A stretch of DNA of 49,125 nucleotides, taken from assembly GCA_011524855.1 (NCBI GenBank), contig WTJK01000061.1, forward strand, positions 77,426-126,550. The letters are read 5' to 3'. The translations under genes were made by a program, and so were the position numbers. The notes under the pieces were generated by a model, which was not told the DNA's origin, searched no databases, and saw only the letters and a program-made list of their open reading frames with translations. Shown piece after piece: positions 1 to 49,125 of the stretch. Position 1 is the stretch's first letter. Each line of letters begins with the position of its first letter. The DNA comes from Methanobacteriota archaeon. Lineage in GTDB: Archaea > Thermoplasmatota > Poseidoniia > Poseidoniales > Poseidoniaceae.

Positions 1-302
1 GGGCCGTTGGCCGTGCCTTGTCCGTAGGAAGTGGTGAGCTCGTAGGCCAGAGGGACGACGATCATGTCCGCTACCTCTCTGGCTGGACCGACGCCCAAAA
101 AGGCGCCTTCGACGAACGGCGGTTCCACAGCGCAGGGTCAGACGCGCCCTTCTTCATCCTGCCGATGGGACGCAGCCCTTTCGACCGGTGCAAACGATGA
201 TTCGGAGGAACCGTCGTAGAACATTTAATATGGGTCGGTGACCAATATAATACAGCAACAGCGACGCAAAAGTGGCCGCTGGGGCATACACGAGGCGATG
301 AT
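1..302. other. left-edge region, no gene assigned
   Basis: No gene can be assigned with confidence here. One minus-strand frame is open from a GTG at 128 to the window edge and could be the beginning of a gene that continues to the left. Its reading includes the stretch REVADMIVVPLAYE. The same frame continues upstream of an in-frame TGA (138-140) to an ATG at 226. A plus-strand frame is also open from base 3 to a TGA at about 200. Third-position GC is high in both, so composition does not decide. The right part of the region carries AT-rich promoter-like sequence (about 222-252). Confidence 0.3.
244..252 (+). promoter_or_regulatory. TATA box, DUF6015-like gene
   Basis: AATATAATA stands out from GC-rich surroundings about 51 bases upstream of the ATG at 303. 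This would place transcription start near 275 and leave a short leader containing a GAGGCGATG Shine-Dalgarno-like stretch. A second AT-rich block (TTTAATATG) lies at about 225-233 and could serve either strand. Confidence 0.4.
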
Positions 303-722
303 ATGGGGATGACATTGGGTGAATTGACGCGTGCCATCCAGCAGCACATCGACCTCGACATGGACACGGAAGTGGCGCAAGGCATGGCTGAGCACGCCCT
401 CGGGTTTTTCGGCTTTTACAACCGCATCATCGACAACGCCTTGGAGCCAACCGACCGAAACCTGTTCTACATGTTCCAAGATTACGACCTGTTGACCACG
501 GAATCCGAGGAAACCACCCTCTGGGACGGGCGTGAATGGCGCATCCACTACTGGAAGTTCAAACCCGACCTTCGAGAGCGTGTTGAAGCCTACATGCAGC
601 GCAACCTGCAGGAAGAAGAAGTCGATCCGTTTGCCGACATCTACAGCAGCGACGGAGCAAGCATTTGGGTTCGAGAAGACGAGAAGGTCACCAACCCCAA
701 TGCGTTCACCTCCGATTGGTGA
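303..722 (+). CDS. DUF6015-like small archaeal protein
   Basis: This is a 139-residue soluble acidic protein with no signal peptide or membrane segment. Its core, roughly residues 5-85, reads as a helical region followed by NRIIDNALEP, LFYMFQDYDLL, TTLWDGREWRIHYW. I associate this pattern with DUF6015, a small family seen in Euryarchaeota whose function I do not know. The assignment is from memory of the pattern. The C-terminal 50 residues look like a charged tail. A second ATG six bases in (309) is an equally possible start. The ATG at 303 is preceded by GAGG at suitable spacing. The secreted peptidase gene follows after 49 bases on the same strand and may be co-transcribed. Confidence 0.75.
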   Translation: MGMTLGELTRAIQQHIDLDMDTEVAQGMAEHALGFFGFYNRIIDNALEPTDRNLFYMFQDYDLLTTESEETTLWDGREWRIHYWKFKPDLRERVEAYMQRNLQEEEVDPFADIYSSDGASIWVREDEKVTNPNAFTSDW

Positions 723-771
723 GACGACTCGGCAAGCAAGCGTTTTTGATTCGCTTCACCCAGGCCAATTC

Positions 772-2142
772 ATGCGAACGGCCGTTGGCTTGGTGATCTG
801 CCTCCTTTTGGCCGGCTTGCCCACCGCCGCAGCACAATACGACCCAACCCGCACCCATGCTTGGCCAGGCGAACCCATCGACAACCACGTCCACCTCACG
901 TGGGCCTCGCTGACCCTTGATGTGAACAACTGGGCGGAAGACCACCCCGATGTCGTCAGCCTTACGAGTGCAGGCACCTCCACGCTCGGAAAGACCCTGT
1001 GGGTGGTGCGTCTCTCGGACTGGTCCATGGAAACCAAACCCAACGGCAGCGCCAAAGAAATTGTCTACATCGACGGCGGTCACCACGGCAACGAATACCT
1101 TGGGACGGCGCTGGCGTACTTGACGGCGAAGACGTACATCAACGGCTGGACCGCAGGCGACGAAGCGATCGTCGAGACCCTTCAGAACACGGAACTTCAC
1201 ATTCTCATCATGCTCAATCCGGACGGGAACGACATCGACACCCGTTGGAACATCAATCAGGTGGATCTCAACCGAAACTACGACCACTACTGGAACACCT
1301 GCCCCACCACACAACCGGGCAGCAGCGCCTTCAGTGAATCCGAAACGGCCTCCAATTCAGCCTACATGAACACCCACGTGACGGACGCAGACCTGTACGT
1401 CACCATGCACACCGGCGTATGGATCATGCTCTACCCGTGGGGTAAATGGCCTGAGCAACCACCCGATTGGGAACTGTTCCATTTCATTCGCGACGACGTC
1501 CACGAGCAGGTGTCCCCCATCCCCATTCAGAACGCCAATCAGGGGCTGTATCCCAACTGCGGCACCAGCCGCGACTACGGATACGGGGTCATGGGTTTCC
1601 CCACGTTCACGTTTGAAACCGACGACGAGCAATTTGTCCCCGGGTCGTTTGAAGCCCTTGAGGACCGCCTCGGAGAAGAAATGGACGTGATGCACTACCT
1701 CATCGAGAACGTGTGGTTTTGGCGAGCACGGTTGTCGGTTGATGCCCTTGAGGTGAGCGAAGATCGGATCACGGCCACCGTCCACAACCTCGGTCACGCC
1801 AGCACCGCCAATGCCACCCTTCAGCACCTCGACGAGGAAGGCAACGTGCGCTGGACCTCCCCCTTGTTCAACGTGAACGCCACCAACTCCACGACCCTGT
1901 CGTTCGATGCCAATCCCACGTGGATTGACCCGGACGGGCATTGGAATTTGAATTACCAAAAGCGTGTCATCAACGCCGCTACGTGGGTCAACGAAACCGT
2001 CGAGGACGACCTGGTCGTGCTGGTGGAATCCGAGGAGGCAGGTTTGTTGTTGGGCACCGGTTTGTTCCACCCGATGACCTCCCTGCTTGGCATGGTGCTC
2101 ATCGGTTGGGGCCGAGGGCGTCGCCAAGACGCCACGGTCTGA
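772..2142 (+). CDS. secreted M14 zinc carboxypeptidase
   Basis: This 456-residue metallopeptidase probably removes C-terminal amino acids from peptides outside the cell. Residues 1-21 form a signal peptide (charged MR, hydrophobic core LVICLLLAGL, then AAA). The M14 catalytic set is complete: the zinc motif HGNE gives His105 and Glu108, the third ligand is His213 (VTMHTG), the substrate-binding motif DLNRNYD is at 165-171, and the general base is Glu282 in TFETDDE. Residues beyond about 310 form a beta-rich accessory domain. The C-terminus has a hydrophobic segment near 430-447 followed by RGRRQ, which suggests membrane anchoring. The frame is open further upstream, but only the ATG at 772 starts with a signal peptide. 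Substrate specificity cannot be read from the sequence. Confidence 0.9.
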   Translation: MRTAVGLVICLLLAGLPTAAAQYDPTRTHAWPGEPIDNHVHLTWASLTLDVNNWAEDHPDVVSLTSAGTSTLGKTLWVVRLSDWSMETKPNGSAKEIVYIDGGHHGNEYLGTALAYLTAKTYINGWTAGDEAIVETLQNTELHILIMLNPDGNDIDTRWNINQVDLNRNYDHYWNTCPTTQPGSSAFSESETASNSAYMNTHVTDADLYVTMHTGVWIMLYPWGKWPEQPPDWELFHFIRDDVHEQVSPIPIQNANQGLYPNCGTSRDYGYGVMGFPTFTFETDDEQFVPGSFEALEDRLGEEMDVMHYLIENVWFWRARLSVDALEVSEDRITATVHNLGHASTANATLQHLDEEGNVRWTSPLFNVNATNSTTLSFDANPTWIDPDGHWNLNYQKRVINAATWVNETVEDDLVVLVESEEAGLLLGTGLFHPMTSLLGMVLIGWGRGRRQDATV

Positions 2143-2223
2143 GCGCATCAACGGCCACCGGCGGTTGAACATCCAACGGACGAGGTTTGAAGAACACCGT
2201 CGCATTCGGTGGCGTTGAGTCAC

Positions 2224-3717
2224 ATGCAAGTCACGGTCAGTTCAGGAAACAACATCTACGGCACCCTGGTGTTGCCCATCTTCGAAGGTACAGAAACCAT
2301 CGGTGCGACCAACGAAGGCGTCCCCAATGCGCTCAAGGCACAAATCAACCGTGTGCTCTCGGAGGGGGACTTCAAAGGCAAAGCCAACAGCACGATGACG
2401 TTGCTCGGGACGGACGGAGGCAAGGCCATGCTCGTCGGTTTGGGCAAGGAAGCCGATGCCACCGTCCACACCTACCGCGATGCAGGTGCCTCCGCCGTGG
2501 CCGCTCGGAAGAAAGTCCACGGCTCGGAATTCACGGTGAATTTCTCCACCAAAGACACGGCAGCTATCGCTGCTTTCGCTGAGGGCATGATGCTTCGGGA
2601 CTACGAATACAACGAGTACAAGAGCAAAGACGACGATGACGATGACGCCGACCTGTCCACCCGCATCAACTGCAACGAGGCCGATGTGGAAACCTTGGGG
2701 GCGGCTGTCGAGCGTGCAGCTGGCGTTGCCGGCGGTGTTCACTTGTCCCGCGACCTTGGCAACTGCCCGCCCAACGACATGTACCCGATGGCCTTCGCTG
2801 AGAAAGCCGAAGCTTGGGCCAAGCAATACAGCAACGTAACGGTGGAAGTCATCGAATACGAAGCGGCCAAGCGACTCGGCATGGGCGGCCTGGTGGCCGT
2901 TGGAATGGGCTCGGCCCGAAAGCCGTGCATGGTGATCTTCACCCTCAACGGAGACCAAAGCGGCCCTCACCCCGTCCTTGTGGGCAAAGGCATCACCTTT
3001 GACACCGGGGGCATTTCCATCAAGCCCAGCCCCAGCATGGACGAGATGAAGTACGACATGGGCGGCTCCGCCACCGTGTTTGGCACGATGGAAGCGCTCG
3101 CTGCCATCGGCTACGACAAAAAGGTCGTCGGTATCACCTGCATGGCCGAAAACATGCCCTCCTCCAACGCCCAGCGACCCGGGGACGTCATCACCACCCT
3201 CTCTGGCAAGACCATCGAGGTGCTGAACACCGACGCCGAAGGTCGCCTCGTGCTCTCGGACGGGTTGTGGAAGGCCGGGACGGACTTCGATGCTGAATAC
3301 ATCATTGACTTCGCTACTCTCACCGGTGCATGCGTCGTCGCGCTGGGCCACGAAGCCACCGGCCTTTGGTCCAACGACGACGACTTCCGAACCCGCATCC
3401 ACGATGCAGGCAACGACGTCGGCGAACTCGCTTGGCCCATGCCCCTGCTTCCTGCCTTTGAGAAGGAAATGACCGATTCCAAAATCGCCGATACCCGAAA
3501 CCTTGGGGCCGGTCGATGGGGCGGTGCCAACACCGCTGCTGCCTTCCTCAAGCAGTTCGTCCCGGAAAAGGGCGAAGGTGACGACGCCAAGCAGGTCACC
3601 TGGGCCCACATGGACATTGCAGGAACATACTGGGGGGCCAAGACCAACAAGACCGTTGGTCACGGGGCAACCGGCGTTCACGTTCGCACCATGGTTCGCC
3701 TGATCACCGGCGAGTGA
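2224..3717 (+). CDS. pepA: M17 leucyl aminopeptidase
   Basis: A 497-residue cytosolic aminopeptidase that removes N-terminal residues from peptides with two bound metal ions. Metal and catalytic residues of family M17 are present: Lys255 and Asp260 in VGKGITFDTGG, Lys267, Asp278, and Asp337/Glu339/Arg341 in the signature NTDAEGRL. Length fits the family (about 480-500). The N-terminal macro-like domain is followed by a run of aspartates at 136-143 in the linker. The ATG at 2224 is preferred; an in-frame GTG at 2209 would add five residues. It follows the secreted carboxypeptidase by 81 bases, suggesting uptake and final breakdown of peptides. It converges on metH, and the 90 bases between them show no clear terminator. 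Confidence 0.93.
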   Translation: MQVTVSSGNNIYGTLVLPIFEGTETIGATNEGVPNALKAQINRVLSEGDFKGKANSTMTLLGTDGGKAMLVGLGKEADATVHTYRDAGASAVAARKKVHGSEFTVNFSTKDTAAIAAFAEGMMLRDYEYNEYKSKDDDDDDADLSTRINCNEADVETLGAAVERAAGVAGGVHLSRDLGNCPPNDMYPMAFAEKAEAWAKQYSNVTVEVIEYEAAKRLGMGGLVAVGMGSARKPCMVIFTLNGDQSGPHPVLVGKGITFDTGGISIKPSPSMDEMKYDMGGSATVFGTMEALAAIGYDKKVVGITCMAENMPSSNAQRPGDVITTLSGKTIEVLNTDAEGRLVLSDGLWKAGTDFDAEYIIDFATLTGACVVALGHEATGLWSNDDDFRTRIHDAGNDVGELAWPMPLLPAFEKEMTDSKIADTRNLGAGRWGGANTAAAFLKQFVPEKGEGDDAKQVTWAHMDIAGTYWGAKTNKTVGHGATGVHVRTMVRLITGE

Positions 3718-3807
3718 ACCTGAAGATGGACCAGGTCAGTACCCGCACGATTGGCCCGTTCGATATGGCGGTAGCCCCGGGCTGTTCTCGACGAGACTGT
3801 CCTCAGG

Positions 3808-6800
3808 TCAGTTGGGATCGTAATCGATGACCGACGCCAGCCAATACTCCACCTCACGCCGAGCACACCCTCGACGTTGCGCCAAATCCATCACTTGACC
3901 TTCGTCCACGCGATTGACCGCAAAATAGGTCGCATCGGGGTGAGCGAAGTACATCCCTGAGACGCTGGCCGCAGGACGGGTGGCGCAGGATTCGGTCAAC
4001 TCGAACCCGTGTTCTTCAGCCCCAAGCAGTTCAAACAACGCTCGCTTGTCGCTGTGGTCGGGACAAGCCGGATAACCAAAAGCCGGACGGATGGAGCGGT
4101 AATCGGCGTTCATCAACCGCTCGTGGGTCATCGTATCGTCGTCGGGGAACCCCCACAGCGCACGGATGCGTTGATGCAGCGCTTCAGCAGAAGCCTCCGC
4201 AAGTCGGTCGGCAATGGCTTTGACCATGATCGCGTTGTAATCGTCGTGATCGGCTTCGTAGTGTTCAGCCAGCGCCTCTGCACCGTGAATCGCCACGGCG
4301 AAGGTGCCAACATGATCGTTGTGTTCGTGGCCTTCGGGAGCGATGAAGTCAGCCAAACATCGATTGTCAACACCCGCATCGCGTTGCTGGCGAAGGAAAC
4401 AGAACGTGTGTTCCCGATTTCCGGTGACGATGAGGTCTTCTCCTCGGGACCGAGCTGGCCAAAACCCAGCGATGGCTTTGACACGCAAGCTCCCCGAAGC
4501 GATGATCTCGTTGAGCATCCGCTGACCGTTCTCGAACACGTCTCGGGCGGCTTCACCCTTCTCAGGGTGTTCGAGGATGCTGGGGTACGTGCCCTTCATG
4601 TCCCAAGCCGTGAAGAAGAAATTCCAATCGATGAACGGCACGAGCTCCTCAAGGCCCAACTCAAACGATCGAACGCCGTGAAACGGCGGGGGTGGAGACG
4701 TGGTGGCGTCGAACGTCAATCGGGGTTGCTTCGCTCTCGCCTTGTCCAACGTCAGCAGGGGTTGGGCCATTTTTCGCTCGAACAGCGCTGTTAATCGCTG
4801 GTGCTCCTTCTCCAGACCCGCTTTAAACACCGAACGGCGCTCCTCGTCCAGCAGGTCGTTGAGGACCCCGGAGACCAAGGAGGCATCTTTGACGTGAACC
4901 ACTTCAGAGCCGTAGGCCGGGGCAATTCGCACGGCCGTGTGTTGACGTGAGGTGGTGGCCCCACCGATGAGCAGCGGCAACGACATCTCACGCCGATCCA
5001 TTTCCTTGGCCACACCGATCATCTCATCGAGGGAGGGCGTGATCAGTCCCGAAAGGCCAACAATATCGGCGTCCACCGCTTCTGCCTTGTCCAAGATCGT
5101 TGACATCGGCACCATCACGCCAAGGTCATGAACGGCGTAATTGTTGCACTGGAGCACAATGCTCACGATGTTTTTCCCGATGTCGTGGACGTCCCCTTTC
5201 ACGGTCGCCAACACCACCGTGCCCCGTGTCTTCTTTTCCGAGGCACCGTCGTGCATGTGAGGTTCGAGCCATGCCACGGCTTTTTTCATGACACGGGCGC
5301 TCTTCACCACCTGGGGAAGGAACATTTTTCCGGACCCAAAGAGGTCACCGACCACGTTCATGCCGTCCATCAGCGGCCCTTCGATGATGGACAGCGCATC
5401 GCCGTTCAACGCGAACGCAGCCTCTACATCAGCTTCGATGTACTCCGTGATGCCGTGGACCAAGGCGTGCCCCAACCGTTCGTTGACGCCGAGGTCGCGC
5501 CACGCCTCCGACTCCACCACGGTGGTTGCGTTGGTGGCGAAATTCGCAGCGTTCGCCACCAAGTGTTCTGTGGATTCCGGATGGCGGTCGAACAGGACGT
5601 CTTCGACCAGGGTGAGAAGGGAGGCGTCAATGTCCTGGTACAGTGTCAAATGAGACGGGTTCACGATGCCCATGGTCAGGCCGGCTTTGATGGCATGATG
5701 GAGGAACGAAGCGTGCATGGCTTGTCGGACCGGGTCGTTGCCTCGGAAGGAGAAGGACAAGTTGCTGATGCCACCGCTGACCATCGTGGTTGGGCATGCG
5801 GCTCGAATGCGTCGGGTCGCCTCGATGAAATTGATGGCGAAGGCGTTGTGCTCCTCCATGCCCGTCGCTACAGCGAGCACGTTCGGGTCGTGCACGATAT
5901 CGGATGGGTCGAAACCCACCACATCCACGAGGAGCTGTTGCGCACGCAGGGCAATCTCGACCTTGCGTTCCACCGTTTCCGCTTGGCCTTGCTCATCGAA
6001 ACCCATCACGATGACGGCAGCCCCGTACCGGTGGATGGCCTTCGCCTGCTCAAGGAACACCGCTTCACCTTCCTTGAGGGAAATGGAATTCACCACAGGT
6101 TTGCCTTGGACGCACTTGAGACCTGCTTCGAGCACGCTCCACTTTGATGAATCGATCATGATGGGGACGGAAGCAATCTCCGGTTCGGTCGCGACGATGT
6201 TGAGGAAGTTGGTCATCACCGCCTCGCTGTCAATCAGACCCTCGTCCATGTTGACATCGATGAGGTTGGCTCCGTTGCGGACCTGTTCACGGGCGACGTC
6301 CACCGCTCCTTCGAGATCGTTGGCCGTGATCAGCCGTCGGAATTTGGCCGAACCCGTCACGTTGGTGCGCTCCCCCACCATCACCAGGTTGGAGGAAGGG
6401 TGAACGGCAAAGACATCCAATCCGGCATAGGTCGTTGTCCTCGGCACCTCGCCCGGAACCCGTGGTTCCATGCCGTCCACGGCGGCCCGAATGGCGGCGA
6501 TGTGCTCGGGCGTGGTGCCGCAACACCCACCGACGAGGTTCAACAAACCGTCCCGCACCAAAGCGGCCACGTGAGCGGCGGTAATGGAAGGTGTTTCGTC
6601 AAAGCCCGATGGAGAAAGGGGATTGGGCAGCCCTGCGTTGGGATACAAGTGCGTCTTGATGTCCGCGATTGAGGCCAGTGTGGTCAATTTGCTTCGCAAT
6701 CCGGTTGCTCCAAGACCGCAGTTCAGTCCGACGCTGAACGGTTTCGCATGGCGAACGGTGGCCCAAAACGCTTCCACGCTTTGACCGAAGACGGTACGGT

Positions 6801-7455
6801 CGCCCTCTTCTTGGATGAACGTCACGGAAATCATGATCGGCAACGTCACGCCAAGCTGGTCAAAAGCGTCCAACGTGGCTTTGATGGCTGCCTTCGCATT
6901 GAGTACATCAAAGATGGTCTCGATGAGTACGATGTCACAACCACCCTCAATGAGCGCCAACACCTGTTCGAGGTAGGCGTCGTAGACCTCATCCCACGAC
7001 GCGTCACGGGCCGAAGGGTCGTCGACGTTGGACGATGCGGAGAGGGTGACGTTGGTTGGCCCGATGGCGCCGGCCACCCATGCCTGTTGGCCGGTGGTTC
7101 GAAGGTGCGCATCTACGGCTTCGCGGGCCAGCCGAGCCGATGCCAGGTTCATGTCACGTGCACGATGACTCAACCCGTACTCTGCCTGAGCGATGGCGGT
7201 GGCTCCGAAGGTGTTGGTTTCCACAATGTCCGCACCCGCTGCAAGGTATTGGGCGTGGATGTCGCGAATGACATCTGGACGGGAGATGGAGAGCATCTCG
7301 TTGTTGCCTTTGAGGTCGATGGAGTGGTCCTTGAGTGGTTCATCACGAAAGTCCGATTCATCCAGCCCGACCTGTTGAATCATGGTGCCCATGGCGCCGT
7401 CGATGATGACGATACGCTGGTCTGACAGCGCCGTCAAATCGTTGACTGTGTCCAT
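3808..7455 (-). CDS. metH: cobalamin-dependent methionine synthase
   Basis: This 1215-residue enzyme transfers the methyl group of methyl-tetrahydrofolate to homocysteine through cobalamin. All four modules are present. The homocysteine domain (about 1-325) has zinc ligands Cys246, Cys311 and Cys312 (GGCCGTT). The pterin domain (about 355-620) includes NVNMDEG-like IDVNMDEG and MIDSSKW. The B12 cap and Rossmann domain (about 650-890) has the cobalt ligand His757 in GDVHDIGKN and GLSGLITPS. The C-terminal reactivation domain binds S-adenosylmethionine (about 900-1215, with PACPDHSDK). Length and cysteine positions almost match the Escherichia coli enzyme (1227). It starts four bases after the metF stop, with GAGGATGA as ribosome site, so the two form one operon. 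The reactivation domain implies aerobic life, and B12 is needed. Confidence 0.98.
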
Positions 7456-7459
7456 GCTC

Positions 7460-8413
7460 TCATCCTCGCATACGGCTGATCAGTCGGTTGAACACACGGC
7501 TGTTGTTCATGGTGAAGAAGTGGACGCCAGGCACACCCTTCGCAAGCAGTTCTCGAGTTTGCGCTTCTGCATGGTTCAAACCAACCTCCACCACTTCTTC
7601 ATCGCTTGAGCAGGCATTCACGGCGTCGATCAACGACGAAGGCATCACCGTATGGAAAATGGCGGGGAGAACCTCGAGCTGCCGCTTGGACGTCAGGACC
7701 TTGATGCCCGGCACGATGGGGACCTCAATACCTGCATCTCGGCAGGCATCGACAAACCGGAAAAAGGCGGCGTTGTCAAAGAACATCTGTGTGATGATGA
7801 ACGACGCCCCAGCGTCGACTTTTCGCTTCAGATTCGCCACGTCGCTGGCCAAATCGTTGGCTTCGGAATGAACCTCGGGGTAGCCCGCCACACCGATGTG
7901 GAAATCCGTGGGCAGCGCATCGTTGACCCCTTCGGAATACACACCGTTGTTCAAGCGAACGATGTGCTCGACCAGTTGGTTGGCATACGCATAGCCCTGC
8001 GGGTGGGCGACAAACTGTTCGTCGTTTTTGTCAGCATCGCCACGAAGAGCGAGCACGTGCTTGAGGCCCAAGTAATCGAGGTCGACCAAGTAATCCTCCG
8101 AATCAAATTTCGAAAAGCCACCGCAAATGACATGGGGGATCACATTGAGCCCGTACTGGAACTTCAGCATGGCGCAGACCCCCAAGGTTCCAGGGTTCTT
8201 GCGGTTCCACACCCACTCGCTGCCATCTTCACCTTCGATTTCTACCCGGTGGGCACGGTGATAGGTGACGCTGACAAAAGCGGGTTTCCAGCCACCCAAG
8301 GCGTCAAAGAACTCGTGAATGTTGCGCAGGCCAAGCCCACGGTTCGGCGGAAGAATCTCCACGGAAAACGGCAAGCCCGGTTCACAGGCGTTGAACATCT
8401 CCACGAGGTCCAT
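7460..8413 (-). CDS. metF: 5,10-methylenetetrahydrofolate reductase
   Basis: A 317-residue flavoprotein that reduces methylene- to methyl-tetrahydrofolate, the methyl donor for the MetH encoded directly downstream. The family pattern is clear: Glu19 in FSVEILPP (catalytic acid in the family), [19 protein letters not shown] split over residues 93-111, Asp126 in ALRGD, and the C-terminal PGVHFFTMN motif that closes the TIM barrel. It is the first gene of the metF-metH pair. A TATA-like CTTAAAGA lies about 25 bases before the ATG, so the mRNA is probably leaderless. No riboswitch is evident upstream. Confidence 0.97.
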
Positions 8414-8434
8414 GAGCGGGCGAAGCCCGGGTTG

Positions 8435-8442
8435 TCTTTAAG
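8435..8442 (-). promoter_or_regulatory. TATA-like box, metF-metH operon
   Basis: Read on the minus strand this is CTTAAAGA, centred about 26 bases before the metF ATG at 8413. The spacing predicts transcription starting at or within a base or two of the ATG. The GC-rich sequence between contains a small inverted repeat (CGGGC-TTC-GCCCG). Confidence 0.45.
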
Positions 8443-8569
8443 CCTGTGACTCAACGCAGGCGTCTCTCACCGCCCATGACTGCGTAAGGTCAGCCGCTGT
8501 GGTCATCGGCAACCGAAGGGGACGGTGGAGACCCTCCGACCGAAGCGACGTCCTGGCGGTTTCAATGGG

Positions 8570-8577
8570 TTTATATC
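8570..8577 (+). promoter_or_regulatory. TATA box, chaperone cluster
   Basis: TTTATATC is the strongest TATA match in the divergent region between metF and the Hsp20-like gene. It predicts transcription start near 8600 and a leader of about 30 bases before the ATG at 8629. The start region holds a short inverted repeat, GGCG-TTGA-CGCC (8583-8594). This may be the main promoter for the chaperone genes that follow. Confidence 0.55.
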
Positions 8578-8628
8578 GGGAGGCGTTGACGCCACTATAC
8601 AACCGATGGTTCAGTAGTGGTGGCGGCG

Positions 8629-9315
8629 ATGGACGATGATGCATGGGAAGAAGACCTGCTCGACAAGCTGGAACAGGCCATGCGCAGCATGGGCATGCCC
8701 ATCACCCGGGATCAGTTGCGCCCGTTCCTTCGCATGATCAAAGACCAACTTGACAATTCAGGCATTGACCTCAACAAAATCGCTGGCATGCCCAACCTGA
8801 ACCTTGACCTGGACAACTTGTTCAAGAGTTTAAGCTCGGGCGAATCCATCGAAGACATTCTGAAGAATCTGGGCGTTGCGGTCCAGGTCGATGTGGCACC
8901 GGTGGACCTCGATGAATCTGCACTCGAGACGGACAATGAAGAGACCATTGCCTTGCCCTCCGACGATGTGTACCTCGACGGCTGGAACATGGCGATTACC
9001 TTGGATTTCACGCTCAAGGGCGACATACCCTCCGAACAACTCGAAATCGAGCTGGTCAAGGAGGGTTCGCAGGTTGAAATCATGCGAACCACTCAACCCA
9101 AGCCCCTGGCACTGGTGGCGTTGCCCCACCCGTGCGACGATGTTGTGGAATGGACCTTGAACAACGGCATCCTCGACATCACCCTCAAACTCACCCCTCA
9201 AGGCAAAGCCCTCGAAGTGGAGAGCGACGATGTCCCCGCCACCGGGGACGTCAACATCGACCTCGCCGACAGCGACGACGATGACGAAGACGACGGTGGC
9301 ATCCCCATTTTTTGA
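8629..9315 (+). CDS. Hsp20/alpha-crystallin-like protein
   Basis: This 228-residue acidic protein was not recognised by a whole-length match. Residues 112-190 have the outline of an alpha-crystallin (Hsp20) domain. YLDGWNMAITLDF resembles the first beta strands, an EIELVKEGSQVEI stretch follows, then VALP and the hallmark-like NNGILDITL (178-186). The N-terminal 85 residues are helical and hydrophobic in patches (LRPFLRMIKDQL), typical of the variable region that drives oligomer assembly. The C-terminus is very acidic (DSDDDDEDD) and ends in IPIF, reminiscent of the I-x-I tail motif of small heat-shock proteins. It sits 21 bases upstream of dnaK, which supports a chaperone role. A GTG at 8617 is an alternative start. 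Confidence 0.65.
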   Translation: MDDDAWEEDLLDKLEQAMRSMGMPITRDQLRPFLRMIKDQLDNSGIDLNKIAGMPNLNLDLDNLFKSLSSGESIEDILKNLGVAVQVDVAPVDLDESALETDNEETIALPSDDVYLDGWNMAITLDFTLKGDIPSEQLEIELVKEGSQVEIMRTTQPKPLALVALPHPCDDVVEWTLNNGILDITLKLTPQGKALEVESDDVPATGDVNIDLADSDDDDEDDGGIPIF

Positions 9316-9336
9316 ACAAAACAGGAAGTGAACACA

Positions 9337-11220
<1,884 letters not shown>

Positions 11221-11284
11221 GCCGCACGCCTGAATCACCTACCATGGGCGTCGGCCTTATGGGGAAGTTGGAGGTGGCGAACGC

Positions 11285-12877
11285 ATGAGCGATGTCCCCA
11301 TCCTCAAGGAGACCACGCGGTCAACGGGGCGGGAGGCGCTTCGAAACAACATCACGGCAGCAATGGCACTCGCAGGTGCCGTTCGCAGCACGCTCGGCCC
11401 ACGCGGCATGGACAAATTGCTCATCGATGACGAAGGCCGGACCATGGTCACCAACGACGGGGTCACCGTCCTCGAATCCGCCCAAGTGGAGCATCCCGTG
11501 GCAAAGATGTTGATCAACGCCTCCACGACGCAGGATCGCATCGCCCGAGATGGCACAACCAGCGCCGTCTTGTTCAGTGCTGAGCTGCTCCAAAACGCTT
11601 GGGAACTCGTGCTGCAAGGCGTCCATCCGTCCGCCATTGGGAGGGGCTACCGCATGGCGGAATCAGCCTGCCGAGAACGTTTGAACACCCTCGTGATCGA
11701 GGCAACCCCGGAACGGCAACGACGGGCTACAGAAACATCGCTTGCAGGCAAGATTCACAGCGCCATGCAAACGCATCTGGCTGAAGTGGCCCATGAAGCA
11801 GCGAAGGCCGTGGTCGAAGAACGGAACGGGGACGTGGTCGCCGATCCGACGCGCGTCAAGGTGCTGACGAACGTGGGCGGCCAAATGGCCGACTCGCACC
11901 TAGTCACCGGGCTGTCCCTGCCAAAGAAACGGGTGACATCCTCCATGCCTCGCCGATTGAGCGCCGGCAGGATTGCGCTGATCGACGGCGGGTTGGAGCG
12001 AAAAGGGTTGATGAGCGACGTTAAGTTGAACGTGACCAGTTCTGGCATGCTCGAAGCCTTTCGTGCCAAAGAACGTACCCTGCTTCTTGAGCAAATCGAC
12101 CACCTCAAATCGCTGGGTGTGACGCTGCTCGCCTGCAAAGAAGGCATTGACGACGACCTCCACCGTGTCTTGGCCGAAGCGGGCATCCAGGCGTTCCGAC
12201 GGGTGGCACGAGCTGACCTCGATTTGCTCGCCCGCGGGTGCGGCGCTCGGCTCAACCTCAACGTGAAGGCCTTGACGAGAGACGACATCGGTGTGTTCAT
12301 TGAAAGCCGAAATGAACGGGTCAACGGCAAGGACCGCTGGACCGTTGACACCGAGGAGGGCGGTGCAACCTTCATCGCCTGCGGTTCGACAAGCGACACC
12401 GTTGGCGAGGTTGAACGATGCTTTGCCGATGCCCTGGGCGTGGCCTGTCAGTTGTTGGAAGAACCTTCGTTGCTTGCCGGAGGCGGTGCAACCCAAATTG
12501 CCCTTGCACGTCATCTCCGCCGCCACGCAGAGACCATTCCTGGCCGGGAACAATTGGCTGTCGAAGCCTACGCCGATGCCCTTGAGGTCATCCCGCGTAC
12601 CCTTGCTGAGAACGCTGGCCTTGACCCGTTGGACACGTTGCTTCGTGTGGTTTCGCAACAGGCACAAGGGACCGACCATGCTCACTTCATTGGGTTGGAC
12701 GTCCTCGAAAAGCAACCTGCGAACATGTTGGACTTGGGCGTCGTTGAACCCCTCCGCATCACACAGCAGGTGTTGGCGGGGGCCACCGAAGCAGCGTTAT
12801 CGGTGCTGCGCATTGATGATGTGCTGTGGGCCAAACAAGACCCCACCGAACCGGAATTGGAGCCGAACGAGGACTGA
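11285..12877 (+). CDS. divergent group II chaperonin subunit (thermosome-like)
   Basis: At 530 residues this is slightly shorter than a normal thermosome subunit (about 540-550) but complete. Recognisable elements are RSTLGPRGMDKLL (35-47), NDGVTVL, HPVAKM, DGTTSAV, the apical region with LIDGGLERKG, AGGGATQ, and the C-terminal DVLEPLR-like VVEPLRITQ. Several near-invariant nucleotide-site residues differ. The canonical GDGTT is RDGTT (Arg88 replaces Gly), and the RGGT motif is CGST (366-369). The catalytic aspartate of the intermediate domain is kept (Asp382). GGAGGTG eight bases before the ATG is a strong ribosome site. It may be a second, specialised subunit that mixes with a standard one encoded elsewhere, or a ring with altered ATP turnover. 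Confidence 0.9.
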   Translation: MSDVPILKETTRSTGREALRNNITAAMALAGAVRSTLGPRGMDKLLIDDEGRTMVTNDGVTVLESAQVEHPVAKMLINASTTQDRIARDGTTSAVLFSAELLQNAWELVLQGVHPSAIGRGYRMAESACRERLNTLVIEATPERQRRATETSLAGKIHSAMQTHLAEVAHEAAKAVVEERNGDVVADPTRVKVLTNVGGQMADSHLVTGLSLPKKRVTSSMPRRLSAGRIALIDGGLERKGLMSDVKLNVTSSGMLEAFRAKERTLLLEQIDHLKSLGVTLLACKEGIDDDLHRVLAEAGIQAFRRVARADLDLLARGCGARLNLNVKALTRDDIGVFIESRNERVNGKDRWTVDTEEGGATFIACGSTSDTVGEVERCFADALGVACQLLEEPSLLAGGGATQIALARHLRRHAETIPGREQLAVEAYADALEVIPRTLAENAGLDPLDTLLRVVSQQAQGTDHAHFIGLDVLEKQPANMLDLGVVEPLRITQQVLAGATEAALSVLRIDDVLWAKQDPTEPELEPNED

Positions 12878-12914
12878 AGGGTCAGCAGAATCCTGTGCGG
12901 GCCGAAAGCGGTGA

Positions 12915-12924
12915 TTGATATACT
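12915..12924 (+). promoter_or_regulatory. TATA box, mvaS
   Basis: TTGATATACT lies centred about 26 bases before the GTG at 12946. This is the distance expected between an archaeal TATA box and the transcription start, so the mRNA probably begins at the start codon itself (leaderless). Confidence 0.55.
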
Positions 12925-12945
12925 CCGTGCTGTTTTTCGCTCATT

Positions 12946-14514
12946 GTGACTCCCTCCCAGGTTCCCGTTGGCATTGATGACATGGCCATTCACGTACCGC
13001 GCCTCTACATGGACATGCGGGAATTTGCCGACCTCCGAGGTGCCGACTTCGGGAAATTGAACAAAGGCCTTGGACTCTCTGCGATGGCAGTGCCCGATGT
13101 CCACGAAGACACGGCCACCATGGGCGCCATGGCGGTGATGCGACTCATCGACCGAAACGAACTCGACCCGCGCACCATTGGGCGGCTGTACCTCGGCACC
13201 GAATCGGCGCTCGATGGCGCCAAGCCCACGGCGACCTACATCCTTGACATGCTCCATCAGCGGTACAAGGGTCGGTACGGCGAGGCTTGCTTCCAAACCT
13301 GCGATGTCGTTGACATGACCTTCGCATGCATCGGAGCGGTTGATGCGCTTCACACCACGCTGGACTGGGTGGCCCGCTCCAGTGAACATGAGGAACGCAT
13401 TGGGATTGTGGTGTTTTCGGACAACGCCAAGTACGACCTTGAATCTTCAGGTGAGTACACCCAAGGCGCCGGTGGCGGTGCCTTGTTGGTTCGAAGGCAC
13501 CCACGTTTGATGGAAATTCCCGATTGCATCGGCGTGTCCACCACCCCTGTTCATGACTTCTACAAACCAAGGAGGAAGGTGAGCCTTGAATCAGTGGTTT
13601 CGAGCGTGTTGAACCTGGCTGAGGAAGCTGGACAACCCATTGATGCAGGAACGAAGAAGGCGATGATGAACCTTCTCCCCCACTCCCACGTGCGCCATGA
13701 AGGCATTTTCTCTCACGGCGAAACCGCTGTTCGGGTCCATCGGGACGAACCGGTGTTTGACGGTCAATTTTCCAACCGATGCTACCAGGATGCGGTTCGG
13801 CAGGCGTTCCACCATTTCACCACGACGGCCCAAAAGCGAGGACGGATTGACCTTGAGAAGGACCCCCGATTCACCGAACAATGGCAGCGAATCATCATGC
13901 ACCTGCCCTACGCCTATCAGGCCAAACGCATGTTCCCCGATGTGTTTCGCCACGACCGCCAACACACACCGATGTGGACTGAGGTTGAGGCTGAGATCGG
14001 TTCACCACCAACCGCCCCTGATTCCCAGGACGAGGCAACACTGCAGGCTTGGGAAACCGAGCGTGAGCGGTACCGAAGAGCGTTGTCCAAAACGCCTCAG
14101 TACCTGGCGTTCCACCAGAGTCGCATCGAGAAAGGTCAACGCGCCAGCAGTTTGATCGGCAACCAATACACAGGCTCCATCTTCCTCGCTCTGATGTCCA
14201 CGCTTGAATCGGACCTTCACGAAGGCACCGACTTGACAGGGGCGTTGTTCGGACTGTGCGGGTATGGCTCAGGGGCGAAGGCGAAGGTGTTTGAAGGTAA
14301 AATCGCCACCGGATGGCGCAACGTTGTGTCCTCCTGGAACTTGTTCGAGCGGTTGAAAGCACGCACTTCCATCGACCGTACAACGTACGAACGTCTCCAC
14401 AAAGGACTGCAAGAGGCAAGCGTGGTTCATCCCGATGGGGAATTCGCCCTCGTTGAAATCGTCGAACAGGGGAACGCCGTCGGAACACGACGCTACCAGT
14501 GGATGGCGGCCTAA
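12946..14514 (+). CDS. mvaS: hydroxymethylglutaryl-CoA synthase
   Basis: A 522-residue enzyme joining acetyl-CoA and acetoacetyl-CoA to HMG-CoA, the entry to the mevalonate route and hence to archaeal lipids. The N-terminus VGIDDMAIHVPRLYMD is the family opening. Catalytic residues are Glu86 (LGTESALDGAKP), Cys128 (TFACIGAVDAL) and His319 (MHLPYAYQAKRMFP), with YGSGAKAKVFEG near 410-420. At over 500 residues it resembles the longer bacterial/eukaryotic form rather than the roughly 350-residue form typical of many archaea. Part of the extra length is an insert around residues 345-375. The GTG start is chosen because the family's VGID begins eight residues later and a TATA box is correctly placed for a leaderless mRNA. 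Its stop overlaps that of the converging tdh. Confidence 0.95.
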   Translation: MTPSQVPVGIDDMAIHVPRLYMDMREFADLRGADFGKLNKGLGLSAMAVPDVHEDTATMGAMAVMRLIDRNELDPRTIGRLYLGTESALDGAKPTATYILDMLHQRYKGRYGEACFQTCDVVDMTFACIGAVDALHTTLDWVARSSEHEERIGIVVFSDNAKYDLESSGEYTQGAGGGALLVRRHPRLMEIPDCIGVSTTPVHDFYKPRRKVSLESVVSSVLNLAEEAGQPIDAGTKKAMMNLLPHSHVRHEGIFSHGETAVRVHRDEPVFDGQFSNRCYQDAVRQAFHHFTTTAQKRGRIDLEKDPRFTEQWQRIIMHLPYAYQAKRMFPDVFRHDRQHTPMWTEVEAEIGSPPTAPDSQDEATLQAWETERERYRRALSKTPQYLAFHQSRIEKGQRASSLIGNQYTGSIFLALMSTLESDLHEGTDLTGALFGLCGYGSGAKAKVFEGKIATGWRNVVSSWNLFERLKARTSIDRTTYERLHKGLQEASVVHPDGEFALVEIVEQGNAVGTRRYQWMAA

Positions 14515-15569
14515 GCTTCGAAGTCGAGCACTACTTTGCCGCAGTCACCCGACATGGCCAACGTCACGGCTTCATTGAACGCTTGGATGGGCATCCGATG
14601 GGTCAACACCTTGTCCACATCGATGGCACCACGCGCAAGCAGATCGTGCATCACGTCCCAGGTGGACCACATCTTGCGGCCGTTGATCCCCTTGAGGTGG
14701 AGGTAGCGGAAAACCACCTCGTTCATCGGGACATTGGGCATGCCGTTTCCGTACACCGAGAGGATGTTCACGTACCCACCCATGCGGGTGGAGCGGATGC
14801 AGTTGGCCAGCGCTGCTGGAGAGCCTGAAAATTCGCAGGCATTGTCCACACCGCGACCGTCGGTGGCGGCAAAGATGGAGGCCACCACATCGTCGTCCTT
14901 CCCCAGCACCACATCGGCGCCCAGCGACCGAGCAAGGTCCATCCGGTAGGTGTTGTCCCAATCCACGGCGATGACCTTCGTGGCACCCATGGCCTTGGCA
15001 GCGTTGACGGCGAACAACCCGATGGGCCCCAGCCCGTGAACGGCGACCGTCGCACCCTCAACCGGGCCTCCCGTGAGGGTGTGAATGGCGTTGCCGAGCG
15101 GGTCTTGGATGGAGGCGTGGGCGGGGTCCAACCCCTCGGGGACGTGCCGTGCATTCACCGCTGGGATCACGAAATAGGGAGCAAACGCGCCGTGCTGGTG
15201 AACCCCGAAGATGGACCCGTTCTCGCACACGTGGGCGTTGCCTTCGTCGCACCGTGGGCAAGACCAACACGCCAGATGGCACTCAATGGCCACGAGATCA
15301 CCCGGTGCGTGGGTGGTCACACCGTCGCCCAACGCGACGACCTCACCGCAGGTTTCGTGCCCGGTCACGGTTCCAAGGGGGACGTTTTCTCGGCTCCAAT
15401 CGTCCCATTTCCAAATGTGTAGGTCGGTACCGCACACCGAGGTGGCTTTGGTTTTCACCAACACCTCGCCAGGGCCGGGTGATGGGACCGGATGCGTTGT
15501 CAAGGAGAACCCACCTTCTTCATCCCGGACTTTGGTCCAGGCTTGCATGGTGGACGGTCGTTCGGTCAT
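14511..15569 (-). CDS. tdh: L-threonine 3-dehydrogenase
   Basis: A 352-residue zinc-dependent medium-chain dehydrogenase that oxidises threonine to 2-amino-3-ketobutyrate using NAD. Catalytic zinc ligands are Cys46 (TSVCGTDLHIW), His71 and Glu72 (GHETCGEV). The structural zinc loop has Cys101, 104, 107 and 115. Tdh-specific features are HIWKWDDWS, DPLGNAIHT and the C-terminal KGINGRKMWSTW, which closely parallel the E. coli enzyme. The NAD-binding fold has GLGPIGLFA and an acidic residue (DWD) at the second strand. The ATG at 15569 is preferred over a TTG at 15581. It would let the cell use threonine or feed glycine to one-carbon metabolism. A glycine C-acetyltransferase gene is not in view. 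Confidence 0.92.
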   Translation of the reverse strand: MTERPSTMQAWTKVRDEEGGFSLTTHPVPSPGPGEVLVKTKATSVCGTDLHIWKWDDWSRENVPLGTVTGHETCGEVVALGDGVTTHAPGDLVAIECHLACWSCPRCDEGNAHVCENGSIFGVHQHGAFAPYFVIPAVNARHVPEGLDPAHASIQDPLGNAIHTLTGGPVEGATVAVHGLGPIGLFAVNAAKAMGATKVIAVDWDNTYRMDLARSLGADVVLGKDDDVVASIFAATDGRGVDNACEFSGSPAALANCIRSTRMGGYVNILSVYGNGMPNVPMNEVVFRYLHLKGINGRKMWSTWDVMHDLLARGAIDVDKVLTHRMPIQAFNEAVTLAMSGDCGKVVLDFEA

Positions 15570-15715
15570 GGTTGGCCCCAAGACGCCTACCCGTTCAGAC
15601 GCCTTTTCATCCTTCGCTCAAGTTGGTTTGAACCGGTTTGCTCAGCCTACATCGCCGTGGGTCAACGGAGAGTTGATTAGGTAGGCGCGACGGCCTCAAA
15701 GCCCGTTGATGACGC

Positions 15716-17356
15716 ATGAAGTACGTGGTCGTGAGCGGGGGCGTGCTGTCGGGATTGGGCAAAGGTGTCACCGCCAGCAGCATCGGCGTTCTCCTGAAAT
15801 CGGCCGGTTTACGCGTGACATCAATCAAAATCGACCCTTACCTCAACAGCGATGCGGGCACCATGTCCCCCTTCGAGCACGGGGAAGTGTTTGTCCTGGA
15901 CGACGGCGGTGAGGTCGACCTTGACCTCGGCAACTACGAGCGGTTCCTTGACATCAACCTCTCCAAAGACAACAACCTCACCACGGGGAAAATTTACGCC
16001 AAGGTGATTGAGGCCGAACGTCGGGGCGATTACTTGGGCAAGACGGTTCAGGTGATTCCCCACATCACCGACGCCATCCAGGACTGGTTGGAAGAGGTCG
16101 CACATCGACCCGCCGACGGCAGCAACGAAACCCCTGATGCGTGCATCATCGAACTCGGTGGCACGGTGGGCGACATCGAATCTTCACCGTACGTCGAAGC
16201 CTTGAGGCAGTTCCAATTTCGTGTCGGCCGAGAGAACGTTACCTTCGTTCACGTCTCTTTGGTGCCCGTGATGGGGCCGGTGGGTGAACAGAAGACCAAG
16301 CCCACACAGCACACGGTCAAGGAGCTGAGAGGACTCGGTATCACACCGGACATTCTCGTGTGCCGCTCCTCCAAGCCGCTCAACGAAGAGACACGGGGGA
16401 AACTCGCTGCGTTCTGCCACGTCCAACCGCAAGCCGTGATGTCCACGCACGACGTCCCCAACATCTACCACGTGCCGTTGATGCTTCAGGAGCAGGGGTT
16501 GTGCGACATTCTGGGCGTTGATTGCACCGCCACCACCCTCCTCGATGAATGGCGAACCATGGCCCACCACGTGGACACGTTGACCGACGAGGTGCACATC
16601 GCCATGGTCGGAAAGTACACCGACTTGACCGATGCTTATCTCTCGGTCATCAAGAGCCTGCAGCATGCGGCCATGGCCGTCGACCGGAAGTTGGTCATTG
16701 ACTGGATCGAAGCCGGCCACCTTGAGGAGGCGTGGGCCAACGAACAGGCGGACGAACATCAGCAAGCATGGTCGCTGTTGCAACAAGCGGACGGCATCCT
16801 GGTGCCGGGTGGATTCGGCGACCGCGGCGTCGAAGGAAAAATTCTGGCCGCCCATCACGCTCGAACACAGCACGTTCCCTACCTTGGCATCTGCCTCGGG
16901 TTGCAGGTCGCCACCATCGAATTTTGCAGAAACGTGCTTGGGCTCGAAGGCGCCAACTCCACCGAATTTGCAGAAAACCCTGAACATGCTGCGGTGGTGT
17001 TCATGCCTGAAATCTCCAAAACACATCTTGGCGGAACGATGCGCCTGGGTAGCCGCCCGACCCTCTGGCAGGTTGAGGACTGCGCCATCCGCCGGCTGTA
17101 CGGGGATGGAGAGGCCGTGGACGAGCGCCACCGCCATCGCTACGAAGTCAACCCCGACCTCATCGAGGCCATCGAAGCGGCCGGACTGGTCTTCGTGGGG
17201 AAGGACGAATCAGGCCAGCGCTGCGAGATCTTTGAACTCAAGGACCACCCCTACTACGTCGGCGTGCAGTACCACCCTGAATTCAAATCGCGCCCCAATC
17301 GGCCAAGCCCTCCTTTCCTCGGCCTGCTACGCGCAGCGTCAGAGAACCGCACATGA
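15716..17356 (+). CDS. pyrG: CTP synthase, eukaryotic-type sequence
   Basis: A 546-residue glutamine-dependent enzyme converting UTP to CTP. The N-terminal synthetase domain begins with [16 protein letters not shown] (7-22). The C-terminal glutamine amidotransferase has the triad Cys393 (GICLGLQ), His520 and Glu522 (YHPEF). Several stretches match the animal/fungal enzyme rather than the bacterial one: [45 protein letters not shown] and the ending [14 protein letters not shown]. In the bacterial form these regions read roughly FVTEDGAETDLDLGHYERF, RNNFTTGRIY and a DVDSIYKIP variant. It stands alone on the plus strand between tdh and the sirtuin gene, apart from pyrB-pyrI. No promoter was clear in the 146 bases upstream. 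Confidence 0.97.
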
Positions 17357-17383
17357 CAGGGGCTTGGGGACGGACAGCGGCCG

Positions 17384-18091
17384 TCATCCATCAAGCCAGG
17401 TCGTGACCAACCGGGGAAGAAGCTCCCCTGCAGGCCCAAGATGAACCTCATCAAACCGGTCCGCATTCTCCGGCCGTTCAAGGTTGACCAGAACCGTGGT
17501 TGCCCCTGCAGAACGGGCCACATCAACCAGTCCTGCTGCGGGATAGACATGCCCCGATGAGCCGACGACAACGAACACATCGCATGTTTCGACCGCCTCG
17601 TAGATTCGAGTCATGCCAAACGGCATTTCTCCAAACCAAACAATGTGAGGTCGCATCCGAGAGGGTTCAACGCAGCAACGGCAGGCAAGGTAGCTCTCCT
17701 TCAAATCGGCTGCTTCCATGCGATGCTCTATGCGGCCGCTGATTTCACATCGCATAACTGACAATTCACCGTGCATATGTAGCACATCGCCGCTCCCTGC
17801 GCGTTCGTGGAGGTCGTCGACGTTCTGGGTCACGAGCAGGAAGTCAACCAGCCCCTCCTCCAACTTCACCAAGGCATGGTGGGCAGGGTTGGGCTCCACC
17901 TCCCTCAATTGTCGTCGACGGGCCTGGTAGAACCGCCACACCACATCGGGACTGGAGGCCCATGCTCGTGGCGTTGCCACGTCCTCGACTCGGTGGTCCT
18001 CCCACAATCCATCGTTGTCACGAAAGGTTCGGACCCCTGACTCGGCAGAAATCCCTGCACCAGTCAGCACCACCACGCGCTTTCCTCGCAT
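17384..18091 (-). CDS. cobB: CobB-type sirtuin, NAD-dependent protein deacylase
   Basis: A 235-residue sirtuin that removes acyl groups from lysines using NAD. Key motifs are GAGISAESGVRTF, TQNVDDLHERAG, the catalytic histidine in HMHGEL, and GSSGHVYPAAG. The FYQARR stretch carries the Tyr and Arg pair that in class III sirtuins binds succinyl/malonyl groups, so it may act on acidic acyl marks. It follows proteobacterial CobB remarkably closely: RCEISG, CRCC, RPHIVWFGEMPFGM and VYPAAG are nearly the same as in E. coli, including the reduced zinc cysteine set. That suggests acquisition from bacteria. The weak TATA-like GAAATAGG about 25 bases before the ATG suggests a leaderless mRNA. The NAD kinase gene lies 84 bases upstream on the same strand. 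Confidence 0.93.
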   Translation of the reverse strand: MRGKRVVVLTGAGISAESGVRTFRDNDGLWEDHRVEDVATPRAWASSPDVVWRFYQARRRQLREVEPNPAHHALVKLEEGLVDFLLVTQNVDDLHERAGSGDVLHMHGELSVMRCEISGRIEHRMEAADLKESYLACRCCVEPSRMRPHIVWFGEMPFGMTRIYEAVETCDVFVVVGSSGHVYPAAGLVDVARSAGATTVLVNLERPENADRFDEVHLGPAGELLPRLVTTWLDG

Positions 18092-18141
18092 GAAGCGCAG
18101 GTTGAGGTGAGCCTATTTCAGCGCTCGTGGGGACTTGGCAG

Positions 18142-18160
18142 CGTCACGCTTGCCGTGACG
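18142..18160. repeat. perfect inverted repeat between NAD kinase and cobB
   Basis: CGTCACG-CTTGC-CGTGACG is a 7-base perfect stem with a 5-base loop in the 84 bases between the two minus-strand NAD-linked genes. It could be a terminator-like hairpin for the NAD kinase mRNA, or an operator about 25 bases upstream of the weak cobB TATA-like box. The sequence does not decide. Confidence 0.45.
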
Positions 18161-18175
18161 ATGGAGCGCAGGGGT

Positions 18176-19351
18176 TCAAGCATCCAGCACACGCAACAAT
18201 CGCGTGGTTCGGAACCCTTGCAACACCTTGATGAAGCGCTTGGCTTGAAACAACCCGTCCAGGGATTCATCACCGGTGTCGATACGTACGCCATCCAGCC
18301 CCAACAATTTCGACGGGGTGGCCACACCCAGCACGTTGGCTTGACCGATGGCTCGCAACACATCAGGGGAAAGTTGGAGGTTGCCGCGGCCGATCAAGAA
18401 CCCTTGACCCCCCATGGGTGACAGGAGCAACACGATCGGTCGCGAGCCGTCATCGACGTGCGCCCGGACAACGGCCAGCAAATCCTGCTCGTTGAGGTCT
18501 CGGTGGAGGGTCTCTCCGTGCTGAACGTCAATGCCCAGCAGCGTGAGGTCTTGTCCAAGATGTTCGCCCATACGGCGCAACGTTCCACCGCTGCCCCACA
18601 CGACCATGAGATCAGGCTCATCGTCCAGCAGGGTTTGGATGTGATCGCCCAATCCTTCGATGGTGTCCTCCTCGCTGGCCCGCTCAACCTGTTCCTTGGC
18701 ACCTTGCATGAAACGCGGGGACGATGGTGTCCACGCCTCCCCGTACATTCGCACGCGCCACTCGCCCTTCAGGTACACTTCTTCGTCGAGGTCCATGACC
18801 TCGGTGATGGCGCAACGAAGATCGCCCAAACCAAACGCCAAAACAACTTCAGCTGCCGCCTTGGGGGTGGTTGCGAAACATCCTGAATGCATCTTCACAC
18901 CCCCGGGAACACCCACCAAAGGGATGCGTTGTGCATCGGGTCCGAGCGCCTCCAAGGCGTTGACGATGTCACGCGTCGTGCCGTCGCCCCCGGCGTAAAG
19001 GATGGCATCCACGCCCGCGTTGACCAACCCGTTCACCAGGGCCGTCGTCTCTTGCACCGAGGTGGTGTTGGGTGTGTCCTGCAGCCAATGAGCAACCATT
19101 CCATCGACGTCGTTGTTGAACCAGGTGCTTCCCATGCGTCCGGACCAGCCCCACAATTCGACGGACAGCCCCGTGCGGTTCAGCGACCCCTGCAGCAGCG
19201 AAGTGAGGTGGTTGAGGCACTGCGTCATTCGGGGCCCTGCACGGTCTTCAGCACCCGCCGCTCTTGCCTCCTCAGCCCGGCCATCGCTGCCCTTGAAGCC
19301 CAGCTTGCCACCGAGACCCGCATCGGGATTCACCACGAGGCCCAAGCGCAT
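18176..19351 (-). CDS. archaeal ATP-NAD kinase (COG3199/AcoX type)
   Basis: A 391-residue kinase that probably makes NADP from NAD. The family opening MRLGLVVNPDAGLGGKLGFKGSD holds the NPxAG motif, and the nucleotide-binding loop YAGGDGTTRDI (119-129, GGDGT at 121-125) is the NAD/diacylglycerol kinase superfamily signature. IPLVGVPGGVKMHSG and the C-terminal RGNLQLSPDVLR segment match the longer archaeal PpnK-like family rather than the 270-residue bacterial enzyme. The open frame extends 34 residues further upstream, but the family N-terminus starts at the ATG at 19351. It is followed by the NAD-consuming sirtuin on the same strand. A substrate other than NAD is possible for this family, so I keep the symbol blank. 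Confidence 0.85.
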   Translation of the reverse strand: MRLGLVVNPDAGLGGKLGFKGSDGRAEEARAAGAEDRAGPRMTQCLNHLTSLLQGSLNRTGLSVELWGWSGRMGSTWFNNDVDGMVAHWLQDTPNTTSVQETTALVNGLVNAGVDAILYAGGDGTTRDIVNALEALGPDAQRIPLVGVPGGVKMHSGCFATTPKAAAEVVLAFGLGDLRCAITEVMDLDEEVYLKGEWRVRMYGEAWTPSSPRFMQGAKEQVERASEEDTIEGLGDHIQTLLDDEPDLMVVWGSGGTLRRMGEHLGQDLTLLGIDVQHGETLHRDLNEQDLLAVVRAHVDDGSRPIVLLLSPMGGQGFLIGRGNLQLSPDVLRAIGQANVLGVATPSKLLGLDGVRIDTGDESLDGLFQAKRFIKVLQGFRTTRLLRVLDA

Positions 19352-19455
19352 GACAAGGCGAAACGGTGGCGATTCAAATAGCCCTGCATCCATGTCCGGT
19401 TTATCGTAGCGCATCAAGGCAAAGGCTTCATTCGTTGCACCTCCGCTGTCCAATC

Positions 19456-19776
19456 ATGAACCCGACACGCCGCCGCCAGCCAAACCTCGACGATATCCTT
19501 GCGCGTGACTTTGCAGAAATGGGGGCGGGCGAGGCTCCCGTGAAACCAACAAACGAGCGTGAAACTGCCGTTTCTGAAGAAAAGGAAACCGAAACCAAAC
19601 CGGCACAACCCATCGTCTACAACCAGCGCATTGACGCCCTGGAGGACCGAACGGCCTTCGTGGTGAAGCCGCCATCATCACCGACGAAAACTGAACAGCA
19701 ACCGGCGGAAGCGGCCCCCCCGGTTTCCTCCCGCTCTGTTGCGAACTTGGGGGACGATTTTGATGTGGACTGGTAG
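19456..19776 (+). CDS. small disordered hypothetical protein
   Basis: A 106-residue protein I do not recognise. It is highly charged and rich in Glu, Lys, Pro and Thr (for example NERETAVSEEKETETK), with no hydrophobic segment, so most of it is likely unstructured. The first 20 residues (RRRQPNLDDILARDF) may form a helix and could be a binding peptide. The end (ANLGDDFDVDW) is acidic with a terminal tryptophan. The start is the ATG at 19456. A TATA-like GGTTTATCG lies about 50 bases upstream, divergent to the NAD kinase. Codon use with GC-rich third positions supports a real gene, though not strongly. Confidence 0.6.
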   Translation: MNPTRRRQPNLDDILARDFAEMGAGEAPVKPTNERETAVSEEKETETKPAQPIVYNQRIDALEDRTAFVVKPPSSPTKTEQQPAEAAPPVSSRSVANLGDDFDVDW

Positions 19777-19826
19777 GAACCGGCGGGGGACCCAACGCCC
19801 TCAGCGCGCCCTTGATAGCGAAGGTT

Positions 19827-19850
19827 CAACCCCAAAGGGGTTGCCGGAGG
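19827..19850 (+). promoter_or_regulatory. leader hairpin and ribosome site of thrS
   Basis: CAACCCC-AAA-GGGGTTG (19827-19843) is a perfect 7-base stem with a 3-base loop. It ends two bases before a clear Shine-Dalgarno GGAGG (19846-19850), itself seven bases before the ATG at 19858. If transcribed, the hairpin could hinder ribosome binding. Known bacterial thrS genes are translationally autoregulated through leader structures; whether that holds here is a guess. Confidence 0.5.
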
Positions 19851-19857
19851 CACCCCC

Positions 19858-21879
19858 ATGTCCATGATTGACGTCACCCTCCCCGATGGAACCGTGAACG
19901 AATACGCTGCAGGCATCACCTGCGCAGAGGTCATCACCGATGCACTCGGGCGGAAGCACGGCTGCCTTGCGGCCAAGGTTGACGGTGTGGAATGTGACAT
20001 GTCCCACGTCTTGGACACCAACTGCTCGGTCGAAGGCATCCTCGCCTCGTCCGACGAAGGCATGCACATTCTACGCCATTCCGCTTCCCACCTGTTGGCA
20101 CAGGCCGTGACCGCGTTGTACCCCGGCGCCCTGCCCACCATTGGCCCTGCCATCGACCGCGGGTTCTACTACGATTTCGCCATGGACCCCATTGCGGAAA
20201 GCGACTTGAAGGCGATTGAGAAAAAGATGCATGAGTTGGCTCGAAAAAATTTCACCGTCGAGCGCGTGGAGTTGGACGACACGGCCCTTCGAGAGCACTT
20301 TGAACACAACCCGTACAAGCTTGAAATCATCAACGACAAACTGGAAGCGGGCGACGGATCAACCGTGTACACCCAAGGTGACTGGTACGACCTCTGCTTG
20401 GGACCCCACGTACCGAACACCTCGAGATTGATGTTCGTCCGATTGACTTCCGTCTCGTCAGCCTACTGGCGTGGCGATCAAGACCGAGAGCAACTGGTCC
20501 GAATCTACGGTATCGTGGAGCCCACCAAAGAGGACCTCAAGGCCACCCTCCATCGAATGGAAGAGGCCAAAAAGCGCGACCATCGCAAACTTGGCAAGGA
20601 CCTCCAGCTCTTCCATGTTGACGAGGATGTGGGCCAAGGGCTCATCCTTTGGACTCCCCGAGGCGCCACGGTTCGTCAAGAATTGCAATCCTTCATCGGC
20701 CACCACCTCCAACGCCAAGGTTACCACCAAGTGTTCACGCCACACATCGGGAAGCTCGACCTGTACCGCACATCAGGCCATTTCCCCTACTACCAAGATT
20801 CGCAATATCCACCGCTGGTTGAGCGGGAACTGATGAAGAAACTCGCCGATGAGGGCTGCACCTGCGGCGAGCTGTCGAACATGATGAAAACGGGGGACAT
20901 CGACGGCTACATGCTCAAGCCGATGAACTGCCCCCACCACGTGAAGATCTACGCGAGCCAACCACGGTCGTACCGCAACCTGCCCCTGCGACTGGCGGAA
21001 TTTGGAACCGTTTACCGCTGGGAACAATCCGGTGAAATCTCGGGCATGACCCGGGTTCGTGGATTCACACAGGACGACGCTCACCTGTTCGTGACCGAAG
21101 ACCAAATCGCCGAAGAGGTGCAGGGGTGCATTGAGTTGGTTCAAATCATCTTTGAGAAACTCGGCATGACAGATTACCGGGTTCGGGTTGGTCTACGCGA
21201 CCCGGATTCAAGCAAGTACGTTGGCGACCCTGACCGCTGGACCAAAGCTGAAGATGCGTGCCGCTCGGCTGCAGCCTCGTTGGGTGTGGCTTGGACGGAG
21301 GAAGAAGGCGAGGCAGCCTTTTACGGGCCGAAAATTGACTTTGTCGTTCGCGATGTCATTGGACGAGAATGGCAATTGGGCACCGTCCAGGTGGACTACA
21401 ACCTCCCGGAGCGTTTCGATTTGACCTACAAAGGCAGCGACGGTGGCCTCCATCGCCCGGTGATGATCCATCGCGCACCCTTCGGCTCCATGGAGCGTTT
21501 TTGTGGTGTGCTCATCGAACACTTTGCTGGCAAATTCCCCACCTGGTTAACGCCAACCCAATGCCACATCATCACGATTTCAGAGAAGCACAAGGCCTAC
21601 GCCGAAGAAGTCGCCAACGTGCTCAAGCAACACGGTGTGCGGGTTGAGGTCGATGACGGTGATGACACCATCGGGAAGAAAATCCGAACCCACCGGAAAT
21701 TGCAACCTGCCTACATGGTGATTCTCGGCGACGGTGAAATGGAGCAACGGAGCGTGAGTTTGCGTGCACGAAACGGCGACCAAATCGCCGACGTTCCTTT
21801 GGACCGCTTCGTAGAACAACTCACGGAGGAAATTCGAGAGAAGGTGAGCGAGCCCTCGCTCGTCCCCCCACAAACCTGA
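19858..21879 (+). CDS. thrS: threonyl-tRNA synthetase, bacterial type
   Basis: A 673-residue class II synthetase. Domains in order: TGS domain (1-62, DVTLPDGT), the N2 editing domain (about 65-235) with metal-binding residues His74, His78 (HSASHLL), Cys180 and His184 (LCLGPHV), the catalytic core (about 255-550) with zinc motif MNCPHH, motif 2 in EFGTVYRWEQSGEISGMTRVR and motif 3 in HRAPFGSMERF, and the anticodon-binding domain (about 555-665). The N2 editing domain is the bacterial/eukaryotic form that clears serine. Most archaea instead use an unrelated D-aminoacyl-deacylase-like domain, so this gene is probably of bacterial origin. The GGAGG ribosome site supports the ATG at 19858; a second ATG two codons on is possible. 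Confidence 0.97.
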   Translation: MSMIDVTLPDGTVNEYAAGITCAEVITDALGRKHGCLAAKVDGVECDMSHVLDTNCSVEGILASSDEGMHILRHSASHLLAQAVTALYPGALPTIGPAIDRGFYYDFAMDPIAESDLKAIEKKMHELARKNFTVERVELDDTALREHFEHNPYKLEIINDKLEAGDGSTVYTQGDWYDLCLGPHVPNTSRLMFVRLTSVSSAYWRGDQDREQLVRIYGIVEPTKEDLKATLHRMEEAKKRDHRKLGKDLQLFHVDEDVGQGLILWTPRGATVRQELQSFIGHHLQRQGYHQVFTPHIGKLDLYRTSGHFPYYQDSQYPPLVERELMKKLADEGCTCGELSNMMKTGDIDGYMLKPMNCPHHVKIYASQPRSYRNLPLRLAEFGTVYRWEQSGEISGMTRVRGFTQDDAHLFVTEDQIAEEVQGCIELVQIIFEKLGMTDYRVRVGLRDPDSSKYVGDPDRWTKAEDACRSAAASLGVAWTEEEGEAAFYGPKIDFVVRDVIGREWQLGTVQVDYNLPERFDLTYKGSDGGLHRPVMIHRAPFGSMERFCGVLIEHFAGKFPTWLTPTQCHIITISEKHKAYAEEVANVLKQHGVRVEVDDGDDTIGKKIRTHRKLQPAYMVILGDGEMEQRSVSLRARNGDQIADVPLDRFVEQLTEEIREKVSEPSLVPPQT

Positions 21880-21888
21880 GGCAACACC

Positions 21889-24408
21889 ATGGCCGCTCCC
21901 TCCATCGTTCACGAACCGAGCGGTGCGATGGTGGTGCCGCTGGCGTTGGCGATGTTGACCGCATGGCTGTTTTGGGATCGCATCGTTCCCCGGCAACTGC
22001 GCGGCCTCCAAGTGGCGTTCAAAACCTCCAACATGCATTACGAAGTCCACCGTGTCACCCATTCGGTGGACGATGTCAAACACCTGCTCCGAAGACGGGG
22101 GACCCGTTTTGGTGTGGCGTCGTACTTGATGGCCCTGGCCGGCATCTTGGTGCTGCTGTTCGATTTTCTCCTGTTCGCCAACGGAGGTTCCGAGGGAATG
22201 CATGCACCAACGGTGGCCCTCGGCGTCGTGTTCATCGTCTTGCCCGCCCTTGTGTCAAGCGGCACCTCGCTTGGAGCCCAAGTCATCCGTCCGTTGGGCA
22301 CGAGCAAAGCCACGCTGCAGAACAACACACAGGCGCGCAACTTCGCTTACTTCGCCATGATGCTGGCTTGGTTGGGATTGGCCATCGCCTTCGAAGCGGT
22401 GCTCGAAGGGCAAGGGGTGGCGAGCCAACGTCGCTCCAGTTTGGTCGCATTGTTTGCTTTCAGCCCAGCGGTGTTGGCTTACGGCCGCATTTTAGGTTCG
22501 TCTTGGAACGCTCTCAAGGAGTCCTCCTCTCACATGGCCAACGGCCGTGCCTCGCCCTTTCACAACCACGTGCCGACGGCCCGACAACAATTCGTGGCCC
22601 AACTGGTGCACCTCAACCTTCTCGTGATGCCGTTCGTTGCCATCAACACCTTGCTATCCGTGGTGCTGTTGCTCTACAACCCCGACCTCTTCACCCACAG
22701 CGATCGCGTGTTGGCCCTTCCTGAGTACCGCCTGCAAAGCACCTACATGGAAGAAGGCGGTTTGCTTGGGTTCTGGCTGATCGAACTTTTCGCCCACATT
22801 CCCGAAGAGGGCATTCGTGTGCCCATGGTCACGGCTGTGTTGCTGTTTTTGCTCATGAACGTCGCCATTGTAGGTTTCTTGTTTGTGTACGAGGTCGCGC
22901 GCATTCTGTTTCTGGACGTTCAAGATTTCGCTGGCCGAGGTGGTATTCGCTTGGCGGACAGCCGCCTGCTCCGTGCCGAACCCGTTCAACAAGCGACGGT
23001 GTTGAATTTCTGCTTCACCGGATTTGCTGGTCAATCCATGCTATTGCTCGCTCTTGCGATGGTCACGTTTTGGGATTCCGCCTACCTGCCGCAAGGTGCT
23101 GCCTGCGGTACATGGGAATCCAGTTTGTGTTCCGTGCTCGAGAAAAACACGCTCGAGGAATTGACGTGGATGTTGGCGGCAGGAGGGCAAATTGCGTTCC
23201 TGGTGGTCTGGTTCGCCTCTCGAGGTCGCTCTCGAACCTTGAGCGAATTCACCTTTGATGCTTCCATGGACGAAGACCGGACCCGCCTCCGCAGCATGAG
23301 CGACATGATCTACCTCAAGCAACGGCCCATCAACGACCTCATTGGCGACGGGGACTGGCAAAAGGCCCTCGGTCGTTTTGATGAAGTGAGCCGAGGCAAC
23401 ATCGACACCCTCGTCGGGCTGGACATGATTCGCCGGGCCCATGCCGGCATGGTGTTGAACGCAGGACTGGGTCGTTGGGATGAAGCAGAAGAGTTGGCCA
23501 TTGACCTGCTGGCGATCCAAGGCGGCCGCGATGCAGAATCCACGCGTTTGTTCCTGTGTGCCGCCAGTTTGGCTCAACGCGACCTCCGAGAAGCCGAACC
23601 ACGGTTGGATCTCCTGCCGGAACACGACGTGGAAGGGGCGAGGCTGCGATGGTTTGCCAGCCTGATGAACCCCAAGCGACGCCTCGAAGAACATGCGTCG
23701 TCCATGCTCGCCATCGACCCCGTCACCCGAGAAAACAAGGCCCTGCTGGAAGCCTACGCCTCCCAACAACTTCGTCAACCCAACCTCGTCATGAACAAAC
23801 CCGTCAACCGGATGGTGTTTTTGGGGCACTTGGCCAGGTTGCGGCTTGACGGCCAATCCGAACGAGCGCTGGACCTGCTTGAAGCGGCCATGAAAACCGT
23901 TGAACTGGATTGGGTCCAAGCCAAGGTCGTGCAGTGCCTTCTGAACATGGATGCAGGACGGGTGAACACGGCGGTGCGCCAAATCGACGACCTGGCCACG
24001 CAACACCCTCGCCATCCTCACGTACGAGCAGCGTTGAACTTGATGGCGAAGTTGGGTCACACCAAACTGCCCCCGAGGGAAGACACCAACATGCAATGGG
24101 CGACGGAAGGCGACACGGACTGGCGACACAGTTGGTCGGGTCACAACGTGAGCGTTCCACCTTCCTTGGACCAGCAGCACCTGCGCGAACATGCCTGGCA
24201 GGCCAATGCTTGGGTCGGATGGGGGACCAAGGCGGTGACGGTCTCGGCCGGCAAAAAGGCGCTGAAGCAACTGCCGAATCAACTCCCACTCGGCCTCCAC
24301 CTTCACCTCTCGGGCCTGGTCACGACCATCCAAGGTCAACCCATTGACCTCGGGTTTCCCGGTTTCGTGGACCTCAAGAAGGCCAAGGACCGAGGGTTGT
24401 TGGATTGA
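21889..24408 (+). CDS. polytopic membrane protein with helical-repeat tail
   Basis: This 839-residue protein was not recognised. The first roughly 440 residues contain about nine hydrophobic segments, such as MVVPLALAMLTAWLFW, LMALAGILVLLFDFLLF and VTAVLLFLLMNVAIVGFLF. The remaining 400 residues are soluble and helical. Phrases such as KALGRFDEVSRGN, GRWDEAEELAIDLLAIQGG and RALDLLEAAMKTVE have the rhythm of TPR-like repeats, which usually bind other proteins. It begins nine bases after thrS and is probably co-transcribed. It ends directly against the stop of the convergent membrane protein, which has the same architecture. A role in envelope assembly or as a scaffold is possible but not shown. 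Confidence 0.8.
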   Translation: MAAPSIVHEPSGAMVVPLALAMLTAWLFWDRIVPRQLRGLQVAFKTSNMHYEVHRVTHSVDDVKHLLRRRGTRFGVASYLMALAGILVLLFDFLLFANGGSEGMHAPTVALGVVFIVLPALVSSGTSLGAQVIRPLGTSKATLQNNTQARNFAYFAMMLAWLGLAIAFEAVLEGQGVASQRRSSLVALFAFSPAVLAYGRILGSSWNALKESSSHMANGRASPFHNHVPTARQQFVAQLVHLNLLVMPFVAINTLLSVVLLLYNPDLFTHSDRVLALPEYRLQSTYMEEGGLLGFWLIELFAHIPEEGIRVPMVTAVLLFLLMNVAIVGFLFVYEVARILFLDVQDFAGRGGIRLADSRLLRAEPVQQATVLNFCFTGFAGQSMLLLALAMVTFWDSAYLPQGAACGTWESSLCSVLEKNTLEELTWMLAAGGQIAFLVVWFASRGRSRTLSEFTFDASMDEDRTRLRSMSDMIYLKQRPINDLIGDGDWQKALGRFDEVSRGNIDTLVGLDMIRRAHAGMVLNAGLGRWDEAEELAIDLLAIQGGRDAESTRLFLCAASLAQRDLREAEPRLDLLPEHDVEGARLRWFASLMNPKRRLEEHASSMLAIDPVTRENKALLEAYASQQLRQPNLVMNKPVNRMVFLGHLARLRLDGQSERALDLLEAAMKTVELDWVQAKVVQCLLNMDAGRVNTAVRQIDDLATQHPRHPHVRAALNLMAKLGHTKLPPREDTNMQWATEGDTDWRHSWSGHNVSVPPSLDQQHLREHAWQANAWVGWGTKAVTVSAGKKALKQLPNQLPLGLHLHLSGLVTTIQGQPIDLGFPGFVDLKKAKDRGLLD

Positions 24409-26193
24409 TCAAACCCGCCGACGCAACCGTTCCATGCAGGCATCAGCCGTTGCAAGATGGCCCAAGCAGGCTTCAATGTCGCTGACACCGAGCGCTTCTC
24501 CTGCCAGCGCTACGGCTTCCTCGCAAGCCCGACGGTCATCGTCCTCCACCCCGATGTTCGAGGCATCGCATTGGTTGCGAAGAATCCGCCAACCGTCGTT
24601 CACGAAATCGTAGAGTTCCAGGGCCTCGTCGGTGTCCTGACCCGCCTTGTCAAGGGTTGCCGTCATGCGCTCCAACAAGGTGGCAGCGTGAGACCATTGC
24701 TTTGATTGAGCTGCTGCCTCAATGTCGGCAAGACGTTCACGCCAGGTGGCTTCGTCGCTGCGGCCTTCGAACCGTTGGACCAGTTGCTTCTTTTGCTTCA
24801 TGGCCCGACGAACGTCGTCCATGGCCCGCCGCTCGCGCTCAAGGGTCCGAACCACACCATCCGCCAGACCGATGGCTTGCGCTGCGTGGCCTTGCTCCAG
24901 GGCATCGTCGGCTTGGTGAAGACGATCGTTCAACTCAGCCACATCAAGTCCGTCGGTCGCATTCAATTGGCGCCTGGCTTCCTTCACCGAGACGGCGGCT
25001 CGGTCCAGCGCTTCACCGTCGGCTTCGAGCTGTGGCGGAATGACGACGGCAAATTCGTAGGCCTCCTTGGGTTGTTCAGCGTTGAGTTTGGTCCGAGCGT
25101 CGTTCAGCAATTCGTGCAAATGGGCAACGCCAGCCCCGTGTTGACCGTCCAAGGCCCGGGCAGCCGCCGTGATGGCTTGCTCGGCTCGTGCCCACCATTC
25201 AATCACATCGTTCGCCCGGCGTTTGGCTTGACGGAAGAGTTGTTCACCCTCACGAAGGGCACCCAATTCCACCTCTCGAACACCCATCGCATAGGCCTTG
25301 CGAGGGCGCTTGACAACGGGGGCGAGGGCTTCGGCCCTCTCCACGGCGTCCAAGGAAGCGAGGCGGACCGCATCCACATCGCCTGCCAGCGACACGGCAC
25401 GGTTCATGTCCTCCTCGCACTCATCGAGGACCTGCATTCCGTACTTGACATCGAGGTGGCCTTCCTCCTTGGCGGTCGTCAAGAGGCTTGATGCCTGCGC
25501 CACAGCGTCACCGTTGGCCTTCATTTCCAACAGGCGAAGCTCGAGCACATTCAATCGTTGACGAAACACTTTGCGAAGGTCACGGTCCTCGTCACCGGCG
25601 AACCAATGGTGAACGGTGTCGGCCACAGCGAGCGCAAGCACGGCCAAGCCGAGTGCACCTGCAGCGGTGTCCATTCGCTCACCGGTGAGCACCAGTACCC
25701 CACCCGAGAGGCAACCAATGCCCGTCATCAACGATCGGAACCGCAGGACACCAAACGAACCGCGAAGCACGGTGGTGGACGTACGACGGCATGCAAGGGC
25801 TGCAACCAGCACGAGGGCCCCTCCCAGCATGCCAAAGGCGTTGGTGCCGTTGATTCCGCTGGTGGCCTGCACGGCAAGGACCGGCCATGCCACCGAGGTC
25901 GCTGCACCGAGCCTTGACCTGGCAGAGGGAGCGTCAACCGCGAGGTCTTGGAGAAAAATCCCCCAGAGAAGCAGCAGCAACGGGGCTCCAAAACTCGTCA
26001 AGTCAACGGAGCGACCTGAGATCAGATCGTTCATTGAGGGCCATGCAAGCCAGGCCGCAGACCCAAGCATCAGCAAGGCGGTGAACATCGTCAGTGATTC
26101 GACCGAGCGCTGACGACGCACGTGCTCGGCTTCGATGGCCGAATCGGTGTCCGCCCATGTCACCATGGCTTTGCTTCCCCACATCACCCCCAT
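24409..26193 (-). CDS. membrane protein with long helical cytosolic domain
   Basis: This roughly 594-residue protein was not recognised. The N-terminal 230 residues hold about six hydrophobic segments (for example LTMFTALLMLGSAAWLAW and ALGLAVLALAVADTV). After that the chain is nearly all charged helix: ERAEALAPVVKRPRKA, GEQLFRQAKRRAND, LDRAAVSVKEARRQL and similar repeats suggest coiled-coil or TPR-like bundles. Start codons at 26193, 26184 and 26166 are all ATG; the last has GGGGAAG upstream, and an in-frame TTG exists at 26244. It converges on a gene of the same general design with no base between the stops. The 90 bases upstream of 26193, shared with pyrB, show no clear promoter for this gene. 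Confidence 0.8.
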   Translation of the reverse strand: MGVMWGSKAMVTWADTDSAIEAEHVRRQRSVESLTMFTALLMLGSAAWLAWPSMNDLISGRSVDLTSFGAPLLLLLWGIFLQDLAVDAPSARSRLGAATSVAWPVLAVQATSGINGTNAFGMLGGALVLVAALACRRTSTTVLRGSFGVLRFRSLMTGIGCLSGGVLVLTGERMDTAAGALGLAVLALAVADTVHHWFAGDEDRDLRKVFRQRLNVLELRLLEMKANGDAVAQASSLLTTAKEEGHLDVKYGMQVLDECEEDMNRAVSLAGDVDAVRLASLDAVERAEALAPVVKRPRKAYAMGVREVELGALREGEQLFRQAKRRANDVIEWWARAEQAITAAARALDGQHGAGVAHLHELLNDARTKLNAEQPKEAYEFAVVIPPQLEADGEALDRAAVSVKEARRQLNATDGLDVAELNDRLHQADDALEQGHAAQAIGLADGVVRTLERERRAMDDVRRAMKQKKQLVQRFEGRSDEATWRERLADIEAAAQSKQWSHAATLLERMTATLDKAGQDTDEALELYDFVNDGWRILRNQCDASNIGVEDDDRRACEEAVALAGEALGVSDIEACLGHLATADACMERLRRRV

Positions 26194-26283
26194 AATCCAT
26201 GCGCCGACCCGATTCGGTTGAGGGGCAGTCCCCCCAAGGTTCAAGGGTGGGTTTCAACGGTGATGAACAAGCGAGGGGACGAC

Positions 26284-27231
26284 ATGACCGGACTCATCAC
26301 CATGGACGATTTAACCAACGAAGCCATTCTTGAGGTCCTCGACGACGCAGAGCGCTTGTTGCCCGTGGCACGAGGTGACACCTACCTGCCGTTGCTCCAA
26401 GGAAAGATCCTCGGCAACCTCTTTTTCGAGCCCAGCACGCGCACCCGCATGTCGTTTGAAACCGCCATGAAGCGCTTGGGCGGTGACGTCGTGAACCTTG
26501 GCGATGTCAAAACCTCCTCGGTCGTCAAGGGAGAGACCCTCTATGACACCATCCAGATGGTGGACGGTTACACGGACATCATCGCCATGCGTCACCCCCG
26601 ACAAGGTGCTGCCCAATACGCACAAGATTCGGCACGTGTGCCGGTGCTCAACGGCGGTGACGGAGCTGGCCACCACCCCACCCAGACCATGCTTGACTTG
26701 TTCACCATCCGCCAGGCACACGGTTCACTTGAGGGGCTCAAGGTGGTGTTGGCAGGTGACCTGCGTTACGGCCGCACCGTTCACTCGCTGAGCCACGCGC
26801 TAACACGCTTCGGCTGTGAACTTGTCCTCGCCAGCCCGAACCTGTTGCGAATGCCACGGGAAATTGTTGAAGATTTAACCGCCCATGGCGCCACTGTCAC
26901 GGAAACTGAGGACCTGTTGGGTTCCATCGACGAGGCGGACGTGGTGTACATGACCCGCATCCAAAAGGAGCGTTTTGCCGATGAGGACGAGTACACCAAG
27001 GTGGCCGGCGCTTACAAGCTCCATGCCAACAACCTCGAAGGTGCCAAGGCGTCCATGATCATCATGCACCCGCTGCCCAGAGTTGATGAAATTCATCCAT
27101 CCGTTGACAGCACACGACACGCTCGTTACTTTGAGCAAGCCTTCAACGGCGTCGTGGCCCGAATGGCACTGCTGTGTCGCTTGCTGGGCGTCTCGGTTCC
27201 CACCGATGTTCCCCAAGGAGGTGAAGCTTGA
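26284..27231 (+). CDS. pyrB: aspartate carbamoyltransferase catalytic subunit
   Basis: A 315-residue enzyme condensing carbamoyl phosphate with aspartate in de novo pyrimidine synthesis. The carbamoyl-phosphate site is FFEPSTRTRMSFETA. The moving loop SSVVKGETLYDT and MRHPRQGA follow, then NGGDGAGHHPTQTMLDL, and the aspartate-binding HPLPRVDEI near the C-terminus. Length is standard. GAGGGG five bases before the ATG at 26284 supports this start; an in-frame ATG at 26263 would add seven residues. Its stop TGA shares a base with the ATG of pyrI (TGATG), so the two subunits are translationally coupled. Confidence 0.97.
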   Translation: MTGLITMDDLTNEAILEVLDDAERLLPVARGDTYLPLLQGKILGNLFFEPSTRTRMSFETAMKRLGGDVVNLGDVKTSSVVKGETLYDTIQMVDGYTDIIAMRHPRQGAAQYAQDSARVPVLNGGDGAGHHPTQTMLDLFTIRQAHGSLEGLKVVLAGDLRYGRTVHSLSHALTRFGCELVLASPNLLRMPREIVEDLTAHGATVTETEDLLGSIDEADVVYMTRIQKERFADEDEYTKVAGAYKLHANNLEGAKASMIIMHPLPRVDEIHPSVDSTRHARYFEQAFNGVVARMALLCRLLGVSVPTDVPQGGEA

Positions 27232-27707
27232 TGAGTCAAGAACACAACATGCGAAGGGTCACGGCGATCCGCAACGGCACGGTGATCGACCACATCCCAT
27301 CGGGTCAAGGCATGAAGGTGCTGGAAATGCTCGGGGTTCAATCCTCCACCACCGTGCCGGTGTCCATGGTCATGAACGTCCCCTCACAAAAGATGGGCAC
27401 CAAGGACATCATCAAGGTCGAAGACAGGGAATTGAACCAGGATGAATTGAACCGCCTCGCCCTCGTTGCTCCTGAAGCCCATGTGGCCATCATCCGAGCC
27501 TACAGCGTGGCCGAGAAACTGACCATCAACCTTGGCGAAGAAGTTGTCAACGTCGCCCGGTGCACGTTCTCAAACTGCATCACCACCAACCCAAGAGAGC
27601 CGCTGCCCCACCGCTTGAAGGTCAGGGGAACCGAGCCACTGGACCTGCGATGTCACTACTGCGGTCGACCCCAAGATCTGGACGACTTGGTTCACAACCT
27701 GCTCTGA
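27231..27707 (+). CDS. pyrI: aspartate carbamoyltransferase regulatory subunit
   Basis: A 158-residue subunit that binds the nucleotide effectors CTP and ATP and holds catalytic trimers together. The N-terminal allosteric domain has RNGTVIDHIPSGQGMKVL. The C-terminal zinc domain has Cys111, Cys116, Cys141 and Cys144 (CTFSNC and CHYC), which contact the catalytic chain. Length and cysteine spacing match the family. The ATG at 27231 overlaps the pyrB stop by one base, the usual archaeal pyrBI arrangement. Feedback by CTP links it to the pyrG gene about 10 kb away. Confidence 0.97.
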   Translation: MSQEHNMRRVTAIRNGTVIDHIPSGQGMKVLEMLGVQSSTTVPVSMVMNVPSQKMGTKDIIKVEDRELNQDELNRLALVAPEAHVAIIRAYSVAEKLTINLGEEVVNVARCTFSNCITTNPREPLPHRLKVRGTEPLDLRCHYCGRPQDLDDLVHNLL

Positions 27708-27727
27708 AGGGCACAACCGGGCTCGGC

Positions 27728-28747
27728 TCAAGCAGCAGCGTCTTCAATGTCGAGCAGGTCTCGCATATCGCAGGCTTTGCACTGAGTTCCCGAAGTGATG
27801 CTTCCGCATCGAGGACATGGAATGGGAGGGGGTGTTTGGTGGCCTTCGCCGCCCGAGGCGACCACACGGTCACGCAACGCTTTGACCTGGTCGGCCATCT
27901 TCACCAAACCGTGCCGAGTTCCGGGAACATCCGCCTCCATGCTGGCCACCATTTCCCGGTGCCGCCAACGCAAAGCGCCGCGGGCGTTGGGGCACTCCTC
28001 GTGATGCAACGGTAACGAACGGTGCAGGGCATAGAGGTGAATTTCTTGTTCAGGGACCCAGCGCAGCGGCACGATACGCGGCGCCAACCCCTCAACAGGT
28101 GTCGATGTGTGGGGTGCGAGTCGCAGGGTGCGTTCCAAATCGCCGTTGGTCACGTTCATCAGCACGGTTTGGGCCATGTCGTCCAAGTTGTGACCCAGCG
28201 CCACGACGTCCGCACCGACCCGCTGTGCAAGGTGGTTGATGCCTTGCCGTCGAAACACCCCGCAGTAGGCGCAGGCCATACGAGGGGCATTCTTGTCCTT
28301 CGCCAAGACCGAGGGGAGGCGCTTGACGACTCGATCCATTTCGAGAAACGACAACTCGGGGTACGTGACCACCTCATGACGCACGCCCAAACGGTCGCAG
28401 AGGTCTTGGGCGCACTGGATGGAAGGTGGTCGGTAACCCTCGATGCCTTCGTCCACGGTGCCCGCAACGATGGTCACGTCCCTGCGCTGACCCAACAGGT
28501 CAACAAGGACGTCCAGCAGCACGGCCGAATCCTTGCCCCCCGAGACGGCCACCAACACGGTTGTATGCGCCCCTTTTTGCAACGGCAGTTGTTGGCGCAA
28601 CTCCTTGCTGATCTTTTTTCGAACAGACTTCGCGAGGTGCTTACCGCACAATATTCGGCCAGAATAGGCTTGTTCAACCACGGCAGGGCGGTCGCAAGCG
28701 TCGCAAGAAGGGACGGCGAATGCAACGCCATCGCTACCGTCCACCAT
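27728..28747 (-). CDS. ncsA: tRNA 2-thiolation enzyme, NcsA/TtuA family
   Basis: A 339-residue ATP-pyrophosphatase that probably inserts sulphur at position 2 of a tRNA uridine (wobble U34 or T-loop U54). The layout is typical of the CTU1/Ncs6/TtuA group: an N-terminal zinc finger (Cys15, Cys18, Cys34, His37), the PP-loop SGGKDS (69-74), GHNLDDMAQT, and three catalytic cysteines able to hold a 4Fe-4S cluster (Cys159, Cys162 in CAYC and Cys252 in EECPNAR). A C-terminal zinc finger follows (Cys311, 314, 323, 326). The family normally takes sulphur from a ubiquitin-like protein, which is not encoded nearby. The ATG at 28747 is preferred; a GTG at 28792 would add 15 residues and lies only about 18 bases from a likely transcription start. 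Confidence 0.88.
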   Translation of the reverse strand: MVDGSDGVAFAVPSCDACDRPAVVEQAYSGRILCGKHLAKSVRKKISKELRQQLPLQKGAHTTVLVAVSGGKDSAVLLDVLVDLLGQRRDVTIVAGTVDEGIEGYRPPSIQCAQDLCDRLGVRHEVVTYPELSFLEMDRVVKRLPSVLAKDKNAPRMACAYCGVFRRQGINHLAQRVGADVVALGHNLDDMAQTVLMNVTNGDLERTLRLAPHTSTPVEGLAPRIVPLRWVPEQEIHLYALHRSLPLHHEECPNARGALRWRHREMVASMEADVPGTRHGLVKMADQVKALRDRVVASGGEGHQTPPPIPCPRCGSITSGTQCKACDMRDLLDIEDAAA

Positions 28748-28810
28748 GGTAGCCCCAGCGTAGAAGGGGGTTTCAAACCACCTCTTGCACACCGAATCTC
28801 AACTCGGATT

Positions 28811-28844
28811 ATTTCAATTAGAAATTTAAATTTTATATTGAAAT
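28811..28844. promoter_or_regulatory. 34-base AT-rich palindrome, promoter/operator candidate
   Basis: This is the most AT-rich spot in the window, in the divergent region 28748-29039. Outer arms ATTTCAAT (28811-28818) and ATTGAAAT (28837-28844) are perfect complements. The centre AAATTTAAATTT (28822-28833) is a perfect palindrome on the same axis, and only three positions on each side break symmetry. Within it AATATAAAAT on the minus strand is a good TATA box for the tRNA thiolase, and TTTATATT on the plus strand could serve a transcript toward 29040. The rest of the gap shows only a weaker AAATTTC/GAATTT repeat near 28935 and a GGTAAAC motif near 28991 that might be a promoter for the Roadblock operon. 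Confidence 0.6.
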
Positions 28845-29039
28845 ATTTCATCCCCGTATCGACGCTGACCAGCGCCGAGAAATCACCCCTTCATGATGGC
28901 TTGACAGCATGCGATTTCCAGGACTCCAGCACGTAAATTTCAGTTGGAATTTCTTTGCGACCCTCCAAACCGCCGAATTTGGTCACCTAAGCGGTAAACT
29001 TCTTGAAGCCTACAGCGGTGTGGTGACTCTTGAGCCACC

Positions 29040-29399
29040 ATGCTGAACCGTGTGTTAACAGCCCTCATGGAACGTGAGTCGCTTCGGCAGGCGGCCATGA
29101 TCGACGACATGGGCCGGTTGTTGGCCGGCGTCACCGAACCGGGTCAAGCCCCCGAAGCCGCACGCCACATCCCGCTTCTTGTCGCCGCCCTTGAGGCACA
29201 ACAACAACTCGGGCTGGGCGAGCTCCACGAAGTCTGGACCGAAGGCGAGGAGCGAACCCTGCTCGACCTGATCACGCCGTACCGCGTGTTGATTCTCCAA
29301 GGCCAAGTTGGGCGTTTGGGCCGATGGCGTCACAGCGTTGACCACCTTCGGTCTGCACTCGCTCACGCCCGCGTTTCTGAGGTGAACCACCATGTTTGA
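29040..29399 (+). CDS. Roadblock/LC7-like protein
   Basis: A 119-residue protein with the layout of a Roadblock/LC7 (longin-related) domain: an N-terminal helix (NRVLTALMERES), two strands QAAMIDDMGRLLAGV, a long helix (ARHIPLLVAALEAQQQL), then strands HEVWTEGEERTLLDLITPYRVLILQG and a final helix. In other organisms these domains dimerise and regulate small GTPases or act in motility and polarity complexes such as MglB. No GTPase gene is seen beside it. The assignment rests on fold pattern, not close similarity. Its stop overlaps the next gene by eight bases, so production of the two is coupled. It is the first gene of a likely three-gene operon. Confidence 0.6.
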   Translation: MLNRVLTALMERESLRQAAMIDDMGRLLAGVTEPGQAPEAARHIPLLVAALEAQQQLGLGELHEVWTEGEERTLLDLITPYRVLILQGQVGRLGRWRHSVDHLRSALAHARVSEVNHHV

Positions 29400-32300
29400 A
29401 CTCCCGCAAGGCCAACCTTTCGAAGACGATTTTTCCCTCGAAGAGGGCACCTTGTTACCGTTCGCCCATGGTGCCATCACGACCACCGTCGGTCGACGGA
29501 AAACCCCCAGCGGCCACCGTTTGGTGCGAGGGGGGAAACCCGTTGCGTGGATGGCGAAAAACGCAGACGGCGACTTGTTGGGGGGGCTTGAGGCTCGCCT
29601 TGAACTTGAACGTCTGGAACGTGAATCCAACACCAAGTGGTCGGCCACCGTGTACACCATCCGTGGATTGGGCGAAGTGGCGGATGCTGTCCCGGAGGCG
29701 TTCGAACACCAAGCCGATCGTCAGGGGCTCGGCGCCCGAGTCAACCATGTTGAGCGCCTTCTGGCAAGGGACCTCTCCTCCGTGGTGGAACAGTTGGCTG
29801 CCCACGTCACGGTCCGTGGAGCACTGGCCATGGACGGAGGCTTGCTCATCGATCACGCGGGTGATTTGCCCGGCCTGGGAGAGGCCGAGGCCGTGTGCGC
29901 CCACCTCCACGATTTGCTCAGCGGCATGAACGCCGAATCGTTGGCGACCGAATTGGGCCTGCACGGTCAAGGCCACATCACGTTGCACAGCGACAAGGGT
30001 TCCCTGCTTCTGGCACAAAGCGGCACCATCGCTCTGGCGGCGTGGACCGAAAAAGATGCCAACCACGCCCGGCTCCTCTCCGGTGCTTCGCTGGCCTTGG
30101 AAGGTGAACTGGGTGCTGCTGGACACGGAGGGGCAGCCCTACCGGAAGGATTCACGCTACGCGACGGCAAGGGAGGCCCGGATGCTGTGATCTCCATGCT
30201 GAAAGCCGCCATGGACGAATCCGTCACCGGCCATGTTCAGGCCGGGGCGTCAAGCAAGGCCGTTTCCATCGTCCTCGACCGTGGTGTACCGGTGGCATGC
30301 TGGGCTCCCGCAACGGAAAGCATGAGCGAAGCCATGCAGATGTTCACCGACCCGAAACGCAAACTCAAGTTGATTCGTTTCCCGTCCGGCACCATCGTTT
30401 CACCCCAATCAGGGACCGTGGAAGGGTTTGCATTGGCCACGTTCTGCAACGATTTGGCCACCGCTCGCACCCGCTCTGAGGCACGCCAAACAACGCTGAC
30501 AGCCTTGCTGAACGAAGCGTTTGGATTCGAAATGGGGCTTCAGCAACTCAAAGTTGCTCGTTCAAAGATGGCATTTGTGTCGTCCGGAGCTGAGGTCGCT
30601 GAGCCGCTCCCCGTGATGAAGGACCAGGCCGTTGCCGCGATGGACGCAGGTTTGCGTCGACGGTTGGAAAAGTCACAACAACGGGAGGATGCCCTCACAC
30701 GGGAAAAGGCGAAGTTGGAGCGAAAAGTAGCCCAACTTGACAAACAGCGTAACGCAGCCGACATCGTTGCAAGAGAAGCCTCGGAAGCAAGGCAAGAACA
30801 CACCGTCGCACTGGAAGAAGCGAACGCTTCTCTCAACAGCATGCAGGTTGATCTGGCCCAAGCCCGAACCGTAGCAGAAGAGGCCGATGCTCGCGCAGAA
30901 CGGCTGATGCGCCGGGTCAACGAGCTTGAGCATCAGGTCAGCGAACGAGCGGCTGAGTTGGCCAAAGCCCTTGGCGAGTCCTCTTCAAGTGCAGCCCTTC
31001 ACACCACCATCACCGATTTGTCCTTGAAGGAGGCGGAGTTGAAGGCCAACCTCGATGAGGGTGGTCAGCGGCTTTCCAGCGTCCGTCAGCAGAGCGAAGA
31101 CGAGGAGCGACGGTTGCGCGTGCTCACCGAACAGGTCAGCACGGCAAGGGAGCGCCACGCACGCGTGCAGGCCGACCTGCTCTCCTTGCAGGAACAAGTG
31201 CACCTTCAACAGGTGGAACTCGATGCTTCAAAGGCAGAAGTAAAGGCGGCACAAACCCGCTTGGACGAGGACAGGGAGCGCCGTTCCGAGGAGGAGTCAC
31301 GACGCAGCCACGTGCAAGCTGAACTTCGTGAACTGATGGATGAACGCCGTGTGCTGCTTCGGGAATTGGGTGATTTGGGTGCTCGCCGGGGGCACGCAGA
31401 GGCTGAACTTTCATCCTTGGTCAACAAAGCCACGGCGCTTGCCGAGGCCCATGAGGAAGCCTTGGCCGACATCAAAGAAGCAGAACGCCTGCGTGCCCGG
31501 TTGGCCGAAGAACCGTTGGCACAAGCCTTGCTCAACGACCACGCCACCTTCGAAGGGTTGGGGCCTGTGCTCAACCGGCTCGAACACGCTCGAACGTTGG
31601 GCTATTCCGTGACCATGCTGGACCGTGCGGTTGAACGCTCGCTGCAAGTCATCCAGGCCACGGTGGACCACGTCGCCTCGACACCGCGCCACCTCCTCTC
31701 CAGCGAAGTGATGACCCTGCTGGAGCGTCAAGTCCCCCAAACAGCAGGTGCGGTCAGGGGCTTGGCACGGTGGTCCGTCCAACAACGGCTTGAGCATCAA
31801 CTCGGCGAAACCGTCAATCATGTGGTCCTCGATCTCGAACACCTGCTGGAGGATTACGACCGCTCGATCACGATGCTTCGACGAATTCGACATGTGCTGG
31901 AGCAAGTTCACCGGTTGGGCGCTCCTGAGCATGAAGTTCGGGCGTTGCTTGCCAACTGCCAGCGCCCAGAAGCACTTCCGTCGTTGGCGCAGGGCACCCG
32001 TCGCTTGATTCAAGTGGCCCTTGACGACATCTACCTCGAAGCCGACCAACGCAACGCAGGTGAAGCCATGGCTCTCGAAGAAACCGCCAAGGTACTCGAA
32101 GAACTGATTTCACAAATTGATGCCTCGGGACTGGCAGACGGCATACCGCAAGGCCAACTGTGGGACTTCCAGCGAGATGGTTTGCTGCCCTTTGAACGTG
32201 ATTCCATCCCCGAAGCAGAACGCTTGCCGGTGTCGGCAGGCATGCTGGAGGACTTGGAGCCGCACCTCTTGGCCGAGGACCGTCTTGATGTGGCCGCAAC

Positions 32301-32574
32301 GGCGTCCTCACCCGACGTTGATGATGAAGGTTGGTCGACGCTTCCTGCACCGAACACGGAGGAAATGGCAGCCACAACCCCCACACCAACAACCGTGGAC
32401 GATTCGCCAGCGATGACGACCAGCGAAGAGGACGAGCGAGCGTCGTTGGAGGCAGAGTTGGCAAGGATTGACGCAGCATGGAGCCACCGAGAAGCGAACC
32501 CCTCACCGTTGACCAGCGCCAAAGACACGGCCCTGACCGATCTTGAATCCCGTCTGTCCGAACTTGAATTCTAG
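29392..32574 (+). CDS. 1060-residue protein: Roadblock-like domains plus coiled coil
   Basis: I do not know this protein. Residues 135-235 (VRGALAMDGGLLIDHAG through LLLAQSGTIALAAW) fit a Roadblock/LC7-like fold. Residues 18-60 and 262-355 contain shorter strand-helix units (GHVQAGASSKAVSIVLDRGVP and similar) that recall the DUF4388/PATAN type. Residues about 420-720 form a long heptad-rich coiled coil (KSQQREDALTREKAKLERKV and onward) like an SMC arm or myosin tail, but there is no Walker A motif, so it is not an SMC ATPase. Residues 740-960 are a helical bundle and the last 90 are acidic, Thr/Pro-rich and likely disordered. GAGGTGA six bases before the ATG is a strong ribosome site. It overlaps the small Roadblock-like gene, suggesting the two proteins bind each other. 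Confidence 0.8.
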   Translation: MFELPQGQPFEDDFSLEEGTLLPFAHGAITTTVGRRKTPSGHRLVRGGKPVAWMAKNADGDLLGGLEARLELERLERESNTKWSATVYTIRGLGEVADAVPEAFEHQADRQGLGARVNHVERLLARDLSSVVEQLAAHVTVRGALAMDGGLLIDHAGDLPGLGEAEAVCAHLHDLLSGMNAESLATELGLHGQGHITLHSDKGSLLLAQSGTIALAAWTEKDANHARLLSGASLALEGELGAAGHGGAALPEGFTLRDGKGGPDAVISMLKAAMDESVTGHVQAGASSKAVSIVLDRGVPVACWAPATESMSEAMQMFTDPKRKLKLIRFPSGTIVSPQSGTVEGFALATFCNDLATARTRSEARQTTLTALLNEAFGFEMGLQQLKVARSKMAFVSSGAEVAEPLPVMKDQAVAAMDAGLRRRLEKSQQREDALTREKAKLERKVAQLDKQRNAADIVAREASEARQEHTVALEEANASLNSMQVDLAQARTVAEEADARAERLMRRVNELEHQVSERAAELAKALGESSSSAALHTTITDLSLKEAELKANLDEGGQRLSSVRQQSEDEERRLRVLTEQVSTARERHARVQADLLSLQEQVHLQQVELDASKAEVKAAQTRLDEDRERRSEEESRRSHVQAELRELMDERRVLLRELGDLGARRGHAEAELSSLVNKATALAEAHEEALADIKEAERLRARLAEEPLAQALLNDHATFEGLGPVLNRLEHARTLGYSVTMLDRAVERSLQVIQATVDHVASTPRHLLSSEVMTLLERQVPQTAGAVRGLARWSVQQRLEHQLGETVNHVVLDLEHLLEDYDRSITMLRRIRHVLEQVHRLGAPEHEVRALLANCQRPEALPSLAQGTRRLIQVALDDIYLEADQRNAGEAMALEETAKVLEELISQIDASGLADGIPQGQLWDFQRDGLLPFERDSIPEAERLPVSAGMLEDLEPHLLAEDRLDVAATASSPDVDDEGWSTLPAPNTEEMAATTPTPTTVDDSPAMTTSEEDERASLEAELARIDAAWSHREANPSPLTSAKDTALTDLESRLSELEF

Positions 32575-32584
32575 GGTGGTTCAC

Positions 32585-32830
32585 ATGGGCGCCCCCGAGA
32601 CCTTGATGGGACGCGAAGAACGACCGGGCCCTTCTGCACCGCTGTGGCTGGAGCGGGTTCTGTTGGTGTTGGTGGTCACCGGCGTGGTGGTGGTTGGCCC
32701 AACGGTGCACGGTGCATTGGGCACCGGTTGGGCATGGGGTGTGGCGGCGTACGCTGGCCTCACACTGGTGCTCTTGGGGTTGTCAGAATCGTTGGGACGG
32801 TGGCTCCAAGCTCGCATCAAAGCTGACTGA
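32585..32830 (+). CDS. small two-helix membrane protein
   Basis: An 81-residue protein with two hydrophobic segments, LERVLLVLVVTGVVVVGPTV (about 21-40) and WGVAAYAGLTLVLLGLSE (about 50-67), joined by a short loop and flanked by charged ends (MGREER and RWLQARIKAD). It is not recognised. The start at 32585 has GGGTGGT upstream and lies ten bases after the coiled-coil gene, so it probably belongs to the same operon and may anchor that protein to the membrane. Its last 14 bases overlap the converging membrane-protein gene. Confidence 0.7.
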   Translation: MGAPETLMGREERPGPSAPLWLERVLLVLVVTGVVVVGPTVHGALGTGWAWGVAAYAGLTLVLLGLSESLGRWLQARIKAD

Positions 32831-34034
32831 AATCCTTGGACGGCGGCTCAACGTCAACCGGCGCAAGGCGAGACTGGACAAAGCCGATGACGCGCTGCCA
32901 TGGAATGAAGAAGCGAAGCAGCGCCATCATGCCGAGGAACAGCAACGCCGAGATCACGAGACCGTAGGTGAGGGTCAGTTCAATGGACTCTGAAACCTGA
33001 CCCGCCCATTGGTTCCCGGTCGTGTCCGACACCAACGTCAACAACACCTTGTGGAACCCGAGCGCCATCATGGTGGCCGCCCCCGTGAAACCGAGGAACA
33101 AAAACGTATGACGAAGATGGGTGTTGAGGACGTTGTCCATTTGCCGCACGTACTCAGGATCTCGCTTGCACGATTCCGGGAGACGGAAGGCGTACTCCAG
33201 GTTTCGAATCACGCCGTAGGCTGCCTCTTGGAACACCATGATGAGGATGGCGATGAGGATGAGACTGAATTGCTCCTGGGTCACCAGTTTGAGCCCCAGG
33301 AATCCAATGGTGGGGTTGGACGTTTGGCTCTCGAGCGTGGTCAACGCACCACCGTAGTCGCCCAATTGACCACGAATCAACGGGAACGTCAGGAGGGCAT
33401 GGATACCCAGGAACAGCAATGTGAATCCAATCGACCAAGCGATGGAACGACGGGAAAGCCCCCAAATGCCACGCGTGCCCATGATAACCGGCAGGAGATA
33501 GATGAAGAGGATCATCAGCGAGAGAATCATCAACAACGGCCACTGCAATGTCTCGAGTTCGGAATCCGTCGGCAATCGAAGGTCAAACGTGAACAGCATT
33601 CCAGCCAGCCACGAGACCACGAGCCGTCCGATGAGCAACACCATCAAGCCAACGATGAGACCCAACTTCAGTCGCTGCTGGACTTTGGGAGATTGGAACG
33701 CGATGAAGGCCATGATGCCACCCAGCCCCACGCCGAGCACCAGCGGGACCACGAACCGACCCATCCCAGAACGTCCCTCACCCGTGAGCCAATCGCCGAT
33801 GGGGAGTTGGTCGGCGATGAGCAATTCGATGGTGTCAAAGACGATGGTGTGGTCAATGGATTCCACAACATAGGTCGACACCACCTCGAGGTACATGGCG
33901 ACAAGCGCCACGGTGGCAAGCACCTGAAGGGCCAGAATTTGCCATTGGCGTCGCAGGTTTTTCAGATGCAGGGTCCGCGGGCGAGCGCTGCCTTCGAGCA
34001 GGACATCGGACTGCAAACCGACCTCACCCGCCAT
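32817..34034 (-). CDS. eight-helix membrane protein
   Basis: A 405-residue protein with about eight hydrophobic segments, including FVVPLVLGVGLGGIMAFIAF, LGLIVGLMVLLIGRLVVSWL, LLMILSLMILFIYLLPVIMG and LVISALLFLGMMALLRFF. The N-terminal 25 residues are soluble and the C-terminus (VDVEPPSKDFSQL) is short and probably cytosolic. It is not recognised as a transporter family. It starts one base after the DUF58 gene stop and is the third gene of that operon, so it probably works with the DUF58 and DUF4350-like proteins in the membrane. The 3' end overlaps the small two-helix protein gene on the other strand. Confidence 0.8.
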   Translation of the reverse strand: MAGEVGLQSDVLLEGSARPRTLHLKNLRRQWQILALQVLATVALVAMYLEVVSTYVVESIDHTIVFDTIELLIADQLPIGDWLTGEGRSGMGRFVVPLVLGVGLGGIMAFIAFQSPKVQQRLKLGLIVGLMVLLIGRLVVSWLAGMLFTFDLRLPTDSELETLQWPLLMILSLMILFIYLLPVIMGTRGIWGLSRRSIAWSIGFTLLFLGIHALLTFPLIRGQLGDYGGALTTLESQTSNPTIGFLGLKLVTQEQFSLILIAILIMVFQEAAYGVIRNLEYAFRLPESCKRDPEYVRQMDNVLNTHLRHTFLFLGFTGAATMMALGFHKVLLTLVSDTTGNQWAGQVSESIELTLTYGLVISALLFLGMMALLRFFIPWQRVIGFVQSRLAPVDVEPPSKDFSQL

Positions 34035-34035
34035 T

Positions 34036-35289
34036 TCAGTACCCCCTCACCTGCATCAACGCCTGCGACAAATCCATGTCTGGCATCCAGTCAATGACCT
34101 GCGCACCTGACCCCGCCAAGGTGGTCAAGCGGTTTTGACGTTCGAGTTTCAGCACCTCGTAGGACATGCGAGGAATGCGGCTGACAAGCCGTTCAAAATC
34201 CACGCTTGAGGGGGACAAGACGGTCACCTCATGACCTCTTCCGACGAGGTCCCGGACCGCGGCAGGTACCGTACCGTCGCCTTCACACGAGGAGATGATG
34301 AACACCGGGCTGCCTCGGCTGAAACGTCCGCTGAGTGAATTGGTGACAGCTTGCAATGGCATGTTGCCTTTGGGCGTGACGCCGGCAAGAGCGCTGAGGA
34401 TCTTGAAGTACTGCTTGTCACCGGTGTCAGGCGGGAGGTAAGCGAGTTTCTCGTCGTAGATGGCGAGGGCCACCGAGTCGCGCCGCTTGAGGAAAAACGC
34501 CGCCAGGCTGGCGGCTGAGACCGTTCCCATCTCGAGCGGGTTCTTCAGCACCGTACCGATACGAGCCAAATCTCGGCTGTCGAGGATGAGGTACAGGTCG
34601 GTGACGGCGTCCCGACACTTCTCGTTGACCATCAAGTCACCCGTTCGGGCGTAGGCCTTCCAGTTGATGTTCTTGAACGGGTCACCAGGGACGTACTCCC
34701 GGAGTGAGTAAAATTCCGACCCCTGACCGGGCGTTCGCAAGGTGGTGGCACCGGTGTACATCTTGGGGGTGCGGCTGCGCAAAATGGCCTCCTCCACGTT
34801 CTTGATTTGGGGGAAGATGACGATGTCGCTGTGATGGTTCACGAACATTTCCTCCACACCGAGGTTGAACGTGTTGCGGGCACGCAACGAAACGGGACCG
34901 ATGGAATAGTGGCCTCGCAAAGGGCAGCGAAGCACGTAACGGATGCGAGCACTCTCACCCGGTTTCAGGTTCAACTGCATTTGATTGAGCCCGCTGCGTA
35001 GTTTCATCTCGTGAGGGATGTTGTCGTAAACGTCCAGCATCTGGGTCTTTCGATTGCTGCGGTTGGTTACCAACAACTCGACGTACAAATCGTCCCCTTT
35101 GTACAGATTATCGGCCGAAAGGGTGCGTTGGACTTCGACTTCACCGTGACCTGAAATCCACGAATTCACCACGATGAAGGCCACCAGCGTAAGGCCGAGG
35201 ATCATCATCTGCTGGTTGGAAATCATCATCCCAATGAGCACCAGCGCAATCCCGCCGGTAAAAGTGAAGGCTGCTTTACGCGTCCACAC
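34036..35289 (-). CDS. DUF58 family protein
   Basis: A 417-residue protein. Two N-terminal membrane helices (FTGGIALVLIGMMI and MILGLTLVAFIVVNSW) are followed by a beta-rich region (about 50-190) and the DUF58 hallmark REYVPGDPFKNINWKAYARTGDLMVNE (split here as residues about 218-245). A von Willebrand A-like domain follows with LYLILDSRD. DUF58 proteins usually sit beside a MoxR AAA ATPase and VWA proteins and are linked to assembly of surface or envelope complexes. Here there is no MoxR gene in the window. It is flanked by a DUF4350-like gene (nine bases upstream) and an eight-helix membrane protein (one base downstream) in one operon. Confidence 0.9.
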   Translation of the reverse strand: MWTRKAAFTFTGGIALVLIGMMISNQQMMILGLTLVAFIVVNSWISGHGEVEVQRTLSADNLYKGDDLYVELLVTNRSNRKTQMLDVYDNIPHEMKLRSGLNQMQLNLKPGESARIRYVLRCPLRGHYSIGPVSLRARNTFNLGVEEMFVNHHSDIVIFPQIKNVEEAILRSRTPKMYTGATTLRTPGQGSEFYSLREYVPGDPFKNINWKAYARTGDLMVNEKCRDAVTDLYLILDSRDLARIGTVLKNPLEMGTVSAASLAAFFLKRRDSVALAIYDEKLAYLPPDTGDKQYFKILSALAGVTPKGNMPLQAVTNSLSGRFSRGSPVFIISSCEGDGTVPAAVRDLVGRGHEVTVLSPSSVDFERLVSRIPRMSYEVLKLERQNRLTTLAGSGAQVIDWMPDMDLSQALMQVRGY

Positions 35290-35298
35290 GATCTCACC

Positions 35299-36918
35299 TC
35301 AGCTGCGTCCCCACGCTTTGATGCGTTTTACAAGGGCCACGGTTTGTTCCAAACTGTAGCGTCCACTGGTGTCCACAGCGAACTTCGAAAGAACGGGATC
35401 GTTGATCATGGAGACAAGTTCATTCGCCCGCATGTTCTGGAATTCTTCACGCGTGAGTCCGTTCTGGTTTCGGACCTTGGAAAGGAACACCTGCCGGATT
35501 TTGTCCACCTTGGCGTAGTAAGCATAGCGGTTGGCGTCGCCAAATCCGTAGTAGATGATGCTGAAGACGTGGCGCCAAGGTTCGGGGTCGCGCTTTCGGA
35601 TGAGGACCGCTTCGAAGACGATGAAGAGGATGAGGAACAGCAGCAACATGGCCAACCCTTCGCCCGTGAAGTACACCAGCAGGAAGTAGACCGTGTTGTA
35701 GGAATCAGCGGCCAGGGCGCTTTGCGGATGCCGTGATTCATCAAAGATCACCATGGCATTCGTGGCGGGTTGGCCCGCCTCCTCTGGGTCCTCGCTCATC
35801 AACGCCTCGGCAATGAAATCGAGGGCCCATTTTCGGTTGTCGTTGGCGGGCATCTGGGTGTCGGTCGGTCCGTATTCGCCGTCGTTGAACCCCTCGTGAT
35901 CGTACATGGCGTTGATCAGCGCAGAACCGTCCGAGATGAAGACCACGCGACCGCCATCGGTTGGAGAACAACTTGCACGGGCGCAGACCTCGATGCTGAG
36001 GTTGAATTGACCAAACCGGTCGGGCGTTTCGGGCGTGATTTCGTTGCCCACCCAGATCTCACCGTCACCGTTCACGTCCACCGTGGCCTCGTTGCTCGTG
36101 ATGGCACGCACCGACACTTCTGAGAGCGGGCCACGAACCCCCGGGATGACCTCAAGACCGGTGATGTTGTTGACGAGCATTTGGTACGTGGCGTTGAACG
36201 CCAAGGTGCCTCCGACCAGGTGGTGAGCGCACAGGCCTGCTTCCGTCTCGGTGAGTTGCTGACCGTTCAAGGCTGCGCACGGGTGACGCCCAGCGCTGTT
36301 GGCATCGGCCCATCGCTCATGCGCCGTGAGGGTGGTCGGGTCAAGGTCTGTGCCGTTCATGCCGCACGGGCTGGATTGGACGCACATCCAGATGTAGTTG
36401 TAATCGAGGCTTGCGGCGTAGGTTGTGTCAAACACTTGCTCACCCGTGTAACGGATGCCGAACGCTTCGGCAATGGTGCTGGCAAACCCGTAGTCTTCGA
36501 GCACCAGCGCCGTGCCCCCTGCCTCTACGAATTCAACGATGGCGTTGATCTCCGAGGGGGAGAATCCCTTTCCAGAAGCCACGGTGATGAATCCGTCGTC
36601 ATCAAACTGGGGCAAGGTGAGGGTGTCCCGTTCCACCCCCGCAAGGACGTACGTGGTGTTGCGAGGGTCGTCAATGTCGGCCAACAGCAACGGGCTGCTC
36701 ACCAGAGAACGCGTTTCAATGCCCATGGCTTTGATGTCGGAACGGAACGCCGACATGTCGTTCCAATCGTCGTCGTAAGCCGAGAGTTGGTTCGTGGCAC
36801 TGAGGTTGATAAAATTGGAAAGCACCGTCAACAGCAAAATGCCCAACACCGTCCAGAACGCGACCTGCAGGCCGAGCCTGCGAGCGTTGATGGAAGCGAA
36901 CGGGCCAGACATGAGCAT
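35299..36918 (-). CDS. DUF4350-like membrane protein
   Basis: A roughly 539-residue protein. A first membrane helix (LQVAFWTVLGILLLTVLSNFI) is followed by a large outside domain (about 40-415). This includes a Rossmann-like stretch with SPSEINAIVEFVEAGGTALVLEDY, typical of DUF4350/GldG-like proteins found with DUF58 genes. A second, long hydrophobic segment (YFTGEGLAMLLLFLILFIVFEAVLI) leads to a cytosolic tail of about 110 residues. The outside domain has several cysteines (CVQSSPC, CARASC) that could form disulphides. ATG codons at 36918 and 36912 are both possible, and a TTCTAAAG box lies about 43 bases upstream. It heads the three-gene operon. Its function is inferred only from the gene neighbourhood known for the family. 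Confidence 0.8.
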   Translation of the reverse strand: MLMSGPFASINARRLGLQVAFWTVLGILLLTVLSNFINLSATNQLSAYDDDWNDMSAFRSDIKAMGIETRSLVSSPLLLADIDDPRNTTYVLAGVERDTLTLPQFDDDGFITVASGKGFSPSEINAIVEFVEAGGTALVLEDYGFASTIAEAFGIRYTGEQVFDTTYAASLDYNYIWMCVQSSPCGMNGTDLDPTTLTAHERWADANSAGRHPCAALNGQQLTETEAGLCAHHLVGGTLAFNATYQMLVNNITGLEVIPGVRGPLSEVSVRAITSNEATVDVNGDGEIWVGNEITPETPDRFGQFNLSIEVCARASCSPTDGGRVVFISDGSALINAMYDHEGFNDGEYGPTDTQMPANDNRKWALDFIAEALMSEDPEEAGQPATNAMVIFDESRHPQSALAADSYNTVYFLLVYFTGEGLAMLLLFLILFIVFEAVLIRKRDPEPWRHVFSIIYYGFGDANRYAYYAKVDKIRQVFLSKVRNQNGLTREEFQNMRANELVSMINDPVLSKFAVDTSGRYSLEQTVALVKRIKAWGRS

Positions 36919-36957
36919 CACGTGGACTGAATCCTATCATTTCACGGGCTCACTTGC

Positions 36958-36965
36958 CTTTAGAA
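36958..36965 (-). promoter_or_regulatory. TATA-like box, DUF4350-DUF58 operon
   Basis: Read on the minus strand this is TTCTAAAG, about 43 bases before the ATG at 36918, which would give a leader of some 18 bases. It lies within the near-palindrome CCTTTAGAAGG. The 94 bases between it and the PRC-barrel gene hold nothing else clear. Confidence 0.4.
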
Positions 36966-37012
36966 GGTTGTCCACAACGGTTGGAAAAATGCTCATCGGC
37001 ACACGGGCCAAT

Positions 37013-37252
37013 TCAACGATTGAGGTGAACACTGGCAGCGACGCGGGCCACGGATGCGGCTGGGATCATCACGGCGGAACCTTGGCTGGCAAAGGGCAGT
37101 GCAGCGGGCTCAATCCCTTCAGCCACTTCGACCAACAGTTCGCTCACGCTTCCGGTGTTGAGGTCGATGTGCAGGTCAATAAGGCGCCCGAGGAGCGCAC
37201 CGGTGCGGTCCAGCACGTCCCGACCAAGCATTTCTCGTCCAAAGATGGCCAT
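37013..37252 (-). CDS. PRC-barrel domain protein
   Basis: A 79-residue protein made almost entirely of a PRC-barrel-like fold. The opening IFGREMLGRDVLDRTGALLGRLIDLHID resembles the standard pattern (a short strand, GxxV.d..G..iG.v.D...d), then GSVSELLVEVAEGIEPAA. Such small proteins are widespread in archaea. In related systems PRC-barrel proteins act in RNA processing and, in several archaeal groups, in cell division with FtsZ-like partners. The ATG at 37252 is chosen because the fold begins directly after it. It follows the CDC48 gene by 61 bases on the same strand and may be read from the same promoter. Confidence 0.75.
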   Translation of the reverse strand: MAIFGREMLGRDVLDRTGALLGRLIDLHIDLNTGSVSELLVEVAEGIEPAALPFASQGSAVMIPAASVARVAASVHLNR

Positions 37253-37313
37253 GCGACACCCCCGATTGATGCAGAACCAGCGCCGGCCATTCAACCCATC
37301 GGTTGAGCAAACA

Positions 37314-39542
37314 TCACATCGTTTCCATGCCGCGACTGAAGTCCCGGTTGCGCTTGATGTTCGTCAAACCCGAAGTGAGTCGTGTTTCCATTTTCTGGTA
37401 GTACTCCAGCATGTCGGGTGTGACGGTGGGGCGGACGCGAGAGATGGCTTCTTCGAAGTGGCTCTTCGTGACCTTCTTCTTTTCCGCCCGCATGCAGATG
37501 AGTGCTGCTTCCCGGCAGACGGCTTCGATGTCAGCACCGGTGAACCCGTCCATGCCGGTCAACAAGTCCTTGAATGAAAATTTGCCAAGCGGCATGCCCT
37601 GCGTGTGGATGTTGAAAATGGATTGGCGGGCACCAGCATCGGGTGGCGGGACGTGAAGCACCCGCTCAAAGCGACCGCTGCGAAGCAAGGCCGGATCAAT
37701 CATTTCGGGGCGGTTGGTGGCTGCGACAATGATGACACCGTCCAGCGATTCGACGCCGTCCATGCTGGCCAACAGTTGGTTGACCACCCGATTGCCCACA
37801 TCACTGCCTTCCGAAGCAGAGCCACCGCTGCGCATGCTTGCAATGGACTCAAACTCGTCGAGGAAAATGATCGAAGGCGAGGACTGCTTGGCCTTTTTGA
37901 AGATCTCTCGGATGGCACGCTCGGATTCACCCACCCACTTTGAGATGAGTTCCGGACCCTTGATGCTGATGAAGTTCGCTTGAGCCTCGTTGGCAATGGC
38001 TTTGGCCAAGAGGGTCTTTCCGGTTCCGGGTGCACCGAACAAAACAATACCTCGTGGCGGCTTGATGCCGAAGTGTTCGAAGAGTTCGGGCTTGGTGAGC
38101 GGCCATTCAACCGATTCTTTCAATCGATCCTTGACCTCGAGCAGACCGCCGACCTCGTCCCATGAAACCTCGGGCACTTCCACGTAGATCTCGCGTAGTG
38201 CAGAGGGTTCAACGTCCTTGATGGCTTCTTTGAAATCGTCCATGCAGACTTCCATTTTTTCGAGCACTTCAGGCGGGATGGTGTCCTCGTCCAGGTCAAT
38301 CTCGGGGAGGTAGCGACGCAGGGCTTTCATGGCCGCTTCACGCACCAAGGCAGCGAGGTCGGCACCGACGAAGCCGTAGGTGTTGTCAAGCACCCACGTG
38401 ATGTCGAAGTCCTCGGCAATGGGCATTTGCCGGGTGTGGACGTCCATGATCTCGCTCCGCCCTTCACGGTCGGGCACACCAATCTCGATCTCGCGATCAA
38501 AACGTCCTGGGCGTCGCAGGGCGGGGTCGAGCGCATCACGACGGTTGGTGGCGCCGATCACCACGACGTTGTCACGGCCCTGCATGCCGTCCATCAAGGT
38601 CAGCATCTGTGCCACGACACGACGCTCGACCTCACCCGTCACGTCCTCTCGTTTTGGACAGATGGAATCGATTTCGTCAATGAAAACAATGGCTGGTGAA
38701 TTTTCTGCGGCCTCATCAAAGATTTCACGGAGTTGCTTCTCCGATTCCCCGTAGTACTTGGAGATGATTTCAGGGCCGTTGATGCTCTTGAAGTGGGCGT
38801 TGACCTCGGTGGCCACCGCCTTGGCGATCATCGTCTTCCCCGTACCGGGCGGTCCGTGAAGCAGCACGCCCTTGGGCGGGTCGATCCCCAGCCTTCGGAA
38901 CAACTCTGGATGCTTGAGGGGTAGCTCGATCATTTCTCGAACCTTCTGAAGCTGCTGACCAATGCCGCCCACGTCTTCGTAGGTGATGCCTTCCGCTTGC
39001 CCAACGTCCTCGTCGGGAACCGCTTCGTCCTTGATGACAATCTCCGTGTCGGTGGTGACCTTGACAATGCCTTTGGGCACGGTGTTCACCACGGCAAAGG
39101 GCAAGGCTTCCGCGAAAAGGGTCATGCCGGGAATGAAGATGCGGTCGCCGGTCACGACCGGTCGCTTGGCGAGGCCGCGCTTGGCAAAACCCTCAATCCC
39201 TGGGCCGAACTTGACCTTCTGCTTGTTGGCCATGACCGGGGAGATGGTCAACTTGGTGCAGTCCTTGGCATCCACCTTGGTCACCGTCACCCGGTCGCCC
39301 AAACTCACACCTGCGTTCTTTCGGATGATACCATCGATGCGGATGATGTCCATCTTGGCGTCCTCGGGCCGACTCCGCCAGTAAATGGCGGCTGTGGACC
39401 GTGATTCACTGCTGATTTTGACGATGTCACCGGGCTTCAAGTCAAGACCCATCTCGGCCGAGATGCGGGCACGCCCGTGACCGACATCGGACGGGATGGC
39501 TTTGGACACGCGAACTTCTATGGCTGCATCGTCGTTTGACAT
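37314..39542 (-). CDS. CDC48/VCP-type AAA+ ATPase
   Basis: A 742-residue unfoldase built like archaeal VAT and eukaryotic p97. The N-terminal double-psi barrel and four-stranded barrel cover about 1-185. The D1 ring has Walker A GPPGTGKT (230-237), Walker B FIDEID and sensor GATNRRDALDPALRRPGRF. The D2 ring has Walker A GAPGTGKT, Walker B IIFLDEFES and ATNRPEMIDPALLRSGRF. It pulls apart folded proteins, often ahead of the proteasome. The C-terminus ends in RGMETM and lacks the HbYX tail that docks some AAA rings on the 20S proteasome, so any such link would need another contact. GAGGGGAG before the ATG is the ribosome site and a TATA box lies about 37 bases upstream. Confidence 0.97.
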   Translation of the reverse strand: MSNDDAAIEVRVSKAIPSDVGHGRARISAEMGLDLKPGDIVKISSESRSTAAIYWRSRPEDAKMDIIRIDGIIRKNAGVSLGDRVTVTKVDAKDCTKLTISPVMANKQKVKFGPGIEGFAKRGLAKRPVVTGDRIFIPGMTLFAEALPFAVVNTVPKGIVKVTTDTEIVIKDEAVPDEDVGQAEGITYEDVGGIGQQLQKVREMIELPLKHPELFRRLGIDPPKGVLLHGPPGTGKTMIAKAVATEVNAHFKSINGPEIISKYYGESEKQLREIFDEAAENSPAIVFIDEIDSICPKREDVTGEVERRVVAQMLTLMDGMQGRDNVVVIGATNRRDALDPALRRPGRFDREIEIGVPDREGRSEIMDVHTRQMPIAEDFDITWVLDNTYGFVGADLAALVREAAMKALRRYLPEIDLDEDTIPPEVLEKMEVCMDDFKEAIKDVEPSALREIYVEVPEVSWDEVGGLLEVKDRLKESVEWPLTKPELFEHFGIKPPRGIVLFGAPGTGKTLLAKAIANEAQANFISIKGPELISKWVGESERAIREIFKKAKQSSPSIIFLDEFESIASMRSGGSASEGSDVGNRVVNQLLASMDGVESLDGVIIVAATNRPEMIDPALLRSGRFERVLHVPPPDAGARQSIFNIHTQGMPLGKFSFKDLLTGMDGFTGADIEAVCREAALICMRAEKKKVTKSHFEEAISRVRPTVTPDMLEYYQKMETRLTSGLTNIKRNRDFSRGMETM

Positions 39543-39575
39543 TCGTCTCCCCTCATCGTTTGTTCGTTGTGACGG

Positions 39576-39582
39576 TATATGA
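39576..39582 (-). promoter_or_regulatory. TATA box, CDC48 gene
   Basis: On the minus strand the element reads TTCATATACC (core 39576-39582), about 37 bases before the CDC48 ATG. It predicts a short leader that still includes the GAGGGGAG ribosome site. Confidence 0.5.
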
Positions 39583-39634
39583 ACGCTTCATCGCCCCATT
39601 CACCGGTGTGCATTGAGGAAAAAAGCGCGACCAC

Positions 39635-39641
39635 CATAAAG
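39635..39641 (+). promoter_or_regulatory. TATA-like box, aldehyde dehydrogenase
   Basis: CATAAAG lies about 47 bases before the ATG at 39685, predicting transcription from about 39663. That would exclude the upstream in-frame GTG at 39652 as start codon. It is divergent to the CDC48 promoter. Confidence 0.4.
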
Positions 39642-39684
39642 CCCGCCATCCGTGACCAGCGGGGCCGGCCATCACATTCAAGAG

Positions 39685-41334
39685 ATGGCTGAAATTGGTC
39701 GGCGCATGGTTCACATCCTTGAAACCGGCCTCGAGCACCTCGACCACGCCAACCCCACCGGCAAGCCCGCCATCAAAGGCTACAACATCATCAACGGCCA
39801 GCTGACCTCTGCCAGCGACAATGCCACCTTCCGGTCCACCAACCCTGCCCATTTCGCCGATGTGTTGGGCGAGTTCCCACTCTCGACCAAAGCCGACGTG
39901 CACGATGCGCTGAACGCTGCCAGAGCCGCTTTCCCCGCATGGTCTGCCACGCCAGCACCCACCCGAGGCCAGGTCATCGGCAACATGGGACGCTTGTTGA
40001 TGGAACACAAGGATGCCCTTGTGGCGCTTGAGACCCGCGAAATTGGCAAGACCCTCAAGGAATCCGGAGGCGAAATCCAAGAAGCCATCGACACGTGCCT
40101 CTTCTTCCAGTCCGAAGGTCGTCGCCTGTATGGACAAACCGTGAACTCCGAATTGCCCGACAAGGAGTTGTTCACCTACCGTCGGCCGTTGGGCGTTTGT
40201 GGCATCATCAACGCCTGTAATTTTCCGTCAGCCGTACCGTTCTGGAAAATGATCCCCGCCATCATGTGCGGCAACACCTGTGTGTGGAAGAGCCCACAGG
40301 ACGCCCCCTTGCTGTCGTTCGCGCTGGCGCGCATCATGCACCAAGCCGGTTTGCCCGACGGGGTCATCAACCTCGTGCACGGCAAGGGCTCCGGTGCAGG
40401 CCAGCACCTGGTTGACGCCGTGGACGAAGGCTTGGTCGACAAGATTTCCTTCACCGGTTCAACCGAAATCGGCAAGATGATCGGTGAAGTGTGCGGCCGC
40501 AACCTGGTTTCCTGTTCGCTGGAATTGGGCGGAAAGAACCCCCTTGTCGTGATGCCTTCTGCCAACCTTGACAACGCCGTGGAAGGCGCCTATTGGGGGG
40601 CTTTCGGAACCGCCGGACAGCGTTGCACCAGCCTTGGCAATCTGATCGTTCACGAATCCATTTACGACGATTTCATGGAGAAATTCATGGCGAAGGTCAA
40701 GACCACGCGAATCGGCAATTCCTTGGTTCACAAGGACGTGCTCTACGGCCCGATGCTGTCCGAAAAGTACGCCAAGGATTTCTTGGCCGGTGTCGAGATG
40801 GCCAAGGCGAGCGGTGCCACGCAACTTTGGGGCGAAGGCCCCATCACCGCCGACAGTGCCCCCGAGAACTTCCTTGGCGACGCCAGTGAAGGCGTGTTCA
40901 TGTGGCCTCACGTGTTTGCTGACGTGACCGAAGACATGGCCTGCTTCCATGAGGAAATTTTCGGACCTGCGGTCACCGTGGTGAAGGCCAAGGATTTCGA
41001 TCACGCCCTTCATCTCGCCAACGCAAGCCCCTACGGGCTGTCATCGGCGATCTACACCAACGACCGGTTGGAGGCGTACCGTTACAAGACCGGCATCAAG
41101 GCGGGCATGACCGGCATCAACAATTCGACCACCGGTGCCGAAGCCCACCTGCCGTTCGGTGGTGTGAAGGGTTCCGGCAACGGCACCCGTGAATCGGGCA
41201 TCTGGGTCCTCGAGGCATACTCGTACTGGCACGCCGTGAACGATGAATTGTCTGGCAAGTTGCAACTCGCCCAAATGGACGTGGATGAAGTGGACCTTGT
41301 CGAAGCGGAAGTTGATTGGACAAAATTGGCCTGA
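39685..41334 (+). CDS. aldehyde dehydrogenase family enzyme
   Basis: A 549-residue NAD(P)-dependent dehydrogenase oxidising an aldehyde to an acid. Catalytic residues are Asn179 (NACNFPSAV), Lys202 (VWKSP), Glu280 (SLELGGKNP) and Cys314 (TAGQRCTSLGN). The nucleotide fold has ISFTGSTEIGK. The stretch STTGAEAHLPFGGVKGSGNGTRESG near the C-terminus recalls the ALDH7 (aminoadipic semialdehyde) group, but substrate cannot be assigned safely. An extra roughly 35 residues at the N-terminus and a charged acidic tail (DVDEVDLVEAEVD) make it longer than the usual 480-500. The ATG at 39685 is chosen from the TATA position. It lies just upstream of the succinate dehydrogenase operon, so it may feed succinate or another acid to it. 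Confidence 0.93.
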   Translation: MAEIGRRMVHILETGLEHLDHANPTGKPAIKGYNIINGQLTSASDNATFRSTNPAHFADVLGEFPLSTKADVHDALNAARAAFPAWSATPAPTRGQVIGNMGRLLMEHKDALVALETREIGKTLKESGGEIQEAIDTCLFFQSEGRRLYGQTVNSELPDKELFTYRRPLGVCGIINACNFPSAVPFWKMIPAIMCGNTCVWKSPQDAPLLSFALARIMHQAGLPDGVINLVHGKGSGAGQHLVDAVDEGLVDKISFTGSTEIGKMIGEVCGRNLVSCSLELGGKNPLVVMPSANLDNAVEGAYWGAFGTAGQRCTSLGNLIVHESIYDDFMEKFMAKVKTTRIGNSLVHKDVLYGPMLSEKYAKDFLAGVEMAKASGATQLWGEGPITADSAPENFLGDASEGVFMWPHVFADVTEDMACFHEEIFGPAVTVVKAKDFDHALHLANASPYGLSSAIYTNDRLEAYRYKTGIKAGMTGINNSTTGAEAHLPFGGVKGSGNGTRESGIWVLEAYSYWHAVNDELSGKLQLAQMDVDEVDLVEAEVDWTKLA

Positions 41335-41346
41335 TTTGTTAACAAA
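41335..41346. repeat. 12-base palindrome after aldehyde dehydrogenase stop
   Basis: TTTGTTAACAAA is a perfect palindrome beginning at the base after the TGA stop, in the 95-base gap before sdhC. It may be part of a terminator (AAAAA follows on the same strand) or a protein-binding site for the sdh operon. No clear TATA box for sdhC was found in this gap, so read-through from upstream is possible. Confidence 0.35.
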
Positions 41347-41402
41347 AACGGCGCACGGCTCAACGGTGAACCTCAAAGACCCTGCGCCCCTCGGAAGGGT
41401 TG

Positions 41403-41417
41403 TCCCACCCGGTGGGA
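41403..41417 (+). promoter_or_regulatory. inverted repeat overlapping sdhC ribosome site
   Basis: TCCCACC-C-GGTGGGA is a perfect 7-base inverted repeat with a single central base, ending 12 bases before the sdhC ATG. Its right arm runs into the GATGAGG ribosome site, so either a bound protein or an RNA cruciform-like fold could affect expression of the whole sdh operon. A one-base loop cannot close in RNA, so two or more inner pairs would have to open; a DNA operator is the more natural reading. Confidence 0.4.
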
Positions 41418-41429
41418 TGAGGGTTTTGC

Positions 41430-42269
41430 ATGGGCGAAGGCATCAAACTCCCGGTCATCAACGGATTGGGACGGACGAACCGCATCGACAACTGGTGGAG
41501 TCAACCGCTGGCCATGGGCGTGGGCTTGACGGCGGCGCTGATCTACACCTTTTGGCGCCTGTTCCTTTACGGAACGGAATCTGACAACGGCACGTCCCTG
41601 ATTTCCTACGAGTTGGAAGGCAGCACCGTGATGTCCCCCATTTTCTCACCCAACGTCCTCGAGTGGAACCTGTTTGGCCTGAACGAGTGGAACCACCCCG
41701 AATGGGTCAACGCCGCCATCCTGGTCCTTTGGATCCCCTTCGGATTCCGCGGCACCTGTTACTACATGCGCCGTGTCTACTACCGCACGTTCTTCGCCAG
41801 CCCGGTCGCCTGTTGGGTGGACGAGCCCGACATCAACAAGAAGATCGGCTACGGCGGTGAAAAGCGGCTGTTCATCTTCAACAACCTGCACCGTTACTTC
41901 CTCTACGCCGCCATGATTATTCTGGTCATCAAGTGGTGGGACGTGACCCACACCATGCACTTCCACTCGGACGCCTACGACGGGTACGGCGTGTCCCTTG
42001 GCACCTTCGTAATGGGCATTGAGGCCTTCCTGTTGACGATGTACGTCACGTCCTGTCATGCGCTTCGCCACCTGGCGGGCGGCATGCTGGACCGCTGGAC
42101 CACCGGCATCAGCCGCGTTCGAGGCCAGTTGTTCGGCAAGATCAGCGTGTTGAACCGGTCCCACGGGTTCTGGTTCTGGACCTCTTTGGCATTCGTGTTC
42201 CTTGGCGACCTGTGGGTGCTGGCTGTGGCAGAAGGCCACCTGAGCGATGCGGTGCTCTTCGTGATTTGA
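41430..42269 (+). CDS. sdhC: succinate dehydrogenase membrane anchor subunit
   Basis: A 279-residue membrane protein with about five hydrophobic segments. It carries the stretch FRGTCYYMRRVYYRTFFASPVACW, which I know from the single-anchor succinate dehydrogenases of Actinobacteria and relatives. NNLHRYFLYAAMI and TSCHALRHLAGG supply histidines in membrane helices suitable for haem b binding. It anchors the flavoprotein and iron-sulphur subunits and passes electrons to quinone. The two small anchors SdhC and SdhD of most archaea are absent; this one subunit appears to replace both. The sdhA gene starts ten bases after its stop. Confidence 0.85.
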   Translation: MGEGIKLPVINGLGRTNRIDNWWSQPLAMGVGLTAALIYTFWRLFLYGTESDNGTSLISYELEGSTVMSPIFSPNVLEWNLFGLNEWNHPEWVNAAILVLWIPFGFRGTCYYMRRVYYRTFFASPVACWVDEPDINKKIGYGGEKRLFIFNNLHRYFLYAAMIILVIKWWDVTHTMHFHSDAYDGYGVSLGTFVMGIEAFLLTMYVTSCHALRHLAGGMLDRWTTGISRVRGQLFGKISVLNRSHGFWFWTSLAFVFLGDLWVLAVAEGHLSDAVLFVI

Positions 42270-42279
42270 GGTGATGATG

Positions 42280-44130
42280 ATGAGTGAACCCGTTGCCTAC
42301 CACGAATACGATGTCATTGTTATCGGCGCTGGCGGAGCCGGCCTTCGAGCCGCCATTGAAGCCGCACGAACCGGCGCAAAGACCGCCATCATCACCAAAT
42401 CCTTGCTCGGCAAAGCCCACACGGTGATGGCCGAAGGTGGCTGTGCCGCAGCCCTCCAGAACGCTGACCCTCGAGACGGTTGGAAGGTGCACTTCCACGA
42501 TACGATGAAGGGCAGCAAATGGCTTGCGGACTGGCAAATGGCAGAACACCACGCCAAAGAGGCCCCCGACCGGGTGCGAGAACTGGAACAATGGGGGGCG
42601 GTGTTTGACCGAACGCCGAAGAACCTCATCAACCAACGCAACTTTGGCGGCCACACCTTCCCTCGGTTGGCGCACGTTGGCGACGCCACCGGCCTCGAGA
42701 TCATCCGAACCCTGCAGGAACGGGGCATTCACGAAGGCATTGACATCTTCATGGAATACACCGTCCGCCATCTGCTGAAGGAAGGCGACCGCGTGACCGG
42801 TTGTGTGGCCTACACCCGTGTGGAGGGTGAATTCCACGCCTTTTCAGCGAAGTCGGTCGTTCTGGCCACCGGCGGGATCACCCGTTGCTGGTCGGTGTGC
42901 TCTGGCTCATGGGAATACACCGGCGACGGCCATGCACTGGCCATGTGGGCGGGTGCTGAACTTCGCGACATGGAATTCGTTCAATTCCACCCCACCGGCA
43001 TGGTTTGGCCGCCTTCCGTCCGTGGCATCCTCGTCACCGAAGGTGTCCGTGGCGAAGGAGGACGTTTGACCAACAGCGAAGGCAAGCGATTCATGTTCGA
43101 CTACGTGCCCGAAATGTTTGCCGGCGACCACGCCGACACCATTGAAGAAGCGGACCAATGGGTGGAAGAGGTCGTGGCCGGTAAGCTGGCGACCGTCCGC
43201 CGACCCCCCGAGTTGTTGACCCGAGACGTGGTGGCGAAGGCCATCAACGCCGAGGTCAAAGCCGGACGAGGTTCCCCGCACGGCGGTGCGTTCCTCAACA
43301 TCGCACACCGCGGCGAGGAAGCCATCCTCAAGAAGCTCCCGTCGATGCACCACCAGTTCAAGGAACTGGCCGGTGTTGACATCTCCAAGGAACCCATGGA
43401 AGTGGGTCCAACCGCGCATTACGTCATGGGAGGCGTGCGTGTCAACGCCGAGACCCAAGAGAGCACCGTGCCCGGACTCTTCGCTTGCGGCGAAGTGGCG
43501 TCAGGCCTTCACGGCGCCAACCGCCTGGGCGGCAACTCCCTCTCCGACCTGATCGTGTTCGGGAAGCGAGCCGGCGAGCACGCTGCCAAGCGAGCCAAGG
43601 ACCTGGCCCAACCGGCGATCGACGAGGCACAGGTCCAAGCGGCCATTGCTGAGATGCTCGCTCCGCTACAGCGAGAAGGTGAAAACCCCGGTGGCATTTA
43701 CGACGCCATGCGAGACATGATGCAAGCCAAGGTGGGCATCATCCGTACCAAGAGCGAACTCGAAGAGGCGATTGAAGAACTCAAGGCGTTCAAAGACCGT
43801 GCCATGGCCTGTTCATCCGGCACCTCCCGAAAGTACAACTCCGGCTGGCACCAAGCCCTCGACCTCATCAACATGGCCGACGTCTCCATGGCAGCAGCCC
43901 TGGCGGCCATCACCCGAGAAGAAAGCCGCGGCGGTCACACCCGCGACGACTTCCCGACGCCCGAGGACGACCACTGGGGCAAGACCCTCAACATCATTTG
44001 GATGGAAGACGGCGAAGTGAAGATTCGCCAAGAGCCGGTGGTGGAAATGCGAGCGGACCTCAAGGCGGCCTTGACCGAAGTGAAGACCATGATCAAAGAA
44101 CGCGCAGCCGAAGCCGGAGGTGGACAATGA
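42280..44130 (+). CDS. sdhA: succinate dehydrogenase flavoprotein subunit
   Basis: A 616-residue flavoprotein oxidising succinate to fumarate. It opens with the dinucleotide fold VIVIGAGGAGLRAAIEAA. His47 in KAHTVMAEGG is the likely site of covalent FAD attachment. Substrate and proton-relay motifs follow: HPTGMVWPPSVRG, TEGVRGEGG, and HYVMGGVRVN with the capping region between. The end of the FAD domain has HGANRLGGNSLSDLIVFG. Four start codons lie in a row (GTG ATG ATG ATG, from 42271); the last is best spaced from GAGGTGA. The stop overlaps the sdhB start by four bases (ATGA). Confidence 0.97.
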   Translation: MSEPVAYHEYDVIVIGAGGAGLRAAIEAARTGAKTAIITKSLLGKAHTVMAEGGCAAALQNADPRDGWKVHFHDTMKGSKWLADWQMAEHHAKEAPDRVRELEQWGAVFDRTPKNLINQRNFGGHTFPRLAHVGDATGLEIIRTLQERGIHEGIDIFMEYTVRHLLKEGDRVTGCVAYTRVEGEFHAFSAKSVVLATGGITRCWSVCSGSWEYTGDGHALAMWAGAELRDMEFVQFHPTGMVWPPSVRGILVTEGVRGEGGRLTNSEGKRFMFDYVPEMFAGDHADTIEEADQWVEEVVAGKLATVRRPPELLTRDVVAKAINAEVKAGRGSPHGGAFLNIAHRGEEAILKKLPSMHHQFKELAGVDISKEPMEVGPTAHYVMGGVRVNAETQESTVPGLFACGEVASGLHGANRLGGNSLSDLIVFGKRAGEHAAKRAKDLAQPAIDEAQVQAAIAEMLAPLQREGENPGGIYDAMRDMMQAKVGIIRTKSELEEAIEELKAFKDRAMACSSGTSRKYNSGWHQALDLINMADVSMAAALAAITREESRGGHTRDDFPTPEDDHWGKTLNIIWMEDGEVKIRQEPVVEMRADLKAALTEVKTMIKERAAEAGGGQ

Positions 44131-44897
44131 TGTCGTTGAAGGGAAAAAAGCAGGCGTTCAAGATCCTCCGAGGCGAAGATGAAAACGCAGCCTTGACGGA
44201 TTACGAACTTGAGCTTGACGAAGGCATGGTGGTGCTGGACTGCGTCCACCGCATTCAGTACGAGCAAGAACCCGACATGGCTGTTCGTTGGAACTGCAAA
44301 GCCGGCAAGTGCGGCTCGTGTTCCGCTGAAATCAACGGACGACCTCGCTTGATGTGCATGACCCGTATGTCCGATGTCGTTGCAGAAACACCACCAGGCC
44401 AGCCCATTGAAATCCGCCCAATGAAGACCTTCCCGCACGTCAAGGACCTGGTCACGGACGTGAGTTGGAACTACGACGTGGCTCAACGCATCAAACCCAT
44501 CAACGGGCCCAAAGAGATGAACTGGAAGTTCAATCAAATGGAAGCCGACCGGGTGCAACACTTCCGCGAGTGCATTGAGTGCTTCCTGTGCGTGAACACC
44601 TGCCACGTGTTGCGTGACCACGCAATGTTTGACGACTTCGCAGGCCCACGCAACCTTGTCCGCTTGGCGCAGTACGAGATGCACCCCCTCGACCTCGAAG
44701 ATCGCATTCCTGAGATCAAGAAAGAATTCGGCGTTGAGTACTGCAACATCACCCGCTGCTGCACCGAGGTGTGTCCGGCTGGCATCCAAATCACCGACGA
44801 TGCGATCATCCAACTCAAGGAACGTGTGGTCGACCGTTATTACGACCCCTTGCAGCGCATTTGGCGCACCCTCACCCGTCAAAAAGTCCGGTACTGA
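44127..44897 (+). CDS. sdhB: succinate dehydrogenase iron-sulphur subunit
   Basis: A 256-residue electron carrier between the flavin and the membrane anchor. The N-terminal ferredoxin domain binds 2Fe-2S through Cys57, 62, 65 and 77 (CKAGKCGSC and C). The C-terminal domain has CIECFLCVNTC (149-159) and CNITRCCTEVCP (206-217), which hold the 4Fe-4S and 3Fe-4S clusters. Its ATG overlaps the sdhA stop by four bases; a second ATG follows directly. Its stop is seven bases from that of the next, converging gene. It completes a sdhCAB operon. Confidence 0.96.
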   Translation: MMSLKGKKQAFKILRGEDENAALTDYELELDEGMVVLDCVHRIQYEQEPDMAVRWNCKAGKCGSCSAEINGRPRLMCMTRMSDVVAETPPGQPIEIRPMKTFPHVKDLVTDVSWNYDVAQRIKPINGPKEMNWKFNQMEADRVQHFRECIECFLCVNTCHVLRDHAMFDDFAGPRNLVRLAQYEMHPLDLEDRIPEIKKEFGVEYCNITRCCTEVCPAGIQITDDAIIQLKERVVDRYYDPLQRIWRTLTRQKVRY

Positions 44898-44904
44898 GCG
44901 TCGC

Positions 44905-45804
44905 TCAACCCGCTCGTGCGTTCAGCCATGCTGCGGTGTAAACGTCAGCGAAACCGTCCGTGCTGAGCGTGGGATGGGCCACCGGTCGCACCACCACCAG
45001 GAGGTCCAATTGTCCACCCCAGCCTGCTTTGGCGGCGATCACCACCTCGCCCACCTTGGTTCCCGAAGCATCGGTCCCAAACGCCGTGGAACGCACATCG
45101 TAGCGACGCATCTCCACCGATACGGTGTCACCCGTCGCCAGGCGAACGTCGCGGTCGTTGGGCGAGGCCACCTCAACGAGCAACACATCCTCTGCTGAAA
45201 GGCGAACAAAGGGGACTTCCTCATCCAACAACTGGATTGCTTGGTGCATGCGTTCCACCTCAAGGTCAAAGGCACCGGCCAACGCCATGGCGCTGCGTTC
45301 TGCACCCCAAGCCCCGGTTTGGTGGGGAAGTCGCATGGCAATGGATTGCAAAATCACGACGTCAGACGTCACCCATGTGTACTGTTCGCTGGCAGGGTAC
45401 GCCGGTGCGTTGGGGTTCTCCGTGAACAGCGGCGTCCCCCACGCCTCCGGTGCGACCGGTTCGGTGACGGGGAGTGCACCCGACGACAAGAGGCACAACA
45501 GGGCCATCCCCAGGGCAACGCTGCGTGGACGAGCGTGTTTCCTCCAGTCAGCGCGAGCTGCTGGACTGACGGCGGACAACAGCAGCAGCAAGGGAACTCC
45601 CAACAGCGCGCCCCCCGGTGCACACCACATCATCAAGGCCAACATCGCGGCTGAAACCAGCCCGGCCTTGCCCGCTGGCGCCCACCAAGCGGTTGCATCG
45701 GTGACGGGCGTTTCGTTCGACGTCGTCCAACGATGCCACAACCACAGCGCAGCAGCGCCTCCGGCGAGGGGAGCCAAGCTTTGCACGACGCCCTGCCACA
45801 CCAT
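44905..45804 (-). CDS. membrane protein with extracellular domain
   Basis: A 299-residue protein I do not recognise. Three hydrophobic segments occupy the first 115 residues (LAPLAGGAAALWLW; GLVSAAMLALMMWCAPGGALLGVPLLLLL; VALGMALLCLLSSGALPV). They are followed by about 180 residues of soluble, beta-rich sequence with no cysteine. This part contains YTWVTSDVVILQSIAMRL and LLVEVASPNDRDVRLATGD. The frame is open far upstream, but only the ATG at 45804 gives a sensible N-terminus. It is divergent from the ABC transporter pair (84-base gap, no clear TATA) and may be an accessory protein of that exporter. Confidence 0.65.
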   Translation of the reverse strand: MVWQGVVQSLAPLAGGAAALWLWHRWTTSNETPVTDATAWWAPAGKAGLVSAAMLALMMWCAPGGALLGVPLLLLLSAVSPAARADWRKHARPRSVALGMALLCLLSSGALPVTEPVAPEAWGTPLFTENPNAPAYPASEQYTWVTSDVVILQSIAMRLPHQTGAWGAERSAMALAGAFDLEVERMHQAIQLLDEEVPFVRLSAEDVLLVEVASPNDRDVRLATGDTVSVEMRRYDVRSTAFGTDASGTKVGEVVIAAKAGWGGQLDLLVVVRPVAHPTLSTDGFADVYTAAWLNARAG

Positions 45805-45888
45805 CGTTGCCGACCCATCGTGAAGGTTCCAACAAGAACGTTCGGGTAACACCCAAGGTTGATGCAAGGGTTTGGACCACGCCTCATC

Positions 45889-46914
45889 ATGGCGAGGGTG
45901 GTGTTGGCGTTGGACAAGGTCCAACATCGGCATCAACTTCCAGCCCCTCGCTGGTTCAAGCCCTGGGCGAAACGCTCGGGTCCCGGCATTGTCAAGTTGA
46001 GCCTGGACCTGCATGAAGGGTCCATTCTGGGGTTGGTCGGCCCGAACGGGGCGGGCAAGACCACGTTGCTTCGTCTGATGGCAGGCATTCTTCCCCTCCA
46101 GCAAGGCGCTGTCAGCGGACGGTTTCGAGGCGAGACCTTGCACCCCGTAGAGGACCTACGACCGTGGGTCGGTCACATGCCCGAGCAAGTGCGCTGGCAA
46201 GGTCACCAGTCCGTGGTGCAGGCGCTCACCGAGCTCGCCGACATGCGCAACGTGCCCATTAAGCGCGTGTTGTCCCTCGTGAAGTTGGTGGGGTTGAGCG
46301 ATCGAAGTGAAGAGGTGCTCAACAACCTCAGCCAAGGCATGCGCCAACGGTTGTCCATCGCTGCAGCGTTGTTGGGTTCACCGAAGGTGCTTCTGCTCGA
46401 TGAACCGTTCAACGGGTTGGACCCCGTGGCGGCCCGTGCCTTCACGGATCTCGTCAAAACACTGGCGTCCAAAGGGGTTAGCGTGGTCATATCCTCGCAC
46501 ATGGTGGGCCACCTCAACGGTCTGATCGATCGCGTGGCGTTGCTCCATCAGGGCCAACTGCTGGACGAAGGGCCGCTTGGGGAGGTCGAACGTCGCTTGG
46601 GCTTGGCAGGGCGGTACCGTGCAGCCGGCACAGGTTCGCTTTCTGAAGACCTGCTCCAGCATCCTGACATCGAGGTGCTTGAGCATCATGCGGAAGGACA
46701 GGCTTGGGAATTGACCTTCCGAGGCCCAGCATCCACCTTGATGGTGAACCTGATGGAGGCCGCCGTTCATGTCGAGCGCTGGGGTCCGGTGGAACCCGAT
46801 CTGGTGGAATGGTTGTGTGCGGCCACAGGCATGGAGGTGGATGACATCTCGTTGAACGTTCAGGCGCCCTCAATGGTACCGCTGGCCACGGTGGAGGTGG
46901 GCGAAGATGAGTGA
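45889..46914 (+). CDS. ABC transporter ATPase
   Basis: A 341-residue ATP-binding subunit. Walker A is GPNGAGKTT (51-59), the Q-loop glutamine is in MPEQV (about 100), the signature is LSQGM (147-151), Walker B is VLLLDEP (167-173) and the switch histidine is in ISSHM. The pattern is that of ABC-2 type exporters such as CcmA/NatA. The last roughly 120 residues form an extra C-terminal domain that often regulates such ATPases. The insert HQLPAPRWFKPWAK near the N-terminus is unusual. It overlaps the permease gene by eight bases. The ATG at 45889 is chosen; an in-frame ATG at 45859 is possible. Substrate is unknown. Confidence 0.9.
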   Translation: MARVVLALDKVQHRHQLPAPRWFKPWAKRSGPGIVKLSLDLHEGSILGLVGPNGAGKTTLLRLMAGILPLQQGAVSGRFRGETLHPVEDLRPWVGHMPEQVRWQGHQSVVQALTELADMRNVPIKRVLSLVKLVGLSDRSEEVLNNLSQGMRQRLSIAAALLGSPKVLLLDEPFNGLDPVAARAFTDLVKTLASKGVSVVISSHMVGHLNGLIDRVALLHQGQLLDEGPLGEVERRLGLAGRYRAAGTGSLSEDLLQHPDIEVLEHHAEGQAWELTFRGPASTLMVNLMEAAVHVERWGPVEPDLVEWLCAATGMEVDDISLNVQAPSMVPLATVEVGEDE

Positions 46915-47737
46915 CGGCGCACGCATGTGGCGCATGGCCCGCAGGATTCGAAACGAACGACTGCTGAGCGTGCGCCTCAAGATCATGGTTCCCATCTTGT
47001 TGCTCTTCATACCGGGCATGGCATGGGGGTTCGCTGACCCCAACATCCTGCTCCCCGGTGGCCATCGCCCCGACACGGCGATGGAAATCCTGTTCTACGC
47101 CTCGCTGGGGGTGGTGTTCGGCGCCACGATGTGCGCCGTTCTCTTGGCGTTCGATGGCGTCAGCAAAGACCGCGCCAGCGGCATGCTCGAATTGAGATTG
47201 GCTCAACCGATGCCACGCACCCAGCAAGCCGACGCCCTGGTGCTGGGCTTCCTTCAGGCGATCGTGCTTCCCGTATTGGTACTGATGGTCCTCTCCATCG
47301 GGCTGGTGGGTTGGCGAACGGGTTTGTGGACCACCGCTCTTGAAAGCGCCGTGTACATCATCGCCACATCGCTCATTTTGCTGTGGTACGTGTTGTTCGC
47401 CCTCTTAGCCTCCACCGCAGCCCGAGAACAGGGGACGGCGGTGGCCTTTGGGGTGGGCGTCTGGTTTCTCTTCACCTTCCTCTGGGCCCTGTTCACCACG
47501 ATGGTCGCCTACGCCTCGGGTGTGGCGGTCGGTGAGGCCAACGACCCGGCATGGATCGCCTTGGAGGGGCGGCTTGACCTGCTCTCTCCCAACGGCGTCT
47601 ACCATCACCTGTTGGAAACGCAACTGCCGACCGTGGACCGTGGCATTCCCTCCTGGCAGGTTTGGTTGGCTGCGTTGGGGTGGACGGTCCTCCCTTGGTG
47701 GTGGCTGCGAAGGCGCATGAACGACCTCGTCCCTTGA
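46907..47737 (+). CDS. ABC-2 type transporter permease
   Basis: A 276-residue membrane protein with about six hydrophobic segments (IMVPILLLFIPGMAWGF; FYASLGVVFGATMCAVLLAF; FLQAIVLPVLVLMVLSIGLV; YIIATSLILLWYVLFALLAS; VAFGVGVWFLFTFLWALFT and a last one near the end). The stretch DGVSKDRASGMLELRLAQPMPR after the second segment is typical of ABC-2 permeases (the DR..G.LE....P..R motif). GGAGGTGG six bases before its ATG and the overlap with the ATPase gene show that the two are made together. The secreted protein gene follows after 45 bases and could encode the cargo or a partner. Confidence 0.9.
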   Translation: MSDGARMWRMARRIRNERLLSVRLKIMVPILLLFIPGMAWGFADPNILLPGGHRPDTAMEILFYASLGVVFGATMCAVLLAFDGVSKDRASGMLELRLAQPMPRTQQADALVLGFLQAIVLPVLVLMVLSIGLVGWRTGLWTTALESAVYIIATSLILLWYVLFALLASTAAREQGTAVAFGVGVWFLFTFLWALFTTMVAYASGVAVGEANDPAWIALEGRLDLLSPNGVYHHLLETQLPTVDRGIPSWQVWLAALGWTVLPWWWLRRRMNDLVP

Positions 47738-47782
47738 TGAAGCGAGGCAACCCTTCATGAAGGCGACAGCCCAGCGGAACGC

Positions 47783-49125
47783 ATGACTTCTCCCTCCATG
47801 AGCGGGCTGCTGACGCACGTGCTGGTTCTCATGCTGACCCTCAACGCGTGGACCGCCTTGGCCCACGAGGAATTGAACATGGACCAGAACATCGCCCTGG
47901 TCGAGGGACGCCAAGCCTCCATGGACGTCGATTGCACCGGGTATTCCTTCGAGGACCTCTTTGAGTACGACTTCGCCCTCTTCGGGTTGAACGTGCATGA
48001 CGATTGGGCCACCGGTGAAATGTTTGCGACCGCATGGGTCAACGAAAGCAACGCCGCCATTGTCCGGGACAACCTCGACGGGTTGTTCGAAGGCATCAGC
48101 GACAACGGCTACATCAGCACCGACGAGCGGGATGCTATTCGCAGCATCGGGCCTTCCTGCATTGCCGACATGGACACCCGATTGACCATGGACGAAGGTG
48201 CACCCCACGAAGGTGAAGGTGGCGTCAATCGCTTCCAATTCGTTGAGGAAGGCATCGGCTTGGACGAAGTCAACCTCGTTCCACTGGACCATGAGGGCGT
48301 TCGAACCTGCCAAACCTTCGGGTCCACCTCAGGCTGCAAAGAAGTCCCGACCACCGCCACCGACAATCTCGAAATCACGCTCGACGTTACGGAGGGAGAA
48401 ACCAACAACGTCCGGTGGGACCAACTGCCCAACAGCGGGGCTTCCAACTTCACGCTGAGCATGAACATCACGAACATGAGCAACGCTGCTTTGGTCGTGA
48501 CGTTCCCTGCGTTGAGCGGCCTTCGCTTGGTGGATTTTCGGATCGTGGACAATGCCCCCAGCTCCGGTGACAACTGCGACCACATCGATGACCCGTCCTT
48601 CACGTACCTCGCCGATGGCAAACTGACCATCACCCAGTTGGTCAATTTTGACCGCACGCTCTGGGACCTCGAGTGCCACATGTTCATGGATTTCACCACA
48701 CAAGCGCCGTTAAACAACGCCGCACCAGAATGGACCGATGCTGCACCCGAGAACGGAACAGTCATCGGAACAGCAGGGGCTGGAACCACGCTGATGGCGG
48801 CTGGAGCCATCGCATCCACCTGGGGCGAGGACGAGGATGGCTGGCAGTTGATGTGCGAGTTTGACCAACCCGACTGGACGGTGACGTCCAACGTCCTCGG
48901 CGACCTCTTCGTCAACCAACCCACAACCTCTTCCGCCGCAAACGGGACCTGCCAGCTGGTGGACCCACTCGGTGCTGTGGACGAGAATGACACGCGCACC
49001 TGGTCCTTCGGCACCCTGTTCACTGCCACGGGGAACGTGGCCGATGACGGAATGGGGGGTACCGTGGTGCTGACAGGGACGGGCTTGGTGGATGCAGTCA
49101 CGGTTCAGCTGCAGGCCGTCCAGGG
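47783..49125 (+). CDS. secreted protein, runs off the right edge
   Basis: The frame is open from the ATG at 47783 to the end of the window (447 codons), so the C-terminus is missing. Residues 1-27 form a signal peptide (LLTHVLVLMLTLNAWTALA, then HEE). The mature part is acidic, rich in Asn, Thr, Asp and Gly, with paired cysteines (DCTGY, SCIAD, TCQTFG, GCKEV) that suggest an extracellular disulphide-bonded beta protein. Repeating strand-like phrases such as FTLSMNITNMSNAALVVTF recall surface or adhesion proteins. No enzyme motif is seen. It follows the ABC-2 permease by 45 bases on the same strand. Function is unknown. Confidence 0.8.
   Translation, partial: MTSPSMSGLLTHVLVLMLTLNAWTALAHEELNMDQNIALVEGRQASMDVDCTGYSFEDLFEYDFALFGLNVHDDWATGEMFATAWVNESNAAIVRDNLDGLFEGISDNGYISTDERDAIRSIGPSCIADMDTRLTMDEGAPHEGEGGVNRFQFVEEGIGLDEVNLVPLDHEGVRTCQTFGSTSGCKEVPTTATDNLEITLDVTEGETNNVRWDQLPNSGASNFTLSMNITNMSNAALVVTFPALSGLRLVDFRIVDNAPSSGDNCDHIDDPSFTYLADGKLTITQLVNFDRTLWDLECHMFMDFTTQAPLNNAAPEWTDAAPENGTVIGTAGAGTTLMAAGAIASTWGEDEDGWQLMCEFDQPDWTVTSNVLGDLFVNQPTTSSAANGTCQLVDPLGAVDENDTRTWSFGTLFTATGNVADDGMGGTVVLTGTGLVDAVTVQLQAVQ

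Follow-up and report, generated by a model that had tools for sequence, protein, structure and literature searches.

The products of two adjacent genes of the archaeal order Poseidoniales, A and B, may assemble into a dedicated complex that serves as scaffold or tether, with a Roadblock head, a coiled coil and a conserved tail for a partner, a reading to which we assign a probability of roughly 45%. Genomes retain or lose the two genes jointly, and no Ras-type GTPase of archaeal origin was detected alongside them; for these reasons the pair looks like an archaeal scaffold or tether of an undescribed kind. Roadblock domains are an ancient platform that, together with small GTPases, sets polarity, motility or membrane signalling in bacteria and eukaryotes. 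If the reading is true, a dedicated Roadblock pair without a GTPase in Marine Group II would indicate that the platform can be a scaffold by itself. Poseidoniales are an abundant and mostly uncultured marine order, and the A-B complex and the partner of the C-terminal domain of B offer concrete, testable targets in the cell biology of Marine Group II.

Genes A, B and C lie in a conserved block

The window, the whole 49,125-nucleotide stretch of DNA that was analysed, carries the two genes together with a third, C, between two neighbours listed here with them.

27728-28792, transcribed divergently: PP-loop (TtuA-type) gene, upstream of gene A
29040..29399, plus strand: gene A, predicted single-domain Roadblock/LC7 protein of 119 aa (stop codon inside the coordinates)
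29392..32574, plus strand: gene B, 1060 aa, predicted Roadblock head, coiled coil and conserved helical C-terminal domain
32585..32830, plus strand: gene C, small membrane protein of 81 aa with the motif TLxGRxExxGxxYPLWxER
32817-34034, converging on gene C: membrane-protein gene that shares 14 nt with the end of C

A preliminary description of this DNA had proposed three overlapping or near-touching open reading frames, and these are present where it placed them: A and B overlap by 8 nt, and the best start of C is the ATG at 32585, 10 nt past the end of B. Across 58 loci the distance from the stop of A to the start of B ranged from -8 to +13 nt. The check on gene order that the same description called for was also borne out, as the order A-B-C was retained in almost every locus inspected and is fixed across Poseidoniales. 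The three genes belong to a block, PyrB-PyrI-TtuA-A-B-C-(405-aa membrane protein)-DUF58-DUF4350-PRC-barrel protein-Cdc48, that is kept with few rearrangements in both families of the order; none of the conserved neighbours of A-B is a GTPase gene. A, B and C are real genes.

Gene A is predicted to be a Roadblock/LC7 protein

The A protein of the window matched the Pfam family Robl_LC7 (PF03259) weakly, at 13.1 bits against a cut-off of 23 (E=0.084). The same model matched 26 of 39 homologues of A at E<=0.5, the best at 4.1e-8, and one family member scored above the curated cut-off (32.2 bits vs 23). When the profile of the A family was compared with the PDB, it retrieved the Thorarchaeota Roadblock 7f8m (E=1.6e-10), followed by 7yh1 (1.2e-6) and 9jue (2.6e-5).

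AlphaFold modelled A with a pLDDT of 91.8 and the element order H-E-E-H-E-E-E-H, which is the alpha-beta-beta-alpha-beta-beta-beta-alpha fold of Roadblock/LC7 proteins, and the top Foldseek matches of this model were MglB and Asgard Roadblock3 (TM 0.76-0.80, probability 1.00). Profile match, predicted fold and Foldseek together identify A as a true Roadblock/LC7 protein, and the single Roadblock/LC7-like domain first suggested for it is thereby upheld.

Gene B joins a predicted Roadblock domain to a long coiled coil and a conserved tail

The AlphaFold model of B (mean pLDDT 72) and the alignment of its homologues divide the protein into six parts, all on the plus strand.

29449..29721, plus strand: residues 20-110, alpha/beta unit D1 (AlphaFold pLDDT mostly 80-89; no Pfam match above chance)
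29743..30111, plus strand: residues 118-240, predicted Roadblock domain D2 (Foldseek, hhalign to A, profile match to 3leq)
30133..30516, plus strand: residues 248-375, alpha/beta unit D3 (AlphaFold pLDDT mostly 85-90; no Pfam or PDB match)
30634..31509, plus strand: residues 415-706, long coiled coil with a break near 526-532 (hydrophobic periodicity; helices in the model)
31540..32211, plus strand: residues 717-940, all-helical C-terminal domain (most invariant alignment columns, low mean distance)
32425..32571, plus strand: residues 1012-1060, two conserved short helices that end an acidic disordered linker (alignment, model)

Residues 118-240 are predicted to form a second Roadblock domain, on both fold and profile similarity. 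All 50 Foldseek matches listed for the whole B model were Roadblock/LC7/LAMTOR-type chains or complexes named for them, hhalign aligned this segment with A at E=1.2e-4, and the B profile matched the Roadblock structure 3leq at E=0.0025. The further Roadblock domain anticipated in the 1060-residue protein can thus be placed at residues ~118-240, and with it the structure-prediction check returned a Roadblock fold for both A and B.

The two “related strand-helix units” of the preliminary description held up in part. Two alpha/beta units, ~20-110 and ~248-375, do flank the Roadblock domain, and the model arranges their elements similarly; profile-profile comparison with hhalign detected no kinship of D1 and D3, and we set it aside on these grounds. 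Neither unit had a Pfam relative above chance when five divergent members were scanned, and D3 had no match in the PDB either. The element order of D3 resembles the PATAN/DUF4388 type, an identity that we likewise set aside, as the Pfam scan of the five divergent members gave no DUF4388 match and the PDB search no match.

The coiled coil comprises about 290 residues in all, modelled as helices 415-525 and 533-706, with ~39% charged residues and a hydrophobic periodicity of 101-103 degrees per residue, that is, the 3.5-residue heptad repeat. A P-loop-like string occurred in just three of 37 homologues, and B has no conserved P-loop. Heptad periodicity without a conserved P-loop confirms the SMC-like coiled coil lacking ATPase motifs that had been noticed at the outset. 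NCBIfam SMC models do match the coiled coil (E=3.4e-11), so that B could be imagined as an SMC- or MukB-like chromosome organiser whose ATPase head was lost. The match, however, is limited to the coiled coil and reaches 41.6 bits against a curated cut-off of 567; the head regions are occupied by the Roadblock and unassigned domains, and both the coiled coil and the C-terminal domain carry a net negative charge. With no Walker A/ABC-type ATPase head and a score far under the family cut-off, we do not assign B to the SMC proteins, and we regard a chromosome organiser of this descent as very improbable.

The slowest-evolving part of B is its C-terminal domain, with a mean distance of 0.55 vs 1.64 for the Roadblock domain, and residues 717-940 gave no match to anything known. 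The short terminal helices (1012-1060) are possible docking peptides.

Genomes of the window's family lack detectable archaeal Ras- and Arf-type GTPases

Ras and Arf models were searched against 23 genomes of the family, namely the genome that contains the window, which is 84% complete, and 22 others with a completeness of at least 90%. No archaeal small GTPase of the Ras or Arf type was detected in any of the 23; the co-occurring small GTPase proposed as a check was thus not found, which speaks against the usual role of Roadblock proteins. Near or above the cut-off of the Ras model we found only NOG1-like and aIF5B-like GTPases, named from their sequences, plus a Rab in one assembly, and the Arf model added nothing beyond those GTPases. 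In the assembly in question (G007), a Rab-like protein whose sequence ends in CAIL is accompanied by a second copy split into three pieces, and this looks like eukaryotic contamination. Both models matched in nearly all control genomes and are therefore sensitive. A very divergent GTPase could escape the search.

Among genomes with an MglB homologue, 200 of 238 also have MglA, and the two usually co-occur in prokaryotes (PMC4316618). The Poseidoniales case departs from this pattern: the cognate MglA/Ras-like GTPase expected of an MglB-type regulator was not detected in the 23 family genomes, which makes a classical MglA/MglB-like switch unlikely. A-B could still be a GAP or GEF platform for a divergent or elsewhere-encoded small GTPase, as MglB or MglB/MglC is for MglA. 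The closest solved folds are indeed MglB and Asgard Roadblocks, Roadblock genes are common elsewhere in the phylum, and the usual co-occurrence of the MglA and MglB genes points the same way; set against the missing Ras/Arf matches and the conserved neighbourhood of A-B, which includes no GTPase gene, these points leave regulation of a GTPase an unlikely function.

A and B were lost together, and C stayed

Gene B was present, usually in single copy, in 141 of 146 genomes of the window's family and in all 21 that are at least 90% complete. Identity to the B protein of the window falls from 80% to 33% with the reading frame retained, the deepest homologues in the alignment being 33-39% identical. 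B occurs throughout the window's family (f1), and in the sister, second family of the order (f2) it is confined to genera g15, g17, g19 and g115. The other f2 genera, another family of the class and the sampled rest of the phylum lack it. Outside the order, homology was confined to two weak matches, both to the coiled-coil part. A GTDB scan with the single B sequence returned zero matches and a scan with the B alignment 196, and the best 80 of the 196 bore Poseidoniales or unspecific euryarchaeal titles, bar two bins labelled bacteria.

Gene A was detected in 11/11 genomes of the order with B and in 0/10 without it. In a tree of five block genes, the genera without B form one clade (support 1.0) nested within those that have it, and the most plausible history of A-B is therefore presence in the ancestor of the order followed by a single loss. 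At the loci without B, the PP-loop gene and the gene for the 405-aa membrane protein are still neighbours and the rest of the block is intact. Gene C, too, is retained: 10 of 11 loci of this A/B-less branch of the sister family have it in place between those neighbours, an observation partly confirmed independently. Since A and B were lost together while C remained, the unit is A plus B and not the trio, and since C was spared, the deletion was bounded by A-B. The joint loss is a single event, and one deletion could have removed both genes merely through their adjacency, which makes it weak evidence by itself. A mirror-tree comparison, a weak test, gave a partial r of 0.28 for A against the Roadblock domain of B and of 0.23 for an unrelated neighbour.

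These losses bear directly on gene C, for which a small membrane protein of 81 residues had been predicted. The 81-aa protein carries two hydrophobic stretches, one strong and the other weaker, and its N-terminal motif is conserved; family searches with it gave nothing above chance. With C as obligatory anchor, the three products could form a membrane-anchored scaffold for cell shape, division or chromosome positioning, as first proposed, and C does lie close behind B in most loci with its conserved motif kept. The persistence of C in genomes that lost A and B, and its apparent absence from some genomes with B, such as those of genus g19, tell against such an anchor and against one functional trio, and we consider this arrangement improbable, about as much so as GTPase regulation. 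As a small membrane protein encoded next to A-B, C may assist them without being obligatory.

Archaellins and B overlap imperfectly

Bacterial Roadblocks function in motility polarity (PMC9481161), and A-B might position or regulate the archaellum or cell polarity. Archaellin genes are found in 112 of the 118 f1 genomes with A-B and, within f2, in 16/23 genomes with B vs 20/73 without it. Two genera that lack B (g14 and g114), however, carry archaellins, and seven genomes with B show none, including four of the five of genus g17; these exceptions refute a strict link to the archaellum. The tree shows a single loss of B, which leaves the association without statistical weight, and a role of A-B in the archaellum or polarity appears slightly less probable than GTPase regulation.

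Proposed architecture of the A-B complex

For the scaffold or tether that we favour, we propose that A and the internal Roadblock domain of B form a pair like MP1/p14 of Ragulator, and that this pair and the two flanking alpha/beta units of B would form a globular head. The coiled coil (~290 residues, with a length of roughly 40 nm in the case of a parallel rod) would separate two such heads from the C-terminal domain, and this helical domain, together with the short docking helices, would bind a conserved partner. The Roadblock platform would then be an adaptor and would not regulate a Ras-type GTPase. We infer the A-B heterodimer, the rod geometry and the scaffold role from the models and gene distribution described above; A or B could instead form homodimers.

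A second Roadblock locus is found in four genomes of two families (L248-L251), where a further Roadblock gene has coiled-coil genes around it, DUF7121 among them. The locus also includes a PurP-like gene and, in three of its four instances, a gene of acetyltransferase type, both named from sequence and not by family search, and in L249 a KaiC-type ATPase follows. Pairing of Roadblock and coiled-coil genes hence occurs twice in Poseidoniales. In its most specific form our proposal is tentative: Poseidoniales may have a Roadblock system free of small GTPases, a heteromeric platform carried by a coiled-coil rod of ~40 nm, with a C-terminal domain specific to the lineage, serving as a cytoplasmic tether or cytoskeletal organiser of an undescribed kind and constituting one of at least two Roadblock-plus-coiled-coil modules.

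Comparison with known systems

A literature search found no described system with this gene set, as had been supposed, and neither the literature nor the family libraries searched held a description of the B architecture, the A-B pairing or the absence of the GTPase. Within Poseidoniales, the second locus resembles A-B in having a Roadblock gene amid coiled-coil genes in the same organisms, but it lies at another genome site, encodes other coiled-coil proteins and no B-like protein, and is unrelated to the A-B locus. SMC proteins share with B the composition and length of the coiled coil, whereas B has no ATPase head or conserved P-loop and stays far under the family cut-offs.

The closest parallels are Roadblock proteins themselves. 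MglB/MglC of Myxococcus and Thermus have the same fold as A and as residues 118-240 of B, with MglB chains on top of the Foldseek matches of A; here, in contrast, one Roadblock lies within a 1060-residue coiled-coil protein and an MglA-like GTPase was not detected in the family. Asgard Roadblocks (7f8m, 7yh1, 9jue) gave the best profile and structure matches, but the Asgard chains with solved structures have a single domain and about 120 residues, and Asgard archaea encode small GTPases (PMC10933270). The Roadblock domain of B matches LAMTOR-type chains, and the proposed heterodimeric platform is alike in Ragulator/LAMTOR and MP1-p14; in contrast to Ragulator, Rag GTPases are missing, and in one partner the Roadblock domain shares its chain with a long coiled coil and a new C-terminal domain. 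The A-B domains belong to a known superfamily, and what appears new is the architecture of B, its pairing with A and the lack of a detectable GTPase.

Atypical homologue records

An interrupted homologue of B, the 1060-residue Roadblock and coiled-coil protein, lies in what we take as the closed MGII chromosome CM001443.1:

L031:7803-10984 (genome G011), interrupted B homologue

Its frame is broken near residue 960, just ahead of the tail, by a shift and a stop, which may be a natural split of the gene or may stem from an error in sequencing. Two further B homologues, at loci L163 and L170, come from GTDB species records whose titles read Rhodobiaceae and Flavobacteriales; these records are evidently mislabelled archaeal bins. 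Rab-like genes occur in the archaeal MAG G007:

L176 and G007:C15:807-1445, Rab-like genes

One has a CAIL end and another is fragmented, with stops between the pieces; both look like eukaryotic contamination.

Conserved neighbouring genes and a second Roadblock locus

Besides A-B-C (the Roadblock/LC7, B and 81-residue membrane protein genes), the window holds two conserved gene groups:

21889-24408 and 24409-26244, opposite strands, abutting end to end, two large membrane protein genes
32817-36921 and 37016-39542, conserved array convergent to A-B-C and beside it

The cytosolic parts of the two large membrane proteins are TPR-like or rich in helices, and neither protein received a confident family assignment; their gene pair is conserved across many Poseidoniales loci. 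The array, which codes for a 405-residue membrane protein with multiple spans, for DUF58 and DUF4350 proteins, for one PRC-barrel protein and for Cdc48, is retained in both families, including loci that have lost A-B.

A second Roadblock locus is conserved in Poseidoniales, represented by four loci:

L248:3409-7631
L249:3316-8541
L250:46-6272
L251:3182-9453

It encodes two coiled-coil proteins, one reaching ~730 residues, and includes Roadblock, DUF7121 coiled-coil and PurP-like genes, with an acetyltransferase-like gene as a usual, not constant, member. In L249, a KaiC-type ATPase gene then follows.
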